From: Sphaerochaeta globosa str. Buddy
Lineage (GTDB): Bacteria > Spirochaetota > Spirochaetia > Sphaerochaetales > Sphaerochaetaceae
DNA length: 64,000 bases
Assembly: GCF_000190435.1 (NCBI RefSeq)
Contig: NC_015152.1
Coordinates: 2,176,458 to 2,240,457 of the forward strand
Direction: 5' to 3'
The notes under the pieces are model-generated. The model had not been told where the DNA came from and ran no database searches. It saw only the letters and a list, made by a program, of their open reading frames with translations. Position numbers and translations under genes: made by a program. Below, piece after piece: positions 1 through 64,000 of this stretch (position 1 is its first letter; every line of letters starts with the position of its first letter).

Positions 1-917
1 GCTTCTGCTTCAGTCTTGACCGCATACAGGTAGGAAGGCCAGTCCTGTTGGTCCACTGTGCCCAAAGCCGACCCGATGCCTACTGCATCAGCTCCCGCCT
101 GGACCAAAAGGGCAACCTCATCTCCGGTGCTCACCCCGCCCATTGCAATGAGGGGAATAGCATCCCCGCAAGCATGGCGAATGGCCGTAACAGCATGCAG
201 GGCGGCAGAAAAAATTTGCTTGCCGCTGCATCCACCCTTGCCGCCGAGCTTGTTCTGAAGAATGGGCATTCCACTAACCGGGTCCAGATGGACAATGGGC
301 CCAACGGTGTTGATGGCGACCAGCCCATCGGCACCACTGTCCATCACCGCTTTGGCGATAGAGCCGATATCCTCTACATTGGGAGTCAGCTTTACAAACA
401 GGGGGGCTTTGCAGCAGGAGGTTGCTTCCTTGATGGCCCGAACATATTCGGCAGCGATTGCTTGGTCGCAACCGATGGAGGCTCCGTATCCTACGGAGGC
501 GTGGGGGCAGGAGAAGTTCAACTCGACCAAGTCGGCAACTTCATCGAAGGCTTTCACCAACGTGATGAAATCCTCGATGCTGTTGGCTGAAAGGGAGACA
601 TTCAGCAAGGCATTGAACGTATGCTCGCTTCTCAGCATTCTCAGTTCATACAGTGCCTGCTGCAGCCCGGGATTACGCAGGCCTACTGAATTACCGAAGT
701 TTCCCGTCTGGGTTTCGCAAATGACTGGTTCCCGGTTTCCAGGATTCACTTCAACCTGGAAACTTTTGGTTGTGATAATGCCGATGCTCGGCACTTTGGT
801 ATCAAAATAGGTGATGAGCTTTGGTTTTGTGGATGCGACACCGCTGACAGTTGTCAGCAATACCTCCTTGGAACAATCCAGATGCCGACGGCCAAGCGTC
901 CTCAGAACATCCTTCAT
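1..917 (-). CDS. pyrD: Dihydroorotate dehydrogenase, class 1 (3' end cut by window edge)
   Basis: Oxidises dihydroorotate to orotate using FMN in pyrimidine synthesis; cytosolic. The minus-strand frame is open from ATG at 917 to the window edge, about 305 codons, so it is nearly full length for a family of about 305-315 residues. Visible motifs are the FMN/substrate segment GNFGNSVGLRNPG, the active-site segment ELNFSCPHA with Cys rather than Ser as catalytic base (class 1, not the membrane class 2), PLFVKLTPNV and the C-terminal phosphate-binding segment IAMGGVSTGDE. The start overlaps the pyrF stop by 4 bases (ATGA), implying translational coupling. A class 1B enzyme would need a PyrK partner, which would lie outside the window. 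Confidence 0.9.
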   Translation of the reverse strand, partial: MKDVLRTLGRRHLDCSKEVLLTTVSGVASTKPKLITYFDTKVPSIGIITTKSFQVEVNPGNREPVICETQTGNFGNSVGLRNPGLQQALYELRMLRSEHTFNALLNVSLSANSIEDFITLVKAFDEVADLVELNFSCPHASVGYGASIGCDQAIAAEYVRAIKEATSCCKAPLFVKLTPNVEDIGSIAKAVMDSGADGLVAINTVGPIVHLDPVSGMPILQNKLGGKGGCSGKQIFSAALHAVTAIRHACGDAIPLIAMGGVSTGDEVALLVQAGADAVGIGSALGTVDQQDWPSYLYAVKTEAE

Positions 918-1780
918 AGAGCTGTCTCCTTGATCAGTTGACGCAGGTTATCCTCACACATCTCAAGCCAATCCTCGGGTACCGGAGCCTTCTTCCATGG
1001 ATGGGTAAGCGCACTTGAGCTGTTGATTCTCGCCAAGGCGATGGGATACCCGACATTTCTGAGAATATCCATGACCTGGGGGGCAGAACCTCCCTGACTA
1101 CCGACACCGGGGATGAGCATGGGGACCAACTCGGCCTGATAGAACGAGGCGATAGCGCTCAATTCCTCAAGATTGGTCGCACCCACGACCGCCCCTACTT
1201 GTGATCGTTTCTGGTTATAGGAGGCAATTTGCGCTGCAACCTCAAGATAGAGAGGCCTTTGATCGGAGAGCAACAGATTCTGCAGATCCCTTCCACCCGG
1301 ATTGCTGGTTCGATTGAGGATGTAGATTCCCTTGCCCTCGAAGTCAGTGAAGGGCTTGATCGAATCGCTACCCATGTAGGGTGCCACCGTAACCGCATCC
1401 GCATTCCAAGCCTCAAAGGCTTCGTTGGCATAGTTGAGACTGCTTCGGGCGATATCACCACGCTTGCTGTCAAGAATCACCGGAATTCCGGGAAAGAAAT
1501 TCTCCACCAGATCCAGGACATCACAGAGGGCCATGCTTCCTGAAAAGTCTTCTTCCCGGGGTCTGTCCAAGCTCTGATAATACCCGATGTTGGGTTTGAA
1601 CGCAGCGGGGATAAGTCCGGAAAGAGCCATTCTTCGGAACAGTTGTTGGAAAAATGCATTCAAATCGGTACGCAAATCTCCGCTGTCAAACGGCAGAGAC
1701 TCTCTTTGAGGATCCAAACCCATACAGGCGATATTCCCTACCTGCTTCGCGCTCGCCTCTAGTAATGCTCCATACTGCAT
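914..1780 (-). CDS. pyrF: Orotidine 5'-phosphate decarboxylase, long (type 2) form
   Basis: Converts OMP to UMP, the last step of UMP synthesis. At 288 residues it is of the longer type-2 PyrF family rather than the 230-residue E. coli type. The catalytic cluster DSKRGD sits at about residues 105-110, with ACMGLDPQ near the N terminus and APYMGSDS after the core. The SD TAAGGAG lies 5-6 bases before ATG. It is third in pyrBI-pyrE-pyrF-pyrD: 9 bases after pyrE and overlapping pyrD by 4 bases. Confidence 0.93.
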   Translation of the reverse strand: MQYGALLEASAKQVGNIACMGLDPQRESLPFDSGDLRTDLNAFFQQLFRRMALSGLIPAAFKPNIGYYQSLDRPREEDFSGSMALCDVLDLVENFFPGIPVILDSKRGDIARSSLNYANEAFEAWNADAVTVAPYMGSDSIKPFTDFEGKGIYILNRTSNPGGRDLQNLLLSDQRPLYLEVAAQIASYNQKRSQVGAVVGATNLEELSAIASFYQAELVPMLIPGVGSQGGSAPQVMDILRNVGYPIALARINSSSALTHPWKKAPVPEDWLEMCEDNLRQLIKETAL

Positions 1781-1789
1781 GTTGACTCC

Positions 1790-2488
1790 TTATTTGGCAA
1801 CCATAGGAAATCCGTGTTTCTCTCCCCATGTAAAGGGGTCCTCTCTCCACTGGGACAGATAGCCTGCTTCTTCTTCATTCACATAGCCTTTTTTCAATGC
1901 GCTTTCCACCATGACATCGTAGTCGAGAATTGTGTAGAACGTGCATTTCTGATCCAGCGCTTCAAAAGCCTTGACTGCGGCATCGAAGCCATAGGTGAAG
2001 ATGGCCAAGGTATAGGGACAGACTCCCCCTGCCTTGACAATGGCCTCGACTGCCTTGATCGAAGAGCCTCCTGTGGAGATAAGATCCTCTATGAGAAGCA
2101 CCTTTGCCCCTTCATAGGATCCACTCTGCCCCAAGCCCTCGATTTGTTGCCCCAGTCCATGGTCCTTACCCGAGCTGCGCACATAGCTCAGCGGTTTTGC
2201 AAGCCGGTCGGCCAATGTGGTTGCATGGGGAATGCCGGCGGTAGCCGTTCCCGCAATATTGTCCGGTTCGAATTGCAGGCTTTCCAGCATGGCGGCAAAG
2301 GCATCACAAACCAAGGATCGGGCTTTCGGTGATGCAAGCAATCTGCGGTTGTCGTTGTAGATGGGCATGCGGTACCCGCTTGCCCAGGTGAAGGGTTGCT
2401 GTACCTGTAGCTTGATTGCTCCAAGATCCAGCGCCACATGTGCCAAGAGAGGCCCATAATGATTCGTTATTTCAGTAGTGCTTTTCAT
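1790..2488 (-). CDS. pyrE: Orotate phosphoribosyltransferase
   Basis: Joins orotate to PRPP to give OMP. It is 232 residues long. The PRPP-binding loop VLLIEDLISTGGSS lies at about residues 134-147 and is the defining motif; the N-terminal part has the orotate-binding segment around TWASGYRMPIY. SD TGGAG precedes the ATG by 6 bases. It lies 17 bases downstream of pyrBI and 9 bases upstream of pyrF in one operon. Its co-substrate is made by the PRPP synthetase encoded at about 31-32.3 kb. Confidence 0.94.
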   Translation of the reverse strand: MKSTTEITNHYGPLLAHVALDLGAIKLQVQQPFTWASGYRMPIYNDNRRLLASPKARSLVCDAFAAMLESLQFEPDNIAGTATAGIPHATTLADRLAKPLSYVRSSGKDHGLGQQIEGLGQSGSYEGAKVLLIEDLISTGGSSIKAVEAIVKAGGVCPYTLAIFTYGFDAAVKAFEALDQKCTFYTILDYDVMVESALKKGYVNEEEAGYLSQWREDPFTWGEKHGFPMVAK

Positions 2489-2505
2489 GGTTTCTCCAGT
2501 CTACC

Positions 2506-4110
2506 TTATTTTTTCCTGCTCTTCCAGATTTCCTTGAAGGTATGCTTTTTCCCGCAGTAGGCGCAAGCAAAACGATTGTCGTTGGTCCGATAGAAACGTG
2601 CGGGAACCCCTTCACTTTGATCGGGATGGGAAATGCATGCTTCGTTGGTACACCCGAGGTCCTCAAAGTTATAGATTCGTGGCGGTAGGTGCAACCGATA
2701 TTTGTTTACCACCTTGCCTCCCTTGATAAGATTGAGCGTACACCCCGGAGCTACGGCACTCAGGCGTTTGAGATGCTTTCGGCTCAGTTCATACAATCCA
2801 GGCCTGAAGATAATGCCCTTGTAAAGCGTGCCGTCCTTATGACCGGTACTGACCCATTCCCCGCCTTTGGCTTCATCCAGACCCAAAACGCTGCTGATAA
2901 GGCGCATATGGTCACGAATCTCGCTGGGGCAATCGCCTTTGCATATGTGGTCGATAACCAAGCCGTCGTGAATCGGCTGCACCCCTTCACTGATCACCTT
3001 CTCCCTGAGTTGCTGGCAACTCAGGTCCACTTCCTGAATGTAATCTTCCTCTTCCGGCTTCATTGCAAGCTTTGCAGGCTGGAATTCAGAGCCGATCCTT
3101 CCTGCAAGTAAGGCAAGCAGGACTATGCGCACATACATGCCGTTGATCGACTGCCGCTCCCATCCGTTGAAAGGTGTTTCATCGAGGAAGGTAGGAATGG
3201 TCGGGGTTACCTTGTGCCGTGGGAGCGGATGATAGAATTTGGTTCCTGCTTTAAGGGTATCCATAAACTCCTTACGGAATGTGATGGAGCGTCTCAATTC
3301 AGCCTGACGCTGCAGAATCCGGTCACCCATGCGTTCCAGCTGGGGTCTGGTGAAATACCATTTATCCGCCACATCGCTTTGCTGCAGGTATTGCTCGATG
3401 GATTCGAACAACCGTACTTCATATCCATTCTCCTGCATTCTTTGCACATACGCCTCAGGCATGGCCAATTCAACAGGAGCAATCAAATCTACTTTGACGT
3501 GCTTGAAGATTTTCAATCCATCCGCCTTGGAGTGCACGGTGCGGCCATGGAAGAGATCTCCTACCAAGGCAAGATGCACAGAATCACAACTCCAGTTGTT
3601 GTCTTCAAGGAAGGTAAACTCATCCAACAGTTCCTGGGTTGGATGCTCGTGCTTTCCATCCCCGGCATTGATGAAGGCCGGCTTGCGATAGAGCTTGTTA
3701 CGCTTCGCATAGTTGGCACAAGTGTCCTCGAGCCAGCGACACACACCTTCAAGCTTGCTGCGCACGATGAAGATGGTATTGGCATAACCGCTGAGTGTAT
3801 AAAAGGTATCGGCATAACTCTCCCCTTTATTGAAGGAGGACGAGTCGCTATTCAGCTCTGACACCTTGGCATGATGAAAATTGGCGGCATTGCGGAACGA
3901 TTCCTTGGTTCTGGTGCTGTCCTCAAGGAATACCTCATAGATACCGAAATCCTTGTCATCGATCCGATATTGTTCAAGGGTGGCTGCATCTTGGTTTTCC
4001 ATCGCCCTCTTGAGAATCTTTACTTGTTCAAAGAGGTACAATCTCTCCTCAATGGAGAAGTCCTCGATGACGCACAACGACCGTGAGGCAAATACATTCT
4101 GCTGTTCCAT
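2506..4110 (-). CDS. pyrBI: Fused aspartate carbamoyltransferase, catalytic plus regulatory chains
   Basis: Condenses carbamoyl phosphate with aspartate, the committed step of pyrimidine synthesis. The single 534-residue chain holds a complete PyrB part (carbamoyl-phosphate loop STRTKESFRN, HPTQELLDEF, PLPRHK), then from about residue 350 a PyrI-like allosteric part. The C-terminal zinc site is intact: a C-x4-C pair near residues 486-491 (CTNEAC) and a C-x2-C pair near 515-518 (CAYC). Such PyrB-PyrI fusions are known from a few lineages; E. coli uses two separate chains. A retained zinc site and nucleotide domain suggest ATP/CTP-type allostery. ATG at 4110 has SD AAGGAG and lies just after a terminator-like hairpin. 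Confidence 0.93.
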   Translation of the reverse strand: MEQQNVFASRSLCVIEDFSIEERLYLFEQVKILKRAMENQDAATLEQYRIDDKDFGIYEVFLEDSTRTKESFRNAANFHHAKVSELNSDSSSFNKGESYADTFYTLSGYANTIFIVRSKLEGVCRWLEDTCANYAKRNKLYRKPAFINAGDGKHEHPTQELLDEFTFLEDNNWSCDSVHLALVGDLFHGRTVHSKADGLKIFKHVKVDLIAPVELAMPEAYVQRMQENGYEVRLFESIEQYLQQSDVADKWYFTRPQLERMGDRILQRQAELRRSITFRKEFMDTLKAGTKFYHPLPRHKVTPTIPTFLDETPFNGWERQSINGMYVRIVLLALLAGRIGSEFQPAKLAMKPEEEDYIQEVDLSCQQLREKVISEGVQPIHDGLVIDHICKGDCPSEIRDHMRLISSVLGLDEAKGGEWVSTGHKDGTLYKGIIFRPGLYELSRKHLKRLSAVAPGCTLNLIKGGKVVNKYRLHLPPRIYNFEDLGCTNEACISHPDQSEGVPARFYRTNDNRFACAYCGKKHTFKEIWKSRKK

Positions 4111-4122
4111 CTTCGCTCCTTC

Positions 4123-4151
4123 AAAAAAAAAGCCGGCCCTACGACCGACTT
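4123..4151 (-). terminator. Intrinsic terminator in the pyrBI leader (attenuator)
   Basis: On the minus strand a 9-bp stem (AAGTCGGTC pairing with GGCCGGCTT, two G-U pairs) with a 4-base loop is followed directly by nine T residues. It ends about a dozen bases before the pyrBI start codon and overlaps the pyrBI SD spacing region. The stop codon of a short leader ORF falls in its loop. This geometry is that of a transcription attenuator; it may also stop transcripts reading through from wzc. Confidence 0.85.
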
Positions 4152-4222
4152 TTCAATGCAATGCAATATGGGAAATACCCGCTGGTGGACTGATATACAC
4201 ATCTGTATCGTTTCCTACCCAT
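4139..4222 (-). CDS. Putative pyrBI leader peptide (27 codons), pyrL-like
   Basis: A 27-codon ORF starts at ATG 4222 with a perfect SD (GGAGGG, 5-base spacing) and ends at TAG 4139-4141 inside the terminator loop. It begins M-G-R-K-R-Y-R-C and contains three Arg codons (AGG, CGA, AGA) in its first seven, a fourth near its end, and four Tyr codons. In E. coli, pyrL is translated through the attenuator so that a ribosome close behind RNA polymerase prevents hairpin formation when UTP is low. The position, SD and stop placement match that scheme. The Arg-rich start could instead sense arginine, since carbamoyl phosphate is shared by both pathways. Sequence alone cannot separate these. Confidence 0.7.
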   Translation of the reverse strand: MGRKRYRCVYQSTSGYFPYCIALKSRS

Positions 4223-4279
4223 AGGTTCCCTCCAATTTTCTTCTCAGACCTTAGCAGAGAGAAGCAGTTCTGTCTAGAG

Positions 4280-6892
4280 TCAGTCCTCTTGTTTTTTGCC
4301 TATCGCCAGTTCATCCATCTCGATCACGCTGAGGCTGTCAAACGGAACGTTTGCCTTCTTGGCAGGCTTTTCAGATTGTTTCGGTGCTACCGGTACTGCT
4401 GGTGTAGCCGATTTCTCCTCCACCTGTACAACGGGAGCACTTTGCGATGCAACAGAAGGGCTGGCTTTCGCTTCGAAAAAAGCTGAACTATGCGTACTAG
4501 CATGAGCTTGAGCCCATGCCTCCAATGTCCTGAATTCTGCATGCTCTCCAAAGGCGAGAACCGGGTCAAACTGCTCGGTGGTGATTTTACCACGGTTTTT
4601 AAGGTCAAGCTTATAGCGCCTGCGATACCACGAGGTGGAGCGCCTTCGCATATGGCCTTTGCTGTTTTTTCTCGCATTCCCCTGCCCTTGGGCATATCCG
4701 TAGCGATAGGCGTAATGACCGTAGCCATAACCATATCCCTTGCCATAGCCGTAGCGATAGCTGGAAGAAGAACCGGGAAGCACTCCGTTAAACACAAACC
4801 CAATAAGCGGAGCGTTGGCCGTTTTCAGGTTGGAAACCAAATCAAACAAGGAACCCTTGCTGGTTATACCGGCACGTACGGTAATGATCAGGCCGTCTAC
4901 ATGCTTGCTGATCGAAAGCAGCTCACTTGCAGACTCAAGTGGAGGCGCATCGATGATGATGAAATCGTAAAGGTTCTCCAAGTATGCAATACCCTGAATG
5001 TAACGGGGATTGGAGAAGATTGCAGCAGGTACCAGCGGAGCATTGCCTGGGGGCAGCAAATGCAAGGTAGGAGTATTTTCGAAAGGTTGGATCAAGCAAT
5101 CCTCGAGCCTTGCCTTTTTGGTGACAAAGTCTACCAAACCCACTTCCCGATGCTTGAGACGGAAATACCGCTCCATACTCGGAAGGCGCAGATCACCATC
5201 GATGACCAGAACCTTGCTTCCCATCTGGGCAAGAGCTAGAGCCATATTGCCGATGATGGTACTTTTTCCTTCAGCCATAGCGCAGGAAGTGATGGAAAAG
5301 ACTTTCTTATCTGTTTTGTTGTACAACATGTTGGCTACCAGCTTGAATCGTTCTGATTCAAAGGAAAGCGGATCGTTGTACACAGAAAGGGTTGGATACT
5401 TATCGTTCTCGGAGACCTTCATCATGGGAATCCAACCAAGAATGGGAATTTCCTTTCCTACGATTTTCTGAATCTGCTGTTCACTCTGGATGGAGACATC
5501 GAGAGTCTCAACGCCCAACGTAAGCAAGAGTCCTATGGCAGCACCAAGCAACATGGCTACAGCAAGAATCAGTAATTTATTGGGACTGACCGGATTGAGG
5601 GGTAGATTGGCGGCGTCGACGACTGTCACGTTGCCGGTGACTGCTGCCTCAGTCAATTTCACCTCTTCAAGCATCTCTCTGAGTTTCAAACCGATTGCTT
5701 CATAAATCTGGACATCGCGCTGCAACTCGCTGAGCTTGCGTTCAAGCACGGGAAGCTGTGAAAGCTCTTCTACGAAAACCTCACCCCGCATCTCCAGCAC
5801 TTGAATTCCCACCTCGGTAGTCAAGGCTTGTACGATGGCCTGGGTGTAGGCTTCATTCCCGTAGGAACGGGTCAGCGTGGAAATACGGTTGAGCAATTCC
5901 TTGGTAACCTGACTGATTGCACTGCTGATAACATACGTGCGCGATGAGGAGTCCAATACCGTGGAGGGAGCCACCGTTGCGGTGTTCCCTGCTGGATTGG
6001 ATAGTGATTCATACATGGTAAGCTCAGTTTTCCAAGCACCCAGGTCGGCAAGCTTAGCCATCACGACGCTGTCGTTCTTGATCTGGTCCAAAGCTAACAC
6101 ACCAGCGATTCCAGCTGCTTTCAGTGAATTGGTATACGATTCAATGAAGACTTGCGATTCCTTTAATTGTAGCTTCAGTGGTTCCAATCGAAGCGTGTAA
6201 TAAGAAATCTGTTCTACCAACAATGAACTTTTGTCGGTAAGCTGGATGATATCACTGTTCTCCCTGAAATCACCGAGGGAATCGCTTGCATTGGAAAGTT
6301 CGGCGTCGTTGATGGGAATCTGCGATTCAATGAATTCACGCTGGGCGGTCTTGGAGTTCTTCGCAATGCCGGTGAGTAGTGAGTCATAACTTGCTGCCAA
6401 GGCATTGGAAAAATCACGGGCAAAGGCAGGGCTGGCATCGGTTACCGCAATGCGGACGATGTTCGTGTCCTTCACAGTCGACACGACGATGCGTTCCTTG
6501 ACATTTCCCAGAGCTTCCTTACTTCGATAGTCAACACCGTCAGCGTTGTGATAGGAAGCCAAATCCAAGGTACTTAGTGCATATTCAATATTCTTGCGGC
6601 TGGTGATCAGCTCTACTTCCGTAGCAATTTTCGTAGTGGATGTAGAAACATCCAACAGGGATTCAAACGAGGAGGAACGTTGGATCGGCTCAACCAAAAC
6701 AGAAACCTGACTCTCATATTGGGGAACAGCTATCTGCAAATATCCCACAGCAAGACCCATAACTACAATCAAGCCAATGACAAACCAGCGGAACCGTTTG
6801 CGGAAAATATGCAGAAGCTCAGCTATTGAGATGCCTTCTTCTCCACTATCATACGGTGAAAGAGTATTCTGCAACTCTTCTTGTTGACTCAT
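4280..6892 (-). CDS. Polysaccharide co-polymerase / BY-type tyrosine kinase (Wzc-like)
   Basis: An inner-membrane protein controlling chain length and export of a surface polysaccharide. Its 870 residues show an N-terminal Wzz domain with a first membrane helix at about 35-55, a long coiled-coil periplasmic part, a second helix at about 431-452, then a cytoplasmic BY-kinase domain: Walker A region AMAEGKST near 536-545, Walker A' VLVIDGDLR, Walker B FIIIDAPP near 642-647. A cluster of about ten tyrosines (GYGKGYGYGYGH-type) lies at about 711-737, the usual autophosphorylation site, but followed by an unusual tail of about 130 residues. It lies 12 bases after the wza-like gene. No glycosyltransferases lie nearby, so the polymer is unknown. 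Confidence 0.88.
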   Translation of the reverse strand: MSQQEELQNTLSPYDSGEEGISIAELLHIFRKRFRWFVIGLIVVMGLAVGYLQIAVPQYESQVSVLVEPIQRSSSFESLLDVSTSTTKIATEVELITSRKNIEYALSTLDLASYHNADGVDYRSKEALGNVKERIVVSTVKDTNIVRIAVTDASPAFARDFSNALAASYDSLLTGIAKNSKTAQREFIESQIPINDAELSNASDSLGDFRENSDIIQLTDKSSLLVEQISYYTLRLEPLKLQLKESQVFIESYTNSLKAAGIAGVLALDQIKNDSVVMAKLADLGAWKTELTMYESLSNPAGNTATVAPSTVLDSSSRTYVISSAISQVTKELLNRISTLTRSYGNEAYTQAIVQALTTEVGIQVLEMRGEVFVEELSQLPVLERKLSELQRDVQIYEAIGLKLREMLEEVKLTEAAVTGNVTVVDAANLPLNPVSPNKLLILAVAMLLGAAIGLLLTLGVETLDVSIQSEQQIQKIVGKEIPILGWIPMMKVSENDKYPTLSVYNDPLSFESERFKLVANMLYNKTDKKVFSITSCAMAEGKSTIIGNMALALAQMGSKVLVIDGDLRLPSMERYFRLKHREVGLVDFVTKKARLEDCLIQPFENTPTLHLLPPGNAPLVPAAIFSNPRYIQGIAYLENLYDFIIIDAPPLESASELLSISKHVDGLIITVRAGITSKGSLFDLVSNLKTANAPLIGFVFNGVLPGSSSSYRYGYGKGYGYGYGHYAYRYGYAQGQGNARKNSKGHMRRRSTSWYRRRYKLDLKNRGKITTEQFDPVLAFGEHAEFRTLEAWAQAHASTHSSAFFEAKASPSVASQSAPVVQVEEKSATPAVPVAPKQSEKPAKKANVPFDSLSVIEMDELAIGKKQED

Positions 6893-6903
6893 CTATGCTC
6901 CTC

Positions 6904-8493
6904 CTACAGGGTCTTGGCATCAAGAATGATATTTACGACTGTGGCAACAATGCCAAGCAGGGAACTGACCAAGCCAATAATCGCCACCGTCGGAGCAATG
7001 TCACGGACAAAAGAATTCTTTGCAACGGTTATTGTCGATTCAGGTTGGATGGGGTCAGTGCCATCCTGTTTCTTGCCATCCGGACCATAGACACTGATTG
7101 AGGTCGGATAGGTCGCATCATCGCTCAAGCCACCGGCAAGTGCAATATAGTAATTGATTCCCTTGTCAGGAACGTAGGCGAAAATTCCTGATCGCACAAC
7201 GGCTCCGCTTACCGTCACAAACCGCTGGTTGAAGGGAATTAAGAAGGTATCACCGCTTTCAAGGCGCATCGAACCTTGGTCATTCGTACCATACAGCACC
7301 TGTTGGGCCTTTACAGGAATTTTTTCTCCATTTCTGAGGAGATAGGCCCCGTCAAGGTCGCTGACGGTCATCAAACGGGGCGAGATGGAGGACAGCATCT
7401 GCTTCAGCGTCTCCCCCGGATAGAACTGGTAGAAAATCCTTCCGGAAGTGTATCCAACCAAGGCTGTGGAGCTGAGGGTATCAAAAGCTTCGCTGGTTGC
7501 TACCGCTCCCTCGATGGTGACACTGTGCATGCTTGGGGTAATTGTATCGACGATTACTTGGTCTTGGTGTTGTAGGAGAAAGGACGGATTCTTAACCAAA
7601 TCTACGTACACCACGTCCCAAATACCTGTTTCATTGTTATACCGTTGCAGTCTGATGTTCTGGACATCGGAACCGCTAAGCACGCCTCCCCCATACGAGG
7701 ATATAAGAGAAGATAGGGTGTCTTGCGAAAGCAACTGATAGGTCCCGCTTTGGTACACATTTCCACCAAGGCTCACAAGCTTTTGGGCCCGTTTCAGACG
7801 AACGACATCACCGCTCTTGAGCAGGGGGTCTTGCGCCAGTTCACCCTTTCTCAGGGCTTTGTACAAATCGTACGTTTTGGTGCTCCCATCGACGGAGGTA
7901 ATCTCAACCTCACGGCTGGAAGCATAGGGACTCGCACTTTTTACAACTTCTGAAAGTCTTGAAAGGCCCCAAGCCGGGACAATTCTTGTTCCCACCACCT
8001 CTCCAACTACAGAAACAGTAAAGGAGCCGGTTCCAATGAACACCACCTGTGGATTGGAGAAGCTGTGATAAGTCTGTACCATCGATAATATCTGTTGTCT
8101 GAGTTCTTGGAATGTAAGGCCCCGGCCTTCAATAGTGCCCAAACCGGGAATCGCCACAGAGCCCTGATCATCGGCTTGCAGATCCAAGGTGACTGTTTTC
8201 ATTCCATCAAGATAGACAAGACGAAACGTGTCTCCAGGAGTTACTGGATAGGAAGGGCTGCTGATGGCACTGAGGACCCGCTGGTTTGCATCCAGCTGCA
8301 ATTGCTCATCGATCAGCCCGAGCTGTTGGGCATAACTCTGAATTTGGAGGGTTTCTTGCTCGTCTGTCTCTTTTGGGATTGGGCCAAAAAGGGACGAACG
8401 TATTACCAACCCTGCATCTTGCGCCTGTAGGCTGGAAATACAAACGATAAGCAACAGCAAAAGAATCGAAAACTGAATTCTACTTTTCTTCAT
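6904..8493 (-). CDS. Polysaccharide export protein (Wza-like, SLBB repeats)
   Basis: An exported component of a polysaccharide export channel. The chosen ATG at 8493 gives 529 residues beginning MKKSRIQFS, with SD AAGGA and a clean signal peptide ending near LQAQ; the upstream extension to 8580 lacks both. A Poly_export domain (VTPGDTFRLVYLDG, IPGLGTIEGRGLTFQEL) is followed by several SLBB-like repeats with GGNVYQSGTYQL and VSGAVVRSGIFAYVP. The C terminus carries a hydrophobic helix (TVAIIGLVSSLLGIVATVVNIIL), so it may also span a membrane. It is first in an operon with the wzc-like kinase. Confidence 0.85.
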   Translation of the reverse strand: MKKSRIQFSILLLLLIVCISSLQAQDAGLVIRSSLFGPIPKETDEQETLQIQSYAQQLGLIDEQLQLDANQRVLSAISSPSYPVTPGDTFRLVYLDGMKTVTLDLQADDQGSVAIPGLGTIEGRGLTFQELRQQILSMVQTYHSFSNPQVVFIGTGSFTVSVVGEVVGTRIVPAWGLSRLSEVVKSASPYASSREVEITSVDGSTKTYDLYKALRKGELAQDPLLKSGDVVRLKRAQKLVSLGGNVYQSGTYQLLSQDTLSSLISSYGGGVLSGSDVQNIRLQRYNNETGIWDVVYVDLVKNPSFLLQHQDQVIVDTITPSMHSVTIEGAVATSEAFDTLSSTALVGYTSGRIFYQFYPGETLKQMLSSISPRLMTVSDLDGAYLLRNGEKIPVKAQQVLYGTNDQGSMRLESGDTFLIPFNQRFVTVSGAVVRSGIFAYVPDKGINYYIALAGGLSDDATYPTSISVYGPDGKKQDGTDPIQPESTITVAKNSFVRDIAPTVAIIGLVSSLLGIVATVVNIILDAKTL

Positions 8494-8651
8494 GCGATGA
8501 AATCCTTCACTTCTGAAGTATATGCGTAAAAGGTGCATTGCGATGCGTATCATCCTAACATTTGTCATTAGGTGAAACAAGCATCAATGCTCTTTATATA
8601 CAAGAAAACCACTCTTAAGGAAAATTATTACAATGCAGAGGTTTTGTTGCG

Positions 8652-8668
8652 ACATATGCAGCATATGT
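8652..8668. promoter_or_regulatory. 17-bp palindrome, possible operator
   Basis: ACATATGC-A-GCATATGT is an exact inverted repeat with 8-bp arms and a 1-base centre. It sits in the divergent spacer, about 160 bases upstream of the wza-like start and 220 bases upstream of the bmp promoter. Its size suits a dimeric repressor. No regulator gene lies next to it, so the binding protein is unknown. Confidence 0.4.
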
Positions 8669-8888
8669 ACTAGGATACACTACCTATTGCAGCCCAATTG
8701 GTATGATAATGCAACAATTATGCTCGCTTGCAACATATTTTTCTTTCTGCTTCGGTATTTCACACATTTTATTTTCACTTTGTTGCATTTTGAGGGAAAT
8801 AGTACATTTATTAAACACTTTTTCAATTTCCCACTTTTTTTTCAGCAAACTCTGAGTTTTACCGCTTTACATGTTTCTAAAGAATGCT

Positions 8889-8917
8889 TTGACAGCAAGA
8901 AAAACGTCCCGTATAAT
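8889..8917 (+). promoter_or_regulatory. Sigma-70-type promoter for the BMP transporter operon
   Basis: TTGACA at 8889-8894 and TATAAT at 8912-8917 are both exact consensus hexamers with a 17-base spacer. Transcription should start near 8924, giving a leader of about 60 bases to the bmp start codon at 8984. Confidence 0.85.
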
Positions 8918-8983
8918 TTGAAACAGTTGAGGTTCTTCTAGTACTATCAACGCCATCACGCAATCTTTTTTAAGGAGAGAATC

Positions 8984-10078
8984 ATGAAAAAAGGTATTGT
9001 TCTTCTGTTGATCGTGCTGTTGGTTTCTTCCTTCGCATTTGCGCAAGGAACAAAAGAAGCTGCCGGTTCGGCAGATGCACCACTGAAAGTGGGCGTCATC
9101 TACATCAGTCCTCCTGGAGACATGGGCTATTCCTACATGCACGACCAGGGCACCATTGCCATGGAAAAGCATTTCGGGGACAAGGTACAGGTTATCCGCA
9201 TGGAGGGAATTCCTGAGAACGAGAGTAGCGAACGGGTTATGGAGAACCTCATCGACGAAGGCTGCAAAATCATCTTCGCCAACTCCTACAACTACCAGCA
9301 GTACATGCTCAACGTCGCCAAGAGATATCCCAATGTGTACTTCGAGCATTGCTCCGGCTATCTCTCAAATGACAACATGTCCAACTATTTCGGCAGAATG
9401 TATCAGATGCGTTATCTCTCCGGAATGATTGCTGCCAAGATGTCCCCCTCCGGCAAGCTCGGCTATGTCGGCGCCTACAACACTCCTGAAGTTGTTCGCG
9501 GTATCAACGCTTTCGCTCTCGGCGCCCGCACCATCAATCCGAAAGCAAGTGTCACAGTTGTTTGGACCAACACTTGGTTCGATCCATCACTGGAGAGACA
9601 GGGTGCAATTGCTCTGCTCGACCAGGGTTGCGATGTCATCGCTCAGCACCAGGACACCACCGAGCCCGCAAAGGCTGCAATCGAGAGAGGCAAGTATGCC
9701 ATCGGTTACAACGCTGACTTCCGCGGCATGATCGGTGACGACCGCATTCTCGTTTCCCCGATGTGGAACTGGGGCAATTACATGATCCCGGCTGTCCAGA
9801 GTGCATTGGATGGAACTTGGAAGACTCAGAGTTACTGGGGTGGCCTTGAGGCTGACATGATTCACCTTTCCCCGATTTCCCCGCTCGTACCCGCCGATTT
9901 CGTCAAGCAGGTTGAAGCCAAGCAGACTGAAATTCACGACGGCAAGTGGGATGTATTCTGGGGCGCTCTGAAGGACAACACCGGTGCTGTCCGCCAGAAG
10001 GCTGGAGAGAAAATGAGTGATGAAGCCATGCTTACCATGGATTGGTTTGTAGAAGGCGTCATCGGAAGAGTCAACTAA
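8984..10078 (+). CDS. BMP-family ABC transporter substrate-binding protein
   Basis: A periplasmic solute receptor for the importer encoded just downstream. It is 364 residues with a signal peptide (MKKGIVLLLIVLLV...SFAFA|QG) and no lipobox cysteine, so probably a soluble periplasmic protein. The mature part matches the BMP/Med family: GDMGYSYMHDQG near the start, FEHCSGY, GYVGAYNTPEVVRGINAF, WTNTWFDP and AIGYNADFRGM. These segments resemble the subgroup whose characterised members bind purine bases or nucleosides; in spirochaetes a related operon imports riboflavin, so the ligand is not settled. SD AAGGAG with 7-base spacing. Strong promoter upstream and a large hairpin downstream suggest higher expression than the membrane genes. 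Confidence 0.87.
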   Translation: MKKGIVLLLIVLLVSSFAFAQGTKEAAGSADAPLKVGVIYISPPGDMGYSYMHDQGTIAMEKHFGDKVQVIRMEGIPENESSERVMENLIDEGCKIIFANSYNYQQYMLNVAKRYPNVYFEHCSGYLSNDNMSNYFGRMYQMRYLSGMIAAKMSPSGKLGYVGAYNTPEVVRGINAFALGARTINPKASVTVVWTNTWFDPSLERQGAIALLDQGCDVIAQHQDTTEPAKAAIERGKYAIGYNADFRGMIGDDRILVSPMWNWGNYMIPAVQSALDGTWKTQSYWGGLEADMIHLSPISPLVPADFVKQVEAKQTEIHDGKWDVFWGALKDNTGAVRQKAGEKMSDEAMLTMDWFVEGVIGRVN

Positions 10079-10090
10079 TCATTGATCCTC

Positions 10091-10129
10091 AATCAAGAGG
10101 GGCGGGCAAACGCCCGCCTCTTCTTGATT
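10091..10129 (+). other. Large intercistronic hairpin after the receptor gene
   Basis: A near-perfect stem (AATCAAGA and GGCGGGC pairing with GCCCGCC and TCTTGATT, one short internal bulge, loop AAAC) follows the bmp stop by 12 bases. It has no T tract, so it is more likely an mRNA stabiliser or partial terminator that raises receptor over permease expression, as is common in ABC operons. Confidence 0.7.
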
Positions 10130-10172
10130 AACCCAATACCGCCCTTTTTCGGGCATTGTAAACGGACAGAAC

Positions 10173-11714
10173 ATGAGAGAATTCAACACCGACGAAACGC
10201 CCGTCGTGCGTATGGTCAATATTACAAAACACTTCCCTGGAGTTCTTGCGAACGACCAAGTAAGTCTGACCCTGCATAAAGGCGAAGTTCTCGCCTTGCT
10301 TGGTGAGAACGGTGCCGGCAAGAGCACATTGATGAACATGCTGGTCGGGCTCTATCGGCCGGACAGTGGAGAAATCTATGTCAAGGGTCAACTTGCCGAC
10401 ATCAATTCCCCTCAAGACTCCATGACTTTGGGCATCGGCATGATCCATCAAGAATTCATGCTGGTAGGCAATATGAGTGTTGCCGAAAATATCATTTTAG
10501 GAATGAAAGACCTCCCCTTCGTTCCTCCCATGACGGACATAAAAGCGAAAATTACGGAATTGAGCAAACGCTATGGTTTGCAGGTCTATCCCGATAAAAT
10601 CATCCAGGACCTTTCGGTCGGTGAACAGCAGCGTGTAGAGATACTGAAGCTACTGTACCGCGGTGCAGACATTCTCATTCTGGATGAACCTACTGCTGTT
10701 CTCACCCCCGGAGAATCGCGTGATTTGAATGAAATCCTCAAAAAAATGCTTGCTGAAGGGAAAAGTGCCATTTTTATTACCCATAAAATGGATGAGGTCA
10801 TGGAATTCAGCCATACGGTGCAAGTCCTCAGAAGAGGCAAATGTGTCTCTACCTGCCCCACCAAGTCAATCAAGCGTGTCCAGGACCTTGCCAACATGAT
10901 GGTAGGCCGTGACATTCTTTTCTCTCTCGACCGCGGCCCCTACAAACCAGGAGAAATCATGGTGGAGGCAAAGGACGTGGTCGTTCTCCCCGTAGGCGGA
11001 GGAAAGCCAGTGCTCGATCATGTAAGTTTTTCCATCCGCGGTGGGGAAATTTTCGGTATCGCAGGAGTGGCTGGAAATGGTCAGCAGCCGTTGACTGAAG
11101 CTATCACCGGGCTCTTGAAAGTCAACGGAGGATCCATCTTCATCAATGGAAAGGATATGACCAACAAGACTCCGCTGCAGGTCATCAAGAATGGTGTCAG
11201 CCATATCCCGGCAGACCGCGGCAGAATGGGTGTGGTTGGTGATATGAGCGTAGGTGACAACCTTTCGATGAAAAAATACCGCACAGGAGAGCTTTCCAGT
11301 CACAGTGTGATCAAGCGGAATTGGGTTCGCAAGTTTGCCGACCACCTGATCGATGTATTCACCATCAAGACACCAAGCCAAGACACCTCGGTCAAGTTCC
11401 TCAGCGGAGGTAACATCCAAAAGACCATCCTCGCCCGTGAGATTGACTCGTGCGGCGGTATCCTGATTGCGGTCTACCCTTCAAGGGGACTCGACGTCGG
11501 TGCGACCGAAGCGGTGAGACAGAACATCATCAAGCAGCGGGACAAAGGAAATGCAGTCTTATTGGTCAGCGAAGAGCTTGAAGAGCTTTTGATGGTAGCA
11601 GATAAAATTGCCGTTATGTTTGAAGGAAGAATTATGGACATAGTGAATGCAGCGAGTGCAACGACCGAGGAGCTTGGTATGCTGATGGCTGGCGTTGAGA
11701 GGAGGGACATATGA
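10173..11714 (+). CDS. ABC transporter ATP-binding protein, double ATPase (nucleoside/sugar type)
   Basis: Energises the BMP-receptor importer. It is 513 residues, two fused ATPase domains. The first has Walker A GENGAGKST, signature LSVGEQQRVEIL and Walker B ILILDEPTAVLTP. The second has a degenerate P-loop (GVAGNGQQPL), the signature LSGGNIQK and a changed Walker B (GGILIAVYPSRGLD), where the usual acidic residues are replaced. That is typical of the RbsA/NupO-like class in which only one site is fully active. Start ATG 10173 has only a weak SD. The 3' end overlaps the next gene by 4 bases. Confidence 0.92.
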   Translation: MREFNTDETPVVRMVNITKHFPGVLANDQVSLTLHKGEVLALLGENGAGKSTLMNMLVGLYRPDSGEIYVKGQLADINSPQDSMTLGIGMIHQEFMLVGNMSVAENIILGMKDLPFVPPMTDIKAKITELSKRYGLQVYPDKIIQDLSVGEQQRVEILKLLYRGADILILDEPTAVLTPGESRDLNEILKKMLAEGKSAIFITHKMDEVMEFSHTVQVLRRGKCVSTCPTKSIKRVQDLANMMVGRDILFSLDRGPYKPGEIMVEAKDVVVLPVGGGKPVLDHVSFSIRGGEIFGIAGVAGNGQQPLTEAITGLLKVNGGSIFINGKDMTNKTPLQVIKNGVSHIPADRGRMGVVGDMSVGDNLSMKKYRTGELSSHSVIKRNWVRKFADHLIDVFTIKTPSQDTSVKFLSGGNIQKTILAREIDSCGGILIAVYPSRGLDVGATEAVRQNIIKQRDKGNAVLLVSEELEELLMVADKIAVMFEGRIMDIVNAASATTEELGMLMAGVERRDI

Positions 11715-12775
11715 GATTCAGCCTTGAAAAGCGAGACTATCGCTCCAAAAAGATGGCCATTCTTGTCCCCATCATCAGTCTGGTGGTCTCTTTCATCCTA
11801 GGGGCCATCGTATTATCGATTTCCAATGCAAACCCGGCACGCACCTATGCTGCAATGATCAAAGGGGCATTCGGCAGTCAGACAAAGATCCAATACACCA
11901 TCGCAAAATCCATTCCTCTGCTTTTATGCGGTCTTGCGGTCGGTATCGCATTCCGTCTGAAATTCTGGAATATCGGAGCCGAGGGGCAGTATATCAGCGG
12001 GGTCATAGGCATCACATGGGTCATGCAGTTCTGGACCTTTCTCCCTACCTACCTGTTGCTTCCTGTCGGCATGATCGTAGGCATTCTCTTTGGTGCCATG
12101 TGGGGAGGGATTCCCGGTCTCTTGAAGGCTCAGTGGAGTGTCGATGAGACACTTACCACGTTGATGATGAACTATATCATCATTGGATATGCCGAATACT
12201 TGTACATCAATGCATGGAAAGCCCCCCGTGGAAATATGGGCACCGTACTCTACCCCGAAGCGGCTTGGTTGCCGAAGATTTGGGGGCGCGTACACGCCGG
12301 TGTCTACTTTGCCCTGGTTCTTGTGGTTATTCTTTGGTTTGTCCTCTACAAAACCCGTTGGGGTTTTGAGCTGAATATGATCGGCAAGAATCAGCGCGCC
12401 GCCCGCTGCCAAGGGGTTTCGATTAAAAGGAACATCATTCTGGCAATGCTGGTCAGCGGTGGCATCGCAGGCCTTGCAGGAGTCATCGACAGTGCTGCAG
12501 TGACGCACCAGCTCACCAAGGGAGTGAACTCCGGCTATGGATTCACGGGCATCATCATTGCTTGGATGAGCGGACTCAATCCGTTCGTCTCCATTCTGGT
12601 AGCCGTGATTATGGCAGCCCTGGAAACAGGCTCCGATGCCTTGCAGATTATGAAACTACCCTCGGCGATGGGCGAAGTAATGCAGGGCCTCATCCTCATT
12701 CCCCTGCTTGCCGGCAGTATTTTCACTGAATATCGACTGGTTGTCCATGCAAAGCACAAGGAGGCTGGCGTATGA
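11711..12775 (+). CDS. ABC transporter permease (NupP/RbsC-like), first of pair
   Basis: Integral membrane permease of the BMP importer, 354 residues with about nine hydrophobic helices. The segment FWNIGAEGQYISG and the LTTLMMNYI region fit the BPD_transp_2 family, and GKNQRAARCQGVSIKR is the usual cytoplasmic loop that contacts the ATPase. ATGA overlaps with both neighbours indicate tight coupling with the ATPase and the second permease. Confidence 0.92.
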   Translation: MRFSLEKRDYRSKKMAILVPIISLVVSFILGAIVLSISNANPARTYAAMIKGAFGSQTKIQYTIAKSIPLLLCGLAVGIAFRLKFWNIGAEGQYISGVIGITWVMQFWTFLPTYLLLPVGMIVGILFGAMWGGIPGLLKAQWSVDETLTTLMMNYIIIGYAEYLYINAWKAPRGNMGTVLYPEAAWLPKIWGRVHAGVYFALVLVVILWFVLYKTRWGFELNMIGKNQRAARCQGVSIKRNIILAMLVSGGIAGLAGVIDSAAVTHQLTKGVNSGYGFTGIIIAWMSGLNPFVSILVAVIMAALETGSDALQIMKLPSAMGEVMQGLILIPLLAGSIFTEYRLVVHAKHKEAGV

Positions 12776-13743
12776 ACTTTCTGGATTTCTTCACCCGATT
12801 GCTGGCGGCGACGCTCGCGATGGGAACCTCCCTTACCTATGCAACCTTGGGCGAGGTGTACACCGAAAAAACGGGCATCCTCAACCTCGGTATGGAAGGC
12901 ACCATGCTCATGGGGGCCTTGGCTGGTTTTGCCACGGCTTACAATACGGGCAACTTGGTTTTCGCGTTGCTTGTTGCAATGGCAGTCGGTGCCATGCTCT
13001 CACTTTTGCATGCATTTTTGTGTATCACCATGCGTGCAAACCAAGTAGTAGCAGGCTTGGCCATCACCATGTTCGGTACAGGCTTGGCCAACTTCTTAGG
13101 ACAGAGACTGGGACCGGCTGCGAACAACCACAATCTTACCGGGATGAACCTTGCCTCCAAGTTTGACAACATCTCAATTCCAGGACTCAGTCAGATTCCG
13201 ATACTTGGAGCTCTGTTCGACGTTTCCATTCTCACCTATGCACTGTACTTCCTGTTGCCGTTTGCCTGGTTCTTCCTGTACAAGACGAAGCAGGGCATGG
13301 TTGTTCGAGCCGTAGGAGAGAACCCGAGGACTGCAGCTGCAATGGGTATTTCGGTATCAAAAATCCGTTACCTCTATACAACCATCGGCGGTATGTTCGC
13401 AGGTTTGGGTGGGGCATGTCTGTCACTCAGCTTCATTCCCAGCTGGAACGAGGGTATGACCGGTGGTAAAGGCTGGATTGTCATTGCTCTGGTAATTTTC
13501 TCTGCTTGGAACCCCGGTCGGGTGGTCATTGGAACCTTGGTCTTCGGAGGTATTACCAGTTTGCAATTCAGCCTCCAGGCTGCCGGTTTCAAAATGGTCA
13601 TCCCCGCTCAGTTCCTAGGATTCTCGCCCTACCTGATCACCCTTCTCGTGCTCACGGCCATGACGATCATCAACCAGAAGAAACGAGGCTCTTTCGCCTC
13701 GCCCACTGCGTTGGGTACAGCTTTTGCCATTGATGACAAATAG
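12772..13743 (+). CDS. ABC transporter permease (NupQ-like), second of pair
   Basis: Second membrane subunit, 323 residues, with about eight to ten helices. The N-terminal segment TEKTGILNLGMEGTMLMGA and VVRAVGENPRTAAAMGI are characteristic of the NupQ-type permease that pairs with the preceding gene. It overlaps that gene by 4 bases and is followed within 6 bases by a strong terminator, so it ends the operon. Confidence 0.92.
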   Translation: MNFLDFFTRLLAATLAMGTSLTYATLGEVYTEKTGILNLGMEGTMLMGALAGFATAYNTGNLVFALLVAMAVGAMLSLLHAFLCITMRANQVVAGLAITMFGTGLANFLGQRLGPAANNHNLTGMNLASKFDNISIPGLSQIPILGALFDVSILTYALYFLLPFAWFFLYKTKQGMVVRAVGENPRTAAAMGISVSKIRYLYTTIGGMFAGLGGACLSLSFIPSWNEGMTGGKGWIVIALVIFSAWNPGRVVIGTLVFGGITSLQFSLQAAGFKMVIPAQFLGFSPYLITLLVLTAMTIINQKKRGSFASPTALGTAFAIDDK

Positions 13744-13748
13744 ATGAC

Positions 13749-13770
13749 AGGGACCTTCGGGTCCCTTTTT
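13749..13770 (+). terminator. Intrinsic terminator of the BMP transporter operon
   Basis: AGGGACC and GGTCCCT form a 7-bp stem closed by a TTCG tetraloop, followed by five T residues. It begins 6 bases after the stop codon of the last permease gene. Confidence 0.93.
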
Positions 13771-14352
13771 CATGCTTATTTCAGCATAACAAACAGATTC
13801 AATTCGACCACTTTGCAGTTTATTCAATCAGCAGGGGGGTTCTTTCTCAGTACGCCGCTACAATGTAATGCATTTGTTTGTTATTGATAAAAATTGGTAA
13901 AATTTATCTATTATATATTTATATAGACAGTTTACAACATTTACTAATATTTATTAATAATTACTAATAATTATTAATATATTCTGATTGACAATACATC
14001 ATTTATCTGATATTCTTAGAATCGAGAAGAAGTCTAAACGTAGGTATTCTCCTATGCAGAAGACGCAAGATCTGATTACAAGTAGGCACTTTTTGCCAAC
14101 CTAAGAACAGCCTCCTTATATTCTTTAGCGAAAGGACCTTGAGAACGTAAGCAAAACCGTTTTTGTGAGGGTTTGGATGCTTGTACGTACACAAACCAGT
14201 TTGCGGTACTGAAGTGAAGACTCTGTCAAGTCATTCAAGACTTTCAGCTTCAACGAGTATCACCTTTTGCGACAAGGGCTGAAATAGGCCTTCCTCAAAT
14301 CCGGCAGGATACTTTTTGATTGATCCTTGAGGACGAACAAAAAGGAAAAGCT
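13771..14352 (+). other. Gene-free AT-rich spacer and long leader of the DUF3494 lipoprotein
   Basis: No gene is seen. From 13860 to 13985 the sequence is very AT-rich with imperfect repeats of TTACTAATATTTATTAATAA. A promoter lies at 13988-14016, which leaves about 330 untranslated bases before the start codon at 14353. The leader contains an inverted repeat TCCTCAA (14293-14299) / TTGAGGA (14326-14332) close to the ribosome site, so translation could be controlled by structure. It matches no riboswitch class that I recognise. Confidence 0.5.
13988..14016 (+). promoter_or_regulatory. Sigma-70-type promoter of the DUF3494 lipoprotein gene
   Basis: TTGACA at 13988-13993 and TATTCT at 14011-14016 are separated by 17 bases, preceded by a strongly AT-rich tract that could act as an UP element. 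Confidence 0.65.
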
Positions 14353-16035
14353 ATGAAAAAATTTACATCCATGGTAGTAAGTCTACTCCTCATCCTACTC
14401 GTTGCACTGACATTCACCAATTGCAACATGAACAACGCCCCAATTCCAAAATCGAGTTTGACAATCAGCTTCACACCGGATGCCGAATCCCGAACGCTGA
14501 AACCGGATACCCTGAATCTTGCTGTCAGCACGTATGACTTGAGTGGTATCGGGCCTAATGGTGCCGTATTCTCAATAACCGGGATTACCGCAACATCCTA
14601 TACTATGGAAAATCTAGTACCTGGCCAGTGGTCGGTGACTGCGAAGGGAAAAAACATCGACGGCATTGTTATTGTCCAATCGGCAGCAACATTGATAACC
14701 TTGAACAGTGAGAACAACAGCCTCCCACTTAGTTTGCTCCCCATCTCAGGAACGGGAACTTTTGATCTAGACCTCTCGTGGCCGACCGATATGATTGGAA
14801 CCCCATCAATCACAGCAACCCTTACCCCTGATATCGGAACAGTCATTGATCTTACGTTCGCCATCACTGGAACAACAGCTTCTATGACTCCTTTATCACT
14901 GGAGCGTGGCTACTATACATTGAGTGTAAAACTCACCGATGCATCGGTTGATCCGTATCTGGTGTGGTCAAAGGTAGAGACTGTTTTGGTATTTGTAAAT
15001 GCGACAACCAGTGAAAGCTGGACCCTTGTAGCAGCGGATATGAATGCCCCGACTCCCCAGAATCTTGGATTGCTGCTTACGGTGGATACCAAGTCTCCCA
15101 TCGAAATGGCTCTCTCTGATGTACTTGCCGTCTTAGCCTACGATACTTCAATGACGGTGACAGCATCAGGAACCCCTGCTCCTGATTCATGGAAATGGTA
15201 TCTTGACGGTGATGTCATGCTTGGAGAAACAACCTCTACGGTGACAATAGGTATTGGTCTAGCAGAAAAGACCCTTCATACCCTCACAGTCATCGGATGG
15301 ATTGGTGACGTTGCAGGTTCAACGGATGCGACATTTCGCATAGGGGATGCACCTATCATTATTGATCCGATCGATCTTCTGACAGCGGGCTCGTATGTAA
15401 TACTGGCACAGTCAGCAGTATCGGGTAATGCAGGAACATTTGTGACTGGTGATATTGGAGTAAGCCCGGTAACTTCGGCAGCAATAACAGGATTCGCCCT
15501 TGTACTCGACCCAATACTGGGAGCCTTCTCCACTTCAACACTCGTTGATGGGTCAGTGTATGCTTCCGACTATGCAGAGCCGACTACAGCGAACCTTACC
15601 CAAGCGGTTCTTGATGCAGATGCAGCCTATGAACAAGCCAATTCGAGAGTCGAAGCCACAGTGGTCGATGATCTGATCGGTGAGATCGGCGGCATGACGC
15701 TGGCTCCTGGCATGTATGCTTGGACATCAGCAGTGTCCATCAGTACCAACCTGACCCTTAATGGTCCTGCTTCCGGCGTCTGGATATTCCAGATAGATGG
15801 ATCTCTTACACAGGCTGCGAATATCGAGGTCCTCCTCTTGGGAGGTGCCCTGCCGCAGAACATATTCTGGCAAGTTGGTGGTGGTGTCGGCTTGGGAGCC
15901 GGAGCACACCTGGAAGGTGTAGTGTTATCGGGAACCGGTATCGCACTCGGTGCGGGAGCTTCTGTTGATGGCCGATTGTTTGCCAAGACAGCAGTAACCT
16001 TGGATACCTCTATGGTAACAGAGCCCTTGCTATAA
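14353..16035 (+). CDS. Lipoprotein with C-terminal DUF3494 (ice-binding-like) domain
   Basis: A surface or periplasmic lipoprotein of 560 residues. ATG 14353 has SD AAAGGAAAAG, and the N terminus is a lipoprotein signal with candidate lipid cysteine Cys24 (LTFTNC). Residues from about 35 to 330 look like repeated beta-sandwich modules. From about residue 341 the chain matches DUF3494, the right-handed beta-solenoid fold of ice-binding proteins and related adhesins: GDIGVSP, ITGF, LAPGMYAW, LTLNGPASGVWIFQIDGSLT, NIFWQVGGGVGLGAGAHLEG and ASVDGRLFAKTAVTLD. In a mesophile the domain is more likely an adhesive or surface-attachment module than an antifreeze. It is a single-gene unit with its own promoter and terminator. 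Confidence 0.83.
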   Translation: MKKFTSMVVSLLLILLVALTFTNCNMNNAPIPKSSLTISFTPDAESRTLKPDTLNLAVSTYDLSGIGPNGAVFSITGITATSYTMENLVPGQWSVTAKGKNIDGIVIVQSAATLITLNSENNSLPLSLLPISGTGTFDLDLSWPTDMIGTPSITATLTPDIGTVIDLTFAITGTTASMTPLSLERGYYTLSVKLTDASVDPYLVWSKVETVLVFVNATTSESWTLVAADMNAPTPQNLGLLLTVDTKSPIEMALSDVLAVLAYDTSMTVTASGTPAPDSWKWYLDGDVMLGETTSTVTIGIGLAEKTLHTLTVIGWIGDVAGSTDATFRIGDAPIIIDPIDLLTAGSYVILAQSAVSGNAGTFVTGDIGVSPVTSAAITGFALVLDPILGAFSTSTLVDGSVYASDYAEPTTANLTQAVLDADAAYEQANSRVEATVVDDLIGEIGGMTLAPGMYAWTSAVSISTNLTLNGPASGVWIFQIDGSLTQAANIEVLLLGGALPQNIFWQVGGGVGLGAGAHLEGVVLSGTGIALGAGASVDGRLFAKTAVTLDTSMVTEPLL

Positions 16036-16104
16036 ATGTAATTGCGTACCCCAATGTTGAGGTGCGCAGTTTTCCCGTACAAGAAACGTAGCATGTATAT
16101 TTTG

Positions 16105-16130
16105 AAAAAGGGACTTTCGAGTCCCTTTTT
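16105..16130. terminator. Bidirectional intrinsic terminator
   Basis: AAAAAGGGACT-TTCG-AGTCCCTTTTT, an 11-bp stem with tetraloop and T run. It lies about 70 bases after the DUF3494 gene and 41 bases before ybaK. Confidence 0.9.
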
Positions 16131-16170
16131 CATACTTGCCCTCCACTCTGCATTTGGCTAGGATACAGGC

Positions 16171-16638
16171 ATGAAGAAAACCAATGCCATGAGAATCCTG
16201 GAAAGCCAGGGTATCGAGTATGAAGTACTCTCCTATGAATGGGACGAGGAGCACTTGGATGCAGTACACGCGAGCCAAACTGCAGGGTTGCTCCCCCAAC
16301 AGGTTTTCAAGACCATCGTCATGCAGGACAGCACCAAGCAAGTCTATGTATTCTGTCTGCCTGCCGACTTCAGCGTAAGCCTGAAAAAGGCCCGTTCCCT
16401 TACAATGAGCAAGGATTTGGACTTAATCAAGCTCAGTGAGCTGCAGGACCTTACCGGATATATGAGAGGAGGCTGCTCCCCTCTTGGCATGAAAAAGCAC
16501 TACCCGACATTCATAGAAGAACTTGCCCAACTGGAAGAGTATATATATGTCAGTGCGGGCCAGCGGGGTTTACAGCTCAAGCTGAGACCGCAAGATTTAG
16601 TGCTTGCAGCGAATGCAACCTTCGCCGACTTTACCTGA
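16171..16638 (+). CDS. ybaK: YbaK/EbsC-family aminoacyl-tRNA deacylase
   Basis: Hydrolyses mischarged tRNA, most likely Cys-tRNA(Pro), to keep translation accurate. It is 155 residues, the usual size. Family segments are VFKTIVMQ, FCLPADFSVSLKKA, TGYMRGGCSPLGMKK and YVSAGQRGLQLKL; the GGCSPLGMKK loop with its lysines is diagnostic. Related free-standing deacylases share this fold, so the exact tRNA is inferred. It ends one base before a convergent gene on the minus strand. Confidence 0.9.
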   Translation: MKKTNAMRILESQGIEYEVLSYEWDEEHLDAVHASQTAGLLPQQVFKTIVMQDSTKQVYVFCLPADFSVSLKKARSLTMSKDLDLIKLSELQDLTGYMRGGCSPLGMKKHYPTFIEELAQLEEYIYVSAGQRGLQLKLRPQDLVLAANATFADFT

Positions 16639-16639
16639 C

Positions 16640-17527
16640 CTAACTGTGCCGATTATGGCTTGTAAAAAACCGTCTTACGCGCCTGGAGACTGAGACGCTG
16701 ATCAGGAAGAGTAGGATAACCATGCTTGCACTGAGAAGACTTGTAGACCACCTGAGGCCGAAAGCCCCCAACTGATAGCCGGTAAGGAAGTAATCGAGAG
16801 AGGCGATGGTGACAAACACGATCACCAGCGTAGCCAAAACTATATCAGCAAGCGGAATACGTTTGTTCTTTCGCTTGGTGAACCACAAAGCAAACAACGC
16901 AACTAAAGCCAACAAGGTAGCGCTAACGGGAAGCGTCACCGGGACGAACCAGGTAAGGCTGTGATTTACCACCAAATTAATGCAAGCTAGATAGACAAGG
17001 GAACCAAGCAGACATATCGCTGCTGCAGTTTTGGGTTTCGCTATCGCTTTTCGGGTGAAAGGATACACAAAAAACAACCAGCAGACGCCAATGGCGGGAC
17101 TCGCGATGAGCGACCAGAAAAGACTCAGATCTGCAGCATCGAGACCAAAAAGAAAAATTGAGATAAGAATGCATTGGATGGTTGCCTGCACAGTGTAGGA
17201 GGATTTCACACTGAAGGCAAGAATGAGCGAGAGAGAAGCCATTGCAATGCTGAATACGGGAATAAAGCTTTGGCTGCCGTTTCCGCTGAGCCACATCGAC
17301 AAGAACACGGTTAATTCGCTGATGACGAACAGTGATAGGATCAGCTCTATCACGCCCTTGCGTGTCTTATTCACCCCGCCCATTCCCCTAGGCGGTAGGT
17401 TCTGGGCGAACAGCGGCTGCGCCTTTCCCTCTTCCATATCAGGGGGAAGTTGTACAGGTGTCTGGCATAAGGGACAGGCTTTACTTCCCTCCGCCAGTTT
17501 TACTCCACATCGAATGCAATAGGCCAT
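16640..17527 (-). CDS. Membrane protein with N-terminal zinc ribbon (DUF6320-like)
   Basis: Unknown function. The 295-residue protein begins MAYCIRCGVKLAEG...CPLCQTP, a four-cysteine zinc ribbon, then a linker and about eight hydrophobic helices, ending with a basic tail. This architecture fits the DUF6320 family. It lies 8 bases downstream of an acyltransferase gene, a pairing I believe recurs in other bacteria, so it may act with it in making or moving an esterified product. Last gene of the ridA-gcvT operon. Confidence 0.6.
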   Translation of the reverse strand: MAYCIRCGVKLAEGSKACPLCQTPVQLPPDMEEGKAQPLFAQNLPPRGMGGVNKTRKGVIELILSLFVISELTVFLSMWLSGNGSQSFIPVFSIAMASLSLILAFSVKSSYTVQATIQCILISIFLFGLDAADLSLFWSLIASPAIGVCWLFFVYPFTRKAIAKPKTAAAICLLGSLVYLACINLVVNHSLTWFVPVTLPVSATLLALVALFALWFTKRKNKRIPLADIVLATLVIVFVTIASLDYFLTGYQLGAFGLRWSTSLLSASMVILLFLISVSVSRRVRRFFTSHNRHS

Positions 17528-17535
17528 AGTTGCTC

Positions 17536-18843
17536 CTACCTGTCAGTTTCTCTATTGGTCGACAGGGTAACCTCAATGCCATCCTCAACCAGGAAGGTGC
17601 AAAACAGCCGTTCCAGTTCTGTGTCATTGTTGAGGAAGCTGGTGAAGTTTACCACAATGGTATCCCGATATCCGATCACCGCAAGGGCTACCTTGTTCAG
17701 TAGTCCAGGGCTTAGGTGAAAATCTACTCTTCGAATGGTGCCTTCCAAGGCTGGAGGAAGCTCAAGTTGCCCAAGATTGGATATGACACCCGAATACTGG
17801 TCATCGCCCAGATAATCAGATAAAAGCTTGAACAAGGGGTTCTTCAATATATTGGGGGCAAACCGAATCAGCGGAGTGCGCTCTCCCCCAACATTTCTTC
17901 GTATCTGGCTGAGCAACCGTTTACGGTCCTGACTCTGAGCCATCTGCAAATGTACTTCCTTCGTAATTTCATCAAAGGTGTAAACACCGAGCGCCGGTTC
18001 AATACCGATGACGGCAAATAGTGTGAAATTACGCATGGTCTCATACCCGAAGATCTTCCTCAGGTTCATGGGAACCGATAAACGTATCGGTTTGCGATGC
18101 TTTTGGGAAGGCACTTCCGACTGCTGCAGTTGTGAGAGTGCATACAGATACGTCGAAGAGAGGTATTCTCCGATGGTAATCCCCCTAGCTTTTGCACGTT
18201 CCTTGATCTGCTTGGTTGCAATGCTCGCGCTAATAACCTTTACACGGTCATCAATGCCGCCTCTGCCTTTGCGGTGATAGGCTTTGCTGATCTTTGGGTA
18301 TGAAGGAAGATTTTTGTCATAGAGGTGCTGAAATGGATCACTGAATTCTTGTTTGGAAGGTCTGGCCTTGTAGTCCAGTCCCCCGGAAAATTGGAATTCT
18401 GCGATACCTGCATGATGACAATAGCGTTCAACCAACAATTTCAGATATGCCATTGCCCCAGATCCATCGGTAAGGGCGTGAAAGCACTCCAGTGCAATGC
18501 GATGCTCATTGTACAGCACCTTGAACAAGTAGTTATTGTTTTCCTTGAACAAAAAGCGTCCACTTGGGTATGAACCTTCCGCATGGACGATCGGTTGCTT
18601 AGGATTTGGTGATAGATAATACCAGAAGAAGCCGGCTTTCAAACTGACTTTTGCATAGGAACACCGCTCCAGTACATCATGCAAAGCCTGCTCAAGAATC
18701 TCCTTCTTGATTGCGAAGTGCAAATCGATAGAGACCCTGAACGTGTTGGCATTATACACTGCCTCAGTAGGAGGGTAAATCAGAGCTGAATTATCTAGTG
18801 CAATAAACCCCTCCGGGGCATAATTCTGTACTCGTATTTTCAA
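17536..18843 (-). CDS. Condensation/alcohol-acetyltransferase-like acyltransferase
   Basis: Probable acyl transfer from acyl-CoA to an alcohol. The 435-residue protein resembles the alcohol-acetyltransferase and condensation-domain superfamily: the H-x3-D-G catalytic motif is seen as CFHALTDGSGA near residue 120, and SVPMNLRKIFG and VISNLGQLELP match the second half of that fold. It has no signal peptide. Its start overlaps the gcvT stop by 4 bases and it precedes the DUF6320-like gene by 8 bases. Substrate unknown; papA-like or wax-ester-type activity are alternatives. Confidence 0.65.
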   Translation of the reverse strand: MKIRVQNYAPEGFIALDNSALIYPPTEAVYNANTFRVSIDLHFAIKKEILEQALHDVLERCSYAKVSLKAGFFWYYLSPNPKQPIVHAEGSYPSGRFLFKENNNYLFKVLYNEHRIALECFHALTDGSGAMAYLKLLVERYCHHAGIAEFQFSGGLDYKARPSKQEFSDPFQHLYDKNLPSYPKISKAYHRKGRGGIDDRVKVISASIATKQIKERAKARGITIGEYLSSTYLYALSQLQQSEVPSQKHRKPIRLSVPMNLRKIFGYETMRNFTLFAVIGIEPALGVYTFDEITKEVHLQMAQSQDRKRLLSQIRRNVGGERTPLIRFAPNILKNPLFKLLSDYLGDDQYSGVISNLGQLELPPALEGTIRRVDFHLSPGLLNKVALAVIGYRDTIVVNFTSFLNNDTELERLFCTFLVEDGIEVTLSTNRETDR

Positions 18844-19958
18844 GGTTGTTCGTTCTTCATCCCACGTTTATAAAACGGGGTCCGTACCAACTTCGCCCGT
18901 TTGTGTTGCCCGTGAATCTCGACTTGTACGACATCACCAAACTTCAGGCTCGTCGCTCGGTCGATGAGGGCGTAAGCACAAAATATTCCCAGTGTAGGAC
19001 TCTTGTTCCCGCTGGTAACATATCCGATATCCCGCCCGTCAAGCAAAACCCGATACCCATTGCGGGGTACTGCCTTGTCGAGCATTTCAATGCCACGTAG
19101 AGTTCGGGGAATTCCTTCCTCTTGTTGTTTGAGTAGCGCTTCCCTTCCGCAGAAATCAGCCTTCTCAAGCTTTACAAAGACTCCCAGGTTCGCTTCAAGA
19201 GGGGTGATTGAGTCGCTGATCTCATGTCCGTACAAAGGCAGCTTGGCTTCCATACGCAAGGTGTCACGACTACCCAGTCCGCAGGGAATAAGACCATATG
19301 CTTTACCGGCTTCAAGCAGGGTGTCCCAAAGCAGAGGGCCGTCATCAGATGCGCAATAGAGCTCAAATCCATCCTCTCCGGTGTATCCGGTTCGGCTGAT
19401 AAGGGCCATTATCTCACCCACTTCGCACTGACTTCTGAAGGTAAAGCTCTTAATCGAAGCGCAATCGGTGACCAAGGTACTGAGTATTTGCTCGGCAAGA
19501 GGTCCTTGCAGAGCCAATTGTACGGTGGCATCCGAGAGGTCTACAACCTGGGGACAAAGATGTGCGTGAGGATTGTCAGTCTTGATCCATGCCAAATCTT
19601 TTGGTGTATTGGAGGCATTCATCACAACCAAGAAAGAGGTATCGGTACGGCGATAGATGAGCAGGTCATCTACCACGGTTCCATTCGGATAGCACATCAA
19701 AGTATAGCGGCATTGTCCGACAGCCATATCGCTGATCGAATTGGTGCACAGGTAGTCGAGATAGGCATCTGCACTCTCACCGCTTACCAGACACTCCCCC
19801 ATATGCGAAACATCAAAAAGACCGGCTTTCGTGCGGACAGCTTCATGCTCCGCGAGAATTCCGCTTTCGAATTGGACTGGCAATTCCCATCCCCCAAAAT
19901 CAATGAGCTTGACTGATGGATAGGTACTGTATCGCTCATACAATGGTGTGCGTTTCAT
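18840..19958 (-). CDS. gcvT: Aminomethyltransferase, glycine cleavage T protein
   Basis: Transfers the aminomethyl carbon from the H protein to tetrahydrofolate, releasing ammonia. It is 372 residues, full length, with [10 protein letters not shown], the catalytic region [32 protein letters not shown] and [13 protein letters not shown] all present. SD AGAGGAT precedes the ATG. The H and P subunits are not in this window; instead gcvT sits between ridA and an acyltransferase, 18 bases after ridA. Confidence 0.93.
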
Positions 19959-19976
19959 GGTTCATCCTCTTTCTAT

Positions 19977-20372
19977 TTAGGCTAGGGCAATCATTTCAAT
20001 CTCGACCGCTACATCCTTTGGCAGCTTTGCTACCTGGACAGCAGAACGAGCAGGAAGGATTCCTTCACCAAAATAGGAGGCATAGACTTGGTTGACGGCA
20101 GCAAAATCATCCATATTCTTGAGGAAAACCGTTGCTTTGACTACCTTGGATAAATCGGTACCGGCTTCGGTCAGTACTGCTTTAAGATTCTCAAACACTT
20201 GCTTGGCTTGGTTGGCGGCATCCCCGCCGACGAGCTCATTGGTCTTGGGATCAACCGGCATCTGACCGCTGGTGAAAACGAAGGGACCGGCTATGACAGC
20301 TTGGCTGTAAGGGCCGATGGCCTTTGGGGCCTTATCAGTATTGACTTGTGTTTTTTTCAATTGAAACATCAT
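19977..20372 (-). CDS. ridA: RidA-family enamine/imine deaminase
   Basis: Hydrolyses reactive enamine/imine intermediates released by PLP enzymes. It is 131 residues, typical. Visible are AIGPYSQAV, TSGQMPVDP and the C-terminal PARSAVQVAKLPKDVAVEIEMIA with the conserved substrate-binding Arg and Glu. The first of two adjacent ATGs is preferred because AGGAG lies 7-8 bases upstream. It heads the operon ridA-gcvT-acyltransferase-membrane protein. Confidence 0.93.
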   Translation of the reverse strand: MMFQLKKTQVNTDKAPKAIGPYSQAVIAGPFVFTSGQMPVDPKTNELVGGDAANQAKQVFENLKAVLTEAGTDLSKVVKATVFLKNMDDFAAVNQVYASYFGEGILPARSAVQVAKLPKDVAVEIEMIALA

Positions 20373-20455
20373 AATTGTATCTCCTCTTTACCTAGATAGA
20401 ATACCCGTTGCAGGATACTCTTGCAAGGTGAATGTGCTCATCGTATGCTAATGGC

Positions 20456-20986
20456 ATGCAAATGATGATGATCTATTCCAGCCCCAGGAAACGGGGAAAT
20501 AGTACAACCTTGGCAAAAGTGTTTGCCCAAACATCGCAAAACCAATACACCCTCAAAGAGGTGCATCTTCAGGATGCCCAGCTACAGCCTTGTAGGGCAT
20601 GCAAATGGTGTAAAACCCATTATCGATGTGTAATCGAGGATGGAATGAATGAACTCTGCCTCACCTTTAAGGAAAGTGAAGCAATTTGCTTCTCAACTCC
20701 TGTATTTTGGTGGGGCGTTTCAGCACAGCTCAAACTATTCATCGACCGGTTGTATCAGTTACAGATGGATGACTTCAAGGATAAGAAACTCTCTGTGATA
20801 GCAACCGGGGAAGATACCCTTGACGGCGTGCAGTATCGGCTGGTCAAAGAACAGTTCGAGGCAATTTGTGAATATACCGGCATGGAATTTGCCGGTTACT
20901 TGCCTGTTTGCGCTGATGATGACAATCCTGCTGGCGAGAACGTAGAAGCCCTCGCCCAAGCACGTGCATTGTTTACAGGAATGTAA
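20456..20986 (+). CDS. NAD(P)H-dependent FMN reductase / flavodoxin-fold oxidoreductase
   Basis: A cytosolic flavoprotein likely reducing FMN, quinones or iron compounds. The 176-residue reading from ATG 20456 starts MQMMMIYSSPRKRGNST, where SSPRKRGNST is the FMN phosphate loop; an in-frame start at 20432 adds 8 residues with a close SD (AAGGTG). CRACKWCKTHYRCVIEDGM and STPVFWWGVSAQLKLFIDRL are typical of the iron-sulfur-flavoprotein-like group, including a C-x2-C-x5-C cluster that might bind a metal centre. It is divergent from ridA and overlaps the next gene tail-to-tail by 14 bases. Confidence 0.8.
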   Translation: MQMMMIYSSPRKRGNSTTLAKVFAQTSQNQYTLKEVHLQDAQLQPCRACKWCKTHYRCVIEDGMNELCLTFKESEAICFSTPVFWWGVSAQLKLFIDRLYQLQMDDFKDKKLSVIATGEDTLDGVQYRLVKEQFEAICEYTGMEFAGYLPVCADDDNPAGENVEALAQARALFTGM

Positions 20987-21617
20987 GCAAATCCTCAACC
21001 TGGCGAGCCATTGCATACATGGATGGCTCTTTCTGCATTCCTTTTGGAAAGCCGAAGCCCCAGTCTACGGCAATGAATGCAACGCCTGATTCTGCAGCCC
21101 CTTTCTGGTCGTGCGTGGTATCACCGATAAGCACAGCGTCCTCTTTTGCAACACCCAGATCATCCAAAACATTCTGAACGATGTCAGCTTTTGAGAGAGA
21201 AGAGGATGCATCGGCTCCCCGGATTGAATCAAAGAAAGAAGCAAGACCGAAGTGCTCTAGCATCTGGGCTGCCAGAAGCTCATATTTGAGCGTACCAACT
21301 GCAAGCAGATACCCTTGCTTTTTCAATGCTTGCAGAGTCTTTACCATGTGGTCATATACAGAAGCATTGAACATTCCTCGCTCATTGTATTCCTTGCGAT
21401 ACAAAACAACAGCCTGATCAATCAGAGAAGGGTCCATATCATATACTTTCACAAAACATTGGGTGATGGGCGGGCCAATGAACTTGCTGAGTTGTTTGGG
21501 ATCATGCACGGGTTCAAGACCGAGCTGCTGCACCGTAGCATTTGCTGTAGCGAAGATGCCCGGTGAGGTATTCATCAAGGTTCCATCGAGGTCAAAAATT
21601 GCGAGTTTGAAATTCAT
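20973..21617 (-). CDS. HAD-superfamily phosphatase (phosphoglycolate phosphatase-like)
   Basis: Cytosolic phosphatase of 214 residues. HAD motif I is FDLDGTLMNTS at the N terminus, motif II region VGTLKYELL, a motif III lysine (SLSKADIV) and motif IV LIGDTTHDQKGA. The helical cap between motifs I and II matches the Gph/PpaX group. Substrate could be 2-phosphoglycolate, pyrophosphate or a sugar phosphate. ATG overlaps the suhB stop by 4 bases. Confidence 0.85.
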   Translation of the reverse strand: MNFKLAIFDLDGTLMNTSPGIFATANATVQQLGLEPVHDPKQLSKFIGPPITQCFVKVYDMDPSLIDQAVVLYRKEYNERGMFNASVYDHMVKTLQALKKQGYLLAVGTLKYELLAAQMLEHFGLASFFDSIRGADASSSLSKADIVQNVLDDLGVAKEDAVLIGDTTHDQKGAAESGVAFIAVDWGFGFPKGMQKEPSMYAMARQVEDLLTFL

Positions 21618-22411
21618 GCATGAACCATATGCAAAATATGCTGGTGAATCAAGCCATTTGATGCAATCAGATCACATCGGGTATCAGTAAACGGTTGTTT
21701 GGGGTCGGCGCTCTCTACCATTCCGCCGGCTTCCCTGACCAGCATCAGACCTGCAGCCATGTCGTAATAGCCGAGGCACAATTCGTAATAACCATCCAAT
21801 CTTCCGCTCGCAATGTAGGCAAGTTCCAGTGCACATGATCCATATGAGCGGAAATCACTGGTTGCCAAGAAGATTCTCTTTGCGGTCTCAAAATACGTGT
21901 CAACCAACTCATGTCGGCGATGCGGGGGAACACACACCATCAGCGCTTTCGCAAATTCCTTTACCGAGGAGACAACAATAGGCTGCCCGTTCAAATAGGC
22001 CCCTGCCCCTTCACTGGCCCAAAAAAGTTCCTGCTGTCTTGGATTGAACACCACTCCCACCAGAGGGTGAAATGGTTCAATCTCCCAGGCAATACTGATT
22101 GTGTAGTTGGGAAGCGACCTAAAAAAGTTCGTGGTGCCGTCAATGGGATCGATAATCCACCGCCCATGGGCGCTTTCACCACTTGTTCCTGTTTCTTCCC
22201 CGAAGATTGCGTCATCAGGAAAGTGTTTTCTGATGGTAGCAATTATCAGCTCCTCACAGGCACGATCTGCATCGGTGACAAAATCGTTGAGATGCTTGTC
22301 GTGTACTTCGATTTGCGGATTTTTCCCTGCTTCCAGAACATAGGAACCGGCCAGCCTTGCTGCTTGCAAGGCTACCTCCAAATGGCGGGCAATGAGGTTT
22401 GTGTTGTTCAT
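21614..22411 (-). CDS. suhB: Inositol monophosphatase family protein
   Basis: Mg-dependent, Li-sensitive phosphatase of inositol-1-phosphate or similar sugar phosphates. It is 265 residues. The metal site is complete: [24 protein letters not shown] and the C-terminal [14 protein letters not shown]. It lies between the repeat-rich protein (4-base overlap) and the HAD phosphatase (4-base overlap), so the three are translationally coupled. SuhB homologues also act in transcription antitermination, which cannot be judged here. Confidence 0.9.
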
Positions 22412-25400
22412 CGTATTCGTTTCTTCTCCAGGATGCGTTCACCCAAGTTGACTACATACTTCCAATCCGACTGTGAGAATTCTTCAAAGTGGATTATTTT
22501 TTCTTCCGCGTGATAGAGGGTCCCTGCATGGCTATACCCAAGGTATAAGACATTCCAACTTGTCTTGCCTTGAGCATACATGATAGCCCCTACATTGTTT
22601 CTTCTATCCCAGGCACGAAGCATGTCGCCTTTCCCAGCCATTAATACTACGGTTAGGTCAATGCCGGGGATGGTAAACATTTTATCTTTATTATCAGAAT
22701 TCTGTGCTTGACGAGCTTGCTCGATCAATGATGATGTTCCCATCAACAATTGAGGTTCAGCATTCTTACAGAATTCAAAGAACGTATTCTCCGTAGTCTC
22801 CTTAAGCTTGCCCAGAATTTCCTTTATGGTAAAAGGGAGATTTCCATCAAAGGAACTTACCACTTCCTCCAGCTGTACCACAGTAGTGGGTGCATTCTTT
22901 TCTGCTTCAGCAGAAGCAGCTTCCCTACTTCCTGATTTGGCAATCGTATCGGCAAGTATGAATCGGGGAATTGGAGTAGAGGGAACCTCAACCTTTTCCT
23001 CGCTCTTACTCTCCTCATCCTTCTCTTTCTTATGCTCCCTGTACTCTGGAGGCAGGGCAAGGCGATTATCGGGATGGTAAGGTTTCTCCTCAACTTTAAC
23101 CGGAGTACCCTCTTCATCTCCTACAGGTTCTTCCTCTACGGCAGGTTCTTCCTCTACGGTAGGTTCTTCCACTATGGTAGGTTCTTCCACTACGGCAGGT
23201 TCTTCCACTACGGTAGGTTCTTCCACTATGGTAGGTTCTTCCACTATGGTAGGTTCTTCCACTATGGTAGGTTCTTCCACTATGGTAGGTTCTTCCACTC
23301 TGGTAGGTTCTTCCACTATGGTAGGTTCTTCCACTATGGTAGGTTCTTCCACTATGGTAGGTTCTTCCACTACGGCAGGTTCTTCCTCTACGGTAGGTTC
23401 TTCCTCTCCAGGAAGCTCATCTTCTTCAGTAAGCAAATCTCCAATCGGAGTGTCATCATCAAAGAATAATTCTGTTTCGCCAAACGTCGATTTCTCTAGG
23501 GGTTTTGCCAGAGTTGGTTCCGTTTTTTTGGCAGTTTCTTCAGGAACCCCTTTTGCAATATTCGATAAATGAGAGAAGAAAGAAAATGGGGAAGAAGGTT
23601 TGCTCACAGGTGCAGGCTCTTCCTTTCCTTCTGTCTGAAGCATGGAAACCAAGTCTTCTTCATCATCCTCATCAGTGGATCCCGTATGGAACAGTTCAGA
23701 AAACTCTTCTGTTCCATCCTCCATATCCTCGTCAGCAGAATTCAAAGAGTCCGGTATTTCATTGTCCCCATCATCATGGTCATCGGTTGGTTCAAGGATG
23801 CAATAGGCTTCATTCTCGTATTCATCCCCTTCTCCATCATGATCTTCATATTGATCTAGTTCGTCATCGTCAAACTCAAACAGACTCGGTTGTTCTTCAA
23901 ATACCGCCAACTCATCGGCAGTCTCAAGTTCATCCTGCTCGTTATCATCTTGATTCTCTTCAGTTTCTTCTGAAGCCGTAAAATATGAGGAGCCCATATA
24001 AGGTGACTTTGCGGGCAGCTCTTCCTCAACAGGCAGCTCTTCCTCAACAGGCAGCTCTTCCTCAACAGGCAGCTCTTCCTCAACAGGCAGCTCTTCCTCA
24101 ACAGGCAGCTCTTCCTCAACAGGCAGCTCTTCCTCAACAGACAGCTCTTCCTCAACAGGCAGCTCTTCCTCAACAGACAGCTCTTCCTCAACAGGCAGCT
24201 CTTCCTCAACAGACAGCTCTTCCTCAACAGGCAGCTCTTCCTCAACAGGCAGCTCTTCCTCAACAGGCAGTTCTTCCTCTACGGGCAGCTCTTCCTCTAC
24301 GGGCAGCTCTTCCTCTACGGAAGGTTCTTCGTGATGGATATCGGAGAAGGGAGAAAGCCCAAGGATATCCTTAAGTGTAGCTATTCCTTCCCAATTTGTA
24401 GCTAGATTTGCCAGTTGCAGAAAGGAAAGTTCGAGTACGTCATTCTGCATACTCAGTGGATAGAGCATAGCATGCTTGGTATCTACGATTACTGTCTTGC
24501 TCTTCTGCTGTATAGCAAGAGAGCGTGCATCCAGTTCAACCTTGAGAAAATTACAATAATCTGTAGCATCGCTAAAAGGATTAAGAGATGCATATGCATG
24601 CTGACAAAAAGGAACTTGCACAACCAGCTCTTTCTTTCCATCCTCAAACAATGCATTCAGTGAACCACCAGGGACGGCAACATTGCGGGTATAGTGCATG
24701 GTTCCCAACATAGCAGTAAAGAAAGTAATAGGCACCAGAGTTTCCTTTTCCGCTTCAATCTCTTTCCACTGTTGGGCAAGATCTGGATCTTGTTCGCATA
24801 CCGCTCGTTTAATACTCTCATACGCCCTATCAAGCAAGGACTCTGCATCAAAACAATAATACATGGCACCAAAACGGACAAACGGACGATTCCTTCTATC
24901 TGTACTATCCGTTAATAATGAGGGAGCTTCCTCTACAGGTTGTGAAGCAAAATTTTGACAGAGCAGATAAGCATCACGTTCAGATAACTGAGTATCCTTA
25001 AGTACGTCGAAGAGAGCAAAACCATCCCTTCGCTGTACAATGCCATCAATCCATGACTCCCATTTCTGTTCTTTGATAATCCGGTCCATCACAACATCGA
25101 GATTATCGACATTTTCTCCACGGCTCTTGAGCATCTCCAACTGGAGCATGCTTGCCTGTTTGAAGGTAGCGCTATCCTCACGGAGTTGGTCTATGCCCTC
25201 AATCGCACGTTTTGAAAGCTTGAGGAATGAAGAAAGCAGACCATCGAGCTTGGCAGGGAACACCTCGCTGACAAGTGCGTTGAAAGGCTGCATCTTATAG
25301 CGCAAGGCTGTATAGGTTTGCTCAAGCAACTCAGGCTGGACAATCCTGGGTAGACAGAAATCAGTTGCTTCTTCCTGATAAGCCAAGAGAAGCTGTTCGG

Positions 25401-25809
25401 AATCGAGAGTTTGCTGGGAGCGGAGAAGCAAGGCAGTGTTGTCAACGTACCGGACAGTTTTCCTACAAAGATCCTCAAAAACCTGGGTAAGCCGTTTCCA
25501 GTCCTTGTTTGCAATATCGCGGTTCTTGGAAGGTTCAGCCTGCCAATAGGGTAAAAGTTGTGCCAGATAGGAAACCAGCCGCTCAGAAACCTGCTGGGCG
25601 AAGACATCCTGTTTCTTAAGATTCGCAATGCGCCGGCGTTCCCAACATGCGTATTTCAACAGTTCAAAGGGATGGTAGGCAACAATGATACTCTGTATGA
25701 TCCTCACATCATTGGTAAGGAAAACAGAGATTTCTTTCAGATTCTTTTGGATCTTATCCGGAGAAATATCTCCGATGGACAGCAAATCCCAGCCCTCACT
25801 ATTTTTCAC
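22408..25809 (-). CDS. Giant acidic repeat protein of unknown function
   Basis: I do not recognise this 1133-residue protein. Residues 1-480 form a non-repetitive, largely helical region; then 17 tandem six-residue units of PVEEEL type, a very acidic Asp/Glu/Ser linker of about 200 residues, 16 six-residue units of VEEPTI type, a basic-acidic linker and a C-terminal domain of about 180 residues (from [17 protein letters not shown] to LEKKRIR). There is no signal peptide or membrane helix, so it should be cytosolic. GTG at 25809 is chosen over GTG 25818 because AGGAG lies 8 bases upstream. The rod-like acidic middle suggests a scaffold joining two folded ends. It overlaps suhB by 4 bases. Confidence 0.8.
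23125..23412 (-). repeat. 18-bp tandem array, 16 units (VEEPTI coding)
   Basis: Sixteen head-to-tail 18-bp units, consensus on the plus strand AGGTTCTTCCACTATGGT, encode a six-residue acidic repeat in the giant protein. Outer units differ more (TCTACGG variants) than inner ones, as expected if the array grows and shrinks at its centre. Unit length is a multiple of three, so changes in copy number keep the frame. Confidence 0.95.
24014..24319 (-). repeat. 18-bp tandem array, 17 units (PVEEEL coding)
   Basis: Seventeen 18-bp units, plus-strand consensus GGCAGCTCTTCCTCAACA. Units 8, 10 and 12 share a G-to-A change (Pro to Ser), forming a 36-bp higher-order period that points to duplication of unit pairs. 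The three units nearest 24319 carry TCTACG instead of TCAACA, the older edge. Confidence 0.95.
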
Positions 25810-25880
25810 TGTAACCACTCCTTAGCACTGAGCATAGCATACCTTGTCCATGCATTCAAACTCGCAAAGCATACCTTCTA

Positions 25881-27077
25881 TCAAACCTCTTCCAAAGGAG
25901 GCGTTTTCATAGTCCGATAGAAGACAAGGCATAACACCGCAGAGGCAAGCGCAAAGACAGAATACGAGAGAAAAAGTGTTTTATATCCGTACGACTCGAC
26001 CACCAAACCACCCAAGCTGGAACCAAGAACTGCAGGAAGACCAGTCCCAAGTGATATGTAGATGGACATCCCCAACGTACGATGCGAACGTTTGACCCTT
26101 CGTGCAACAAAGTAGATTGCGGCTGGATGAAAAAACCCATACCCTATGCTATGCAGCAGCTGGGCAGCCAAAACACCTGTAATCGAGGGGAACATCGCAT
26201 AGATGACCAAGCGGGCCATCATAGCCAAACCACTTGCAATAAACAAATGCACGGGAAGGGCTTTTTTTCGCTGTATGAGAATTCCAGCAATAATCATTGC
26301 ACCAAACTCACTGCCTGCAGCAAGAGCATTCATCAAACTGATCGCATTAATCTGCAGTTCCTCAACCAAGTACAACGAGAAAAAACTGGAGACCGAAGAC
26401 ATGCTGATCCTGTTCAATGCAATAATGAAAATACCTACCACAAAGGCTCGGTCGTACCAGGTTCCACTTTCCTGTACACCGTCCAATACTTGGAGCTTGC
26501 TCTTTTTCGGCTCACGCTTCCATCCAAGGACCAAAGCAAAGAAAATTGAGCTGATGATCAAGGCATAGGAACCAATACTGACATTGTTCGTTAGGTCCGG
26601 CCTTTTGGTTGCAGCAAAAAGCAAGGAGAAAAAGACGAAACCTACCGTACCAAACGAACGAATCAGGGTATATTTCAGTGAATCACCATTAAAAAGATTG
26701 TTGGTATAGGTATCTAAAACAGGCATCAGGGAGCGAAGGAAAAATGCTACCAGAATCAAACCCGCAATAGTCATCCAAAGTGATGATGACAGCATCAGCA
26801 AGAGCATGCCAAACGAAGACAAAACGGTACTGAAAAGAACAGTACCCTTCATAGTACCCCGTGTATCCACCTGTCGCGCTACAAGCAAGGGCCCGACAAT
26901 TCCGGCTATCTCATACAGCGAAAGAAGGACCCCTACCATTTCGTAGGAATACCCCATATTTCGGAGCATTACCTGCAGAAAAGGGTTCACGATCGCATAG
27001 ATGGAATACACAAAAAAGAATGAAGAATAGAGAATGATCATAGTCCGCATTGTAGGCAATTGAGTGATAAGCAACAA
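25881..27077 (-). CDS. MFS transporter (12 helices)
   Basis: Inner-membrane secondary carrier of 398 residues with about 12 hydrophobic helices and charged central loop (KREPKKSKLQ). GPLLVARQVDTRGTMKG between helices 2 and 3 matches the MFS loop. It resembles the nucleoside/sugar-type MFS_1-like group (LacY/NupG-like), with substrate undetermined. It begins 11 bases after the radical SAM gene and is 72 bases from the repeat-protein start, so these may share a transcript. Confidence 0.82.
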   Translation of the reverse strand: MLLITQLPTMRTMIILYSSFFFVYSIYAIVNPFLQVMLRNMGYSYEMVGVLLSLYEIAGIVGPLLVARQVDTRGTMKGTVLFSTVLSSFGMLLLMLSSSLWMTIAGLILVAFFLRSLMPVLDTYTNNLFNGDSLKYTLIRSFGTVGFVFFSLLFAATKRPDLTNNVSIGSYALIISSIFFALVLGWKREPKKSKLQVLDGVQESGTWYDRAFVVGIFIIALNRISMSSVSSFFSLYLVEELQINAISLMNALAAGSEFGAMIIAGILIQRKKALPVHLFIASGLAMMARLVIYAMFPSITGVLAAQLLHSIGYGFFHPAAIYFVARRVKRSHRTLGMSIYISLGTGLPAVLGSSLGGLVVESYGYKTLFLSYSVFALASAVLCLVFYRTMKTPPLEEV

Positions 27078-27087
27078 GAGCGTACGC

Positions 27088-28254
27088 TTAGATTGTCAGG
27101 AAAGGACGCGCCTTTTCAAGCACCGAAAAAGGCAATCGCAAATCCTCCAGACAAGAGAGCGGAGCAATCCGCCTTTGGCCGACAATCCTTCCCACATAGG
27201 TAGGGCCAAGCCCAGGGACTCTGAGTAGCGCTTCTTTGGGGGAACGTTTTACAGAAAGAGGAAAATATTGGGGATTTGACTCAGCCCAAACGAGTTTCGG
27301 GTCCTTTTCCAAGCTGAGGTTTCCTTCCTTGTTGAACAACATCTCCTCATAGGAGAACCCATACTTTCGCAATAGCCAGTCAGCCTGGTACAGACGATGT
27401 TCTCGCGTCAAGGAGGCTTGGGCGGACTCGCCTTCCGTCCCCAGGTCGAACAACTCAGGCTGGGAAGGCTGAATAAGCTTTTGTTCTCCAGGCAGGCTTT
27501 GATCACCGAGGCCCCGCTGGTAAGCACTAAAATACAGTCTGCCCATATGGAGCTCTCGATACAATTGGCTGGTATACAAAAGAATTTCCTTATCCAGTTC
27601 ATCACTCGCCCCGACAATAAACTGACTGGAGGTATGGACCCGCTCGAAGCGGGAACCCTTTGCTGTTTGGCTGGCAATATAGGTCAAGGGTTTGAGAATG
27701 TCCTGGGTATAGTTTTTTATGTTTGAAAGCTTGGCAAAATGTTGCTCACCGGGAGCTTCAATGTTCAAAGAAAGTGCTGAGGCATACTTGAGGGCCTCAT
27801 CGATATTCTCTTTGCTGCTTCCGGGGATTACCTTGAGGTGAATGTACCCCCGGTACCGATACGTGTTTCTGAGAATCCTTGCTGTGTCATTGAGCATCTC
27901 CATCGTCTTATCCGGTGATCCAAGTACTGCACTGGACAGAAAGAGTCCGATTAGTGGTCGCTTGCTCTGAAACTCATGAAAGAAGGAGGCCATCTCCTTC
28001 GGAGCAAGAGAGACCGGCCTGAAATCCTGGTTGTTTCGTAACGGACAGTACTTGCAATCGTTGGTGCAGCGGTTGCCCAAAAGTGTCTTGAGCATGATAC
28101 CCGGGCCTCCGCTGGCCGTGGTAGTGGGATACAGCCACCCGGAACCTGTGCTGCTTCGCTTTCGATGCTCCTCTGGATTCTTGGTGCTGCAGGCACAACT
28201 GAGGTCATATTGTGCATCACGACTTAAAATATCCAGCTTGCTTTGAGTATCCAT
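27088..28254 (-). CDS. Putative DNA modification/repair radical SAM protein
   Basis: A radical SAM enzyme of 388 residues. The 4Fe-4S cluster motif is C-x3-C-x2-C in NRCTNDCKYCPLR near residue 70; an extra cysteine pair precedes it (CACS). The C terminus has a helix-hairpin-helix-like element (LLRVPGLGPTYVGRIV), which suits nucleic-acid binding. This matches the family named putative DNA modification/repair radical SAM protein (TIGR03916). The usual partner, a uracil-DNA-glycosylase-like protein (TIGR03915), is not in the window. Its SD lies inside a hairpin just upstream. Confidence 0.83.
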   Translation of the reverse strand: MDTQSKLDILSRDAQYDLSCACSTKNPEEHRKRSSTGSGWLYPTTTASGGPGIMLKTLLGNRCTNDCKYCPLRNNQDFRPVSLAPKEMASFFHEFQSKRPLIGLFLSSAVLGSPDKTMEMLNDTARILRNTYRYRGYIHLKVIPGSSKENIDEALKYASALSLNIEAPGEQHFAKLSNIKNYTQDILKPLTYIASQTAKGSRFERVHTSSQFIVGASDELDKEILLYTSQLYRELHMGRLYFSAYQRGLGDQSLPGEQKLIQPSQPELFDLGTEGESAQASLTREHRLYQADWLLRKYGFSYEEMLFNKEGNLSLEKDPKLVWAESNPQYFPLSVKRSPKEALLRVPGLGPTYVGRIVGQRRIAPLSCLEDLRLPFSVLEKARPFLTI

Positions 28255-28256
28255 TT

Positions 28257-28278
28257 CCTACCTCATTCTGAAGGTAGG
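28257..28278 (-). promoter_or_regulatory. Hairpin sequestering the ribosome site of the radical SAM gene
   Basis: On the minus strand CCTACCT and AGGTAGG (7 bp, 8-base loop) form a stem whose right arm contains the SD GAGG and ends two bases before the ATG. Folding would hide the ribosome site. Confidence 0.5.
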
Positions 28279-28306
28279 GTAACATCAGTAAAGTAGTTTT
28301 GACAAG

Positions 28307-29215
28307 CTATCTGCCCCTACTTCGATACTCACTTATCAACAAACCTGAGAGAGTAAGTGCCGTACCTATCGCATCGAGCTCCCCAAACGGCTCAGAAAGG
28401 AAGCTTACTGCAACAATAATGGTGATAATGGGACTGAGATACAAATAGAAAGAGCTTTTTATGGGACCGATGGTTCTGAGCCCGAAATTCCAAGAAAGAA
28501 AACAAAAAGCCGAGGCAACCACACCCAGAAAGAGAAAATGGTAGATATACGGCGTTTGGATGATTTCCTTGACAGGAAGTGTTTCACCACTAAGAAGCAA
28601 AACAAGCGTATGACCAATCAACCCATAGAAAAACATATTCCTGGTTACCAGCAGGTTTGGATATCCCTTTCTACCGATAATTCGGGTAAGTACGGTATAT
28701 AAAGCCCATACCATGATGGCAAGCAGGGCAAGCAAATCACCTTTGGGATTGAAGGCCACTTCTTCGGTGCTGGAGAACGTCAATAAAATAATGCCCCCCA
28801 TCGAAAGAGCCAGACCCACAAAATAATTCTTTCTCAAGGCCTCCTCCTTCAAAAAGAGGTGAGAAGCAAGCAAGGTAAAAAACGGGGCGGCAGCCACGAT
28901 AACCCCTACGTTGCTCGCACTGGTGAAGAGCAACGCCGTATTCTCCAAAAAGTAGTAGAGAAAAATGCCGCAAAACCCTGCAAGGGCAACCAAAAGGCGG
29001 TCGAGTCGCTGTTTGTACACCAAAGGTTTTGTATTAATTGCGCTGAGCACCAACAAGCCGAGGGTAGAACGAATCACCAGAATCTGTGAAGGAGTAAAAG
29101 ATGTGAGCAACTTCTTGGAAGAGACATAGGTGGTCGCCCACACAACCATGGTCAATAACACCGCTACATGTCCCAGAACACGGGTTTTCTTTACAATAAC
29201 TGCTTCTTCCTGCAT
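28307..29215 (-). CDS. EamA/DMT-family transporter
   Basis: Ten-helix inner-membrane exporter/permease, 302 residues from ATG 29215; a longer reading from TTG 29254 is less likely. Two EamA repeats are visible, each about 135 residues, with the first containing [26 protein letters not shown] and the second [29 protein letters not shown]. Typical cargo is amino acids or metabolites. It is divergent from yjbQ across a short shared spacer. Confidence 0.86.
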
Positions 29216-29292
29216 ATTGGCCGGCAGTGTACTCCGATTCCTTCTGTGATGCAAGAAGCCATGCTATACTATGCATACCCGAGGAGGCGCCT

Positions 29293-29712
29293 ATGATGAC
29301 TTATCGCAAGGAACTATGGTTTCACCTCAACAAACGACGCGGTCTGATAAATATCACCGACGCCGTACAGGAAGCAATTAATGAGTGCGGGATTAAGGAG
29401 GGTTTGGTTCTCGTCAACGCAATGAATATCACTAGCAGTGTATTCATCAACGCAGTGGAAAAAGGCCTACACGAAGACTTTGAGATTTGGCTGGAAAAGC
29501 TTGCCCCTGAGCTTCCGTACGAGCAATACAAGCACAATACGGACAAGGAGCGTAATGCAGACGGCCACCTCAAACGGTCCATAATGGGCCGTGAGGCGGT
29601 CATCGCAATTACCGGGGGAAGGCTCGATTTCGGCTCCTGGGAGCAACTCTTCTTCTATGATTTCGATGGAATGCGCGACAAGCACGTACTCATCAAAATC
29701 ATTGGGGAGTGA
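29293..29712 (+). CDS. yjbQ: YjbQ/UPF0047 family protein
   Basis: A small cytosolic trimeric-fold protein of 139 residues; some members have weak thiamine-phosphate synthase activity, true role unclear. [46 protein letters not shown] covers the diagnostic His/Asp/Gly pattern, read here in shorter blocks: [12 protein letters not shown] and [14 protein letters not shown] 29293 follows GAGGAGG by 5 bases, which settles the start over the longer reading from 29227. The stop abuts the convergent aminotransferase gene. Confidence 0.87.
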
Positions 29713-30921
29713 TTAGAGTTTTTCTCCCATCACTTCTTTCCGATATGCCTTCAAGCCTGCATCAATGCAGGCTACTGCACGCTCTAGATCATGGGTGTTG
29801 AGTACGTAGGCAATTCTTACCTGCCTGCGGCCTACCCCCTTGGTCACATAGAAATCCTCACAAGGTGCAACCATGACAGTCTCCCCATTCAAGTTGAAAT
29901 CCTTGAGCAGGAACATGGCAAATTTTTCTGCATTATCGACAGGAAGCTCAGCAACCATATAGAAGGCACCCTTGGGCATGCTGCACTTTACTCCGTCAAT
30001 CTTCTGCAACCCATCGACGATGAAGTTTCTTCTGCGCTCATACTCATTGCGAACCTCAAACAAATACGAATCGTCAGTCTTAAGCGCAGCACAGGCGGCA
30101 ACCTGCTCGATATCGGGAGGACACAGGCGGGCCTGGGCGAGCTTGAGGGCGTTGTCCAAAACATCCTTGTTGCGGCTGATCAAGGCCCCGATGCGCGAAC
30201 CACACATGCTATATCGCTTGGAGAAGCTATCGACACAAATGACCCGGTCGGAAAACTCAGGGAACGCAAGTACGCTGGTAAACTGTTTACCGTCATAGCA
30301 GAACTCACGATACACCTCATCCACAATCAGGAAAATGTCGTGCTTCTTGCACAGGTTCAAGAGCTGCAACATCTCATCCTTCGTATACACGTGGCCGGTG
30401 GGATTGTTTGGGCTGCAAAGCAGAATTGCCCCCGTCTTCCGGGTAATTTTCTTCTCGAACTCAGAAATATCGGGAAGGGCGAAACCATCCTCCATATTGC
30501 TGGTGATCGGAACCAAATCCACCATGGCTGAATGCGCGAAGGAAGAAACGTTCGTATAATACGGCTCGGGGATAATTACTTCATCATAGGGATCGCAGAG
30601 TGTCATGAAAGCAAACTGCAACGCTTCACTGCCACCGGTGGTGATAAGGATATCCTCCGCCTTCACATCCAAACCGTACTTTGCATAATAGCCGGGAAGA
30701 GCTTCTCTGAGCTCCTGTCTCCCTTCGCTGTTGCCATAGGCGATGATGGTTTCACTGTACTGATGCACAGCTTCAATGACCTGCACGGGGGTTTTAATAT
30801 CCGGCTGTCCGATATTGAGGTGGTAGACCTTGATTCCGCGCTTGACAGCATCGCGGGCATAGGGTGAAAGTCGTCTGATCGGGGAACATTGGAAAGCAGA
30901 AATTCTGTGTGACATTTGCAT
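29713..30921 (-). CDS. Class I/II PLP aminotransferase (aspartate aminotransferase-like)
   Basis: Transfers amino groups between amino and keto acids; 402 residues from ATG 30921, supported by GGAG 8 bases upstream (GTG 30930 is less well placed). Motifs: NIGQPDIKTP, CSPNNPTGHVY, LIVDEVYREF and the PLP lysine segment VDSFSKRYSMCGSRIG, with the C-terminal carboxylate-binding arginine in GRRQVRIAYV. Substrate range cannot be told from sequence, but aspartate or aromatic amino acids are usual. It lies downstream of prs on the same strand, about 100 bases away. Confidence 0.9.
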   Translation of the reverse strand: MQMSHRISAFQCSPIRRLSPYARDAVKRGIKVYHLNIGQPDIKTPVQVIEAVHQYSETIIAYGNSEGRQELREALPGYYAKYGLDVKAEDILITTGGSEALQFAFMTLCDPYDEVIIPEPYYTNVSSFAHSAMVDLVPITSNMEDGFALPDISEFEKKITRKTGAILLCSPNNPTGHVYTKDEMLQLLNLCKKHDIFLIVDEVYREFCYDGKQFTSVLAFPEFSDRVICVDSFSKRYSMCGSRIGALISRNKDVLDNALKLAQARLCPPDIEQVAACAALKTDDSYLFEVRNEYERRRNFIVDGLQKIDGVKCSMPKGAFYMVAELPVDNAEKFAMFLLKDFNLNGETVMVAPCEDFYVTKGVGRRQVRIAYVLNTHDLERAVACIDAGLKAYRKEVMGEKL

Positions 30922-31021
30922 ATAAGACACTCCAAGAACTCAGTTTGGATTTGTCGACACCATCCCTAATACCACGTAAGAGGGACAATGAAGTGGAATG
31001 AGCCCGGAGCCGCAACGTTGA

Positions 31022-32314
31022 TTAGTCGCGGTCCGGGTCACTAGCACTGGCCCCTGGCAGGGGAGCTTGTGGATTTGCCTGGCTGTTGTCTATCAGGATT
31101 TGGATGAACTTACGGTTATCCAAAAGAGGACTGATCGAACGTCCGTGGTGCAGGCGGCTGATGACTCGGGCAAAAAGCTCGGTGATATCAGCTTGTATGT
31201 ACCACTCTTTGTCCAAGAGGTCGTGTCCGTGGAACACTGCGTTGGTCCCGATGATTCGATAGAAGATTCCTTCCTTGTATGCGGCATCAAAATCCTCAAC
31301 CGCACTGGCGTTGAACAAAGGAAGACTGACCATACAGATGATTTTCTTGGCCCCGAGGTTTGTCAATTCGCGCATGGCGATGATCATGGTGCCACCGGTG
31401 GCGAGCATATCATCGGCGATGAGTACTGTCTTGCCGCTGACATCACCAAGAAGGTTGATGCTCTTGATATTCGAATGCTTGGCGTCCTTGCTGACAATGG
31501 AGTAGTCACGTTCCTTGTACAACATGGCCAAGGGTCGATGGAGGGCTTGGGCGTAGAATTTATTCCGACTTATGGCTCCGGTATCGGGAGCGACGACCAC
31601 CAGCTCAGGATCACTGAAATCGATGAGCTTATGCAAGGCGATCAACGTCTGATAAGAAGCATGCAGGTTTTCCAGATGCAAATCTGAGAAACTGTTCTCA
31701 ATCTCCCGGCTGTGAATGTCCAGGGTAATAATGCGTTCGACCCCGAGCATCTCACAAATCCGGCCGAACATGGCAGCTGTCAAAGCTTCACGTCCACCCT
31801 TCTTATGCTGCCTCGAGTACGGATAGGTGGGAAGGACCAATGTCACACTTTCCGAACCAGCAAGCTGAAGAGCATTGATGGTGGTAAACAGAAACATCAG
31901 ATGGTCGTTCACCGATAGCTTGACCGGCTCATCAGAACCAGCCACTTTTACCGGTTCGCTATTGGATAGGTCATAGATGATGAAAATCCTCAACCCTCTG
32001 ACGGCATCCAGAATCTCGGCCTTCTCTTCCCCATTTGCAAACTTGGTATATTTTACCTTGATCGTGAAATCAGGACATTGAAAGGTGGTAGGGCACTTTG
32101 TCCTGGGAATACGCTTGTTGTTCAGGTCATCCATCAGGGTCACAGTCCTCAGGATTTCTTCTTCACTCATCCCGTGACGTTTCGCCAAAGCAGTGGAGAG
32201 CTTTTCATAGCGCTCCAGATAGAGACGGCGAAGGTGCTTCACAACCTTGCCGGTGAAATATTCTGAACCGGGACCTGAGATAATCCCAAGCTTATGGGGT
32301 TTGATGATGCTCAT
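31022..32314 (-). CDS. prs: Ribose-phosphate pyrophosphokinase, extended form
   Basis: Makes PRPP from ribose-5-phosphate and ATP for nucleotide, His and Trp synthesis. The reading from ATG 32314 is 430 residues, against about 310-320 in the common class. Core motifs are intact: FANGEEKAEI, the flexible-loop region LPTYPYSRQHKKGGREALTA, ITLDIHSREIE, VVAPDTGAISR and the PRPP loop VLIADDMLATGGTM. The extra length is an insertion of about 60 residues near residues 20-80 and a C-terminal tail. No clear SD is seen; GTG 32335 is an alternative start. Supplies PRPP to the pyrE enzyme. Confidence 0.92.
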   Translation of the reverse strand: MSIIKPHKLGIISGPGSEYFTGKVVKHLRRLYLERYEKLSTALAKRHGMSEEEILRTVTLMDDLNNKRIPRTKCPTTFQCPDFTIKVKYTKFANGEEKAEILDAVRGLRIFIIYDLSNSEPVKVAGSDEPVKLSVNDHLMFLFTTINALQLAGSESVTLVLPTYPYSRQHKKGGREALTAAMFGRICEMLGVERIITLDIHSREIENSFSDLHLENLHASYQTLIALHKLIDFSDPELVVVAPDTGAISRNKFYAQALHRPLAMLYKERDYSIVSKDAKHSNIKSINLLGDVSGKTVLIADDMLATGGTMIIAMRELTNLGAKKIICMVSLPLFNASAVEDFDAAYKEGIFYRIIGTNAVFHGHDLLDKEWYIQADITELFARVISRLHHGRSISPLLDNRKFIQILIDNSQANPQAPLPGASASDPDRD

Positions 32315-32454
32315 GGCTGAACCATACAACAACACTGCCTAAAGTTCAATCGGTTTCACCCGACTGAAGCAAGTTGCTATGCTTAAGATTGGTGAAAATG
32401 TATCCACCCAACTACTTTACCAACCTGCCATAAACTTGATACGTTTGTGTTGAT

Positions 32455-34194
32455 ATGAAAACCATTGTGATCTTTTTTCAGATTGTAGGTAGTTTGGGCC
32501 TCTTTCTCTTCGGGATAAAACTCCTCAGTGAGGGCTTACAGAAGTCGGCTGGCGACAAAATGAAAGCCATTCTCAAGCTTATGACAAAAAACCGGTTTGT
32601 CTCCATCATGACCGGGCTTATCATAACCATCATTATCCAGAGCTCCTCAGCAACCACCGTCATGGTGGTGAGTTTCGTTAATGCTGGTCTGATGGGACTC
32701 ACCCAAGCCATCGGAGTCATACTGGGAGCCAACATAGGTACCACGTTCACCGGTTGGTTGGTCGCCCTTTTGGGCTTCAAGTTGGACATCAGCTCCCTAG
32801 CCTTAGTTTCCATCGCTTTTGCAGCACCGATGATGTTCAGCAAGAAAAGCAAAACCCGCGATGCAGCAGACGTATTGCTCGGTTTCGGAGTTCTGTTCTT
32901 AGGGCTCAATTTCATGTCTCATTCCATTCCGGACATCACCGGAAACATTGAGGTACTGGAATTCTTGGCGACATTCAACAGCGATACGCTGTGGATGAAC
33001 ATGCTTTGCATCCTGCTTGGCACGCTGGTAACCATCGTTGTGCAATCATCGTCGGCTGCAATGGCAATGACCTTGACGATGGCCTACAACGGCTGGCTCG
33101 GAGTTACCGCCTCAGCCGCCCTGATCCTCGGTTCGAACATCGGTACCACCATCACGGCCTACCTTGCATCCATTGGAACCAGCACCACGGCAAAACGTGC
33201 AGCTTGGGCTCATATATTTTTCAATGTGGTAGGTAGTGTCATTGCCTTGGTTTTCTTCCACCCCCTTCTTACGTTGGTTAATTATCTCACCCCAGGGGAT
33301 ATCTATTCACTGGAAGGAGCAACCCTTTCGACCCAGCTCCCCCTGTTTTTGGCAATGTTCCACTCGGTGTTCAACGTAGTAAATACGATTCTTTTCTTCC
33401 CCTTTGTTCGTCAGTATGCCCACTTTATCGAGCGATTGGTTCCAGCCAAAGCCGAATACGATGAAGGTACCTACCATTTCAAGTACCTCGGAGGTATTTT
33501 CATCGACAGCCCAGAAATCTACATGCTGGCTATTCGCGATGAAATCAAGAAAATGGCAAACCTTGCCTGCAACATGCTCACCCGCTACCGCGGCATGTTC
33601 AACAACCCTGCAGCAAACATGGAAAGTGACGCCCTTGCGATGAAGAAGGACGAGGATTATGCCGATCAGATGCAGGAACAGCTTTCCAATTTCTGCGTCC
33701 ACCTTCTGCAAGACTCCCAGACTCCTACCAATGCCTCGTCACTCAACTGCCTGATTCGCGTCATGGATGAGTTGGAGTCGGTCACCGACAGTTGCTACAA
33801 TCTGACCATACTCAGCCAGAGAAGGTATAATCAAGGTTGGAAATTCGACACGGAGACTGATAAGGACCTCAGGGAGTATCAGGCTTTGGTTCAGGAATTC
33901 CTCGATTACGTCCGCGACCGTATGGACAGAACCCTGACCAAGGCAGAAATGCAGAAAGCCAATGAGTTTGAGGAACAGATCAACAACTCCCGCAACCGTC
34001 TCAGTCAATTGGTTCAGGAACGTCTTTCTGATGGCAAGGCCGACGTTCGCGTTGAGCTGCTCATTCTTGAGAAAATTCGTCATCTGGAACATATCGGTGA
34101 CTATTGCACCAATATTGCAGAAGCCTATCACCAGGCAGTCAAACATACCCCGATGCTGCAAAAACGTTCGGGTAAGAGTTTGGAACTCGCCTGA
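32455..34194 (+). CDS. Na+/phosphate cotransporter family protein with PhoU-like tail
   Basis: Sodium-coupled phosphate carrier of the NptA/YjbB type, 579 residues. Two inverted Na/Pi repeats each have the QSSSA signature (IIQSSSATTVMV near residue 62 and VVQSSSAAMAM near 198) and GANIGTT/GSNIGTT. From about residue 340 a helical PhoU-like domain faces the cytoplasm and probably senses phosphate or regulates gating. No SD is visible before ATG 32455, so it may be leaderless or weakly translated. A sodium pump is encoded at 59-63 kb in the same window. Confidence 0.9.
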   Translation: MKTIVIFFQIVGSLGLFLFGIKLLSEGLQKSAGDKMKAILKLMTKNRFVSIMTGLIITIIIQSSSATTVMVVSFVNAGLMGLTQAIGVILGANIGTTFTGWLVALLGFKLDISSLALVSIAFAAPMMFSKKSKTRDAADVLLGFGVLFLGLNFMSHSIPDITGNIEVLEFLATFNSDTLWMNMLCILLGTLVTIVVQSSSAAMAMTLTMAYNGWLGVTASAALILGSNIGTTITAYLASIGTSTTAKRAAWAHIFFNVVGSVIALVFFHPLLTLVNYLTPGDIYSLEGATLSTQLPLFLAMFHSVFNVVNTILFFPFVRQYAHFIERLVPAKAEYDEGTYHFKYLGGIFIDSPEIYMLAIRDEIKKMANLACNMLTRYRGMFNNPAANMESDALAMKKDEDYADQMQEQLSNFCVHLLQDSQTPTNASSLNCLIRVMDELESVTDSCYNLTILSQRRYNQGWKFDTETDKDLREYQALVQEFLDYVRDRMDRTLTKAEMQKANEFEEQINNSRNRLSQLVQERLSDGKADVRVELLILEKIRHLEHIGDYCTNIAEAYHQAVKHTPMLQKRSGKSLELA

Positions 34195-34201
34195 TACTGA
34201 A

Positions 34202-34226
34202 ACAGCCTCCCGTTTTGGGAGGCTGT
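34202..34226. terminator. Hairpin between convergent Na/Pi and argH genes
   Basis: ACAGCCTCCC-GTTTT-GGGAGGCTGT, a perfect 10-bp stem lying 7 bases after the Na/Pi gene stop and 24 bases past the argH stop. The T tract is short on both sides, so it is a probable bidirectional terminator. Confidence 0.8.
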
Positions 34227-34249
34227 CTTATAAAGAACCAACAGGTTGT

Positions 34250-35623
34250 TTAGTAAAGAACTGTCTGTACATCCTCGATACCGCAGAGGTTGTGGTAGGC
34301 CTCTGAAAAGCTTTTTAGAATATCCTCACAACCATTTCTCATCAGCGAGATGAAGAACTTGTCCTCATCGAGGCCGAGATTGCCCGTGGTTCCCAGACTT
34401 GTTCGCTCCTCAAGAGCCTTGTGGGGATCGAACTTTGCAAGCGCATCCAGATGAAGGCCTACTTCCTTGTACGTATCGCGGAAATTCTTTCCTTCCAACA
34501 CTTGCTTAAGCACGACATCGGTTGCATAGAGTTCAGAGGTGCAGGCTTTTTCAAGAGCCTCGGGATGAACTTCCAGGCCATCAAGCATCCTTAGGAAAAT
34601 GTGCACCAGCTGCCACGTGGCTTTGGTACCACAAAGAAGTGGTTCCTTGGTATCCTGAAAGTCTCGGTTATACCCGGAAGGAAGACTGCGGATTATCGAT
34701 TTGACCCGCATCGAAGCACTGCTCACCAACGCAGAACGGCTGCGGGCAAGCTCCAATCCATCAGGATTTTTCTTTTGCGGCATAATTGAGCTACCGGTGC
34801 AAAGCTGTTTGGGCAGTGAGAAATACCCGAATTCCGGCAAGGTGAAGAGAATCAAATCCTGGGCGAGCTTGCTCAGTGTCAGGGCGATATAGTCACAGCT
34901 GTCCAGAAGCATCGCTTCAAACTTGCCACGGCTGTTGTTGGCATACAGGACGTTGTTCTGCACTCTGGTGAAACCCATCTGCTCGGCGGTGAACTGCCTG
35001 TCCAGGGGAATGGGTACGCCGTAACTGGCTGCAGAACCAAGCGGACTCTGGTCGAGGGTCCAGGAAAGCTGCATCAAGTGCTGTGCCTCATCATACAGCT
35101 CCTCTGCAAAGCTGGCAGCCCAAAGGCCGACCGAAGAAGGCATGGCAAGCTGCATATGGGTCCTGCCGGGCATGGGAACCGAGGCGTGTTCCTCGGCAAA
35201 ATCGACCAAACGCTCGGCAAGTTGACCGGTCAGGTTGCAAAGCTTGACGGCATATTCTCGCATCCACAGCCGTAGGGCGGTCTGGACTTGGTCGTTCCGG
35301 CTTCTTCCTGTGTGGATTTTCTTGCCCGCCTCACCAACGAGATCGGTCAGATACGCCTCGATGGCGGTATGACAATCCTCGTTCTCCTTGGTGATGGGAA
35401 AAGAATCGTCAGTTCTCAGCTTTATGACCTGGGACAACCCTTGCTCAAGGCTTGAGAGCTCTTCATCTGAAAGCAAACCAATGAGGTGCAGGCCACGTGC
35501 ATGAGCGATGGATGCCAGAGCATCGGCGATTACCAGCTGTTGATCGAGTATGTAGTCATTACTGACGGTAAAATCTTCCATCAAGGAATCGAGTGTATAA
35601 TCTTTCTGCCATAGTTTGCCCAT
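34250..35623 (-). CDS. argH: Argininosuccinate lyase
   Basis: Splits argininosuccinate to arginine and fumarate, last step of arginine synthesis. It is 457 residues, full length. The fumarase/ASL signature GSSIMPQKKNPDGLE is intact, as are HTGRSRNDQVQTALRLW and the N-terminal SNDYILDQQLV. SD AGGGGG lies 6 bases before ATG. It stands alone here; no other arg genes are adjacent. Confidence 0.95.
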   Translation of the reverse strand: MGKLWQKDYTLDSLMEDFTVSNDYILDQQLVIADALASIAHARGLHLIGLLSDEELSSLEQGLSQVIKLRTDDSFPITKENEDCHTAIEAYLTDLVGEAGKKIHTGRSRNDQVQTALRLWMREYAVKLCNLTGQLAERLVDFAEEHASVPMPGRTHMQLAMPSSVGLWAASFAEELYDEAQHLMQLSWTLDQSPLGSAASYGVPIPLDRQFTAEQMGFTRVQNNVLYANNSRGKFEAMLLDSCDYIALTLSKLAQDLILFTLPEFGYFSLPKQLCTGSSIMPQKKNPDGLELARSRSALVSSASMRVKSIIRSLPSGYNRDFQDTKEPLLCGTKATWQLVHIFLRMLDGLEVHPEALEKACTSELYATDVVLKQVLEGKNFRDTYKEVGLHLDALAKFDPHKALEERTSLGTTGNLGLDEDKFFISLMRNGCEDILKSFSEAYHNLCGIEDVQTVLY

Positions 35624-35715
35624 GAATGTCCCCCTGGTTGTGCAAAACCAGTCTATTGGCTCTGACCATGCCTGTCAATTGAAGCAAATGGTCCTTCTTT
35701 GCTTCTCTACTGTGC

Positions 35716-36666
35716 ATGAAACAGCTTCTCATTCCTCTTGTATCATTTTTGCTTCTCTGTACCGGCTGCGGCTGTAGACAACCCGAGCTCTGCCTATACA
35801 ATCTCTTCGAACAAGTAGACAGCTCTCCTCCGGTTTTTCTTGCGGCAACCATGATCAACCAATACAACGCCACCCTGACCTTCAACGAACCGATCGGCCA
35901 CGATTCGGCTTCGTTGCGTTGCGGGCAAAATACTATAACCAATACCAGCGTTTCAGATACTTCACTCACCCTCAGCTTGGCAAAGCCACTAAAAATGGGC
36001 GAGTCACTTGCCTTGGAAGGTCGAGTCGAGGACCTACGGGGAAACAGTCTTCAGTTCACCACTGAACTCTGGGCGAAGAACAGCAATCCGGCACAGGTGC
36101 TGATTAATGAGTTCACTACCAAGGGAAGCGAGACCAATCCAGACCGGGTTGAGCTGCTGGTAACAGGCAGGGGAAACCTTGCAGGATTGACCCTCTATGC
36201 AGGGGTTCCCGAAGACTGGTCCGACCGCTTGGTACTCCCCGACCGATGGGTCGAACGGGGGACGTATCTGGTTGTAGTATTTGGTAAGGGTGATTACGAT
36301 GCGACAAACTACCCTTCGGCCCTTCAGACCGGGTTGGGCTCGAACAATGGATGCCTTTCGATAGCACAGAGTCCTGAATGGGAAAGCCCACTGATCGACG
36401 CAGTTGTCTGGGGTAATATGAGTACGACCACCTTTGAAGGGTTTGGCTCGGCATCCCTGCTATCACAGGTGAATCATATATATGGGTGTGGTCATTGGAA
36501 CAGCAAGGAGAGCAAGCATGTAATTGATTCGAATACAAGCACTGCTACCAGATCCTTGTGCAGGGACCGGCTTATCGACACAAACACGAGCGGTGACTGG
36601 TACGTATGTGCAACCAAGAATGCTACATTCGGCTCGCAGAATTCACAAGAAAAGCACATCCCATAA
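35716..36666 (+). CDS. Lipoprotein with Ig-like and lamin-tail-like domains
   Basis: Probable envelope lipoprotein of unknown function, 316 residues. The signal MKQLLIPLVSFLLLCTGCGC gives lipid cysteine near residue 18 or 20. Residues about 35-115 (PPVFLAATMINQYNATLTFNEPI) look like a bacterial Ig-like fold. From about residue 130, VLINEFTTKGSETNPDRVELL and NLAGLTLYAG match the lamin-tail (LTD) domain found in secreted nucleases and surface proteins. No catalytic domain follows. No good SD is visible. Confidence 0.65.
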   Translation: MKQLLIPLVSFLLLCTGCGCRQPELCLYNLFEQVDSSPPVFLAATMINQYNATLTFNEPIGHDSASLRCGQNTITNTSVSDTSLTLSLAKPLKMGESLALEGRVEDLRGNSLQFTTELWAKNSNPAQVLINEFTTKGSETNPDRVELLVTGRGNLAGLTLYAGVPEDWSDRLVLPDRWVERGTYLVVVFGKGDYDATNYPSALQTGLGSNNGCLSIAQSPEWESPLIDAVVWGNMSTTTFEGFGSASLLSQVNHIYGCGHWNSKESKHVIDSNTSTATRSLCRDRLIDTNTSGDWYVCATKNATFGSQNSQEKHIP

Positions 36667-36669
36667 ATG

Positions 36670-36698
36670 AAAAAAGGGGGAAACCAACGCTTCCCCCT
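36670..36698 (-). terminator. Intrinsic terminator of trxA
   Basis: Read on the minus strand: AGGGGGAA, 8-base loop, TTCCCCCT, followed by six T residues. It lies 12 bases past the trxA stop codon. Confidence 0.88.
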
Positions 36699-36709
36699 GC
36701 ATGCGTATA

Positions 36710-37030
36710 TTATAGGAACTCTGCTACAAATCCTTCAATAACGGAAAGGGAGGCGGCGCCCATACGCTGTCCTACCACTTCCCCACCCTTGAACAACATC
36801 AAGGTTGGAATGGAATTCACGCTGTACATGGTTGCAAGTGATCCAGCCTCATCCACATTGATTTTAGCTACCTTAAGCTTGTCGGCGTGAGCTTGTGCCA
36901 ACTGGGCGATCGCCGGTGCAATCATTTTGCAAGGTCCGCACCAGGGTGCCCAAAAATCCACCAATACCGGCTTGTCAGCCTTTAAAACTTCCTGTTCAAA
37001 ATTCGCTTCAGTAACAATGATTTCACTCAT
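36710..37030 (-). CDS. trxA: Thioredoxin
   Basis: Cytosolic disulfide reductase, 106 residues. The active site is WAPWCGPCK, with the cis-proline segment SIPTLMLF and the buried FWAPW region all present. SD GAGGAG precedes ATG by 8 bases. Own terminator downstream, so a single-gene unit. The electron donor thioredoxin reductase is not in the window. Confidence 0.97.
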   Translation of the reverse strand: MSEIIVTEANFEQEVLKADKPVLVDFWAPWCGPCKMIAPAIAQLAQAHADKLKVAKINVDEAGSLATMYSVNSIPTLMLFKGGEVVGQRMGAASLSVIEGFVAEFL

Positions 37031-37186
37031 GGATTCTGCTCCTCATCTAGGATGTATGGTAGCGGCAAACCGGTGAAAAGGGAAGAGCAAACCTACAAGG
37101 CAATCTCTTGATCAAAGGGATTATGCAACCATGCAAAATCGTAGGTAAAGGACTGTACCAGAGAGGGTGCTTGTTCCTATACCTTT

Positions 37187-37432
37187 TTACCAATCTAAAG
37201 CTGAAGAAGAATCGTCAATTTTTTGAACAAGTCCAAGGGTGTGGTTATAGGCTCCCAGAAGTGTCATAAGACTGTCAAGCGTGCTTCTGGGCGATCCTGC
37301 TTCCAAAGCTGAGATGGTTTTGGGAAGCAATCCTACTTTTTCGGCAACTTGCTTTTGGGTCATTCCTGATTTTTCTCGAACTCCTTTCAAGACTGGTCTC
37401 AGTTGTTGTACGAGGTGTATAGTATAGTTCAT
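37187..37432 (-). CDS. Small XRE-family DNA-binding protein (orphan antitoxin-like)
   Basis: Eighty-one residues, mostly one helix-turn-helix: GMTQKQVAEKVGLLPKTISALEAGSPRSTLDSLMTLLGAY. Size and composition are like HipB/HigA antitoxins. No HipA or HigB-type toxin is recognisable on either side, so it may be a solitary regulator or the remnant of a toxin-antitoxin pair. SD GAGGG lies 4-5 bases before ATG. It borders a zone of broken genes. Confidence 0.75.
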   Translation of the reverse strand: MNYTIHLVQQLRPVLKGVREKSGMTQKQVAEKVGLLPKTISALEAGSPRSTLDSLMTLLGAYNHTLGLVQKIDDSSSALDW

Positions 37433-37501
37433 ATACCCTCAAAGGTATTTGTTCTCCGGCAAGATTTCTCCTTGTTTGGATCAATATTTTCCTCATATCC
37501 A

Positions 37502-37731
37502 GTAGGAGGCAGCAACAGCTACTGGAGAGCTATGGCTACCGTGTTGATTGCTATGATCCTTATTTCATTCCTGAAAAGATATATGTCCATAAGGAGTATA
37601 ATCTCATCACCTTCTATTCGCCGAACACATTGGCTTATCTGGCCTCGACAGCAGGTCTCTCCTTGCTCTTATGTAATGGGATTCGCTTAGCTTGGATTGG
37701 AAGAAAGCTTGTCCTTGCAGGCAAATGGTAG
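37502..37731 (+). pseudogene. Possible fragment of a class I SAM methyltransferase
   Basis: A start-less frame of about 76 codons ending at TAG 37729-37731 reads LLESYGYRVDCYDPYF, then PEKIYVHKEYNLITFYSP. It resembles the motif I-II to motif IV stretch of small methyltransferases (GYRVxxYDPYF...YDxITxxEVxEH), but lacks the glycine-rich motif I and has lost the EH residues. Immediately upstream, 37449-37495 resembles the N-terminal coding sequence of the next MFS gene (SLFGS). Read as decayed material; confidence is low. Confidence 0.35.
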
Positions 37732-37780
37732 TACCGTAGTATTTGGTCTAGTGCCTTGTTGGAGGCCTGCTAGGTAGTTC

Positions 37781-39013
37781 ATGGAAAGTAAGCAAAAGCC
37801 AGTACGGGATGAACTTTTCTCCACACGAATAGTGCTTTTCATGATAAGTCAGAACCTCTCCCTGTTTGGATCTTCAGTAGTGGGGTACGCCATCATCTGG
37901 TATATAACCATTGAGACCTCCAGTGGTATCTGGCTTATGTACGCCACTCTGGCCAACATGGTTCCGCACCTGATCATCTCGCTTTATAGCGGTGTGTGGG
38001 CTGACCGCCACCGCAAGAAATATCTCATCATGCTCAGCGATGGCTTCATCGCCTTTGTCACCCTTATCCTGTTTATCCTGTTTCGCCTGGGCTTCCAGCA
38101 TCTCTGGCTGCTGTTGCTTGTCACTGTCATACGCTCCCTTGGCACCGGTGTCCAGGGTCCTGCGGTAAGTGCCATCCTGCCCCAGCTGGTCCCTCCTACG
38201 CACCTGACACGCATCCAAGGCATAAACCAGAGCATCTCCTCAGTCCTGTTCATGCTCGCCCCTGCTGTGGGTGGCATGGTGCTGGGCTTCATGGACATCT
38301 CCTGGACATTTCTTCTTGATGTGGTGACCGCTGTCATAGCCCTATCCATATTTGTCTTCATCAAGGTTGATTCCATTAAGCGGGCGAAGAAAGACATTCC
38401 AGTAGTGCATGCGATGTTTGAAGGGGTACGCTACACCTTTGGCCATCCAGTCCTGCGCAATCTCATCATCTACTACTCGTTTGCTTTTTTCCTGATCACT
38501 CCAGCAGCCATTCTCACCCCACTGCTGGTTGAACGCAGCTTTGGCCCAGAGGTCTGGCGCCTGACCGTCAATGAGGTATCCTGGACAGTAGGGAATCTTA
38601 TCGGAGGAGTACTGGTATCATTGCGTGGCCACTTCAATGACAAGGTGAAGGCTATCGCCATCTCCCTCATCGCCCTGGGCATAGGCTTTGCCCTATTAGG
38701 GCTTGCCCCCTTCTTTTCCCTCTATCTCCTGACTATGGCTCTGGCAGGGATTTTCATGCCGATCCTCACCACAGCGGAGACTGTCATGATCCAGAAGATT
38801 ACCCCCTCGAACAAGATGGGCAGGGTCTTCTCCATCGTGCAGGTCCTCTCCGGAAGCACCATCCCCTTGGGTATGCTCGTCTACGGCCCTCTGGCTGACA
38901 TAGTCTCCATAGAGAGCCTACTCATCGTCTCAGGGGCTCTCATGGCCCTGGTTGGTCTGCTGTACCAGAGAACCAACAGGAAGTTAAGGGAGCAAGGTGT
39001 ATGGAAGGTATAG
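37781..39013 (+). CDS. MFS transporter, drug/enterobactin-exporter-like (MFS_3)
   Basis: Inner-membrane efflux-type carrier of 410 residues, about 12 helices. FSTRIVLFMISQNLSLFGSSVVGYAIIWYI at the N terminus and SGVWADRHRKKYLIMLSDG after helix 2 are typical of macrolide- or enterobactin-type exporters (motif blocks: SLFGSSVVG, WADRHRKK). GTGVQGPAVSAILPQLVPP and ETVMIQKITPSNKMGRVFS match the same family. A degraded partial copy follows directly, which suggests an older tandem duplication. No SD stronger than AGG is seen before ATG. Confidence 0.88.
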   Translation: MESKQKPVRDELFSTRIVLFMISQNLSLFGSSVVGYAIIWYITIETSSGIWLMYATLANMVPHLIISLYSGVWADRHRKKYLIMLSDGFIAFVTLILFILFRLGFQHLWLLLLVTVIRSLGTGVQGPAVSAILPQLVPPTHLTRIQGINQSISSVLFMLAPAVGGMVLGFMDISWTFLLDVVTAVIALSIFVFIKVDSIKRAKKDIPVVHAMFEGVRYTFGHPVLRNLIIYYSFAFFLITPAAILTPLLVERSFGPEVWRLTVNEVSWTVGNLIGGVLVSLRGHFNDKVKAIAISLIALGIGFALLGLAPFFSLYLLTMALAGIFMPILTTAETVMIQKITPSNKMGRVFSIVQVLSGSTIPLGMLVYGPLADIVSIESLLIVSGALMALVGLLYQRTNRKLREQGVWKV

Positions 39014-39330
39014 GGGTTACCCTCGCGACGATGGTGCCCTTCCTGCTCATATCCCTTTTGGGCAGACAGGTAGAGCTATTGCTTGCGGTATCGGTCATAC
39101 AGTCCTTGGGATCCGGAGTCCAAAGCCCTGCGGTTAATGCAATCTTTCCCATCTGGTGCCCAAGGAACACCTTACCAGGATTCAGGGCATCAAGCAGTGA
39201 GCCTCTTCATGCCAATCCTTGCAACAGCAGAGACTGTCCTGATTCAAGAGATTGTAGAGCCGAGCAAGATGGGAAGGGTCGTCGGGAATTTGAGTTCTAC
39301 TGTCTCCACAAGCGCCTCACCTCTCAGAAA
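39014..39330 (+). pseudogene. Degraded partial copy of the upstream MFS gene
   Basis: Fragments of the preceding transporter recur here out of order of length but in the same order along the protein: ATMVPFLLISL, then VSVIQSLGSGVQSPAVNAIFP (compare VTVIRSLGTGVQGPAVSAILP), then after a frame change and a large deletion LFMPILATAETVLIQEI and PSKMGRVVG (compare IFMPILTTAETVMIQKI and NKMGRVFS). Most of the membrane domain is missing. It is a pseudogene of a paralogue, not a working gene. Confidence 0.85.
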
Positions 39331-39443
39331 GTGTCTAAAACGTACACAGATCAACGGCTGTTCGTTATCAAACAATCATCTTTGTGACGTCAAGAACGCA
39401 ATTTTCACTTCGGTCCATCGTACTGATGGGGGAGGTTCTGCAA

Positions 39444-39482
39444 AACGACCTCTTCTGCAGGGATGATGCAAATGAGGTCGTT
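39444..39482 (-). terminator. Possible terminator after ssb
   Basis: A 9-bp perfect inverted repeat (AACGACCTC / GAGGTCGTT, 21-base loop) followed on the minus strand by TTTT, 21 bases past the ssb-like stop codon. The long loop makes it a weak candidate. Confidence 0.45.
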
Positions 39483-39503
39483 CGATTCTCCTACCATGAG
39501 AAC

Positions 39504-39902
39504 TCAGAATGCAATCTCCGGATCCAGAGCATCAAGCTCTTGTGCTTGTTCCGCCTTGCTCGTACTATTCGGATCCGGCTTGAACTCCACATGTTCGGCC
39601 ACCACAACTATTCTTTCCTTGTTGCCGCCCTCTTTGTCCGTCCAGCGCTCTTGCCTGAGCCGGCCTACCACCCGTACACCCCGACCTTTCTGCAAGTATT
39701 GCAAGCAACTCTTGGCAAGGGCTCCCCAAGCCTGGATGGAGATGAACATCACCTCCTCCACAGGTTCTGATTGGGCGTTCTTGAAAAAGCGGTTTACCGC
39801 AATGCTGAACTTTGCCATCTGCGTAGCAGCCTCCCCAATCACCACCTCTTCAGGATCACGTACAAGGTTGCCTTCCAACAGCACCGAATTCAGATTATTC
39901 AT
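39504..39902 (-). CDS. ssb: Single-stranded DNA-binding protein
   Basis: Binds single-stranded DNA in replication and repair. It is 132 residues: an OB fold starting MNNLNSVLLEGNLVRDPE with FSIAVNRFF and GRGVRVVGRLRQERW, then a short linker and the tail LDPEIAF. The tail resembles the DDDIPF partner-binding tip but with fewer acids. SD GGAGG precedes ATG. Its length is short for bacterial SSB (about 150-180), so it could be a second, specialised SSB. Confidence 0.88.
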   Translation of the reverse strand: MNNLNSVLLEGNLVRDPEEVVIGEAATQMAKFSIAVNRFFKNAQSEPVEEVMFISIQAWGALAKSCLQYLQKGRGVRVVGRLRQERWTDKEGGNKERIVVVAEHVEFKPDPNSTSKAEQAQELDALDPEIAF

Positions 39903-40031
39903 ACCTGCCTCCGAACACCCCCTGCTTCAGATCCCCGCCAGGCTCAAGCCCGGATCTTGGGGTACGCTTCATAGGGGTGTTCGAGTAGGTAGGGATTTTT
40001 TATCTGGTATTGCTTCAGTACTCAGGCAAAG

Positions 40032-40436
40032 CTAAGCTCTGAAGGGCCGGTTGAACGAGGCTATCTCAATCAAATTCGCCTCTGGATCGGCAATATAGCA
40101 GGTTCTTTGTCCCCAAGGCTCGGTGGTAGGCTCCATTACCGATTGAGCACCTTTATGGATTGCTTTGGCATATTCCTCATCCACGTTGTCAAACGTATCA
40201 ACAGATAAGGCAATCTCACAACGGCCATTCAATCCTTCTGCATATGCATACGTACGGTGAGTCATATTCTCAAAGTCATATCTCCCATACAATAGAAACA
40301 GCGTTCCATCCTTTATCAAATAGACGTTGGAAGCATTCTCAGCTTCCTTGATCTCAAATCCCAACACATCCCGATAAAAACGGATCATCACCGCCATATC
40401 CTTCACAAACAACCCAAATCCATCAAGCCTCATCAT
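40032..40436 (-). CDS. VOC-superfamily protein (glyoxalase/bleomycin-resistance fold)
   Basis: A 134-residue single VOC module pair: FGLFVKDMAVMIRFYRDVLGFEI in the first half and TTEPWGQRTCYIADPEANLIEIASF in the second, the latter with the usual metal-ligand Glu. Possible roles are glyoxalase, dioxygenase or antibiotic binding; nothing nearby decides. SD GGAGAGA directly precedes ATG. Confidence 0.82.
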   Translation of the reverse strand: MMRLDGFGLFVKDMAVMIRFYRDVLGFEIKEAENASNVYLIKDGTLFLLYGRYDFENMTHRTYAYAEGLNGRCEIALSVDTFDNVDEEYAKAIHKGAQSVMEPTTEPWGQRTCYIADPEANLIEIASFNRPFRA

Positions 40437-40472
40437 TCTCTCCTTCTCTCCCCGAAATACCCATTTCCCAGC

Positions 40473-41630
40473 CTATATGGAGAAGCAACTCATGATTCCA
40501 GCATACTGCTCAGCGTATCTATGCTTTGCTATTTCGCTCATCTTCTGCCAATCTCTTTCAAGTTTCTGCTTTACCCATCGCTGCCCTTCCTCAAAGGTCA
40601 TACCTTGTTTATCATAGGCTACGAAAAACAAGGAGGGAAGATCACCCATATGGGCAACTGCATCGGCATCAGCAAGGCATTGCTCCTCTGCTGTTAGCTT
40701 CTGCATCAGAACACTTGCTCTATGGTGCAATATGCATTGCGCAACCAGTTCAGTTTTCTTTACAGGATATCCCGCTTCTCGTAGCAGGCCCCTCGCCCTC
40801 TGGGCACCATGGATGTGATGTTCTTTTGCTTTGGAATAGTCTTCAATGGAGGAGAGGTCGTGCAGCAGGGTGGCAATGCGAACAACCTCTGCATCAGCTG
40901 AATGTAGTTGTGCCAATTCATTTGCGATAGTTACCATAGGAGCAATATGGTTTTCCCATATCCCATATCCGTAGGCATTCTTCTCAGATAAACAAGCTTT
41001 CTTCACCAAATCGGCAAGTGTCCGTTCAAGATCTGACGTAAAACTATAGGGTTCTCTGTCATTACCAAGTGAGAGACGTTTCACCAGATTGAACCTATCC
41101 AAAAACTGCGCTTGAGAGATCATACTTACATGTCCCCAGTATAATTCCAATGTTGACTGCCTCCATGTTTTTCCTTCAGCAAAACCGAGATGTTCTTGAT
41201 GGTATGAATCATAAAACAGGCTTGGAATATCCACGATGTTGATCAACATATCGGCATCAGCAACGCAGTATTCTTCAGGGGATTGCTTGGGAAGGTTCAG
41301 GTCTGCACGATGATTGAAAATACACTGTGCAACCAATTCAATTTTATCTATAGGGTACTGGTATCCTGCCAGGATTTCTCGAGCACGTTGGGCGCCAAAG
41401 CTGTGGTGCAATTTCCTTTGCGAGAAATCCTCTATTCCTGCCAAATCATGAAGCAGCACTGCAAGGGTTACAATTTCCTCATCCGCTTTCTGTACACCAG
41501 CGAGTTCTTGTGCAAGGGGAACCATCGGCTTGATGTGATACTTCCAGATCTCATATCCAATCTTGTTTTGTTCTGAAGCGCAGGCATGCTCAACCAATTT
41601 AGAAATTGCAGTAATCAGCGCGGTATCCAT
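40473..41630 (-). CDS. Tandem HD-domain phosphohydrolase
   Basis: A 385-residue protein made of two copies of an HD module of about 190 residues. Each has a metal site: H...LLHDLAGIED...CIFNHRA...VADAD in the first, H...LLHDLSSIED...CILHHRA...LADAD in the second. Probably hydrolyses a nucleotide or phosphate ester; substrate unknown. ATG 41630 has the strong SD AAGGGG with 6-base spacing, so the upstream extension to 41765 is discarded. Both copies keep all metal ligands, so both may be active. Confidence 0.85.
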   Translation of the reverse strand: MDTALITAISKLVEHACASEQNKIGYEIWKYHIKPMVPLAQELAGVQKADEEIVTLAVLLHDLAGIEDFSQRKLHHSFGAQRAREILAGYQYPIDKIELVAQCIFNHRADLNLPKQSPEEYCVADADMLINIVDIPSLFYDSYHQEHLGFAEGKTWRQSTLELYWGHVSMISQAQFLDRFNLVKRLSLGNDREPYSFTSDLERTLADLVKKACLSEKNAYGYGIWENHIAPMVTIANELAQLHSADAEVVRIATLLHDLSSIEDYSKAKEHHIHGAQRARGLLREAGYPVKKTELVAQCILHHRASVLMQKLTAEEQCLADADAVAHMGDLPSLFFVAYDKQGMTFEEGQRWVKQKLERDWQKMSEIAKHRYAEQYAGIMSCFSI

Positions 41631-41836
41631 ACGAATCCCCTTTCTCATACCGTAATCCCCCAGCCGGAGTTTTTCAAGAATCATAATCATATCAGGTACA
41701 ACAAACAGGTCACCTATTGTACCACTGGACAACATACCAGCAAGAAAGCATGATAGTTGAGGCAAGTTACCTTAAAAATCCGATCGTATTTCGAGAATTA
41801 TTCCTTGGAAACTAGGAATGTATCGAGGAGCAATAG

Positions 41837-42460
41837 ATGGAAGGGCAAGCATTCTGGCAGGTAATTGGAGCTTACAATGACGCAACACGGTGGGCCTTCA
41901 TTGCATTTCCGGCTCTCCTGGTTGCAACACTGGTGCTTTCCTATACAACGAAGCTACGTTTTGCGGTGAAATTGACGCTGGGACTCTTCCACCTGTTCAT
42001 CGGGGTTGTGTTTTTTGGGATGTTCGGGACAGAACCTATCCAGAAGTATTTTGCACTCCCGCTCTTCATTGCTTGTGGCCTCTTGTTCTTGTACGAGGCA
42101 CGAGCAAATCATACTGACAAACCCCAGAAACCAAACCAGTTCCAGAGTATACTCCTCTGTCTGTACGCCCTCTATCCTGCCTTCTCCTACGTACTGGGCC
42201 ATAGATTTCCACAGCTTGTTACCTACAGCATGCCCTGCCCTGTAGCCTGTTTGGGACTATCCATCTACGCTCTGTATCCCAAAAAAAACAAGGTCCTTTT
42301 GGTGTTGCTAACTATCTGGGGTTTGACAGGAGTGAAAGCGATATTCTTTAATGCCTATGAGGATGTAATCCTCTTGGTTTGTGGTATCTACGGAGTATTC
42401 CTTCTTGCAAAGGAACTACAGGTAAGAAAAAAACCGATGCATGGTACATCAAACTCATAA
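41837..42460 (+). CDS. DUF6064-like membrane protein
   Basis: A 207-residue integral membrane protein with about six helices and the N-terminal segment FWQVIGAYNDATRWAF, which fits the DUF6064 family. Function unknown. SD GAGGAG precedes ATG. It lies 9 bases upstream of an MBL-fold hydrolase gene, so the two likely form an operon. Confidence 0.6.
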   Translation: MEGQAFWQVIGAYNDATRWAFIAFPALLVATLVLSYTTKLRFAVKLTLGLFHLFIGVVFFGMFGTEPIQKYFALPLFIACGLLFLYEARANHTDKPQKPNQFQSILLCLYALYPAFSYVLGHRFPQLVTYSMPCPVACLGLSIYALYPKKNKVLLVLLTIWGLTGVKAIFFNAYEDVILLVCGIYGVFLLAKELQVRKKPMHGTSNS

Positions 42461-42469
42461 GGAGATTGT

Positions 42470-43231
42470 ATGAACAATTGGTTCACCATCAACCAAATTG
42501 AAGCCGACACATACATAATCAGTGAATACCGACACTGGGAAGAGACCCATTGTTATCTCTTGAATGGGTCCTCTTGTAGTTTGCTCATCGACACAGGACT
42601 CGGCATCTGCAACATTCACGATGAAGTGATGAAACTGACCAACAATCCGATTATCGCTGTTGCCACCCATATCCACTGGGACCATATCGGAGGACACCGA
42701 TATTTTCCCAATTTCTATGCTCATCCGGATGAATTGAACTGGCTGCACGGCGAGTTTCCTCTCTCCCTGGAACAAATCAAAGCCATGGTAATGGACCGAT
42801 GTGATGCCCCTGTCGGTTATGACGTAAACACCTATGAGTTTTTCCAAGGAACACCCACCAGACTTCTCAGCGATGGGGAAGCAATAGACATCGGAGGGAG
42901 GATTATCAGGGTGCTGCACACCCCAGGCCACTCCCCTGGGCACCTGTGCTTCTGGGAAGAAAATCGCAAATACCTATTCACCGGCGACCTTGTCTACAAG
43001 GATACGCTCTTTGCCTACTACCCTTCCACCGATCCCCAAGCCTATCTTGCTTCCCTTAAGAAAATTGCAGCATTACCGGTTGAAAAGGTTTTCCCGGCAC
43101 ATCATTCGCTGGATATACAGCCTGAAATTCTCCAAAGGATGCGCAACACATTCGAGGATTTGGATGCAGAAGGAAAGCTTCACCATGGGACCGGGGTTTG
43201 CGAGTATGGTGATTGGGCAGTATGGCTCTAG
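42470..43231 (+). CDS. MBL-fold metallo-hydrolase
   Basis: Cytosolic metal-dependent hydrolase of 253 residues. The metal motif THIHWDHIGGH (HxHxDH), LHTPGHSPGHLCFW and FPAHHSLD supply the ligands of a two-metal site. It is of the glyoxalase II/lactonase-like general group; substrate unknown. SD AAGGAG, 6-base spacing. Second gene after the DUF6064-like gene. Confidence 0.88.
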   Translation: MNNWFTINQIEADTYIISEYRHWEETHCYLLNGSSCSLLIDTGLGICNIHDEVMKLTNNPIIAVATHIHWDHIGGHRYFPNFYAHPDELNWLHGEFPLSLEQIKAMVMDRCDAPVGYDVNTYEFFQGTPTRLLSDGEAIDIGGRIIRVLHTPGHSPGHLCFWEENRKYLFTGDLVYKDTLFAYYPSTDPQAYLASLKKIAALPVEKVFPAHHSLDIQPEILQRMRNTFEDLDAEGKLHHGTGVCEYGDWAVWL

Positions 43232-43281
43232 CCGTTGCTGCGATTTTCTGAATTTCAATCAAAACTGTCCCTGTCCATTCC

Positions 43282-43335
43282 TTGACCCCAAGAAAATTCG
43301 TGGTATGCTCAAATAGTGAGTGAGCACTCACTCAC
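43282..43335 (+). promoter_or_regulatory. Promoter with overlapping 20-bp operator for the tetR-led operon
   Basis: TTGACC at 43282-43287 and TATGCT at 43304-43309 (16-base spacer) form a promoter. Centred just after the expected start site, GTGAGTGAG-CA-CTCACTCAC at 43316-43335 is an inverted repeat with perfect 9-bp arms. Its place, in front of a tetR gene and overlapping the start of transcription, points to autorepression of the whole operon. Confidence 0.72.
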
Positions 43336-43361
43336 CAGACTTTCCAAGAAAAGGACTGCCC

Positions 43362-44018
43362 ATGGAATCCAAACGAAAGCTTACCAAAGCAACCTTCGAC
43401 AACCTACCCGACGAAAAGAAGTTGTTGATTCTTAAGACAGCCACCAATGAATTCGCCATCCATGGCTTCGACCATGCAAACATCAACACCATCGCCGAGA
43501 AAGCAGGTATCAGCATAGGCTCCCTCTATAAGTACTTCGGCTCGAAGCAGGACCTTTTTCTGATGACCATCCACCAAGGCACCGAGGTCCTGATGCATAC
43601 ACTGCAGGCTATCGTGCCTTCAGCGAAATCGTTTGAGGATAAGTGTCGGGATCTGATCAAAGCCATCCAGACAACCAGCAGAGAGCAGCAGCAACTCATC
43701 CGCCTCTACAGTGAATTGACCGGGGTGGGAAACAGTGAACTCGTACAGCAACTTTCCTATGAGATCGAGGCAATATCGGCGAGCATGTACACCGCCTTGA
43801 TCAAGAATGGGCAGGATACGGGAGAAATCAGATTGGACATTGAGCCGGCAATGGCGGCATTTTTGCTGGACAACCTCTTCATATCCTTGCAATTCTCCTA
43901 TGCCAGTGAATATTACCAACAGCGTTTCAAGATTTTTCTGGGGAGTGATATTGAGAAAAAGGACAGCTTTGTGTGCGAACAGATGGTGCGATTTCTTTCT
44001 TCTGCCTTGAAACCATAA
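43362..44018 (+). CDS. TetR/AcrR-family regulator
   Basis: A 218-residue repressor. The N-terminal helix-turn-helix reads INTIAEKAGISIGSLYKYFGSKQDLF, the canonical TetR form; the rest is the ligand-binding helical domain. It probably binds the 20-bp palindrome in its own promoter. It lies 21 bases upstream of the FGGY kinase gene on the same strand, so it should also control the kinase-gtrA-aminotransferase-aldolase genes, with a metabolite of that pathway as likely inducer. Confidence 0.88.
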   Translation: MESKRKLTKATFDNLPDEKKLLILKTATNEFAIHGFDHANINTIAEKAGISIGSLYKYFGSKQDLFLMTIHQGTEVLMHTLQAIVPSAKSFEDKCRDLIKAIQTTSREQQQLIRLYSELTGVGNSELVQQLSYEIEAISASMYTALIKNGQDTGEIRLDIEPAMAAFLLDNLFISLQFSYASEYYQQRFKIFLGSDIEKKDSFVCEQMVRFLSSALKP

Positions 44019-44039
44019 TCCACAATCAGGAGGATGGCC

Positions 44040-45641
44040 GTGGAAAAGAATACCTACCTGCTTTCCTACGATGTCGGAACAACAGGTTTGAAAACATGCC
44101 TCTTTTCAAGTCAGAACCAATTGAAACTGGTTGCCTCCTCGCTCGCAAAATACCCGTTGTACCTCTGTGAAGGAGGCGGTGCCGAGCAAGACCCCCAGGA
44201 CTGGTACAACGCCATGGCCACAACCACCAAACAGGTATTGCTTCAATCGAACATTGAGTCCTCTCTAATTCGGGGAATTTCCTTTTGCTCCCAGATGCAG
44301 GCTCTGGTGCTCGTAGATTCCCAAGGCAACGCTCTGAGGAACGCTTTCAGCTATCTCGACCAACGTGCTACCAATGAATTGAAGGAAGGCATGGCGCACG
44401 GCCTGACGATTGCCGGTGCAAATATCGTCAAGCTGCTGATATCACTAGCCATTACCAAAGCGGTAGCAACCAGTGTGAAGGATCCCGTTTGGAAATATCA
44501 GTGGGTGAAGAAGCATGAAAGCGAAATCTATGCACGCATTCACAAATGGCTTGATGTCAAAGAGTATCTCATCGCACAGCTTACCGGTGCCTTTGTCATG
44601 ACCGAGGATTCAGCCTTTGCCACCCTGCTCTTCAATGTGAGAAAACGGATATGGAGTCCTTTGATGTGTAAAATGCTCAAAGTCGACCCAAGCCACTTGC
44701 CACCTATCATCCGCTCAACGGATGAAGCTGGAAAGCTCAGCCAAAAGGCGGCTGACTTTTTGGGTCTCCAAGCAGGGACTCCCGTATTTGGAGGCGGAGG
44801 CGATGCTGCCATCATCGGACTCGGTTCCGGTTCTGCCAAGGCTGGGGACAGCCATATCTATATCGGCACCTCAGGCTGGCTCTCAACCGTCGTAGAAAGA
44901 AGCATGGTCGATCCAAAAACAAAAACTGCAGCCATCGTCAGTGCTTTACCCGGATTCTTCACCTATTTCTGTGAACTGGAAACCGCCGGCAAATGCCTAG
45001 AATGGGTGAAAGACCACCTGGCTTTGGACGAAATCAACCTCTATCTGGATAAGAAACTGGTAACCGACTCACCTGAGGCGATCGCCACCAACCTTTATGA
45101 ATATATGGCTTCGGTTATCGACTCCATTCCCCCTGGAAGCAATCGGGTCCTTTTCACCCCGTGGCTGCATGGAAACCGCTGTCCATTTGAAGACTGCAAT
45201 GTCCGGGGCATGTTCTTCAACGTGAGCCTGGAAACCGGGAAAACCGAAATGATCAGGGCAGTCACCGAGGGTGTCTGCCTGCATATGCGGTGGTTTCTCG
45301 AAGTTCAGGAACGAACGATCAAAACATCCCCCACCATCCGTTTCGTTGGGGGGGGAGCCTTGTCACCGGTGACTTGTCAAATTCTCAGTGATACCTTGGG
45401 GAGAAACATCCAGACAATCGAGCAACCCCAGAACGTCGGGGCGTTGGGTGCCGCCATTATTGCAGCCATGGGGCTGGGATTATACAAATCCGCCCAGGAA
45501 GCGACACAGGCAATCGTGGTGGGAGCACTCTATACTCCCAGGGTGGAAGCCAAGGCGGTATATGACCGCAATTATTCTGTCTACAAACAGCTCTACCGTT
45601 GCAACAAGAAGCTTTTTGCTGCCTTGAACTGCCGAGAATAA
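44040..45641 (+). CDS. FGGY-family carbohydrate kinase (xylulokinase-like)
   Basis: Phosphorylates a sugar or polyol with ATP. It is 533 residues from GTG 44040; AGGAGG at 44028-44033 is 6 bases from this GTG but touches the ATG at 44034, so GTG is preferred. Motifs: phosphate-1 SYDVGTTGLKTCLFS, GGGGDAAIIGLGSG with the catalytic Asp, IGTSGWLS, and the adenosine segment RFVGGGALSPVTCQILSDTL (blocks VGGGALSP and QILSDTL). HGNRCPFEDCNVRG resembles xylulokinases. The partner aldolase and aminotransferase suggest a phosphorylated ketose or polyol as product. Confidence 0.9.
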   Translation: MEKNTYLLSYDVGTTGLKTCLFSSQNQLKLVASSLAKYPLYLCEGGGAEQDPQDWYNAMATTTKQVLLQSNIESSLIRGISFCSQMQALVLVDSQGNALRNAFSYLDQRATNELKEGMAHGLTIAGANIVKLLISLAITKAVATSVKDPVWKYQWVKKHESEIYARIHKWLDVKEYLIAQLTGAFVMTEDSAFATLLFNVRKRIWSPLMCKMLKVDPSHLPPIIRSTDEAGKLSQKAADFLGLQAGTPVFGGGGDAAIIGLGSGSAKAGDSHIYIGTSGWLSTVVERSMVDPKTKTAAIVSALPGFFTYFCELETAGKCLEWVKDHLALDEINLYLDKKLVTDSPEAIATNLYEYMASVIDSIPPGSNRVLFTPWLHGNRCPFEDCNVRGMFFNVSLETGKTEMIRAVTEGVCLHMRWFLEVQERTIKTSPTIRFVGGGALSPVTCQILSDTLGRNIQTIEQPQNVGALGAAIIAAMGLGLYKSAQEATQAIVVGALYTPRVEAKAVYDRNYSVYKQLYRCNKKLFAALNCRE

Positions 45642-45652
45642 GGAAATAATCC

Positions 45653-46102
45653 ATGCAAACAAATCATGTTGTACGACTGAGCAAGAAGGAGAATCTCATC
45701 CAGATTGGAAAGTTTGTACTCTTCTCCATCAGTGCAGGTGTCATCCAGGTCCTGGTATTTACGGTTCTTGAAGAACTTGTGCATCTCCCCTATTGGCCCA
45801 GCTATCTGACTGCCCTCATTGCAAGTGTAATCTACAACTTTACCGTGAACAGGCGCTTTACCTTCAAGAGTGCAAACAACGTACCCAAAGCCATGATGCA
45901 GCTTGGTATCTACTACGCCCTGTTCACTCCGCTTTCAACCTGGTGGGGTGATGCGCTCGTTGCCTTGGGCATATCCGATTACCTCGTGCTCGGAGGGACC
46001 ATGATCATCAACCTCGTCACAGAATTCTGCGTCAATCGGTTCATCATCTACCGCACATCCATGAACACCCGCATGGAACGCGAACATACAAACATTCTGT
46101 AG
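45653..46102 (+). CDS. GtrA-family membrane protein, copy 1
   Basis: Four-helix membrane protein of 149 residues. GtrA-type proteins are thought to help move polyprenyl-linked sugars across the membrane. FVLFSISAGVIQVLVF and YNFTVNRRFTF are diagnostic. A close paralogue lies at 50787-51212: about 15 differences over some 131 aligned residues, counted by eye. This copy has a longer C-terminal end (MNTRMEREHTNIL). It sits between kinase and aminotransferase, 11 bases from each. Confidence 0.9.
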   Translation: MQTNHVVRLSKKENLIQIGKFVLFSISAGVIQVLVFTVLEELVHLPYWPSYLTALIASVIYNFTVNRRFTFKSANNVPKAMMQLGIYYALFTPLSTWWGDALVALGISDYLVLGGTMIINLVTEFCVNRFIIYRTSMNTRMEREHTNIL

Positions 46103-46112
46103 GAGGACGTAT

Positions 46113-47588
46113 ATGGATACCCGTTTTGCTATTTCAACCTATCCCGATTGTGCTGCTGTCACCAAGAAACTCGACGCCTTGATAAAAGGCCCCGTGTACA
46201 GCATTGCAAGAAAAGCATTGGCTCAGTATGAACATGCATATTTCGATGAGCAGTGCCCCCGTTCCAAAGCTATGATCGATGAGGCAAAGCACTATATTCC
46301 CGGGGGTGTACAGCATAACCTGGCCTTCAACCATCCATTTCCGTTGGTAATGACCAAGGCCGAAGGTGCGTACCTGTACGACCTGGACGGCCATCGATAT
46401 TTTGACTTCCTACAGGCTGGAGGACCTACCGTGCTTGGTTCCAACCCTCCATCGGTGAGAGAAAAGGTCATAGAACTCCTTAAGGATGGAGGTCCCTCTA
46501 CCGGTCTTTTCCATGAATACGAATACAAGCTTGCGAAAAAAGTTTGTGAAAGTGTGCCGAGTGTCGAGATGTTTCGGATGTTCAACTCCGGCTCTGAAGC
46601 CTGCATGGCGGCGATCAGGGTGGCACGCCTTGCAACAGGGAAGAAGAATATTGTAAAAATGGGCGGTGCCTACCATGGCTGGAGCGACCAACTCGCCTAT
46701 GGCATCCGCCTGCCTGGAACCAAAGGGTTGCAAGCGCACGGAGTCCCCTCCTATCTGTTCAAGCATACCCAGGAGTTTTTTCCCAACCGCCTTGAGGCAC
46801 TCGAGAATAGACTTAAACGCAACCGACTCAAGGGAGGCACCGCAGCCGTTTTCATTGAGCCTATCGGCCCTGAAAGCGGAACCAGGCCGCTGGACCTTCA
46901 CTTCAACAAGGAAGTGGAAAACCTTTGTCATGCATATGGTGCACTCTTGGTCTTCGATGAGGTTGTGACAGGGTTCAGAATCGGAATGGCGGGTGCCCAA
47001 GGCTATTTCAAGGTCTCTGCCGATCTCACCATCTTCGGCAAAGTCATTGCCGGCGGTTATCCCGGTGCCGGTGGGCTTGGCGGCAAGAAGGAGTATATGA
47101 AATACCTCGCTGCAGGCATCCAGACCGGGGACAAAATCCATAAGGCCTTGGTCGGGGGAACCATGGCGGCAACCGCCCTCAGTTGCGCCGCCGGCTACCA
47201 TACCCTTGAAGAGATTGAAAGAACCGATGCATGTAGCAACGCCGGGCGTATGGGCGACCGCCTCACAAAAGGTTTACAGATTCTCATCGAGAACCATCAC
47301 CTACCCTTCGTTGCCTTCAACCAGGGATCGATATGCCATCTGGAAACGGTGGGAACCATGCACTTTTTCATCAACTGGAAAAAGCCTTGGACTATTACCT
47401 CTGTTATCAATGAAACATCCAAACGGAAGAAGGAAATGGAGTACATGGGAGCTGCCTATATGGCAGAGGGTCTGGTCACGCTCGCGGGAAGCAGGCTCTA
47501 TACCAGTGCCGCCTACGATGATGCGATGATCGACCAGGCCCTTGAAGCCTTCGACCGTGTATTCGCTCACGTCGAATGCATTGAGTAA
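46113..47588 (+). CDS. Class III PLP aminotransferase (glutamate-1-semialdehyde aminomutase-like)
   Basis: An aminotransferase or aminomutase of 491 residues, longer than HemL (about 430) by an N-terminal extension of about 60. MFRMFNSGSEACMAAIRVAR, GAYHGWSDQL, LLVFDEVVTGFRIG and the PLP lysine segment TIFGKVIAGGYPGAG are intact. Its setting with a sugar kinase and aldolase argues for an aldehyde or keto-sugar substrate rather than tetrapyrrole synthesis. SD AGGAGG precedes ATG. Confidence 0.88.
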   Translation: MDTRFAISTYPDCAAVTKKLDALIKGPVYSIARKALAQYEHAYFDEQCPRSKAMIDEAKHYIPGGVQHNLAFNHPFPLVMTKAEGAYLYDLDGHRYFDFLQAGGPTVLGSNPPSVREKVIELLKDGGPSTGLFHEYEYKLAKKVCESVPSVEMFRMFNSGSEACMAAIRVARLATGKKNIVKMGGAYHGWSDQLAYGIRLPGTKGLQAHGVPSYLFKHTQEFFPNRLEALENRLKRNRLKGGTAAVFIEPIGPESGTRPLDLHFNKEVENLCHAYGALLVFDEVVTGFRIGMAGAQGYFKVSADLTIFGKVIAGGYPGAGGLGGKKEYMKYLAAGIQTGDKIHKALVGGTMAATALSCAAGYHTLEEIERTDACSNAGRMGDRLTKGLQILIENHHLPFVAFNQGSICHLETVGTMHFFINWKKPWTITSVINETSKRKKEMEYMGAAYMAEGLVTLAGSRLYTSAAYDDAMIDQALEAFDRVFAHVECIE

Positions 47589-47602
47589 TGAAGGAGGGCA
47601 GG

Positions 47603-48679
47603 ATGGAACTGAAACAAGCAAAACAGGCTGTACTGGAAGCTGCAAGGAACCTGCTTTCCTCCAATTTGGTTGCCCGCACGTGGGGCAATATCAGCTGCAG
47701 GGTGGGAGAAGAATCGTTTCTCATCACTCCAAGCGGCAAAGCCTATGAGCACCTGAGTGAGGACCAACTGGTATTGGTTTCACTCTCTGATCTGAGTTAT
47801 AGCGGTAGCATCAAGCCTTCCTCGGAGAAAGGCATGCATGCATCAGTCTATCGAAACAAACCTGCTGTACAGTGTGTGTTGCATACCCATCAGGAGATGG
47901 CCTCCTTGGCTAGCTTGCTCGGCCAATCGGTATCGGTCCCGACTGCGTTCCAGGACATACTGGGAACAAGCATACCGACTGCCAGCTACGGCCTTCCCGG
48001 TACCAAGCGTCTTCACAACAACGTCACCAAGGTACTCCAGGCTACCTCTTCTTCGGCCCTGCTGATGGCCTGTCATGGGGCTCTCTGTTTCGGTCCAAGC
48101 ATGGAGGCCTCGTTTGCAATCGCCCAAGCCTTGGAACAGGCATGCAAAGAGGCGGTGTATGTCCATGCACCGATGATAAAAGCCTTGGAGGGAACAAGTA
48201 GCATCAAGCTTGCTGCTGCAATCAGCAATACCGGAAACCTCGAATACGGGAAGACTCTTGACCCCACCCTTCAGCAACTCTGCGCTAAACTGCTTACGGA
48301 CAAGACCGACTGCAACACTATCTTACTACTCATTTCGCAGGAAGTGCTTGCCGTAATGGACATGGTCCCTAGACTGGCTGCCTATTTGGATGACTTTGCT
48401 CAGATTGCAGCTCCTTCTTTGGCAGTAATGCACCAGAACGCTCCAGTTTCCAAGCTCCTGGGTAAAGCCAAGCATTGTGATGCCTTACTCATGAAAGGCG
48501 TAGGGGCGCTGTGCATGGGCAATAGTGAATCGGAAGCCCATGCAGTTGCTACACTGGTTCAGAAAAACTGCAAGGCAGAGGTGCTCCATCTTGCCGACTT
48601 GCGTGTACGGCACATTACGTGGCTCGATGCCCGTTTGATGCGCTATGTGTACAAGCAGAAATACTCAAAACTTGCCTGA
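47603..48679 (+). CDS. Class II aldolase/adducin family protein, two domains
   Basis: A 358-residue protein with two class-II aldolase-like modules. The first is complete: RTWGNISCRV, ITPSGKAYEHL, PSSEKGMHASVY with the catalytic Glu, zinc ligands HTHQ and CHGALCFGPS. The second (from about residue 215, with DALLMKGVGALCMGNSESEA) keeps the fold but lacks the HTH zinc pair, so it looks structural. Starts at ATG 47603 behind AAGGAGG; ATG 47588 overlaps that SD. It probably cleaves the phosphorylated product of the kinase. The stop codon lies in a hairpin shared with the opposing gene. Confidence 0.87.
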   Translation: MELKQAKQAVLEAARNLLSSNLVARTWGNISCRVGEESFLITPSGKAYEHLSEDQLVLVSLSDLSYSGSIKPSSEKGMHASVYRNKPAVQCVLHTHQEMASLASLLGQSVSVPTAFQDILGTSIPTASYGLPGTKRLHNNVTKVLQATSSSALLMACHGALCFGPSMEASFAIAQALEQACKEAVYVHAPMIKALEGTSSIKLAAAISNTGNLEYGKTLDPTLQQLCAKLLTDKTDCNTILLLISQEVLAVMDMVPRLAAYLDDFAQIAAPSLAVMHQNAPVSKLLGKAKHCDALLMKGVGALCMGNSESEAHAVATLVQKNCKAEVLHLADLRVRHITWLDARLMRYVYKQKYSKLA

Positions 48680-48703
48680 TACAGCACATGCTCCTCTGTA
48701 TCA
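48677..48703. terminator. Hairpin containing both stop codons of convergent genes
   Basis: TGATACAG and CTGTATCA (8-bp arms, 11-base loop). The left arm starts with the aldolase stop TGA; the right arm ends with the complement of the opposing gene's stop. No T tract, so termination efficiency is uncertain. Confidence 0.5.
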
Positions 48704-49552
48704 GCACAATCTCTGAATGCAAACACTATCAAGATTCCTATCGTCCAGATTGGGAAAATAGGTGATTGAATACCTCTGTCTGTCCAGTGTCTCCTCTATT
48801 GTACGCACAGCCGGGCTGTAGATGAAAAGCCCCCCAACAATGAGCGAATCCAGGATTTCCAAGTACTTCATGGTATAGAGCACCGTATCGGAATCTTGAT
48901 TGATGAGGCTTCTTCTATAGTGGTTGGAAAAAGACATATGGGCAATTACACTTCCCCAGGTTGACTGAAGAAAATGGTAGTCAAACCAGTTGCCGCAAAA
49001 GATTCGATGCTCGTCGCTGTGGTATTGGTCAAGCCCATAGAGCTCCTCAAATCCTTTTTCCTCCAGATACGAAAGCAGCTGATGTTTTTTCCCGCAACCC
49101 ACATCAAGAATTGGTTGTTTCAGCAAACAGTCCCCAAGGTGGAGCAAGTGGAATTGGAAACTCCCCGAATACTCTGCACAAGGAATGAAAAGCTGATCCT
49201 GATTCTTATTGTAGCTATTATGCTTGAGTGCTGAAATAAGCTTCGCCCTATGACGCTGAACGATGATCTCCAAATCATCCTGCAACGTCCTATTTTCGAG
49301 TGCGAGACCTCGAAGATGAAGCACAAGTTCCCTATAGAGGATATTGAGGGAATCAATGGTATCCTTTGAAAGGGAAACATACTGATTGACCTGTACACAT
49401 TCCATAACCAGATAATTATATAAGGAGCCTGTCAGGCTCTGAATCTTTTCCTCGGTATTGATACCTTGGTACAGATACAGATTCTGTTGAATAGCATGCA
49501 TGATGCTCTTCCTTGTTTCTTCACTCTCGAGATAGGTTATGATTGATTTCAT
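48701..49552 (-). CDS. Class I SAM-dependent methyltransferase-like protein
   Basis: A 283-residue protein with an N-terminal helical region of about 130 residues and a C-terminal Rossmann domain: motif I ILDVGCGKKHQLLSYLEEKG, then ELYGLDQY (acidic end of strand 2) and WGSVIAHMSFSNHY. Likely methylates a small molecule, possibly linked to the sugar-type genes nearby. Its start overlaps the stop of the Gfo/Idh gene by 4 bases. The remaining function is unknown. Confidence 0.68.
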   Translation of the reverse strand: MKSIITYLESEETRKSIMHAIQQNLYLYQGINTEEKIQSLTGSLYNYLVMECVQVNQYVSLSKDTIDSLNILYRELVLHLRGLALENRTLQDDLEIIVQRHRAKLISALKHNSYNKNQDQLFIPCAEYSGSFQFHLLHLGDCLLKQPILDVGCGKKHQLLSYLEEKGFEELYGLDQYHSDEHRIFCGNWFDYHFLQSTWGSVIAHMSFSNHYRRSLINQDSDTVLYTMKYLEILDSLIVGGLFIYSPAVRTIEETLDRQRYSITYFPNLDDRNLDSVCIQRLC

Positions 49553-50619
49553 TGTTCTTTCTCACGCCACAGAGCTTTCGCCCAGACTTGTGTTTGGGTT
49601 TCTATGGTTTTTTGCTCGTTGCAACTTCTGTGTATGCATTGTGCAAGATAGGAATCCTGAAGCGCTTCAGACAGCGAATACCCTTTGCCCCAACAGGCAT
49701 CTTCCAGGCATAAGGCAAGAGCAATCTCATCATCGTTGAAGCCTAGAGGCCAATACGGGTTCTTAAAATGGTAGGTATCCCCAAAGGCCATGGCACGAAG
49801 GGAAAGCGGGCTGTTGTTCGCAACTCCATCCTCGATTCTCTTGATGACTTGGCAAATTCCCTCGTTTTGTGTATTGAGGTACCGGACTGTATCGTCAAAA
49901 ATCTCCCCCCGTTCCCCACAAAGGCTGAAGTGCCGGCTTCTGATGCTGCTATGGTAGGCTACGCCGGCAAAATCGAAATACCCGGTCTTTCCATCCTCAA
50001 ATGCCAATGTAGCGGTAGTGTGCTTGGTTGGGATGCGAATACCTTCGGTATCGACAGAATCCCTTCCACCGGTTTTCACCACCCAACTAGTTCTGCTTGA
50101 AGCGGTAATGCTGCAATTGCCGCCCCCCTCACCAAGAAAATGACGAAGGATGCTTGTGCCATGATGATCATGCAGGCAGGCCCCTCGTACCTCTGTTATG
50201 GGTCCCAGAAGAGGAATAAGAGCATCGCATGTTTGGAAGTAGGGGTAGCGATAGTACTGCTCGGCGACAAACACCCTGCTTTGTGACTGTGCATACAGCG
50301 TATAGATTGTGGACAGCGTTTGCAATGACAGCTGGGTAAAACCGGTTTCACAGAGAATCGTTTCCCCACACTCGATAAGTGTAGGCAAGAGGGACTGGAG
50401 ACTTAAGGAAGGAACACACAAAACCACCAGATCATGAGGATACGAAAGAGCTTCAAGAACGTCAAAACTGGTCGTCGTCTGATACTGCTGCTTCACTTGC
50501 TCTGCGCGCTGCTTGGAGTGAAGAACCCAATTCACCAAGGTAAAGCGCTCAGGCAGTGCCTTGATGATCCGATAATAGAAGAGACTGCGCCATCCGTAGC
50601 CGATAAGGATTATCCGCAT
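49549..50619 (-). CDS. Gfo/Idh/MocA-family oxidoreductase
   Basis: NAD(P)-dependent dehydrogenase-like protein of 356 residues from ATG 50619 (MRIILIGYGWRSLFYYR); a start at 50646 adds 9 residues. The Rossmann motif GYGWRS departs from the common GxGxxG, and the catalytic EKP motif is replaced by ETGF (CETGFTQLSL), so it may be a variant enzyme or a non-catalytic member. HDHHGTSILRHFLGEG lies where the substrate His is expected. First of a two-gene unit with the methyltransferase. Confidence 0.7.
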   Translation of the reverse strand: MRIILIGYGWRSLFYYRIIKALPERFTLVNWVLHSKQRAEQVKQQYQTTTSFDVLEALSYPHDLVVLCVPSLSLQSLLPTLIECGETILCETGFTQLSLQTLSTIYTLYAQSQSRVFVAEQYYRYPYFQTCDALIPLLGPITEVRGACLHDHHGTSILRHFLGEGGGNCSITASSRTSWVVKTGGRDSVDTEGIRIPTKHTTATLAFEDGKTGYFDFAGVAYHSSIRSRHFSLCGERGEIFDDTVRYLNTQNEGICQVIKRIEDGVANNSPLSLRAMAFGDTYHFKNPYWPLGFNDDEIALALCLEDACWGKGYSLSEALQDSYLAQCIHRSCNEQKTIETQTQVWAKALWREKEQ

Positions 50620-50716
50620 ACCTGACCTAGTGAAAATTTCGCTCATACAACTACTATATCACAGCAGGGAAGGTTTTCCTTTCAGCAGTAGCGGGAATAC
50701 ATACGTAAAAGAGTCC

Positions 50717-50744
50717 TTGACCTTGCAATAAAGGGCGGTATACT
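50717..50744 (+). promoter_or_regulatory. Promoter for gtrA copy 2
   Basis: TTGACC (50717-50722) and TATACT (50739-50744) with a 16-base spacer, about 43 bases before the start codon of gtrA copy 2. Confidence 0.6.
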
Positions 50745-50786
50745 CAAACAGAGTGTCGGAAATTGTGCCGGCATAAGGAAGAAATA

Positions 50787-51212
50787 ATGGAAACCAATGA
50801 AGCTGCAGCAGTAAGCAAGAAAGAGAATCTCATCCAAATCGGCAAGTTCGTTCTCTTTTCCATCAGTGCAGGAATCATCCAAGTCCTGGTTTTCACCCTC
50901 TGTGAGGAATTGTTCCACCTACCCTATTGGCCGAGCTATTTGACCGCCCTCATTGCAAGTGTCGTCTACAACTTTACGGTAAACCGACGCTTTACCTTTA
51001 AGAGTGCAAACAACATTCCCAAGGCTATGCTGCAACTGGCTATCTATTACGCCATTTTCACCCCGCTATCCACCTGGTGGGGTGATGCATTGGTGCAGAT
51101 TGGGATTTCAGACTACATCGTCCTGGGTGGGACCATGGTGGTCAACCTTATCACCGAATTCTGTGTGAATCGATTCATCATCTATCGGACTTCCATGAAT
51201 ACCCGAGGGTGA
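50787..51212 (+). CDS. GtrA-family membrane protein, copy 2
   Basis: A 141-residue four-helix protein, paralogue of the copy at 45.7 kb and nearly as closely related at the DNA level in the core. It starts at ATG 50787 (METNEAAAV), with SD AAGG; the reading from TTG 50763 is less likely. It is monocistronic with its own promoter. The C terminus ends abruptly at MNTRG, and the last 105 bases are overlapped by the opposing tetR gene. A 3'-end fragment of the same sequence recurs at 52397-52475. Confidence 0.9.
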   Translation: METNEAAAVSKKENLIQIGKFVLFSISAGIIQVLVFTLCEELFHLPYWPSYLTALIASVVYNFTVNRRFTFKSANNIPKAMLQLAIYYAIFTPLSTWWGDALVQIGISDYIVLGGTMVVNLITEFCVNRFIIYRTSMNTRG

Positions 51213-51782
51213 AAAGAAACAAAGCTTTTTCACCATTGCCTCCACCGCATCGGTATAGCTGCCCTCATAGACAAGGGTCTTGTTCACCAGCATGGCGGTA
51301 AAGCCATGGACCAAGCTCCATACTGCCAGTGCATCCATGGTGTGTTCTTCCCCAAGGCCCCCAAACAGCATTTTAAACATCGATACGATATATCGGTCAG
51401 GCTCTGTAAAGGTTCCCTCTTTGATGAAAAGCGGCCTTGTATGATCCATCATAAAGATGCATTTGAAATGTTCGGGATGTTCCACCATGAAAGAAACATA
51501 CAACGTACTGGCTTGAATAATCTGTTTTTTGCGATCACCTTCGTATTGGTGCACAACGCTATCGAGAGCACACGTAAATTCCGTCGATACACGGGTGGTA
51601 ATAGCGATGATGAGGGCTTGTTTGCTTGAGAAATGCCGGTAGGGGGCAGTATTGCTGACTCCACACAGAGCAGCAACCTTTCGTAAGGAAAATGCCTCTA
51701 GACCGACAGTGGTCAGCAATTGAAGGCCCTTGTGTATCAGATCGTTCTCCAATGAACCATGATGGTAGCTTCTTTTTCCCAT
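51108..51782 (-). CDS. TetR/AcrR-family regulator with a chimeric C terminus
   Basis: A 224-residue regulator with a clear N-terminal helix-turn-helix (FSLRKVAALCGVSNTAPYRHFSSKQAL in blocks: VAALCGVSNTAPYRHF). After about residue 188 the frame runs through the antisense of the gtrA copy-2 3' end (GIHGSPIDDESIHTEFG and on), adding about 36 residues with no counterpart in TetR proteins. The original protein was probably about 190 residues and lost its native stop. It is divergent from the flavodoxin-like gene and may control it through the palindrome between them. Confidence 0.82.
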   Translation of the reverse strand: MGKRSYHHGSLENDLIHKGLQLLTTVGLEAFSLRKVAALCGVSNTAPYRHFSSKQALIIAITTRVSTEFTCALDSVVHQYEGDRKKQIIQASTLYVSFMVEHPEHFKCIFMMDHTRPLFIKEGTFTEPDRYIVSMFKMLFGGLGEEHTMDALAVWSLVHGFTAMLVNKTLVYEGSYTDAVEAMVKKLCFFSPSGIHGSPIDDESIHTEFGDKVDHHGPTQDDVV

Positions 51783-51862
51783 AGCACTCTCATTACTACT
51801 TGTATGGAATAATTTTACTAAATAATGTTGACACTGTAAACATTGAGACTTTGGATATGACC

Positions 51863-51883
51863 AATGGTACCAGCGTTACCATT
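51863..51883. promoter_or_regulatory. Inverted repeat between tetR and flavodoxin-like gene, candidate operator
   Basis: AATGGTA-7-base spacer-TACCATT. GTTACC occurs at 51875-51880 and again at 51884-51889. The site is 80 bases from the tetR start and 65 bases from the flavodoxin-like start, a usual place for a divergent TetR operator. Confidence 0.5.
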
Positions 51884-51947
51884 GTTACCTGATAATGGCC
51901 TTGGCATCCAACCTACATACTGATTCTGTCGATGAAGGGAAAAAGAG

Positions 51948-52385
51948 ATGATGATGGACCACGTACGCGTCGTATATGCGACAAAAACTCAACATTCAAA
52001 AAAGTTGGCACAGGCCGTAGCGAAAGCTCTTCTCGTACAAGCAAAATCTGTCGATCAATGCACAAAGGGCGAACAATCAGAGTTGCTGTTCATCGCCGGT
52101 GGCATCTATGCCGGCAAGTGCAATCCAGCGCTGGTCTCCTATGCACAAAGCCTTGATACCGAGCAGGTTAAGAACGTGGTGCTGATAACAAGCAGCGTAT
52201 CCATCACCCAGCGCAAGCAACAAGAAATTCGGGAAATTTTAACCATGAAAGGCATTTCGGTAGTTGATGAAATCACCTGTCCCGGGGCAGTGTTTTTCAT
52301 TAAGCTTACCCACCCCAATAAGCGAGATCTCCAATTTGTTGCGGAAGCGGCGAAAAGTATTGTAGCTAAAACCATCATTTCGTAG
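51948..52385 (+). CDS. Flavodoxin-like protein
   Basis: A 145-residue FMN-binding-type protein. VVYATKTQHSKKLAQAVAKAL is the phosphate-binding loop (T-x-T-x-x-S pattern), IAGGIYAG is the second FMN loop and ITSSVSITQRKQQEI lies near the third. Probably carries electrons or acts as a small flavin reductase. Divergent from a tetR gene, and enclosed with it between two copies of the gtrA 3' end. Confidence 0.75.
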   Translation: MMMDHVRVVYATKTQHSKKLAQAVAKALLVQAKSVDQCTKGEQSELLFIAGGIYAGKCNPALVSYAQSLDTEQVKNVVLITSSVSITQRKQQEIREILTMKGISVVDEITCPGAVFFIKLTHPNKRDLQFVAEAAKSIVAKTIIS

Positions 52386-52396
52386 ATGCATTAGAT

Positions 52397-52475
52397 CCAT
52401 GGTGCCAACCGTAACACCGAATTCTGTGTGAATCGATTCATCATCCATTGGACTTCCGTGAATATTCGCATCTAA
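52397..52475 (+). pseudogene. Fragment of a third gtrA 3' end (direct repeat)
   Basis: Seventy-nine bases read in frame as NTEFCVNRFII then HWTSVNIRI and a stop, matching the last 25 codons of gtrA copy 2. A 31-base core at 52415-52445 is identical to 51152-51182; the flanks have scattered changes. It is in the same orientation as gtrA copy 2, 1263 bases away, with the tetR/flavodoxin pair between. Confidence 0.88.
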
Positions 52476-52657
52476 TACTATACCTCTAGGTAGGTATATT
52501 ACATTAATAGCTATACCATAATTCCTTCTTATAGGGTTTTCTATTGCAGACTTATCCATCAATCATTACACTTTCAGCATTACCGTACGAGTACGTTGCT
52601 ATTCTTAAAGCAATTTGTGCTGACAGGAACACCAAGTCACAAAGGATCCTATACCGT

Positions 52658-53869
52658 ATGAACGAATTGATCATCAATATGCTTCGCGGCAGTGTCTCAT
52701 CGGTCATGTATGTCATTCTTCTGTTTACACTGACAAAGGCAAGATTTGGCCGTAAGACCACCATCATCGTTGCCCTATTTGCGTTTACACTCAACATGGC
52801 CAGCACCATCTGGTTCTACCTCTATGGAGATCTGACATCATTGTCACGTTTCTCAATACTCTTGTTTATCGTAGTAGGTTTCGCCATGAAACCCCTGACA
52901 AAACAAAGCCTCATGCAATGGAGTTTTACGTTTCTAACGAGCATCAACCTTGCGATGATGGTTATCATCCTCAGTTTTATCCTAGGCAGACTCTTTCCCT
53001 CTCCTGCGTATGCCAATATCATCCTCCGTTTTGTGCTCTATCTGATTGTTATTCTCCTGTTCCAACGGTTTTTAAAGCCCCTGTACCAGTCAATCGTCAA
53101 CAACTGGCCGGTATTCTCTGCCTTGGTAATCTCAATTTTTCTGAATCTGTCCTATTACTTTTACGTCACGGATAACATTAGAACCACCCTACAAGCCAAC
53201 AAATTGCCTTTACTCTTGTTGGTTGGCCTTTCCTTGGTTGCCTACGGCACCGTTTTCTACTCCATGAAGAAATTCATGACCATCCATGCACTGGAAACTG
53301 AGAACCTGCATATCCAAAAGGAAACAAGCCGCCTTCATGAGGCTGCACTGCAAATGGAAAAGTACGCAAAATATGACATGCTGACAGGACTGCCCAACAG
53401 AAGATACTTTTTTGAAAGATTGGAAAGTGTCGTCTCAGAAAACCAGGGAGCAAACAAGATTGCTGTTCTGTATATTGATTTGGATGGATTTAAAACCATC
53501 AACGATACCTATGGTCACCAAATCGGGGATAAAGTCCTTGTTGCAGTAGGGAGTCGCTTGGCAGAAAGCATCAGCGAATCTGATTTTGCGGCACGCCTGG
53601 GTGGAGACGAATTTGCAATAATCGCATCCAACATACAAAATTATGCCAGTGCTCAACAATTCGCAGCCAACGTTCAAACGGTGTTGCAAAGTACGGTGTA
53701 TATGGAAAATATTGCCTATTCGGTGAAGGCATCCATCGGTTTAGCCGTCTACCCTGACGAAGGAGCCGATAGCGAAACGTTGTTGCGAAAAGCCGATGCG
53801 GCAATGTATGAGGCAAAACGGAACAGCAAGGAAGGTGAAACCACCTCAAATCTCCGAACAGATACGTAG
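52658..53869 (+). CDS. Membrane diguanylate cyclase (GGDEF)
   Basis: Makes cyclic di-GMP from two GTP. The reading from ATG 52658 (AAGGA 11 bases upstream) is 403 residues: about six membrane helices to residue 205, a short coiled coil (ENLHIQKETSRLHEAALQ), then the cyclase domain with YDMLTGLPNRRYFF and the intact active site ARLGGDEFAI. The inhibitory I-site RxxD is changed to SESD five residues before GGDEF, so feedback inhibition is probably lost. No EAL domain and no known sensor domain. Confidence 0.92.
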   Translation: MNELIINMLRGSVSSVMYVILLFTLTKARFGRKTTIIVALFAFTLNMASTIWFYLYGDLTSLSRFSILLFIVVGFAMKPLTKQSLMQWSFTFLTSINLAMMVIILSFILGRLFPSPAYANIILRFVLYLIVILLFQRFLKPLYQSIVNNWPVFSALVISIFLNLSYYFYVTDNIRTTLQANKLPLLLLVGLSLVAYGTVFYSMKKFMTIHALETENLHIQKETSRLHEAALQMEKYAKYDMLTGLPNRRYFFERLESVVSENQGANKIAVLYIDLDGFKTINDTYGHQIGDKVLVAVGSRLAESISESDFAARLGGDEFAIIASNIQNYASAQQFAANVQTVLQSTVYMENIAYSVKASIGLAVYPDEGADSETLLRKADAAMYEAKRNSKEGETTSNLRTDT

Positions 53870-53881
53870 GAATACTCTTTG

Positions 53882-54520
53882 TCACAGAGTAATCCGAAAA
53901 GCCAATGCGTACGGAGAAACCGTTGCCTCAAAACTCGTAAGCCCTGCCTTCCTATGCCAAAATGGGATGCCAAGCCCGACAGCTGTCCCGATTAAAGCAC
54001 CTGCAAGCACATCACTCATGAAATGATTTCCGCTTGCAACCCTGAGTAATGCAGTTGCAGTTGCAAAGCCATACGTAGCAACGGCAACCGGCAGCCTCCA
54101 CGTAGAGTCAGGATGATAGGCAGCAAAGACTGAACAGGCAAACGAAGCCCCTGCAAACGCCATGGTGACGTGTCCGGAGGGAAAGGAATCGTAGGCATCG
54201 CCCTCATCGACCTTGGTCTGGGGATAGTCGGTGAAATACATGAAGGGACGAGCCCTTTGGAAACAGAGTTTTCCTAGCTCTTTCAGGCCATAGGCAGCCA
54301 GCATCGTTTCAGCATATATCGTCCCGATTGTCAGATATTCGCTCTTTTGCTCACCAAGCAAGATTGCAGGAGCGAGAAGGGAAGCAATTTCGAAGGCTGT
54401 TCCCACGGAATCGAAGGATTTTGAGTACGGATACATTGCTGATCGGTCAAAGGAGTTAACCGCTGAAGCGGACCATGAGATTGCTATCAAAAGCACCAGG
54501 AAAGCAGAGTACTTTTTCAT
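53882..54520 (-). CDS. PAP2-family phosphatase, exported
   Basis: A 212-residue lipid- or nucleotide-phosphate phosphatase. A signal peptide (MKKYSAFLVLLIAISWSASA) precedes the three-part acid phosphatase motif: KLCFQRARP, SFPSGHVTMAF and RVASGNHFMSDVLAG. Likely acts outside the inner membrane, for example on undecaprenyl or phosphatidate phosphates. It overlaps the start of a second PAP2 gene by 4 bases and converges on the cyclase gene. Confidence 0.9.
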   Translation of the reverse strand: MKKYSAFLVLLIAISWSASAVNSFDRSAMYPYSKSFDSVGTAFEIASLLAPAILLGEQKSEYLTIGTIYAETMLAAYGLKELGKLCFQRARPFMYFTDYPQTKVDEGDAYDSFPSGHVTMAFAGASFACSVFAAYHPDSTWRLPVAVATYGFATATALLRVASGNHFMSDVLAGALIGTAVGLGIPFWHRKAGLTSFEATVSPYALAFRITL

Positions 54521-55161
54521 ACCCTATCCCCCCTATACACGGTTGCTCGGAACAGCAAAACGAGAGCAGAACCCAATAGTACGCCCCCCAGCACATCGGT
54601 AAACCAATGGACACCGCTATAGAGCCTGCCTAGTATGGTCACAGCGATGATGAGTGTTGAGAAGCCTCTCAGAATTTTTACTGCAGTCGGATTGGATACA
54701 TAGCTGGGCATCTGTACATTTGCCGATGCCATAATGAAGAGCACGATCAGGGTATGACTGGAAGGAAACGAAGCCTCCATCGGTCCTGCAATCAAATGGG
54801 GTCGGTAGTTTAGAATGCAGGTTTCAAAGAAAAGGTAAAGCGCCAGTACCCCTATATAAAAGGCTCCCAGAATGAGCAGGGAGACATCTACACGGCGAAA
54901 GCTCTTGCCCTTGACCAGTTGGAAAAAGCCGACTGCGGCAAAAAGGCAGGCGGTGAGCAATGCTGCGATGCCAAGCCAATCAGTTATCACATACCAAAGC
55001 AGATGGGTTCCCATACAGTGATGGAATGCTGTATTGATGGTTGCCAGACCAACCAAGGATTGCTCTATGCCAATAGGCTGGACATCCAATGTGAGCAGTA
55101 AGACAACCAAGAGCAAAAACAGGAAAAGAAGCAGAAAAGCCGTTCGTACATCTCGTTTCAT
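54517..55161 (-). CDS. PAP2-family membrane phosphatase, second copy
   Basis: A 214-residue integral membrane PAP2 protein with about six helices. SFPSSHTLIV (Ser in place of the usual Gly in PSGH) and RLYSGVHWFTDVLGG supply motifs 2 and 3; motif 1 is near NYRPHLIAG. ATG 55161 is behind GGAGG (7 bases), which sets the start. Co-transcribed with the other PAP2 gene by ATGA overlap. Substrate unknown. Confidence 0.87.
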   Translation of the reverse strand: MKRDVRTAFLLLFLFLLLVVLLLTLDVQPIGIEQSLVGLATINTAFHHCMGTHLLWYVITDWLGIAALLTACLFAAVGFFQLVKGKSFRRVDVSLLILGAFYIGVLALYLFFETCILNYRPHLIAGPMEASFPSSHTLIVLFIMASANVQMPSYVSNPTAVKILRGFSTLIIAVTILGRLYSGVHWFTDVLGGVLLGSALVLLFRATVYRGDRV

Positions 55162-55245
55162 GATCGTACCTCCAGCCACCCATTGTGCACGGATGGCTGA
55201 AAGACACCACAAACTCTGCTTTACAGAGCGATACTTTGCGTATCA

Positions 55246-55839
55246 TCACCGTTTTATGAGGATGAAACCCTTTGCCACCACCAAACAAAGCACAAACGTA
55301 CTGGGATATGGCTGACGGCAGTTTACAAGCAGCAGCAAGAGCAATAAGGAAAGAGTGAGAGAAATCTTCAAAATCCGGCTGCCCCAGATTTCTGAAAGTC
55401 GTGACTGTAGTGCAAGCTCGACTACACCGAAAGCGGAGGGCAGTATAACGAGAGCCATCATCAGCGGCTGGAGAAAGAGCGCGATTGGATAGAACGCATA
55501 CAAGGTAAACGAATGCCCTTTCCCATCCGCAAAGATGGGTAGAAAAACCAGAAGTACACACAGGACATCGAGGAGGCCGAACATAAGGGTGTGGGATTGT
55601 CGTACGGTATTCTTCACTTCAGTCTGGGCCAAGGCCACCAGCTCGTTGGAACCAAGAAGCTCATCAACAGAAATCCCAAACAAACTTGCTAATTGCTGTA
55701 AGGAACCGAGGTTGGGAAGCCCCCTACCCGTCTCCCATTTGGAAATGGTAACTCGGGAGACGAATACTTTTTCTCCAAGCTGTTCCTGCGTAAGGCCGTA
55801 GGACGACCGATAGGCTTTGAGTTTTTCATGAAACTGCAT
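55246..55839 (-). CDS. XRE-family regulator with membrane domain
   Basis: A 197-residue protein: helix-turn-helix at the N terminus (GLTQEQLGEKVFVSRVTISKWETGRGLPN, blocks: TQEQLGEKV and SKWETGRG), a linker, then three to four hydrophobic helices from about residue 87. This is the layout of membrane-tethered regulators. It lies 84 bases upstream of the PAP2 pair on the same strand and may control them. Confidence 0.85.
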   Translation of the reverse strand: MQFHEKLKAYRSSYGLTQEQLGEKVFVSRVTISKWETGRGLPNLGSLQQLASLFGISVDELLGSNELVALAQTEVKNTVRQSHTLMFGLLDVLCVLLVFLPIFADGKGHSFTLYAFYPIALFLQPLMMALVILPSAFGVVELALQSRLSEIWGSRILKISLTLSLLLLLLLVNCRQPYPSTFVLCLVVAKGFILIKR

Positions 55840-56019
55840 GCTTGCAAGTCCTTCTTGAGAAATTTTGGATAACTATACCATACTCAGGTACTGCAAGAGC
55901 AAGAAGTGAAAACAAAGCAACGTTTCAAGATATCTGCCTGACTGCCTTCACAGCTTGCAATCCATTGCTGAGAATCTGTACTATGATTTCTTTCAGGCGA
56001 TTGGAAAGGAGTCATCTCG

Positions 56020-57102
56020 GTGCCGGAAACAACCAAGAAGAAAAGACACATTGGCAAGCGCTTAGCGATCGGACTCGGCTTGCTGGTCCTCCTCTTCATG
56101 CTTGTGTCGATTGGTATCACCAAGATTGTCTACGACAAACAATTTCCCCGCTATGATAGAGCTGACGAGGCGTTATCAGCAAACCTTCGATACCATGATA
56201 TAGAAGCGGACTATCCCCGCTTGCTTGTATCCTTCAACTCAACAGAGAATACCTTGCAAGGGTATCTGTATGGCAGCGAACATAGCCGTGCATTGATGGT
56301 GATCGCCCATGGGTTGGGTGGTGGGGCTGACAGTTATTTGAGCCAGATCAAGCATTTCGTCGACGCTGGATTTCGAGTTTTTACCTACGATTGCACAGGG
56401 AGTTACGACAGTGAAGGCAAGTCCACCAAAGGCTTTCCCCAGGCAGTATTGGACCTGCATGCCGCTCTCTCCTATATTGAAAGCCAGCCAACCCTATCTT
56501 CCCTTCCTCTGTTGCTTTTCGGTCACAGCTGGGGGGGATATGCCGTAGTGAATGTGCTCAATTTCGGGCATGACGTTACGGCAGTGGTGAGTGTTTCGGG
56601 GGCAAACTCGGCAATGGATATGGTCCTTGAACAAGGACATAATCTGATGGGAAGTTTCATATACACACAATATCCTTTTCTTTGGCTCTACCAACACCTG
56701 TTGTTTGGAAGCGTGGCCTCCTCTACTGCCGTGTCCGCTCTCAATAAGACAGACATACCGGTTCTCATCATCCATGGGATTGAGGACGAGATGGTCCACT
56801 ATAGTGGCAGTTCGATCCTTGCCAAAAGAGATCGGATAACCAACGAAAAGGTCAGCTATATCACGGCAACACAAGAAGGTCGAAACGCTCACAACAACCT
56901 GTTTCGCACCGATGAGATGGTTCAGTATGTAGAGAAAGTGAATGCACAGTATCGCTTGCTTTTCGATGCGTATGATGGGGAGATTCCCTACGAAACCAAC
57001 AAAGAATTCTACGACGGTATTGACCGTTTGCAACTCTCTATGTTGCAGCCAAGTCTTATGCAGGAAATTGATGCATTCCTTTTTGATGCATTACTGCAAT
57101 AA
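56020..57102 (+). CDS. Membrane-anchored alpha/beta hydrolase
   Basis: A 360-residue serine hydrolase with one N-terminal membrane helix (IGLGLLVLLFMLVSIGI), so the catalytic part is probably outside the inner membrane. VIAHGLGGGADSY is the oxyanion region, LLFGHSWGGYAV carries the nucleophile Ser, and LIIHGIEDEMVHY and AHNNLF supply the acid and His. GTG start 56020 follows AAGGAG by 8 bases. Substrate could be a lysophospholipid or ester; unknown. Confidence 0.86.
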   Translation: MPETTKKKRHIGKRLAIGLGLLVLLFMLVSIGITKIVYDKQFPRYDRADEALSANLRYHDIEADYPRLLVSFNSTENTLQGYLYGSEHSRALMVIAHGLGGGADSYLSQIKHFVDAGFRVFTYDCTGSYDSEGKSTKGFPQAVLDLHAALSYIESQPTLSSLPLLLFGHSWGGYAVVNVLNFGHDVTAVVSVSGANSAMDMVLEQGHNLMGSFIYTQYPFLWLYQHLLFGSVASSTAVSALNKTDIPVLIIHGIEDEMVHYSGSSILAKRDRITNEKVSYITATQEGRNAHNNLFRTDEMVQYVEKVNAQYRLLFDAYDGEIPYETNKEFYDGIDRLQLSMLQPSLMQEIDAFLFDALLQ

Positions 57103-57121
57103 TCGATAGGCGAACGTACAC

Positions 57122-58081
57122 TTAGATAGTAGGCTGTACTTGTATCTCACAGGGAATTGCTGCCAACGCTCGAATTGCTGGAGCAGCAAGGGTACTTGCA
57201 TCCACCAATTGTAACAATTCCTGCTGCAACACAGCCATTTCTTTCGTAGCTCTGCGTGCATGCTTCGCCATCGCAGTCTCTGCAAGATTTGTGAGAAGTA
57301 TCAAAGAGAAAATCGGTGCCACCAGAACGGCTGGCAATCGCAAATACCATAACTTTCGGGGCACTATCCGGTATCCAAGGGCACCTAGCACTATAAAGCC
57401 TTCCTGCATGGCACGAATCATCAATCTGACATCATCGGGATGCTTGGCTAGAGATTTCGGGTTCCCTGCATGCTTATAGAGTGCTTGCGCTATCGGGCAC
57501 ACGATGGCAACATGGGTTTTCTGCCATGCATCCATGGAAGTACAGGTTACAGTGGGGATGCCTGCACGAAAAAAGACTCTTTTCAACACCCTGATACGGT
57601 CGTTTTGAGTAGGCACCAATTCTCCAATCGTCGTAGTTTGGAATACCCGTACCAACCCTGTTCCAAGCCGATAGTGCACCACAGCATCAACAACTTCGCC
57701 GCCGGCACTCGGGAATGCAATCATGACCCGTTGAGCCCCTACTGCATCGATGAAGGGAGCATACCCTGATGCTGTATTGACCATGAACACAATAGTTGGA
57801 GATTTGTTGGTTCTTAGGATAGGCAGCAAAGCTTGTATCTGCGTTCGCTGAACTACAACCAGGATGTAATCAAAAATGTCATCGGTTTCCAATGATGCGA
57901 TTACCTGTACCGGACAGGTCTCGATTAGTGCCGAGTTGGCTGAGCGTAGCTTTAGGCCATCGCTATGCAACTGACCAAGCCGCACCCCCCTAGCCAAGAG
58001 AGCAACTTCATTACCTGCTTTTAACAACTTCCCTGCAAACAGACTCCCGATTGCTCCGGCTCCTATCACCAAGATTCGCAT
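57122..58081 (-). CDS. Ketopantoate reductase-like (ApbA/PanE) protein
   Basis: NADPH-dependent reductase family, 319 residues from ATG 58081 (GGAGG 7 bases upstream). MRILVIGAGAIGSLFAGKLLKAGNEVALLAR is the Rossmann loop (block: GAGAIGSLFAGKL), followed by HSDGLKLRS. The second half is only loosely like the family: AWQKTHVAIVCPIAQALYKHAGN replaces the usual K-x3-N active-site segment, where KTHVAIVCP keeps Lys but not a clear Asn. It may act on another 2-keto acid. No panB or panC is nearby. Confidence 0.78.
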   Translation of the reverse strand: MRILVIGAGAIGSLFAGKLLKAGNEVALLARGVRLGQLHSDGLKLRSANSALIETCPVQVIASLETDDIFDYILVVVQRTQIQALLPILRTNKSPTIVFMVNTASGYAPFIDAVGAQRVMIAFPSAGGEVVDAVVHYRLGTGLVRVFQTTTIGELVPTQNDRIRVLKRVFFRAGIPTVTCTSMDAWQKTHVAIVCPIAQALYKHAGNPKSLAKHPDDVRLMIRAMQEGFIVLGALGYRIVPRKLWYLRLPAVLVAPIFSLILLTNLAETAMAKHARRATKEMAVLQQELLQLVDASTLAAPAIRALAAIPCEIQVQPTI

Positions 58082-58251
58082 CAGTAGGCCTCCTGTGTTG
58101 TAGTGTAATCGATACGCATGAAAAAACCACTCCTTGAAGCAATCAGATATGGAGAACACTTTCGATGAGAATGTATAAAAAACTTGAAACTCTCAGTTGC
58201 ATCGCAAACCAAATGCGATACAATGGCAAAAGACAAACCTTGGAGGTCCAC

Positions 58252-59373
58252 ATGCTTTGTGTCCAACCAATATCCTCGAAGCGCGATTGGAAATTGTTCT
58301 TCAACTTTCCCAATCTTTTATATACCGACAATCCCTACTATGTACCAACTTTATTGCTCGATGAACGGTGGAACTTCAACCCCAAGAAAAATCCTGCATA
58401 TGAATATTGTGAGACTGTTGCGTTCCTCGCCAAGCAAGACGGTAAGGTTGTAGGGCGCATTGCAGCTCTGATCAACCATAAGCTCAATAAGGTCCAAGCT
58501 CAGTCATACATGCGCTTCACCCGCTTCGATGTCATTGACGACATAAAAGTAAGCCGTCTTCTGTTCGATGCAGTTTTTGCCTGGGGCAAGCAAAAGGGCA
58601 TGAATACCATCATCGGGCCCATCGGTTTCTCAGACCTCGACAAGCAGGGCCTGCTGGTGGATGGCTTTGACCAGATCGGCATGTTCATTACCCTCTATAA
58701 CCATCCTTACTACCATGAACACCTCAGCCAACTTGGATTTGCCAAGGATATTGACTGGGTCGAATACAAAGTCTTTGTTCCTCAGCAACCAGATCCCCGC
58801 ATCGAGAGAATCTGTGAAATCGCTCAAAAACGGCATGGGTATCGTCTGCTCTCATTTACCAAGAAAAAAGAGGTAATCCCGTACGCCCATCAGATGTTTC
58901 ATATGTACAACGAGTCATTTGCGAAACTGTATGGTTTCTGCCCGCTCAGTGATGGACAGATCGATATGGCCATCAAGCAATTTTTCAGCTTGGTGAGTCT
59001 GGACTATATTTTCGTAGTCGTCGATGCTCTGGAATCGGTCATCGGTTTCGGCATCATGGTTCCTTCTCTCTCAAAGGCGCTGCAACAGACTCGTGGACGA
59101 ATTTTCCCCTTTGGTTTCATCCCCATCCTTCAAGCCTTGAAAACGCATCAGGTACTGGATATGTACCTGATTGCAGTCAAGCCCGAATACTTCGGCAGGG
59201 GCGTCAATGCGATAATCATGCACGAGGGGATCAAACGGGCGATTGCCAATGGCGTACTCTATGCCGAAACTGGCCCGGAGCTGGAAAACAACAACAATGT
59301 ACAAACCCAATGGAAGAGTTTTCGTACCGAACAGCACAAACGAAGGCGTTGCTACATACGGTCATTGGATTAA
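58252..59373 (+). CDS. GNAT-like N-acyltransferase family protein
   Basis: A 373-residue protein from ATG 58252, which follows TGGAGG by 5 bases; the ORF extension to 58165 is not needed. It resembles a family of conserved proteins annotated as GNAT-type: KVVGRIAALINHKLN, GPIGFSDLDKQGLLVDGFDQ and VKPEYFGRGVNAIIMHEGIK, the last resembling an acetyl-CoA loop. Function unknown; lipid or amino acid acylation are options. Separate transcript upstream of nqrB. Confidence 0.7.
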   Translation: MLCVQPISSKRDWKLFFNFPNLLYTDNPYYVPTLLLDERWNFNPKKNPAYEYCETVAFLAKQDGKVVGRIAALINHKLNKVQAQSYMRFTRFDVIDDIKVSRLLFDAVFAWGKQKGMNTIIGPIGFSDLDKQGLLVDGFDQIGMFITLYNHPYYHEHLSQLGFAKDIDWVEYKVFVPQQPDPRIERICEIAQKRHGYRLLSFTKKKEVIPYAHQMFHMYNESFAKLYGFCPLSDGQIDMAIKQFFSLVSLDYIFVVVDALESVIGFGIMVPSLSKALQQTRGRIFPFGFIPILQALKTHQVLDMYLIAVKPEYFGRGVNAIIMHEGIKRAIANGVLYAETGPELENNNNVQTQWKSFRTEQHKRRRCYIRSLD

Positions 59374-59424
59374 CCAGCACCCAACCTGAGCCTACCAGAA
59401 GCGTTATTTACTGACAGTTTACTT

Positions 59425-59453
59425 TTTACTTCTCTCCAAACTTGCCGTATACT
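59425..59453 (+). promoter_or_regulatory. Candidate promoter of the nqr operon
   Basis: TTTACT (59425-59430) and TATACT (59448-59453) with a 17-base spacer, 23 bases before the nqrB start codon GTG at 59477. If correct, transcription of the pump starts at nqrB, so an upstream nqrA is not part of the unit. Confidence 0.55.
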
Positions 59454-59476
59454 ACAAAGCAAAAGGGGGAGGTAAG

Positions 59477-60451
59477 GTGAACATACAAAAACAACAGGCA
59501 ATGCGAACTGTCCTCTATGGACTTGCTCCGCTTTGCCTTGCTGCACTCTATTTTTTTGGATGGCGATTTATCGCAGTTCTCGCAGTCGTAACCGCTACAG
59601 GGCTGGTATGTGAATGGCTCATGTTCAAGCGGTATGGATTCAAGGTAACCGAGTCTTTGTTCGTCTCCTGTACGCTGTTTGCTCTCTCATTACCGCCGAC
59701 CATACCCCTTTGGATAGCGGCCATGGGTATAGCATTCGGCATACTCTTCGGAAAAATGGTCTTTGGAGGCTTTGGCAAGAATATCTTCAATCCTGCGATT
59801 ACCGCCCGAGCTTTCGTGTATATCAGCTTCGGCGTTCCCATGACGGCAAAATTTATTGGAAATGCCACCACCTTGGGCTTTTTCCCTGCAGGGTTTGGTA
59901 CCTGGATCAGCCAAGCCGACAGCGTTTCTGCCGCTACTCCGCTCGTAACCAGAAGCGTAGGTGTTCTGGACCTGTTCCTAGGCTTCAGCAGCGGGAGTTT
60001 TGGCGAAACCAGTGCACTGCTCATTCTGCTGGGGGGTATCTACATCGTCTACAAAAAGGCGGCCAACTGGAAAATCGTGCTCGCATCCCTGCTCTCATTC
60101 GTACTGCTACAGACCATCTTTTGGGCAAGTGGATTGCAAATTGCAACAGAGAATGGCTTGGTGGCAGCGACCTCTCCCCTCACGGCCCTATTCTCGGGCA
60201 GTTTCCTCCTTGCCGCTTTCTTCATGATTACCGACCCGGTTTCAGCCTCCCAATCGACCGATGCAGGCCGATGGATCTATGGGGCCATGTTCGGGCTGCT
60301 TACCGTCCTGATCCGCACCTTTTCCACATGGATCGAGGGGGTGACCTTCGCCATCCTTATCGCCAACATGTTCGCTCCTCTGCTTGACACCCTGCTCAAG
60401 AGTGCAAAGGCCAAGAAGAAACAGAAAAGCGTCCAAGGAGGTGCTGCATGA
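59477..60451 (+). CDS. nqrB: Na+-pumping NADH:quinone oxidoreductase/Rnf subunit B/D
   Basis: Membrane subunit with covalent FMN, 324 residues; NqrB is usually about 400 and RnfD about 320-350, so this is RnfD-sized and lacks the N-terminal extension of NqrB. GMAFGILFGKM, GKNIFNPAITARAF and TDPVSASQST (block read as FMITDPVSASQ) are conserved. The flavinylation site reads D148-S-V-S-A-A-T154, with Ala in place of the usual Gly before A-T. About eight to ten helices. GTG start 59477 follows GGGGGAGG. First of nqrBCDEF. Confidence 0.88.
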   Translation: MNIQKQQAMRTVLYGLAPLCLAALYFFGWRFIAVLAVVTATGLVCEWLMFKRYGFKVTESLFVSCTLFALSLPPTIPLWIAAMGIAFGILFGKMVFGGFGKNIFNPAITARAFVYISFGVPMTAKFIGNATTLGFFPAGFGTWISQADSVSAATPLVTRSVGVLDLFLGFSSGSFGETSALLILLGGIYIVYKKAANWKIVLASLLSFVLLQTIFWASGLQIATENGLVAATSPLTALFSGSFLLAAFFMITDPVSASQSTDAGRWIYGAMFGLLTVLIRTFSTWIEGVTFAILIANMFAPLLDTLLKSAKAKKKQKSVQGGAA

Positions 60452-61041
60452 GTACACAAAAGGTCTTTTACCGGGAACGCATCTACCCTTTGCTTTTCAT
60501 GTTCCTTACTACCTTTTTTTGCATTCTGCTTACCGCCGGCATCCATCTTGCAACCCAGGACAGGGCTCTAGCAAATGAGCTCTCCTTTACCCGCAAGGCC
60601 ATCCTCGATGCAGGAGGAGTGGAGTATGAGAATACTACCGAGGGCATCGAGCTAGCCTATAAGAAAGCCGTCAAAGAGGCCGAGGGCTATTTCACCACCA
60701 GCGGCACATCGGGTACACGCTACATCATTCCCCTTGAAGGCCCGGGCCTTTGGGGTACCATCTCCATCATGGCAGGTTTTCAGGAGGACCTAAGCACCTT
60801 TACCGGTATCGCCATCGTCAGCCAAAACGAGACCCCAGGCTTGGGAGCCCGTATCGAGGAGCCATGGTTTACCGCCCAGTTCAAAGGTAAGCAGGCACCT
60901 TTTACCTTGGTCGAGGAAGGAACTGCCGCCACACCGAGTGAAGTGGATGCCATAACCGGGGCCACCCGAACCTCGGAGTATTTTAGGAATCTTTCAAACC
61001 AAGCCGCCGATGCTGCCAAGCGCATCATCAGAGGAGAGTGA
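60448..61041 (+). CDS. nqrC: Na+-NQR/Rnf subunit C/G, flavin-binding
   Basis: Single-helix membrane subunit of 197 residues carrying FMN on its outer face; size is that of RnfG (about 200) rather than NqrC (about 260). After the N-terminal helix, PGLGARIEEPWF and the exact flavinylation motif D167-A-I-T-G-A-T173 are present. It overlaps nqrB by 4 bases. No apbE flavin transferase is in the window. Confidence 0.9.
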   Translation: MSTQKVFYRERIYPLLFMFLTTFFCILLTAGIHLATQDRALANELSFTRKAILDAGGVEYENTTEGIELAYKKAVKEAEGYFTTSGTSGTRYIIPLEGPGLWGTISIMAGFQEDLSTFTGIAIVSQNETPGLGARIEEPWFTAQFKGKQAPFTLVEEGTAATPSEVDAITGATRTSEYFRNLSNQAADAAKRIIRGE

Positions 61042-61042
61042 T

Positions 61043-61654
61043 ATGGCCAAGAACAAACTACGCAAGACCTTTATGGAACCACTGGGGAAAAACAACCCTG
61101 TGTTTGTCCAGATTCTGGGTATCTGCTCCACCCTCGCGGTAACCAACAAGCTGCAGAACACCTTGGTGATGACGCTGGGAGTCATGTTCACCACCGCCCT
61201 TTCCAGCTGGACAATCTCCCTGCTCCGCAACCATATTCCCTCACGCATCCGCATGATGGTGGAGACCATGGTTATTGCAACCTTCGTCATTATCGTCGAT
61301 ATCGTGCTGAAGGCCTTCTATCCGGATATGTGGAAGCAGTTGGGACCGTACGTTGGTCTGATCATCACGAACTGCATCGTCATGGGACGTGTCGAAGCCT
61401 TCGCCTTGCAGAACAAACCGATGCTTTCGTTGGTCGACGGCCTTGCCTCAGGCCTCGGGTATGCCTACGTTCTGCTTGCCATTGCCTTCGTGCGTGAGCT
61501 CTTGGGAACAGGCAGCCTTTGGGGCTACAGAATCCTCGGGTCCTGGTGGACGAACTGGTCGATCATGATCATGCCTCCCGGCGGGTTCTTCGTCCTTGCC
61601 ATCCTGATCTGGATCATCCGTGAAACCATTATGAAGGAGGCCAAACATGCATGA
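61043..61654 (+). CDS. nqrD: Na+-NQR subunit D
   Basis: Six-helix membrane subunit, 203 residues from ATG 61043 (SD GAGGAG). NPVFVQILGICSTLAVTNKL, IITNCIVMGRVEAFAL and VRELLGTG match NqrD closely, more than RnfE. Paired with NqrE, the two house the membrane iron-sulfur centre. The start is one base after the nqrC stop; the end overlaps nqrE by 8 bases. Confidence 0.9.
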   Translation: MAKNKLRKTFMEPLGKNNPVFVQILGICSTLAVTNKLQNTLVMTLGVMFTTALSSWTISLLRNHIPSRIRMMVETMVIATFVIIVDIVLKAFYPDMWKQLGPYVGLIITNCIVMGRVEAFALQNKPMLSLVDGLASGLGYAYVLLAIAFVRELLGTGSLWGYRILGSWWTNWSIMIMPPGGFFVLAILIWIIRETIMKEAKHA

Positions 61655-62240
61655 GTCACTGATGCCCTTCGCTGTATTTTTTGCCTCCATCTTCACCGGC
61701 AACATCCTGTTGACCAATTATTTGGGCACTTGTTCGTTCCTCTCTGTTTCCAAGGAGATGAAAACCTCGGTGGGATTGGGCATTGCCGTCATATTCGTCA
61801 TGGCAACCACAACGCCGCTGAATTGGCTTGTCTATGAGTATCTGCTCATCCCCTTCGGCCTGGAATACCTGCGCTTCATTGTCTTCATCATCGTTATAGC
61901 CGCCTTCGTCCAGCTGACTGAGATGACCATCGAACGGTACAGCGAACCACTCTACCAATCGCTGGGAATCTTTTTGCCTTTGATCACCGTCAACTGTGCA
62001 ATATTGGGTGTCAGCTTGTTCATGGTTATCAGAGAGTACACGTTCTTTACCTCATTTTTGTTTGGACTGGGAAGCGGTATCGGTTGGTTTGTCGCCATCA
62101 TCGCCATGGCAGGCATCCGCGTGAAGCTGAAAAATGCCAAGGTTCCGCCTGCGCTTGAAGGACCTGGAATCACCCTGATAATCGCTGGATTCATGGCCAT
62201 GGCTTTCATGGGCTTCTCCGGCATGATTGCCGTATCATAA
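61647..62240 (+). CDS. nqrE: Na+-NQR subunit E
   Basis: Six-helix partner of NqrD, 197 residues. LLTNYLGTCSFLSVSKEMKT, TVNCAILGVSLF and FGLGSGIGWFVAIIAMAGI are diagnostic, with the conserved Cys residues for the shared cluster. SD AAGGAGG precedes ATG by 6 bases. Confidence 0.92.
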   Translation: MHESLMPFAVFFASIFTGNILLTNYLGTCSFLSVSKEMKTSVGLGIAVIFVMATTTPLNWLVYEYLLIPFGLEYLRFIVFIIVIAAFVQLTEMTIERYSEPLYQSLGIFLPLITVNCAILGVSLFMVIREYTFFTSFLFGLGSGIGWFVAIIAMAGIRVKLKNAKVPPALEGPGITLIIAGFMAMAFMGFSGMIAVS

Positions 62241-62250
62241 GGAATAGCAC

Positions 62251-63357
62251 ATGGTACTTACACTTCTGATCAGTATCGCAATCATCAGCCTGATTTCTGT
62301 TTTTCTCGCTTTGTTGATGGTTATTGCCGATGCAACCATCGGCAACTACGGAATCGTCAAGATTTCCATCAACAACGGGACCAAGGAGCTTCAGGTAAAG
62401 GGAGGCCAACCTCTCTTGAAGGCACTCAACCAGGAAGGGGTGTTCATTCCCTCCGCCTGTGGTGGACGAGGCTCTTGCGGCTTGTGCAAGGTTCGGGTGG
62501 TGGAAGGAGGCGGGGAATACCTGCCTACCGAGCTGCCCTTCATCAGTGAGGAGGAGAAGAAGCAACAGATTAGACTCTCCTGTCAGTTCAAGGTGAAAAC
62601 GGATGTTTCCATTGCCATCCCCGAAGAACTCTTCTCAGTCAGGGAGTTCAATACGGTGGTTGAACGTATCCGAGACCTCACCCATGACATCAAGGAAGTC
62701 ACGCTGCGCCTCAAGGAAGGTGATACCATCACCCCAAAGGCCGGACAGTATATCCAATTCGAAGTACCGGAGTATGAGAACTCAGAAGAAAGCGTGTATC
62801 GTGCTTACTCCATTGCCTCTCCCCCGGATGACAACACACGGGTGGAGCTGGAAATCCGATTGGTTCCCAATGGGATTTGTACCACCTACGTACATAAGTT
62901 CCTCAAGGAAGGTGATAAGGTCACCATCAACGGGCCCTACGGAGATTTCTACTTACGTACCAGTGAACGAAATATCATTTGCATCGCAGGAGGCTCTGGA
63001 ATGGCCCCTATCAAATCAATCCTGCTGGATATGAAGGATAAGGGGATCAAGCGCAATACAATGTATTTCTTCGGCGCCCGTTCCAAGCGTGATCTCTTCC
63101 TCCTGGATGAGATGCATGAGCTACAGCAGGCCATGCCCAACTTCAAGTTCGTACCGGCGCTGAGCGAACCTGCCCCCGAAGACAAATGGGAAGGCGAAAT
63201 CGGCCTCATCACCGATGTAGTCAGGCGTATGGTCAAGGATGGACCCAATAGTGAGGCATATCTTTGCGGAAGCCCCGGGATGATCAACGCCTGCATGAAG
63301 GTGCTCACCGAGCTGAACGTGGCCCCGGAAAACATTTTCTACGACAAATTCTCTTAA
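62251..63357 (+). CDS. nqrF: Na+-NQR subunit F, NADH dehydrogenase
   Basis: Oxidises NADH and feeds electrons into the pump. It is 368 residues: one N-terminal helix, a 2Fe-2S ferredoxin domain (C-x5-C-x2-C at about residues 70-79, fourth Cys in LSCQF near 110), an FAD domain (RAYSIAS near 185) and an NADH domain (CIAGGSGMAPIKS near 245 and YLCGSPGM at the C terminus). This subunit is absent from Rnf complexes and shows the unit is NADH-linked. V. cholerae NqrF is about 408 residues. It is followed 13 bases later by an unknown gene. Confidence 0.94.
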   Translation: MVLTLLISIAIISLISVFLALLMVIADATIGNYGIVKISINNGTKELQVKGGQPLLKALNQEGVFIPSACGGRGSCGLCKVRVVEGGGEYLPTELPFISEEEKKQQIRLSCQFKVKTDVSIAIPEELFSVREFNTVVERIRDLTHDIKEVTLRLKEGDTITPKAGQYIQFEVPEYENSEESVYRAYSIASPPDDNTRVELEIRLVPNGICTTYVHKFLKEGDKVTINGPYGDFYLRTSERNIICIAGGSGMAPIKSILLDMKDKGIKRNTMYFFGARSKRDLFLLDEMHELQQAMPNFKFVPALSEPAPEDKWEGEIGLITDVVRRMVKDGPNSEAYLCGSPGMINACMKVLTELNVAPENIFYDKFS

Positions 63358-63370
63358 CAAGGAGCCGACG

Positions 63371-63841
63371 ATGAAACAGACGCCCGAATTCGATAAGATC
63401 CAGCAGCAGATGAAGAAAGGCGTTATCACCTTGGATGGATTCCTTGGCGATGACACGCGCAACCTTGTAGATATTATTGCAAGTGACAGCCTGACGGTTC
63501 GTAGGCTTAAAACCACCTGTAAAGCCATTTCACAAAGAATGGACCACTTCAAGGAACTGGGCTTTGCAGGACTTGGCGAGTTCATATCCGTTGAAGACCG
63601 ATTTGACGTAAAGGTGGACTCGGTTCGAGGCCTGCTGCCCTCCCCCTTCGGAGGCAAGGGCATGTATGGGAAAATCAATACGACGGTTGTCAACAAGAAG
63701 ACAGGAAGAACCATCGTATATACGGACCTTCACATCCACTTCATCGCAGAACATTGCTTCTTTGAGGGCAAAGGTTCTCCCTTCAGGCTTGAGCCGGAGG
63801 ACTTGGTTCAAGTCCTTGAAGTCGCAGAGGTAGAGGAATAA
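63371..63841 (+). CDS. Unknown protein downstream of nqrF
   Basis: I do not recognise this 156-residue protein. It is soluble, with no signal peptide or helix; the second half reads GGKGMYGKINTTVVNKKTGR and YTDLHIHFIAEHCFFEGKG, giving four His and two Cys-poor loops that might bind metal, but no motif is decisive. SD AAGGAG precedes ATG. Because it lies 13 bases after nqrF on the same strand with no terminator between, it is probably the last gene of the nqr operon. Confidence 0.75.
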   Translation: MKQTPEFDKIQQQMKKGVITLDGFLGDDTRNLVDIIASDSLTVRRLKTTCKAISQRMDHFKELGFAGLGEFISVEDRFDVKVDSVRGLLPSPFGGKGMYGKINTTVVNKKTGRTIVYTDLHIHFIAEHCFFEGKGSPFRLEPEDLVQVLEVAEVEE

Positions 63842-63854
63842 GCAGAAAAGTACC

Positions 63855-64000
63855 TTACATTGAAACAGTGATATTCCTGGGCGTTATCCCGACGATGAGT
63901 TTCAGTGCATAGCCTGCACGTTTTTCCAGGAATATCCCATTTCCTTTAGTTTGCAGACGGTTGACAAGCGCAAAAGGCTTCTTCAGGATATACCGTACCT
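63855..64000 (-). CDS. C-terminal end of an unknown protein (cut by window edge)
   Basis: The minus strand is open from the window edge to TAA at 63855-63857, giving 47 residues with KKPFALVNRLQTKGNGIFLEK and ending RNITVSM. The composition is protein-like and no rival frame fits, but no family is recognised. It would converge on the nqr operon with 13 bases between stops. Confidence 0.4.
   Translation of the reverse strand, partial: VRYILKKPFALVNRLQTKGNGIFLEKRAGYALKLIVGITPRNITVSM

Follow-up and report, generated by a model that had tools for sequence, protein, structure and literature searches.

A putative pyrL-like transcription attenuator ahead of fused pyrBI genes in Sphaerochaeta globosa and other spirochaetes

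Layout of the pyrBI locus

The window analysed here is a 64,000-nucleotide stretch of the Sphaerochaeta globosa str. Buddy genome, and all of the features described below lie on its minus strand. The pyrBI gene (2506..4110) encodes the catalytic and regulatory chains of aspartate carbamoyltransferase as a fused PyrB-PyrI product, which matches NCBIfam model NF009916 at 817 bits, and is followed in the same operon by pyrE (1790..2488), pyrF (914..1780) and a pyrD-like dihydroorotate dehydrogenase gene that extends beyond the window edge (1..917). Upstream, a wzc-like gene for a polysaccharide co-polymerase/tyrosine kinase (4280..6892) adjoins the pyrBI leader. This gene stays beside pyrBI through much of the family Sphaerochaetaceae, which may point to a link between polysaccharide export and the UTP/UDP-sugar pool. 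Elsewhere in the window, a 438-codon open frame contains a weak phosphoribosyltransferase-like match to UPRTase and PyrR models (about 31322-31507).

Directly downstream of the wzc stop codon, between wzc and a short leader ORF, is a promoter-like element (4248..4276) composed of TAGACA (4276-4271), a 17-nt spacer and TAAGGT (4253-4248), the -10-like hexamer being preceded by TGC. This TAGACA-17-TAAGGT element was not listed by a generic consensus promoter scan. Among 11 aligned genus members CTxGACA and the -10 region are conserved, and a -35-like motif occurs in 46 of 67 family leaders compared with 13% in shuffles. In several genomes (window 4271-4282; L032, L040, L050) the TAGACA element begins with the TAG stop codon of the wzc-like gene. 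Inspection of the window sequence revealed no obvious T run just after the -10; in E. coli, UTP-dependent reiterative transcription at the promoter provides a second control.

The leader ORF (4139..4222) starts with ATG at 4222, separated by 6 nt from the Shine-Dalgarno sequence GGAGG (4229..4233), and spans 27 codons, MGRKRYRCVYQSTSGYFPYCIALKSRS, followed by TAG at 4141-4139. Towards its end the ORF crosses a U-rich stretch, TATTTCCCATATTGCATTGCATT (4155..4177), proposed here as a UTP-sensitive pause region, and then enters an intrinsic terminator hairpin, GAAAAGTCGGTC-GTAG-GGCCGGCTTTTT (4127..4154), whose tetraloop GTAG (4142-4139) holds the ORF's stop codon. The terminator has a nine-T tract (4123..4131), directly followed by the pyrBI ribosome site GAAGGAG (4122-4116) and the pyrBI ATG at 4110. 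An earlier note on this DNA had described the 27-codon ORF, the perfect Shine-Dalgarno sequence, the stop in the terminator loop, the nine T residues and the pyrBI ribosome site, and each proved exact base for base, as did its Arg-rich start, in which AGG, CGA and AGA are codons 3, 5 and 7.

Terminator, leader frame and U-rich RNA across spirochaetes

The 47-nt hairpin segment of the window folds at -16.6 kcal/mol (z -3.2), with 0 of 200 shuffles equally good, and no structure is evident in the leader RNA that precedes it (z -0.24). Whole-genome searches of 139 family genomes recovered a pyrBI relative in most, and we read 69 upstream regions from the family together with 40 from other spirochaete families, calling terminators with a second caller since the first favoured long low-energy hairpins and overlooked some. 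Of the 69 Sphaerochaetaceae regions, 67 have a terminator-like hairpin plus T tract close to pyrBI (the call in G137 is doubtful; G126 and G132 have none), in most relatives 9-40 nt upstream of pyrB. Family hairpins are stable, with a mean z of -4.7 and 39/39 below -2. Terminators were also called in the Treponema-like genomes G161, G181 and G272 and in other spirochaete families (G140, G141, G154, G142, G162, G179, G293, G211 and others), and were not called before more distant fused pyrBI genes such as those of G143, G145 and G150. Stem sequences differ widely among Sphaerochaetaceae members; within the genus we found one compensatory change in the terminator stem, G-C to A-U. RNAalifold on the genus recovered the terminator plus one helix spanning the promoter, which is not expected in the transcript. 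When the genome was searched for a second copy of the hairpin, no site came closer than two mismatches.

For the leader ORF, we picked starts solely by Shine-Dalgarno match and start codon, blind to where the frame ends. Matches of at least 5 bases gave 54 leaders, which clustering reduced to 39 non-redundant ones (the test covers the members with a strong Shine-Dalgarno sequence, which about a quarter of the family lacks). The frame was open to within 15 nt of the hairpin in 39/39 of these spirochaete leaders, compared with 11/39 and 10/39 for the other two frames, and dinucleotide shuffles predicted 14.9/39 (joint log10 P about -18, to be taken as an index only, as the leaders are related and not independent trials). 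One leader counted among the 39, that of G089, starts within the tail of the wzc-like gene; G023 was excluded for the same reason. Stop codons span -11 to +80 nt relative to the hairpin start and never fall earlier, and gaps between the leader ORFs of close relatives come in three-base steps. In the close relative G091 a frame change leads to a new stop one base upstream of the hairpin, and in G111 and G106, and by eye also in G162 and G211, the ORF runs right through the hairpin.

The leader peptide has a pN/pS of 0.86, a value from few changes, and appears to drift nearly neutrally, its sequence itself probably hardly mattering. What is conserved is the access of a translating ribosome to the hairpin, the position of the frame being kept and its sequence not. 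The earlier note had named a comparison of relatives as the point on which its reading could fail, proposing to test whether ORF, stop position and hairpin co-vary; the comparison favoured the reading. Relatives retain the Shine-Dalgarno sequence together with the start, the open frame and the hairpin, most genus members also sharing the 6-nt spacing, whereas the stop position, length and sequence of the ORF drift. The three Treponema-like genomes (L079-L081) combine a TTGACA-type promoter and an 18-codon leader with a different hairpin and have near-identical peptides. By eye, the leader ORFs of G293, G159 and G179 (L095, L093, L092) have no Shine-Dalgarno sequence, lie near a promoter-like -10 and may be leaderless; they still run near or through the hairpin.

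Many relatives resemble the window in having about 120-140 nt between the end of the wzc-like gene and the hairpin, with a promoter and a leader ORF downstream of the gene; in the window itself the distance exceeds 120 nt, and a stop placed as in rph-pyrE is absent there. Three genomes, G023, G025 and G028 (L058, L051, L072), lack the separate promoter and leader ORF, and their upstream wzc-like gene stops 10, 9 and 6 nt short of the hairpin, respectively. Here the end of the upstream gene appears to take the place of the leader ORF, in an rph-pyrE-like arrangement.

The RNA ahead of the hairpin is rich in U. Across the 39 leaders the 30 nt immediately ahead of the hairpin have a T fraction of 0.40, compared with 0.235 for the preceding part of the ORF (p 2e-7), although tract strength varies and G104, G098 and G020 have only short pyrimidine runs. 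Because the enrichment is present at all three codon positions and exceeds that at control terminators of the same genome (T fraction 0.27), it suggests a role at the RNA level, such as a UTP-sensitive pause. An antiterminator duplex, sought in the same 39 leaders, was not detected (mean z +0.41, 0/39 below -2), local hairpins in the leaders did not exceed shuffled sequences in stability (mean z 0.13), and the leader folds contained no conserved structure apart from the terminator. Given this lack of an antiterminator and of any other conserved structure, the ribosome itself is likely to be the antiterminator of the pyrBI leader. Near the U-rich tract of the genus a GGG..CCC mini-hairpin can be drawn by eye; neither the leader folds nor RNAalifold supported it.

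A candidate coupling mechanism and its rivals

We consider it quite probable that the pyrBI leader works by translation-coupled attenuation of transcription, in the manner of pyrL/pyrBI, with a UTP-sensitive pause. RNA polymerase would initiate at the promoter after wzc, and a ribosome would load on the leader ORF as polymerase crosses the U-rich stretch ahead of the hairpin. At low UTP, polymerase would linger in this stretch and the ribosome would catch up; on reaching the stop codon in the hairpin loop it would cover the 5' arm and prevent the hairpin from forming, letting transcription proceed into pyrBI-pyrE-pyrF-pyrD. With plentiful UTP, polymerase would outpace the ribosome, the hairpin would fold and transcription would stop at the T tract. 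We infer translation of the ORF, pausing and control of readthrough from sequence, and take UTP to be the signal on the strength of the U enrichment and the identity of the controlled gene. The pyrL-like reading of the earlier note is thus largely borne out by the 39/39 open frames, the U-rich RNA and the missing antiterminator, and extends to more lineages than it had claimed.

The simplest competing account, which the earlier note had itself held in reserve, is an ordinary wzc terminator with a chance ORF, pyrBI being transcribed from its own unregulated start or by leaky readthrough. The hairpin does lie downstream of wzc, and intergenic terminators are common, 150 having been counted in a 464-kb portion of this genome. 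A non-genic Shine-Dalgarno start lies 24-130 nt upstream of only 9 of these, however, and in 4 of the 9 the frame is open to the hairpin; among those 4 the pyrBI leader alone has a compact terminator (by inspection). Termination of wzc readthrough is unlikely because the promoter-like element, its motif enriched in the family, intervenes between wzc and the leader; a terminator so close to pyrB would also block any transcript begun upstream of it, and neither the excess of open frames over the shuffle expectation nor the recurrence of the Shine-Dalgarno sequence and its spacing in relatives fits a chance ORF. We regard this account as very unlikely. Slightly less probable still, in our judgement, is the arginine sensing that the earlier note had raised as a second possibility, by which ribosomes stalled at Arg codons 3, 5 and 7 would report arginine via the shared carbamoyl phosphate pool. 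Over the eight codons that follow the start, Arg makes up 28% in the genus, but 12.5% in other genera, where 3 of 29 leaders have none, so that the enrichment is mostly a genus trait. The Arg codons are, moreover, far from the hairpin, no antiterminator pairing was detected and the peptide evolves almost neutrally; early stalling would still allow the hairpin to fold, and starvation would then shut the operon off.

A leader RNA that binds a protein or ligand, whether of the PyrR type, a ribosomal-protein leader or a riboswitch, deserves almost no credence. Its one trace is a sub-threshold Rfam match to S4-Fusobacteriales at 25.4 bits, against a cut-off of 48.8; no Rfam family matched the window at cut-off, PyrR RNA was absent from 31 genomes in searches that detected the controls, the PyrR protein model stayed below cut-off with a best match that reads as a hypoxanthine-type phosphoribosyltransferase, and the terminator is the sole conserved structure. 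More weight, though still the status of an unlikely alternative, goes to a coupled attenuator that senses how translation and transcription are balanced overall (ppGpp, growth rate or ribosome supply), or in which the U tract slows polymerase independently of the UTP pool. The strong support is indeed for the coupling geometry, and UTP sensing draws on U content and gene identity. Against such a general sensor, the layout occurs before pyrBI only among the four pyrimidine-related genes checked, with no leader ORF and terminator in the 160 nt read at carA, pyrG and a UPRTase-domain gene of the same genome (L145, L148, L146), it is rare at the genome's other terminators, and the enrichment is in U and not in peptide composition.

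Returning to UTP-sensitive coupling, we lean towards a broader view in which ribosome-polymerase coupling serves as a spirochaete-wide UTP control of pyrBI, in Sphaerochaetaceae, Treponema-like genomes and several other families. It would either have arisen separately from E. coli pyrL or predate both, and the leader ORF would be freely replaceable, its stop lying before, in or beyond the hairpin or its role passing to a wzc-like tail.

Relation to known attenuation systems

The pyrL mechanism is a textbook case, experimentally known from enteric bacteria. Naville and Gautheret 2010 (PMC2965389) noted that leader-peptide systems were then known only in Proteobacteria and Actinobacteria, and added Firmicutes. 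We found no description of pyrBI attenuation in spirochaetes in the open literature searched, and an earlier mention is possible, for example in the Turnbough and Switzer 2008 review; as far as searched, the switch would be of a known kind in a phylum new for pyrL-type control. A further instance that spans a phylum and has diverged into dozens of natural variants would provide a comparative data set on which parts matter: the open ribosome path to the hairpin and the U-rich RNA before it are kept, and the peptide sequence and stop position are not. Control of this type also predicts tight transcription-translation coupling in spirochaetes, for which the pyrBI leader offers a simple reporter.

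The closest counterpart is UTP-sensitive attenuation of E. coli pyrBI (Roland et al. 1988, cited in both PMC4824070 and PMC5021804). The controlled gene is the same, as is the order of promoter, Shine-Dalgarno sequence, short ORF, U/C-rich stretch, GC hairpin with T8-9 and pyrB Shine-Dalgarno sequence; both lack an antiterminator, and in both the peptide sequence is apparently irrelevant. E. coli pyrL, however, has 44 codons and reads across the hairpin, ending 3 nt short of pyrB, whereas the window ORF has 27 and ends in the loop, although the ORFs of some spirochaete relatives pass through the hairpin as pyrL does. PyrB and PyrI are fused in the spirochaete, unlike in E. coli, and by inspection a hairpin precedes the U-rich region of the E. 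coli leader, where spirochaete leaders have none beyond chance. The two leaders, from different phyla, have no recognisable sequence relation.

In E. coli rph-pyrE, regulation of pyrE is believed to depend on where the rph stop codon lies with respect to the attenuator (PMC2784333). G023, G025 and G028 are similar in that the last ribosome of the upstream gene would replace a leader ribosome, with the difference that the upstream gene is wzc-like and the downstream gene pyrBI, and that the window genome has its own leader ORF and promoter. PyrR attenuators (Bacillus; Rfam RF00515) likewise act by transcription attenuation of pyrimidine synthesis genes, but in the spirochaete neither a PyrR protein above cut-off nor a PyrR RNA element nor an antiterminator was found. 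The amino-acid attenuators of trp and his share the combination of leader peptide and terminator, and differ from the spirochaete leaders in having a run of control codons, which the latter do not keep across genera, and a mutually exclusive antiterminator.
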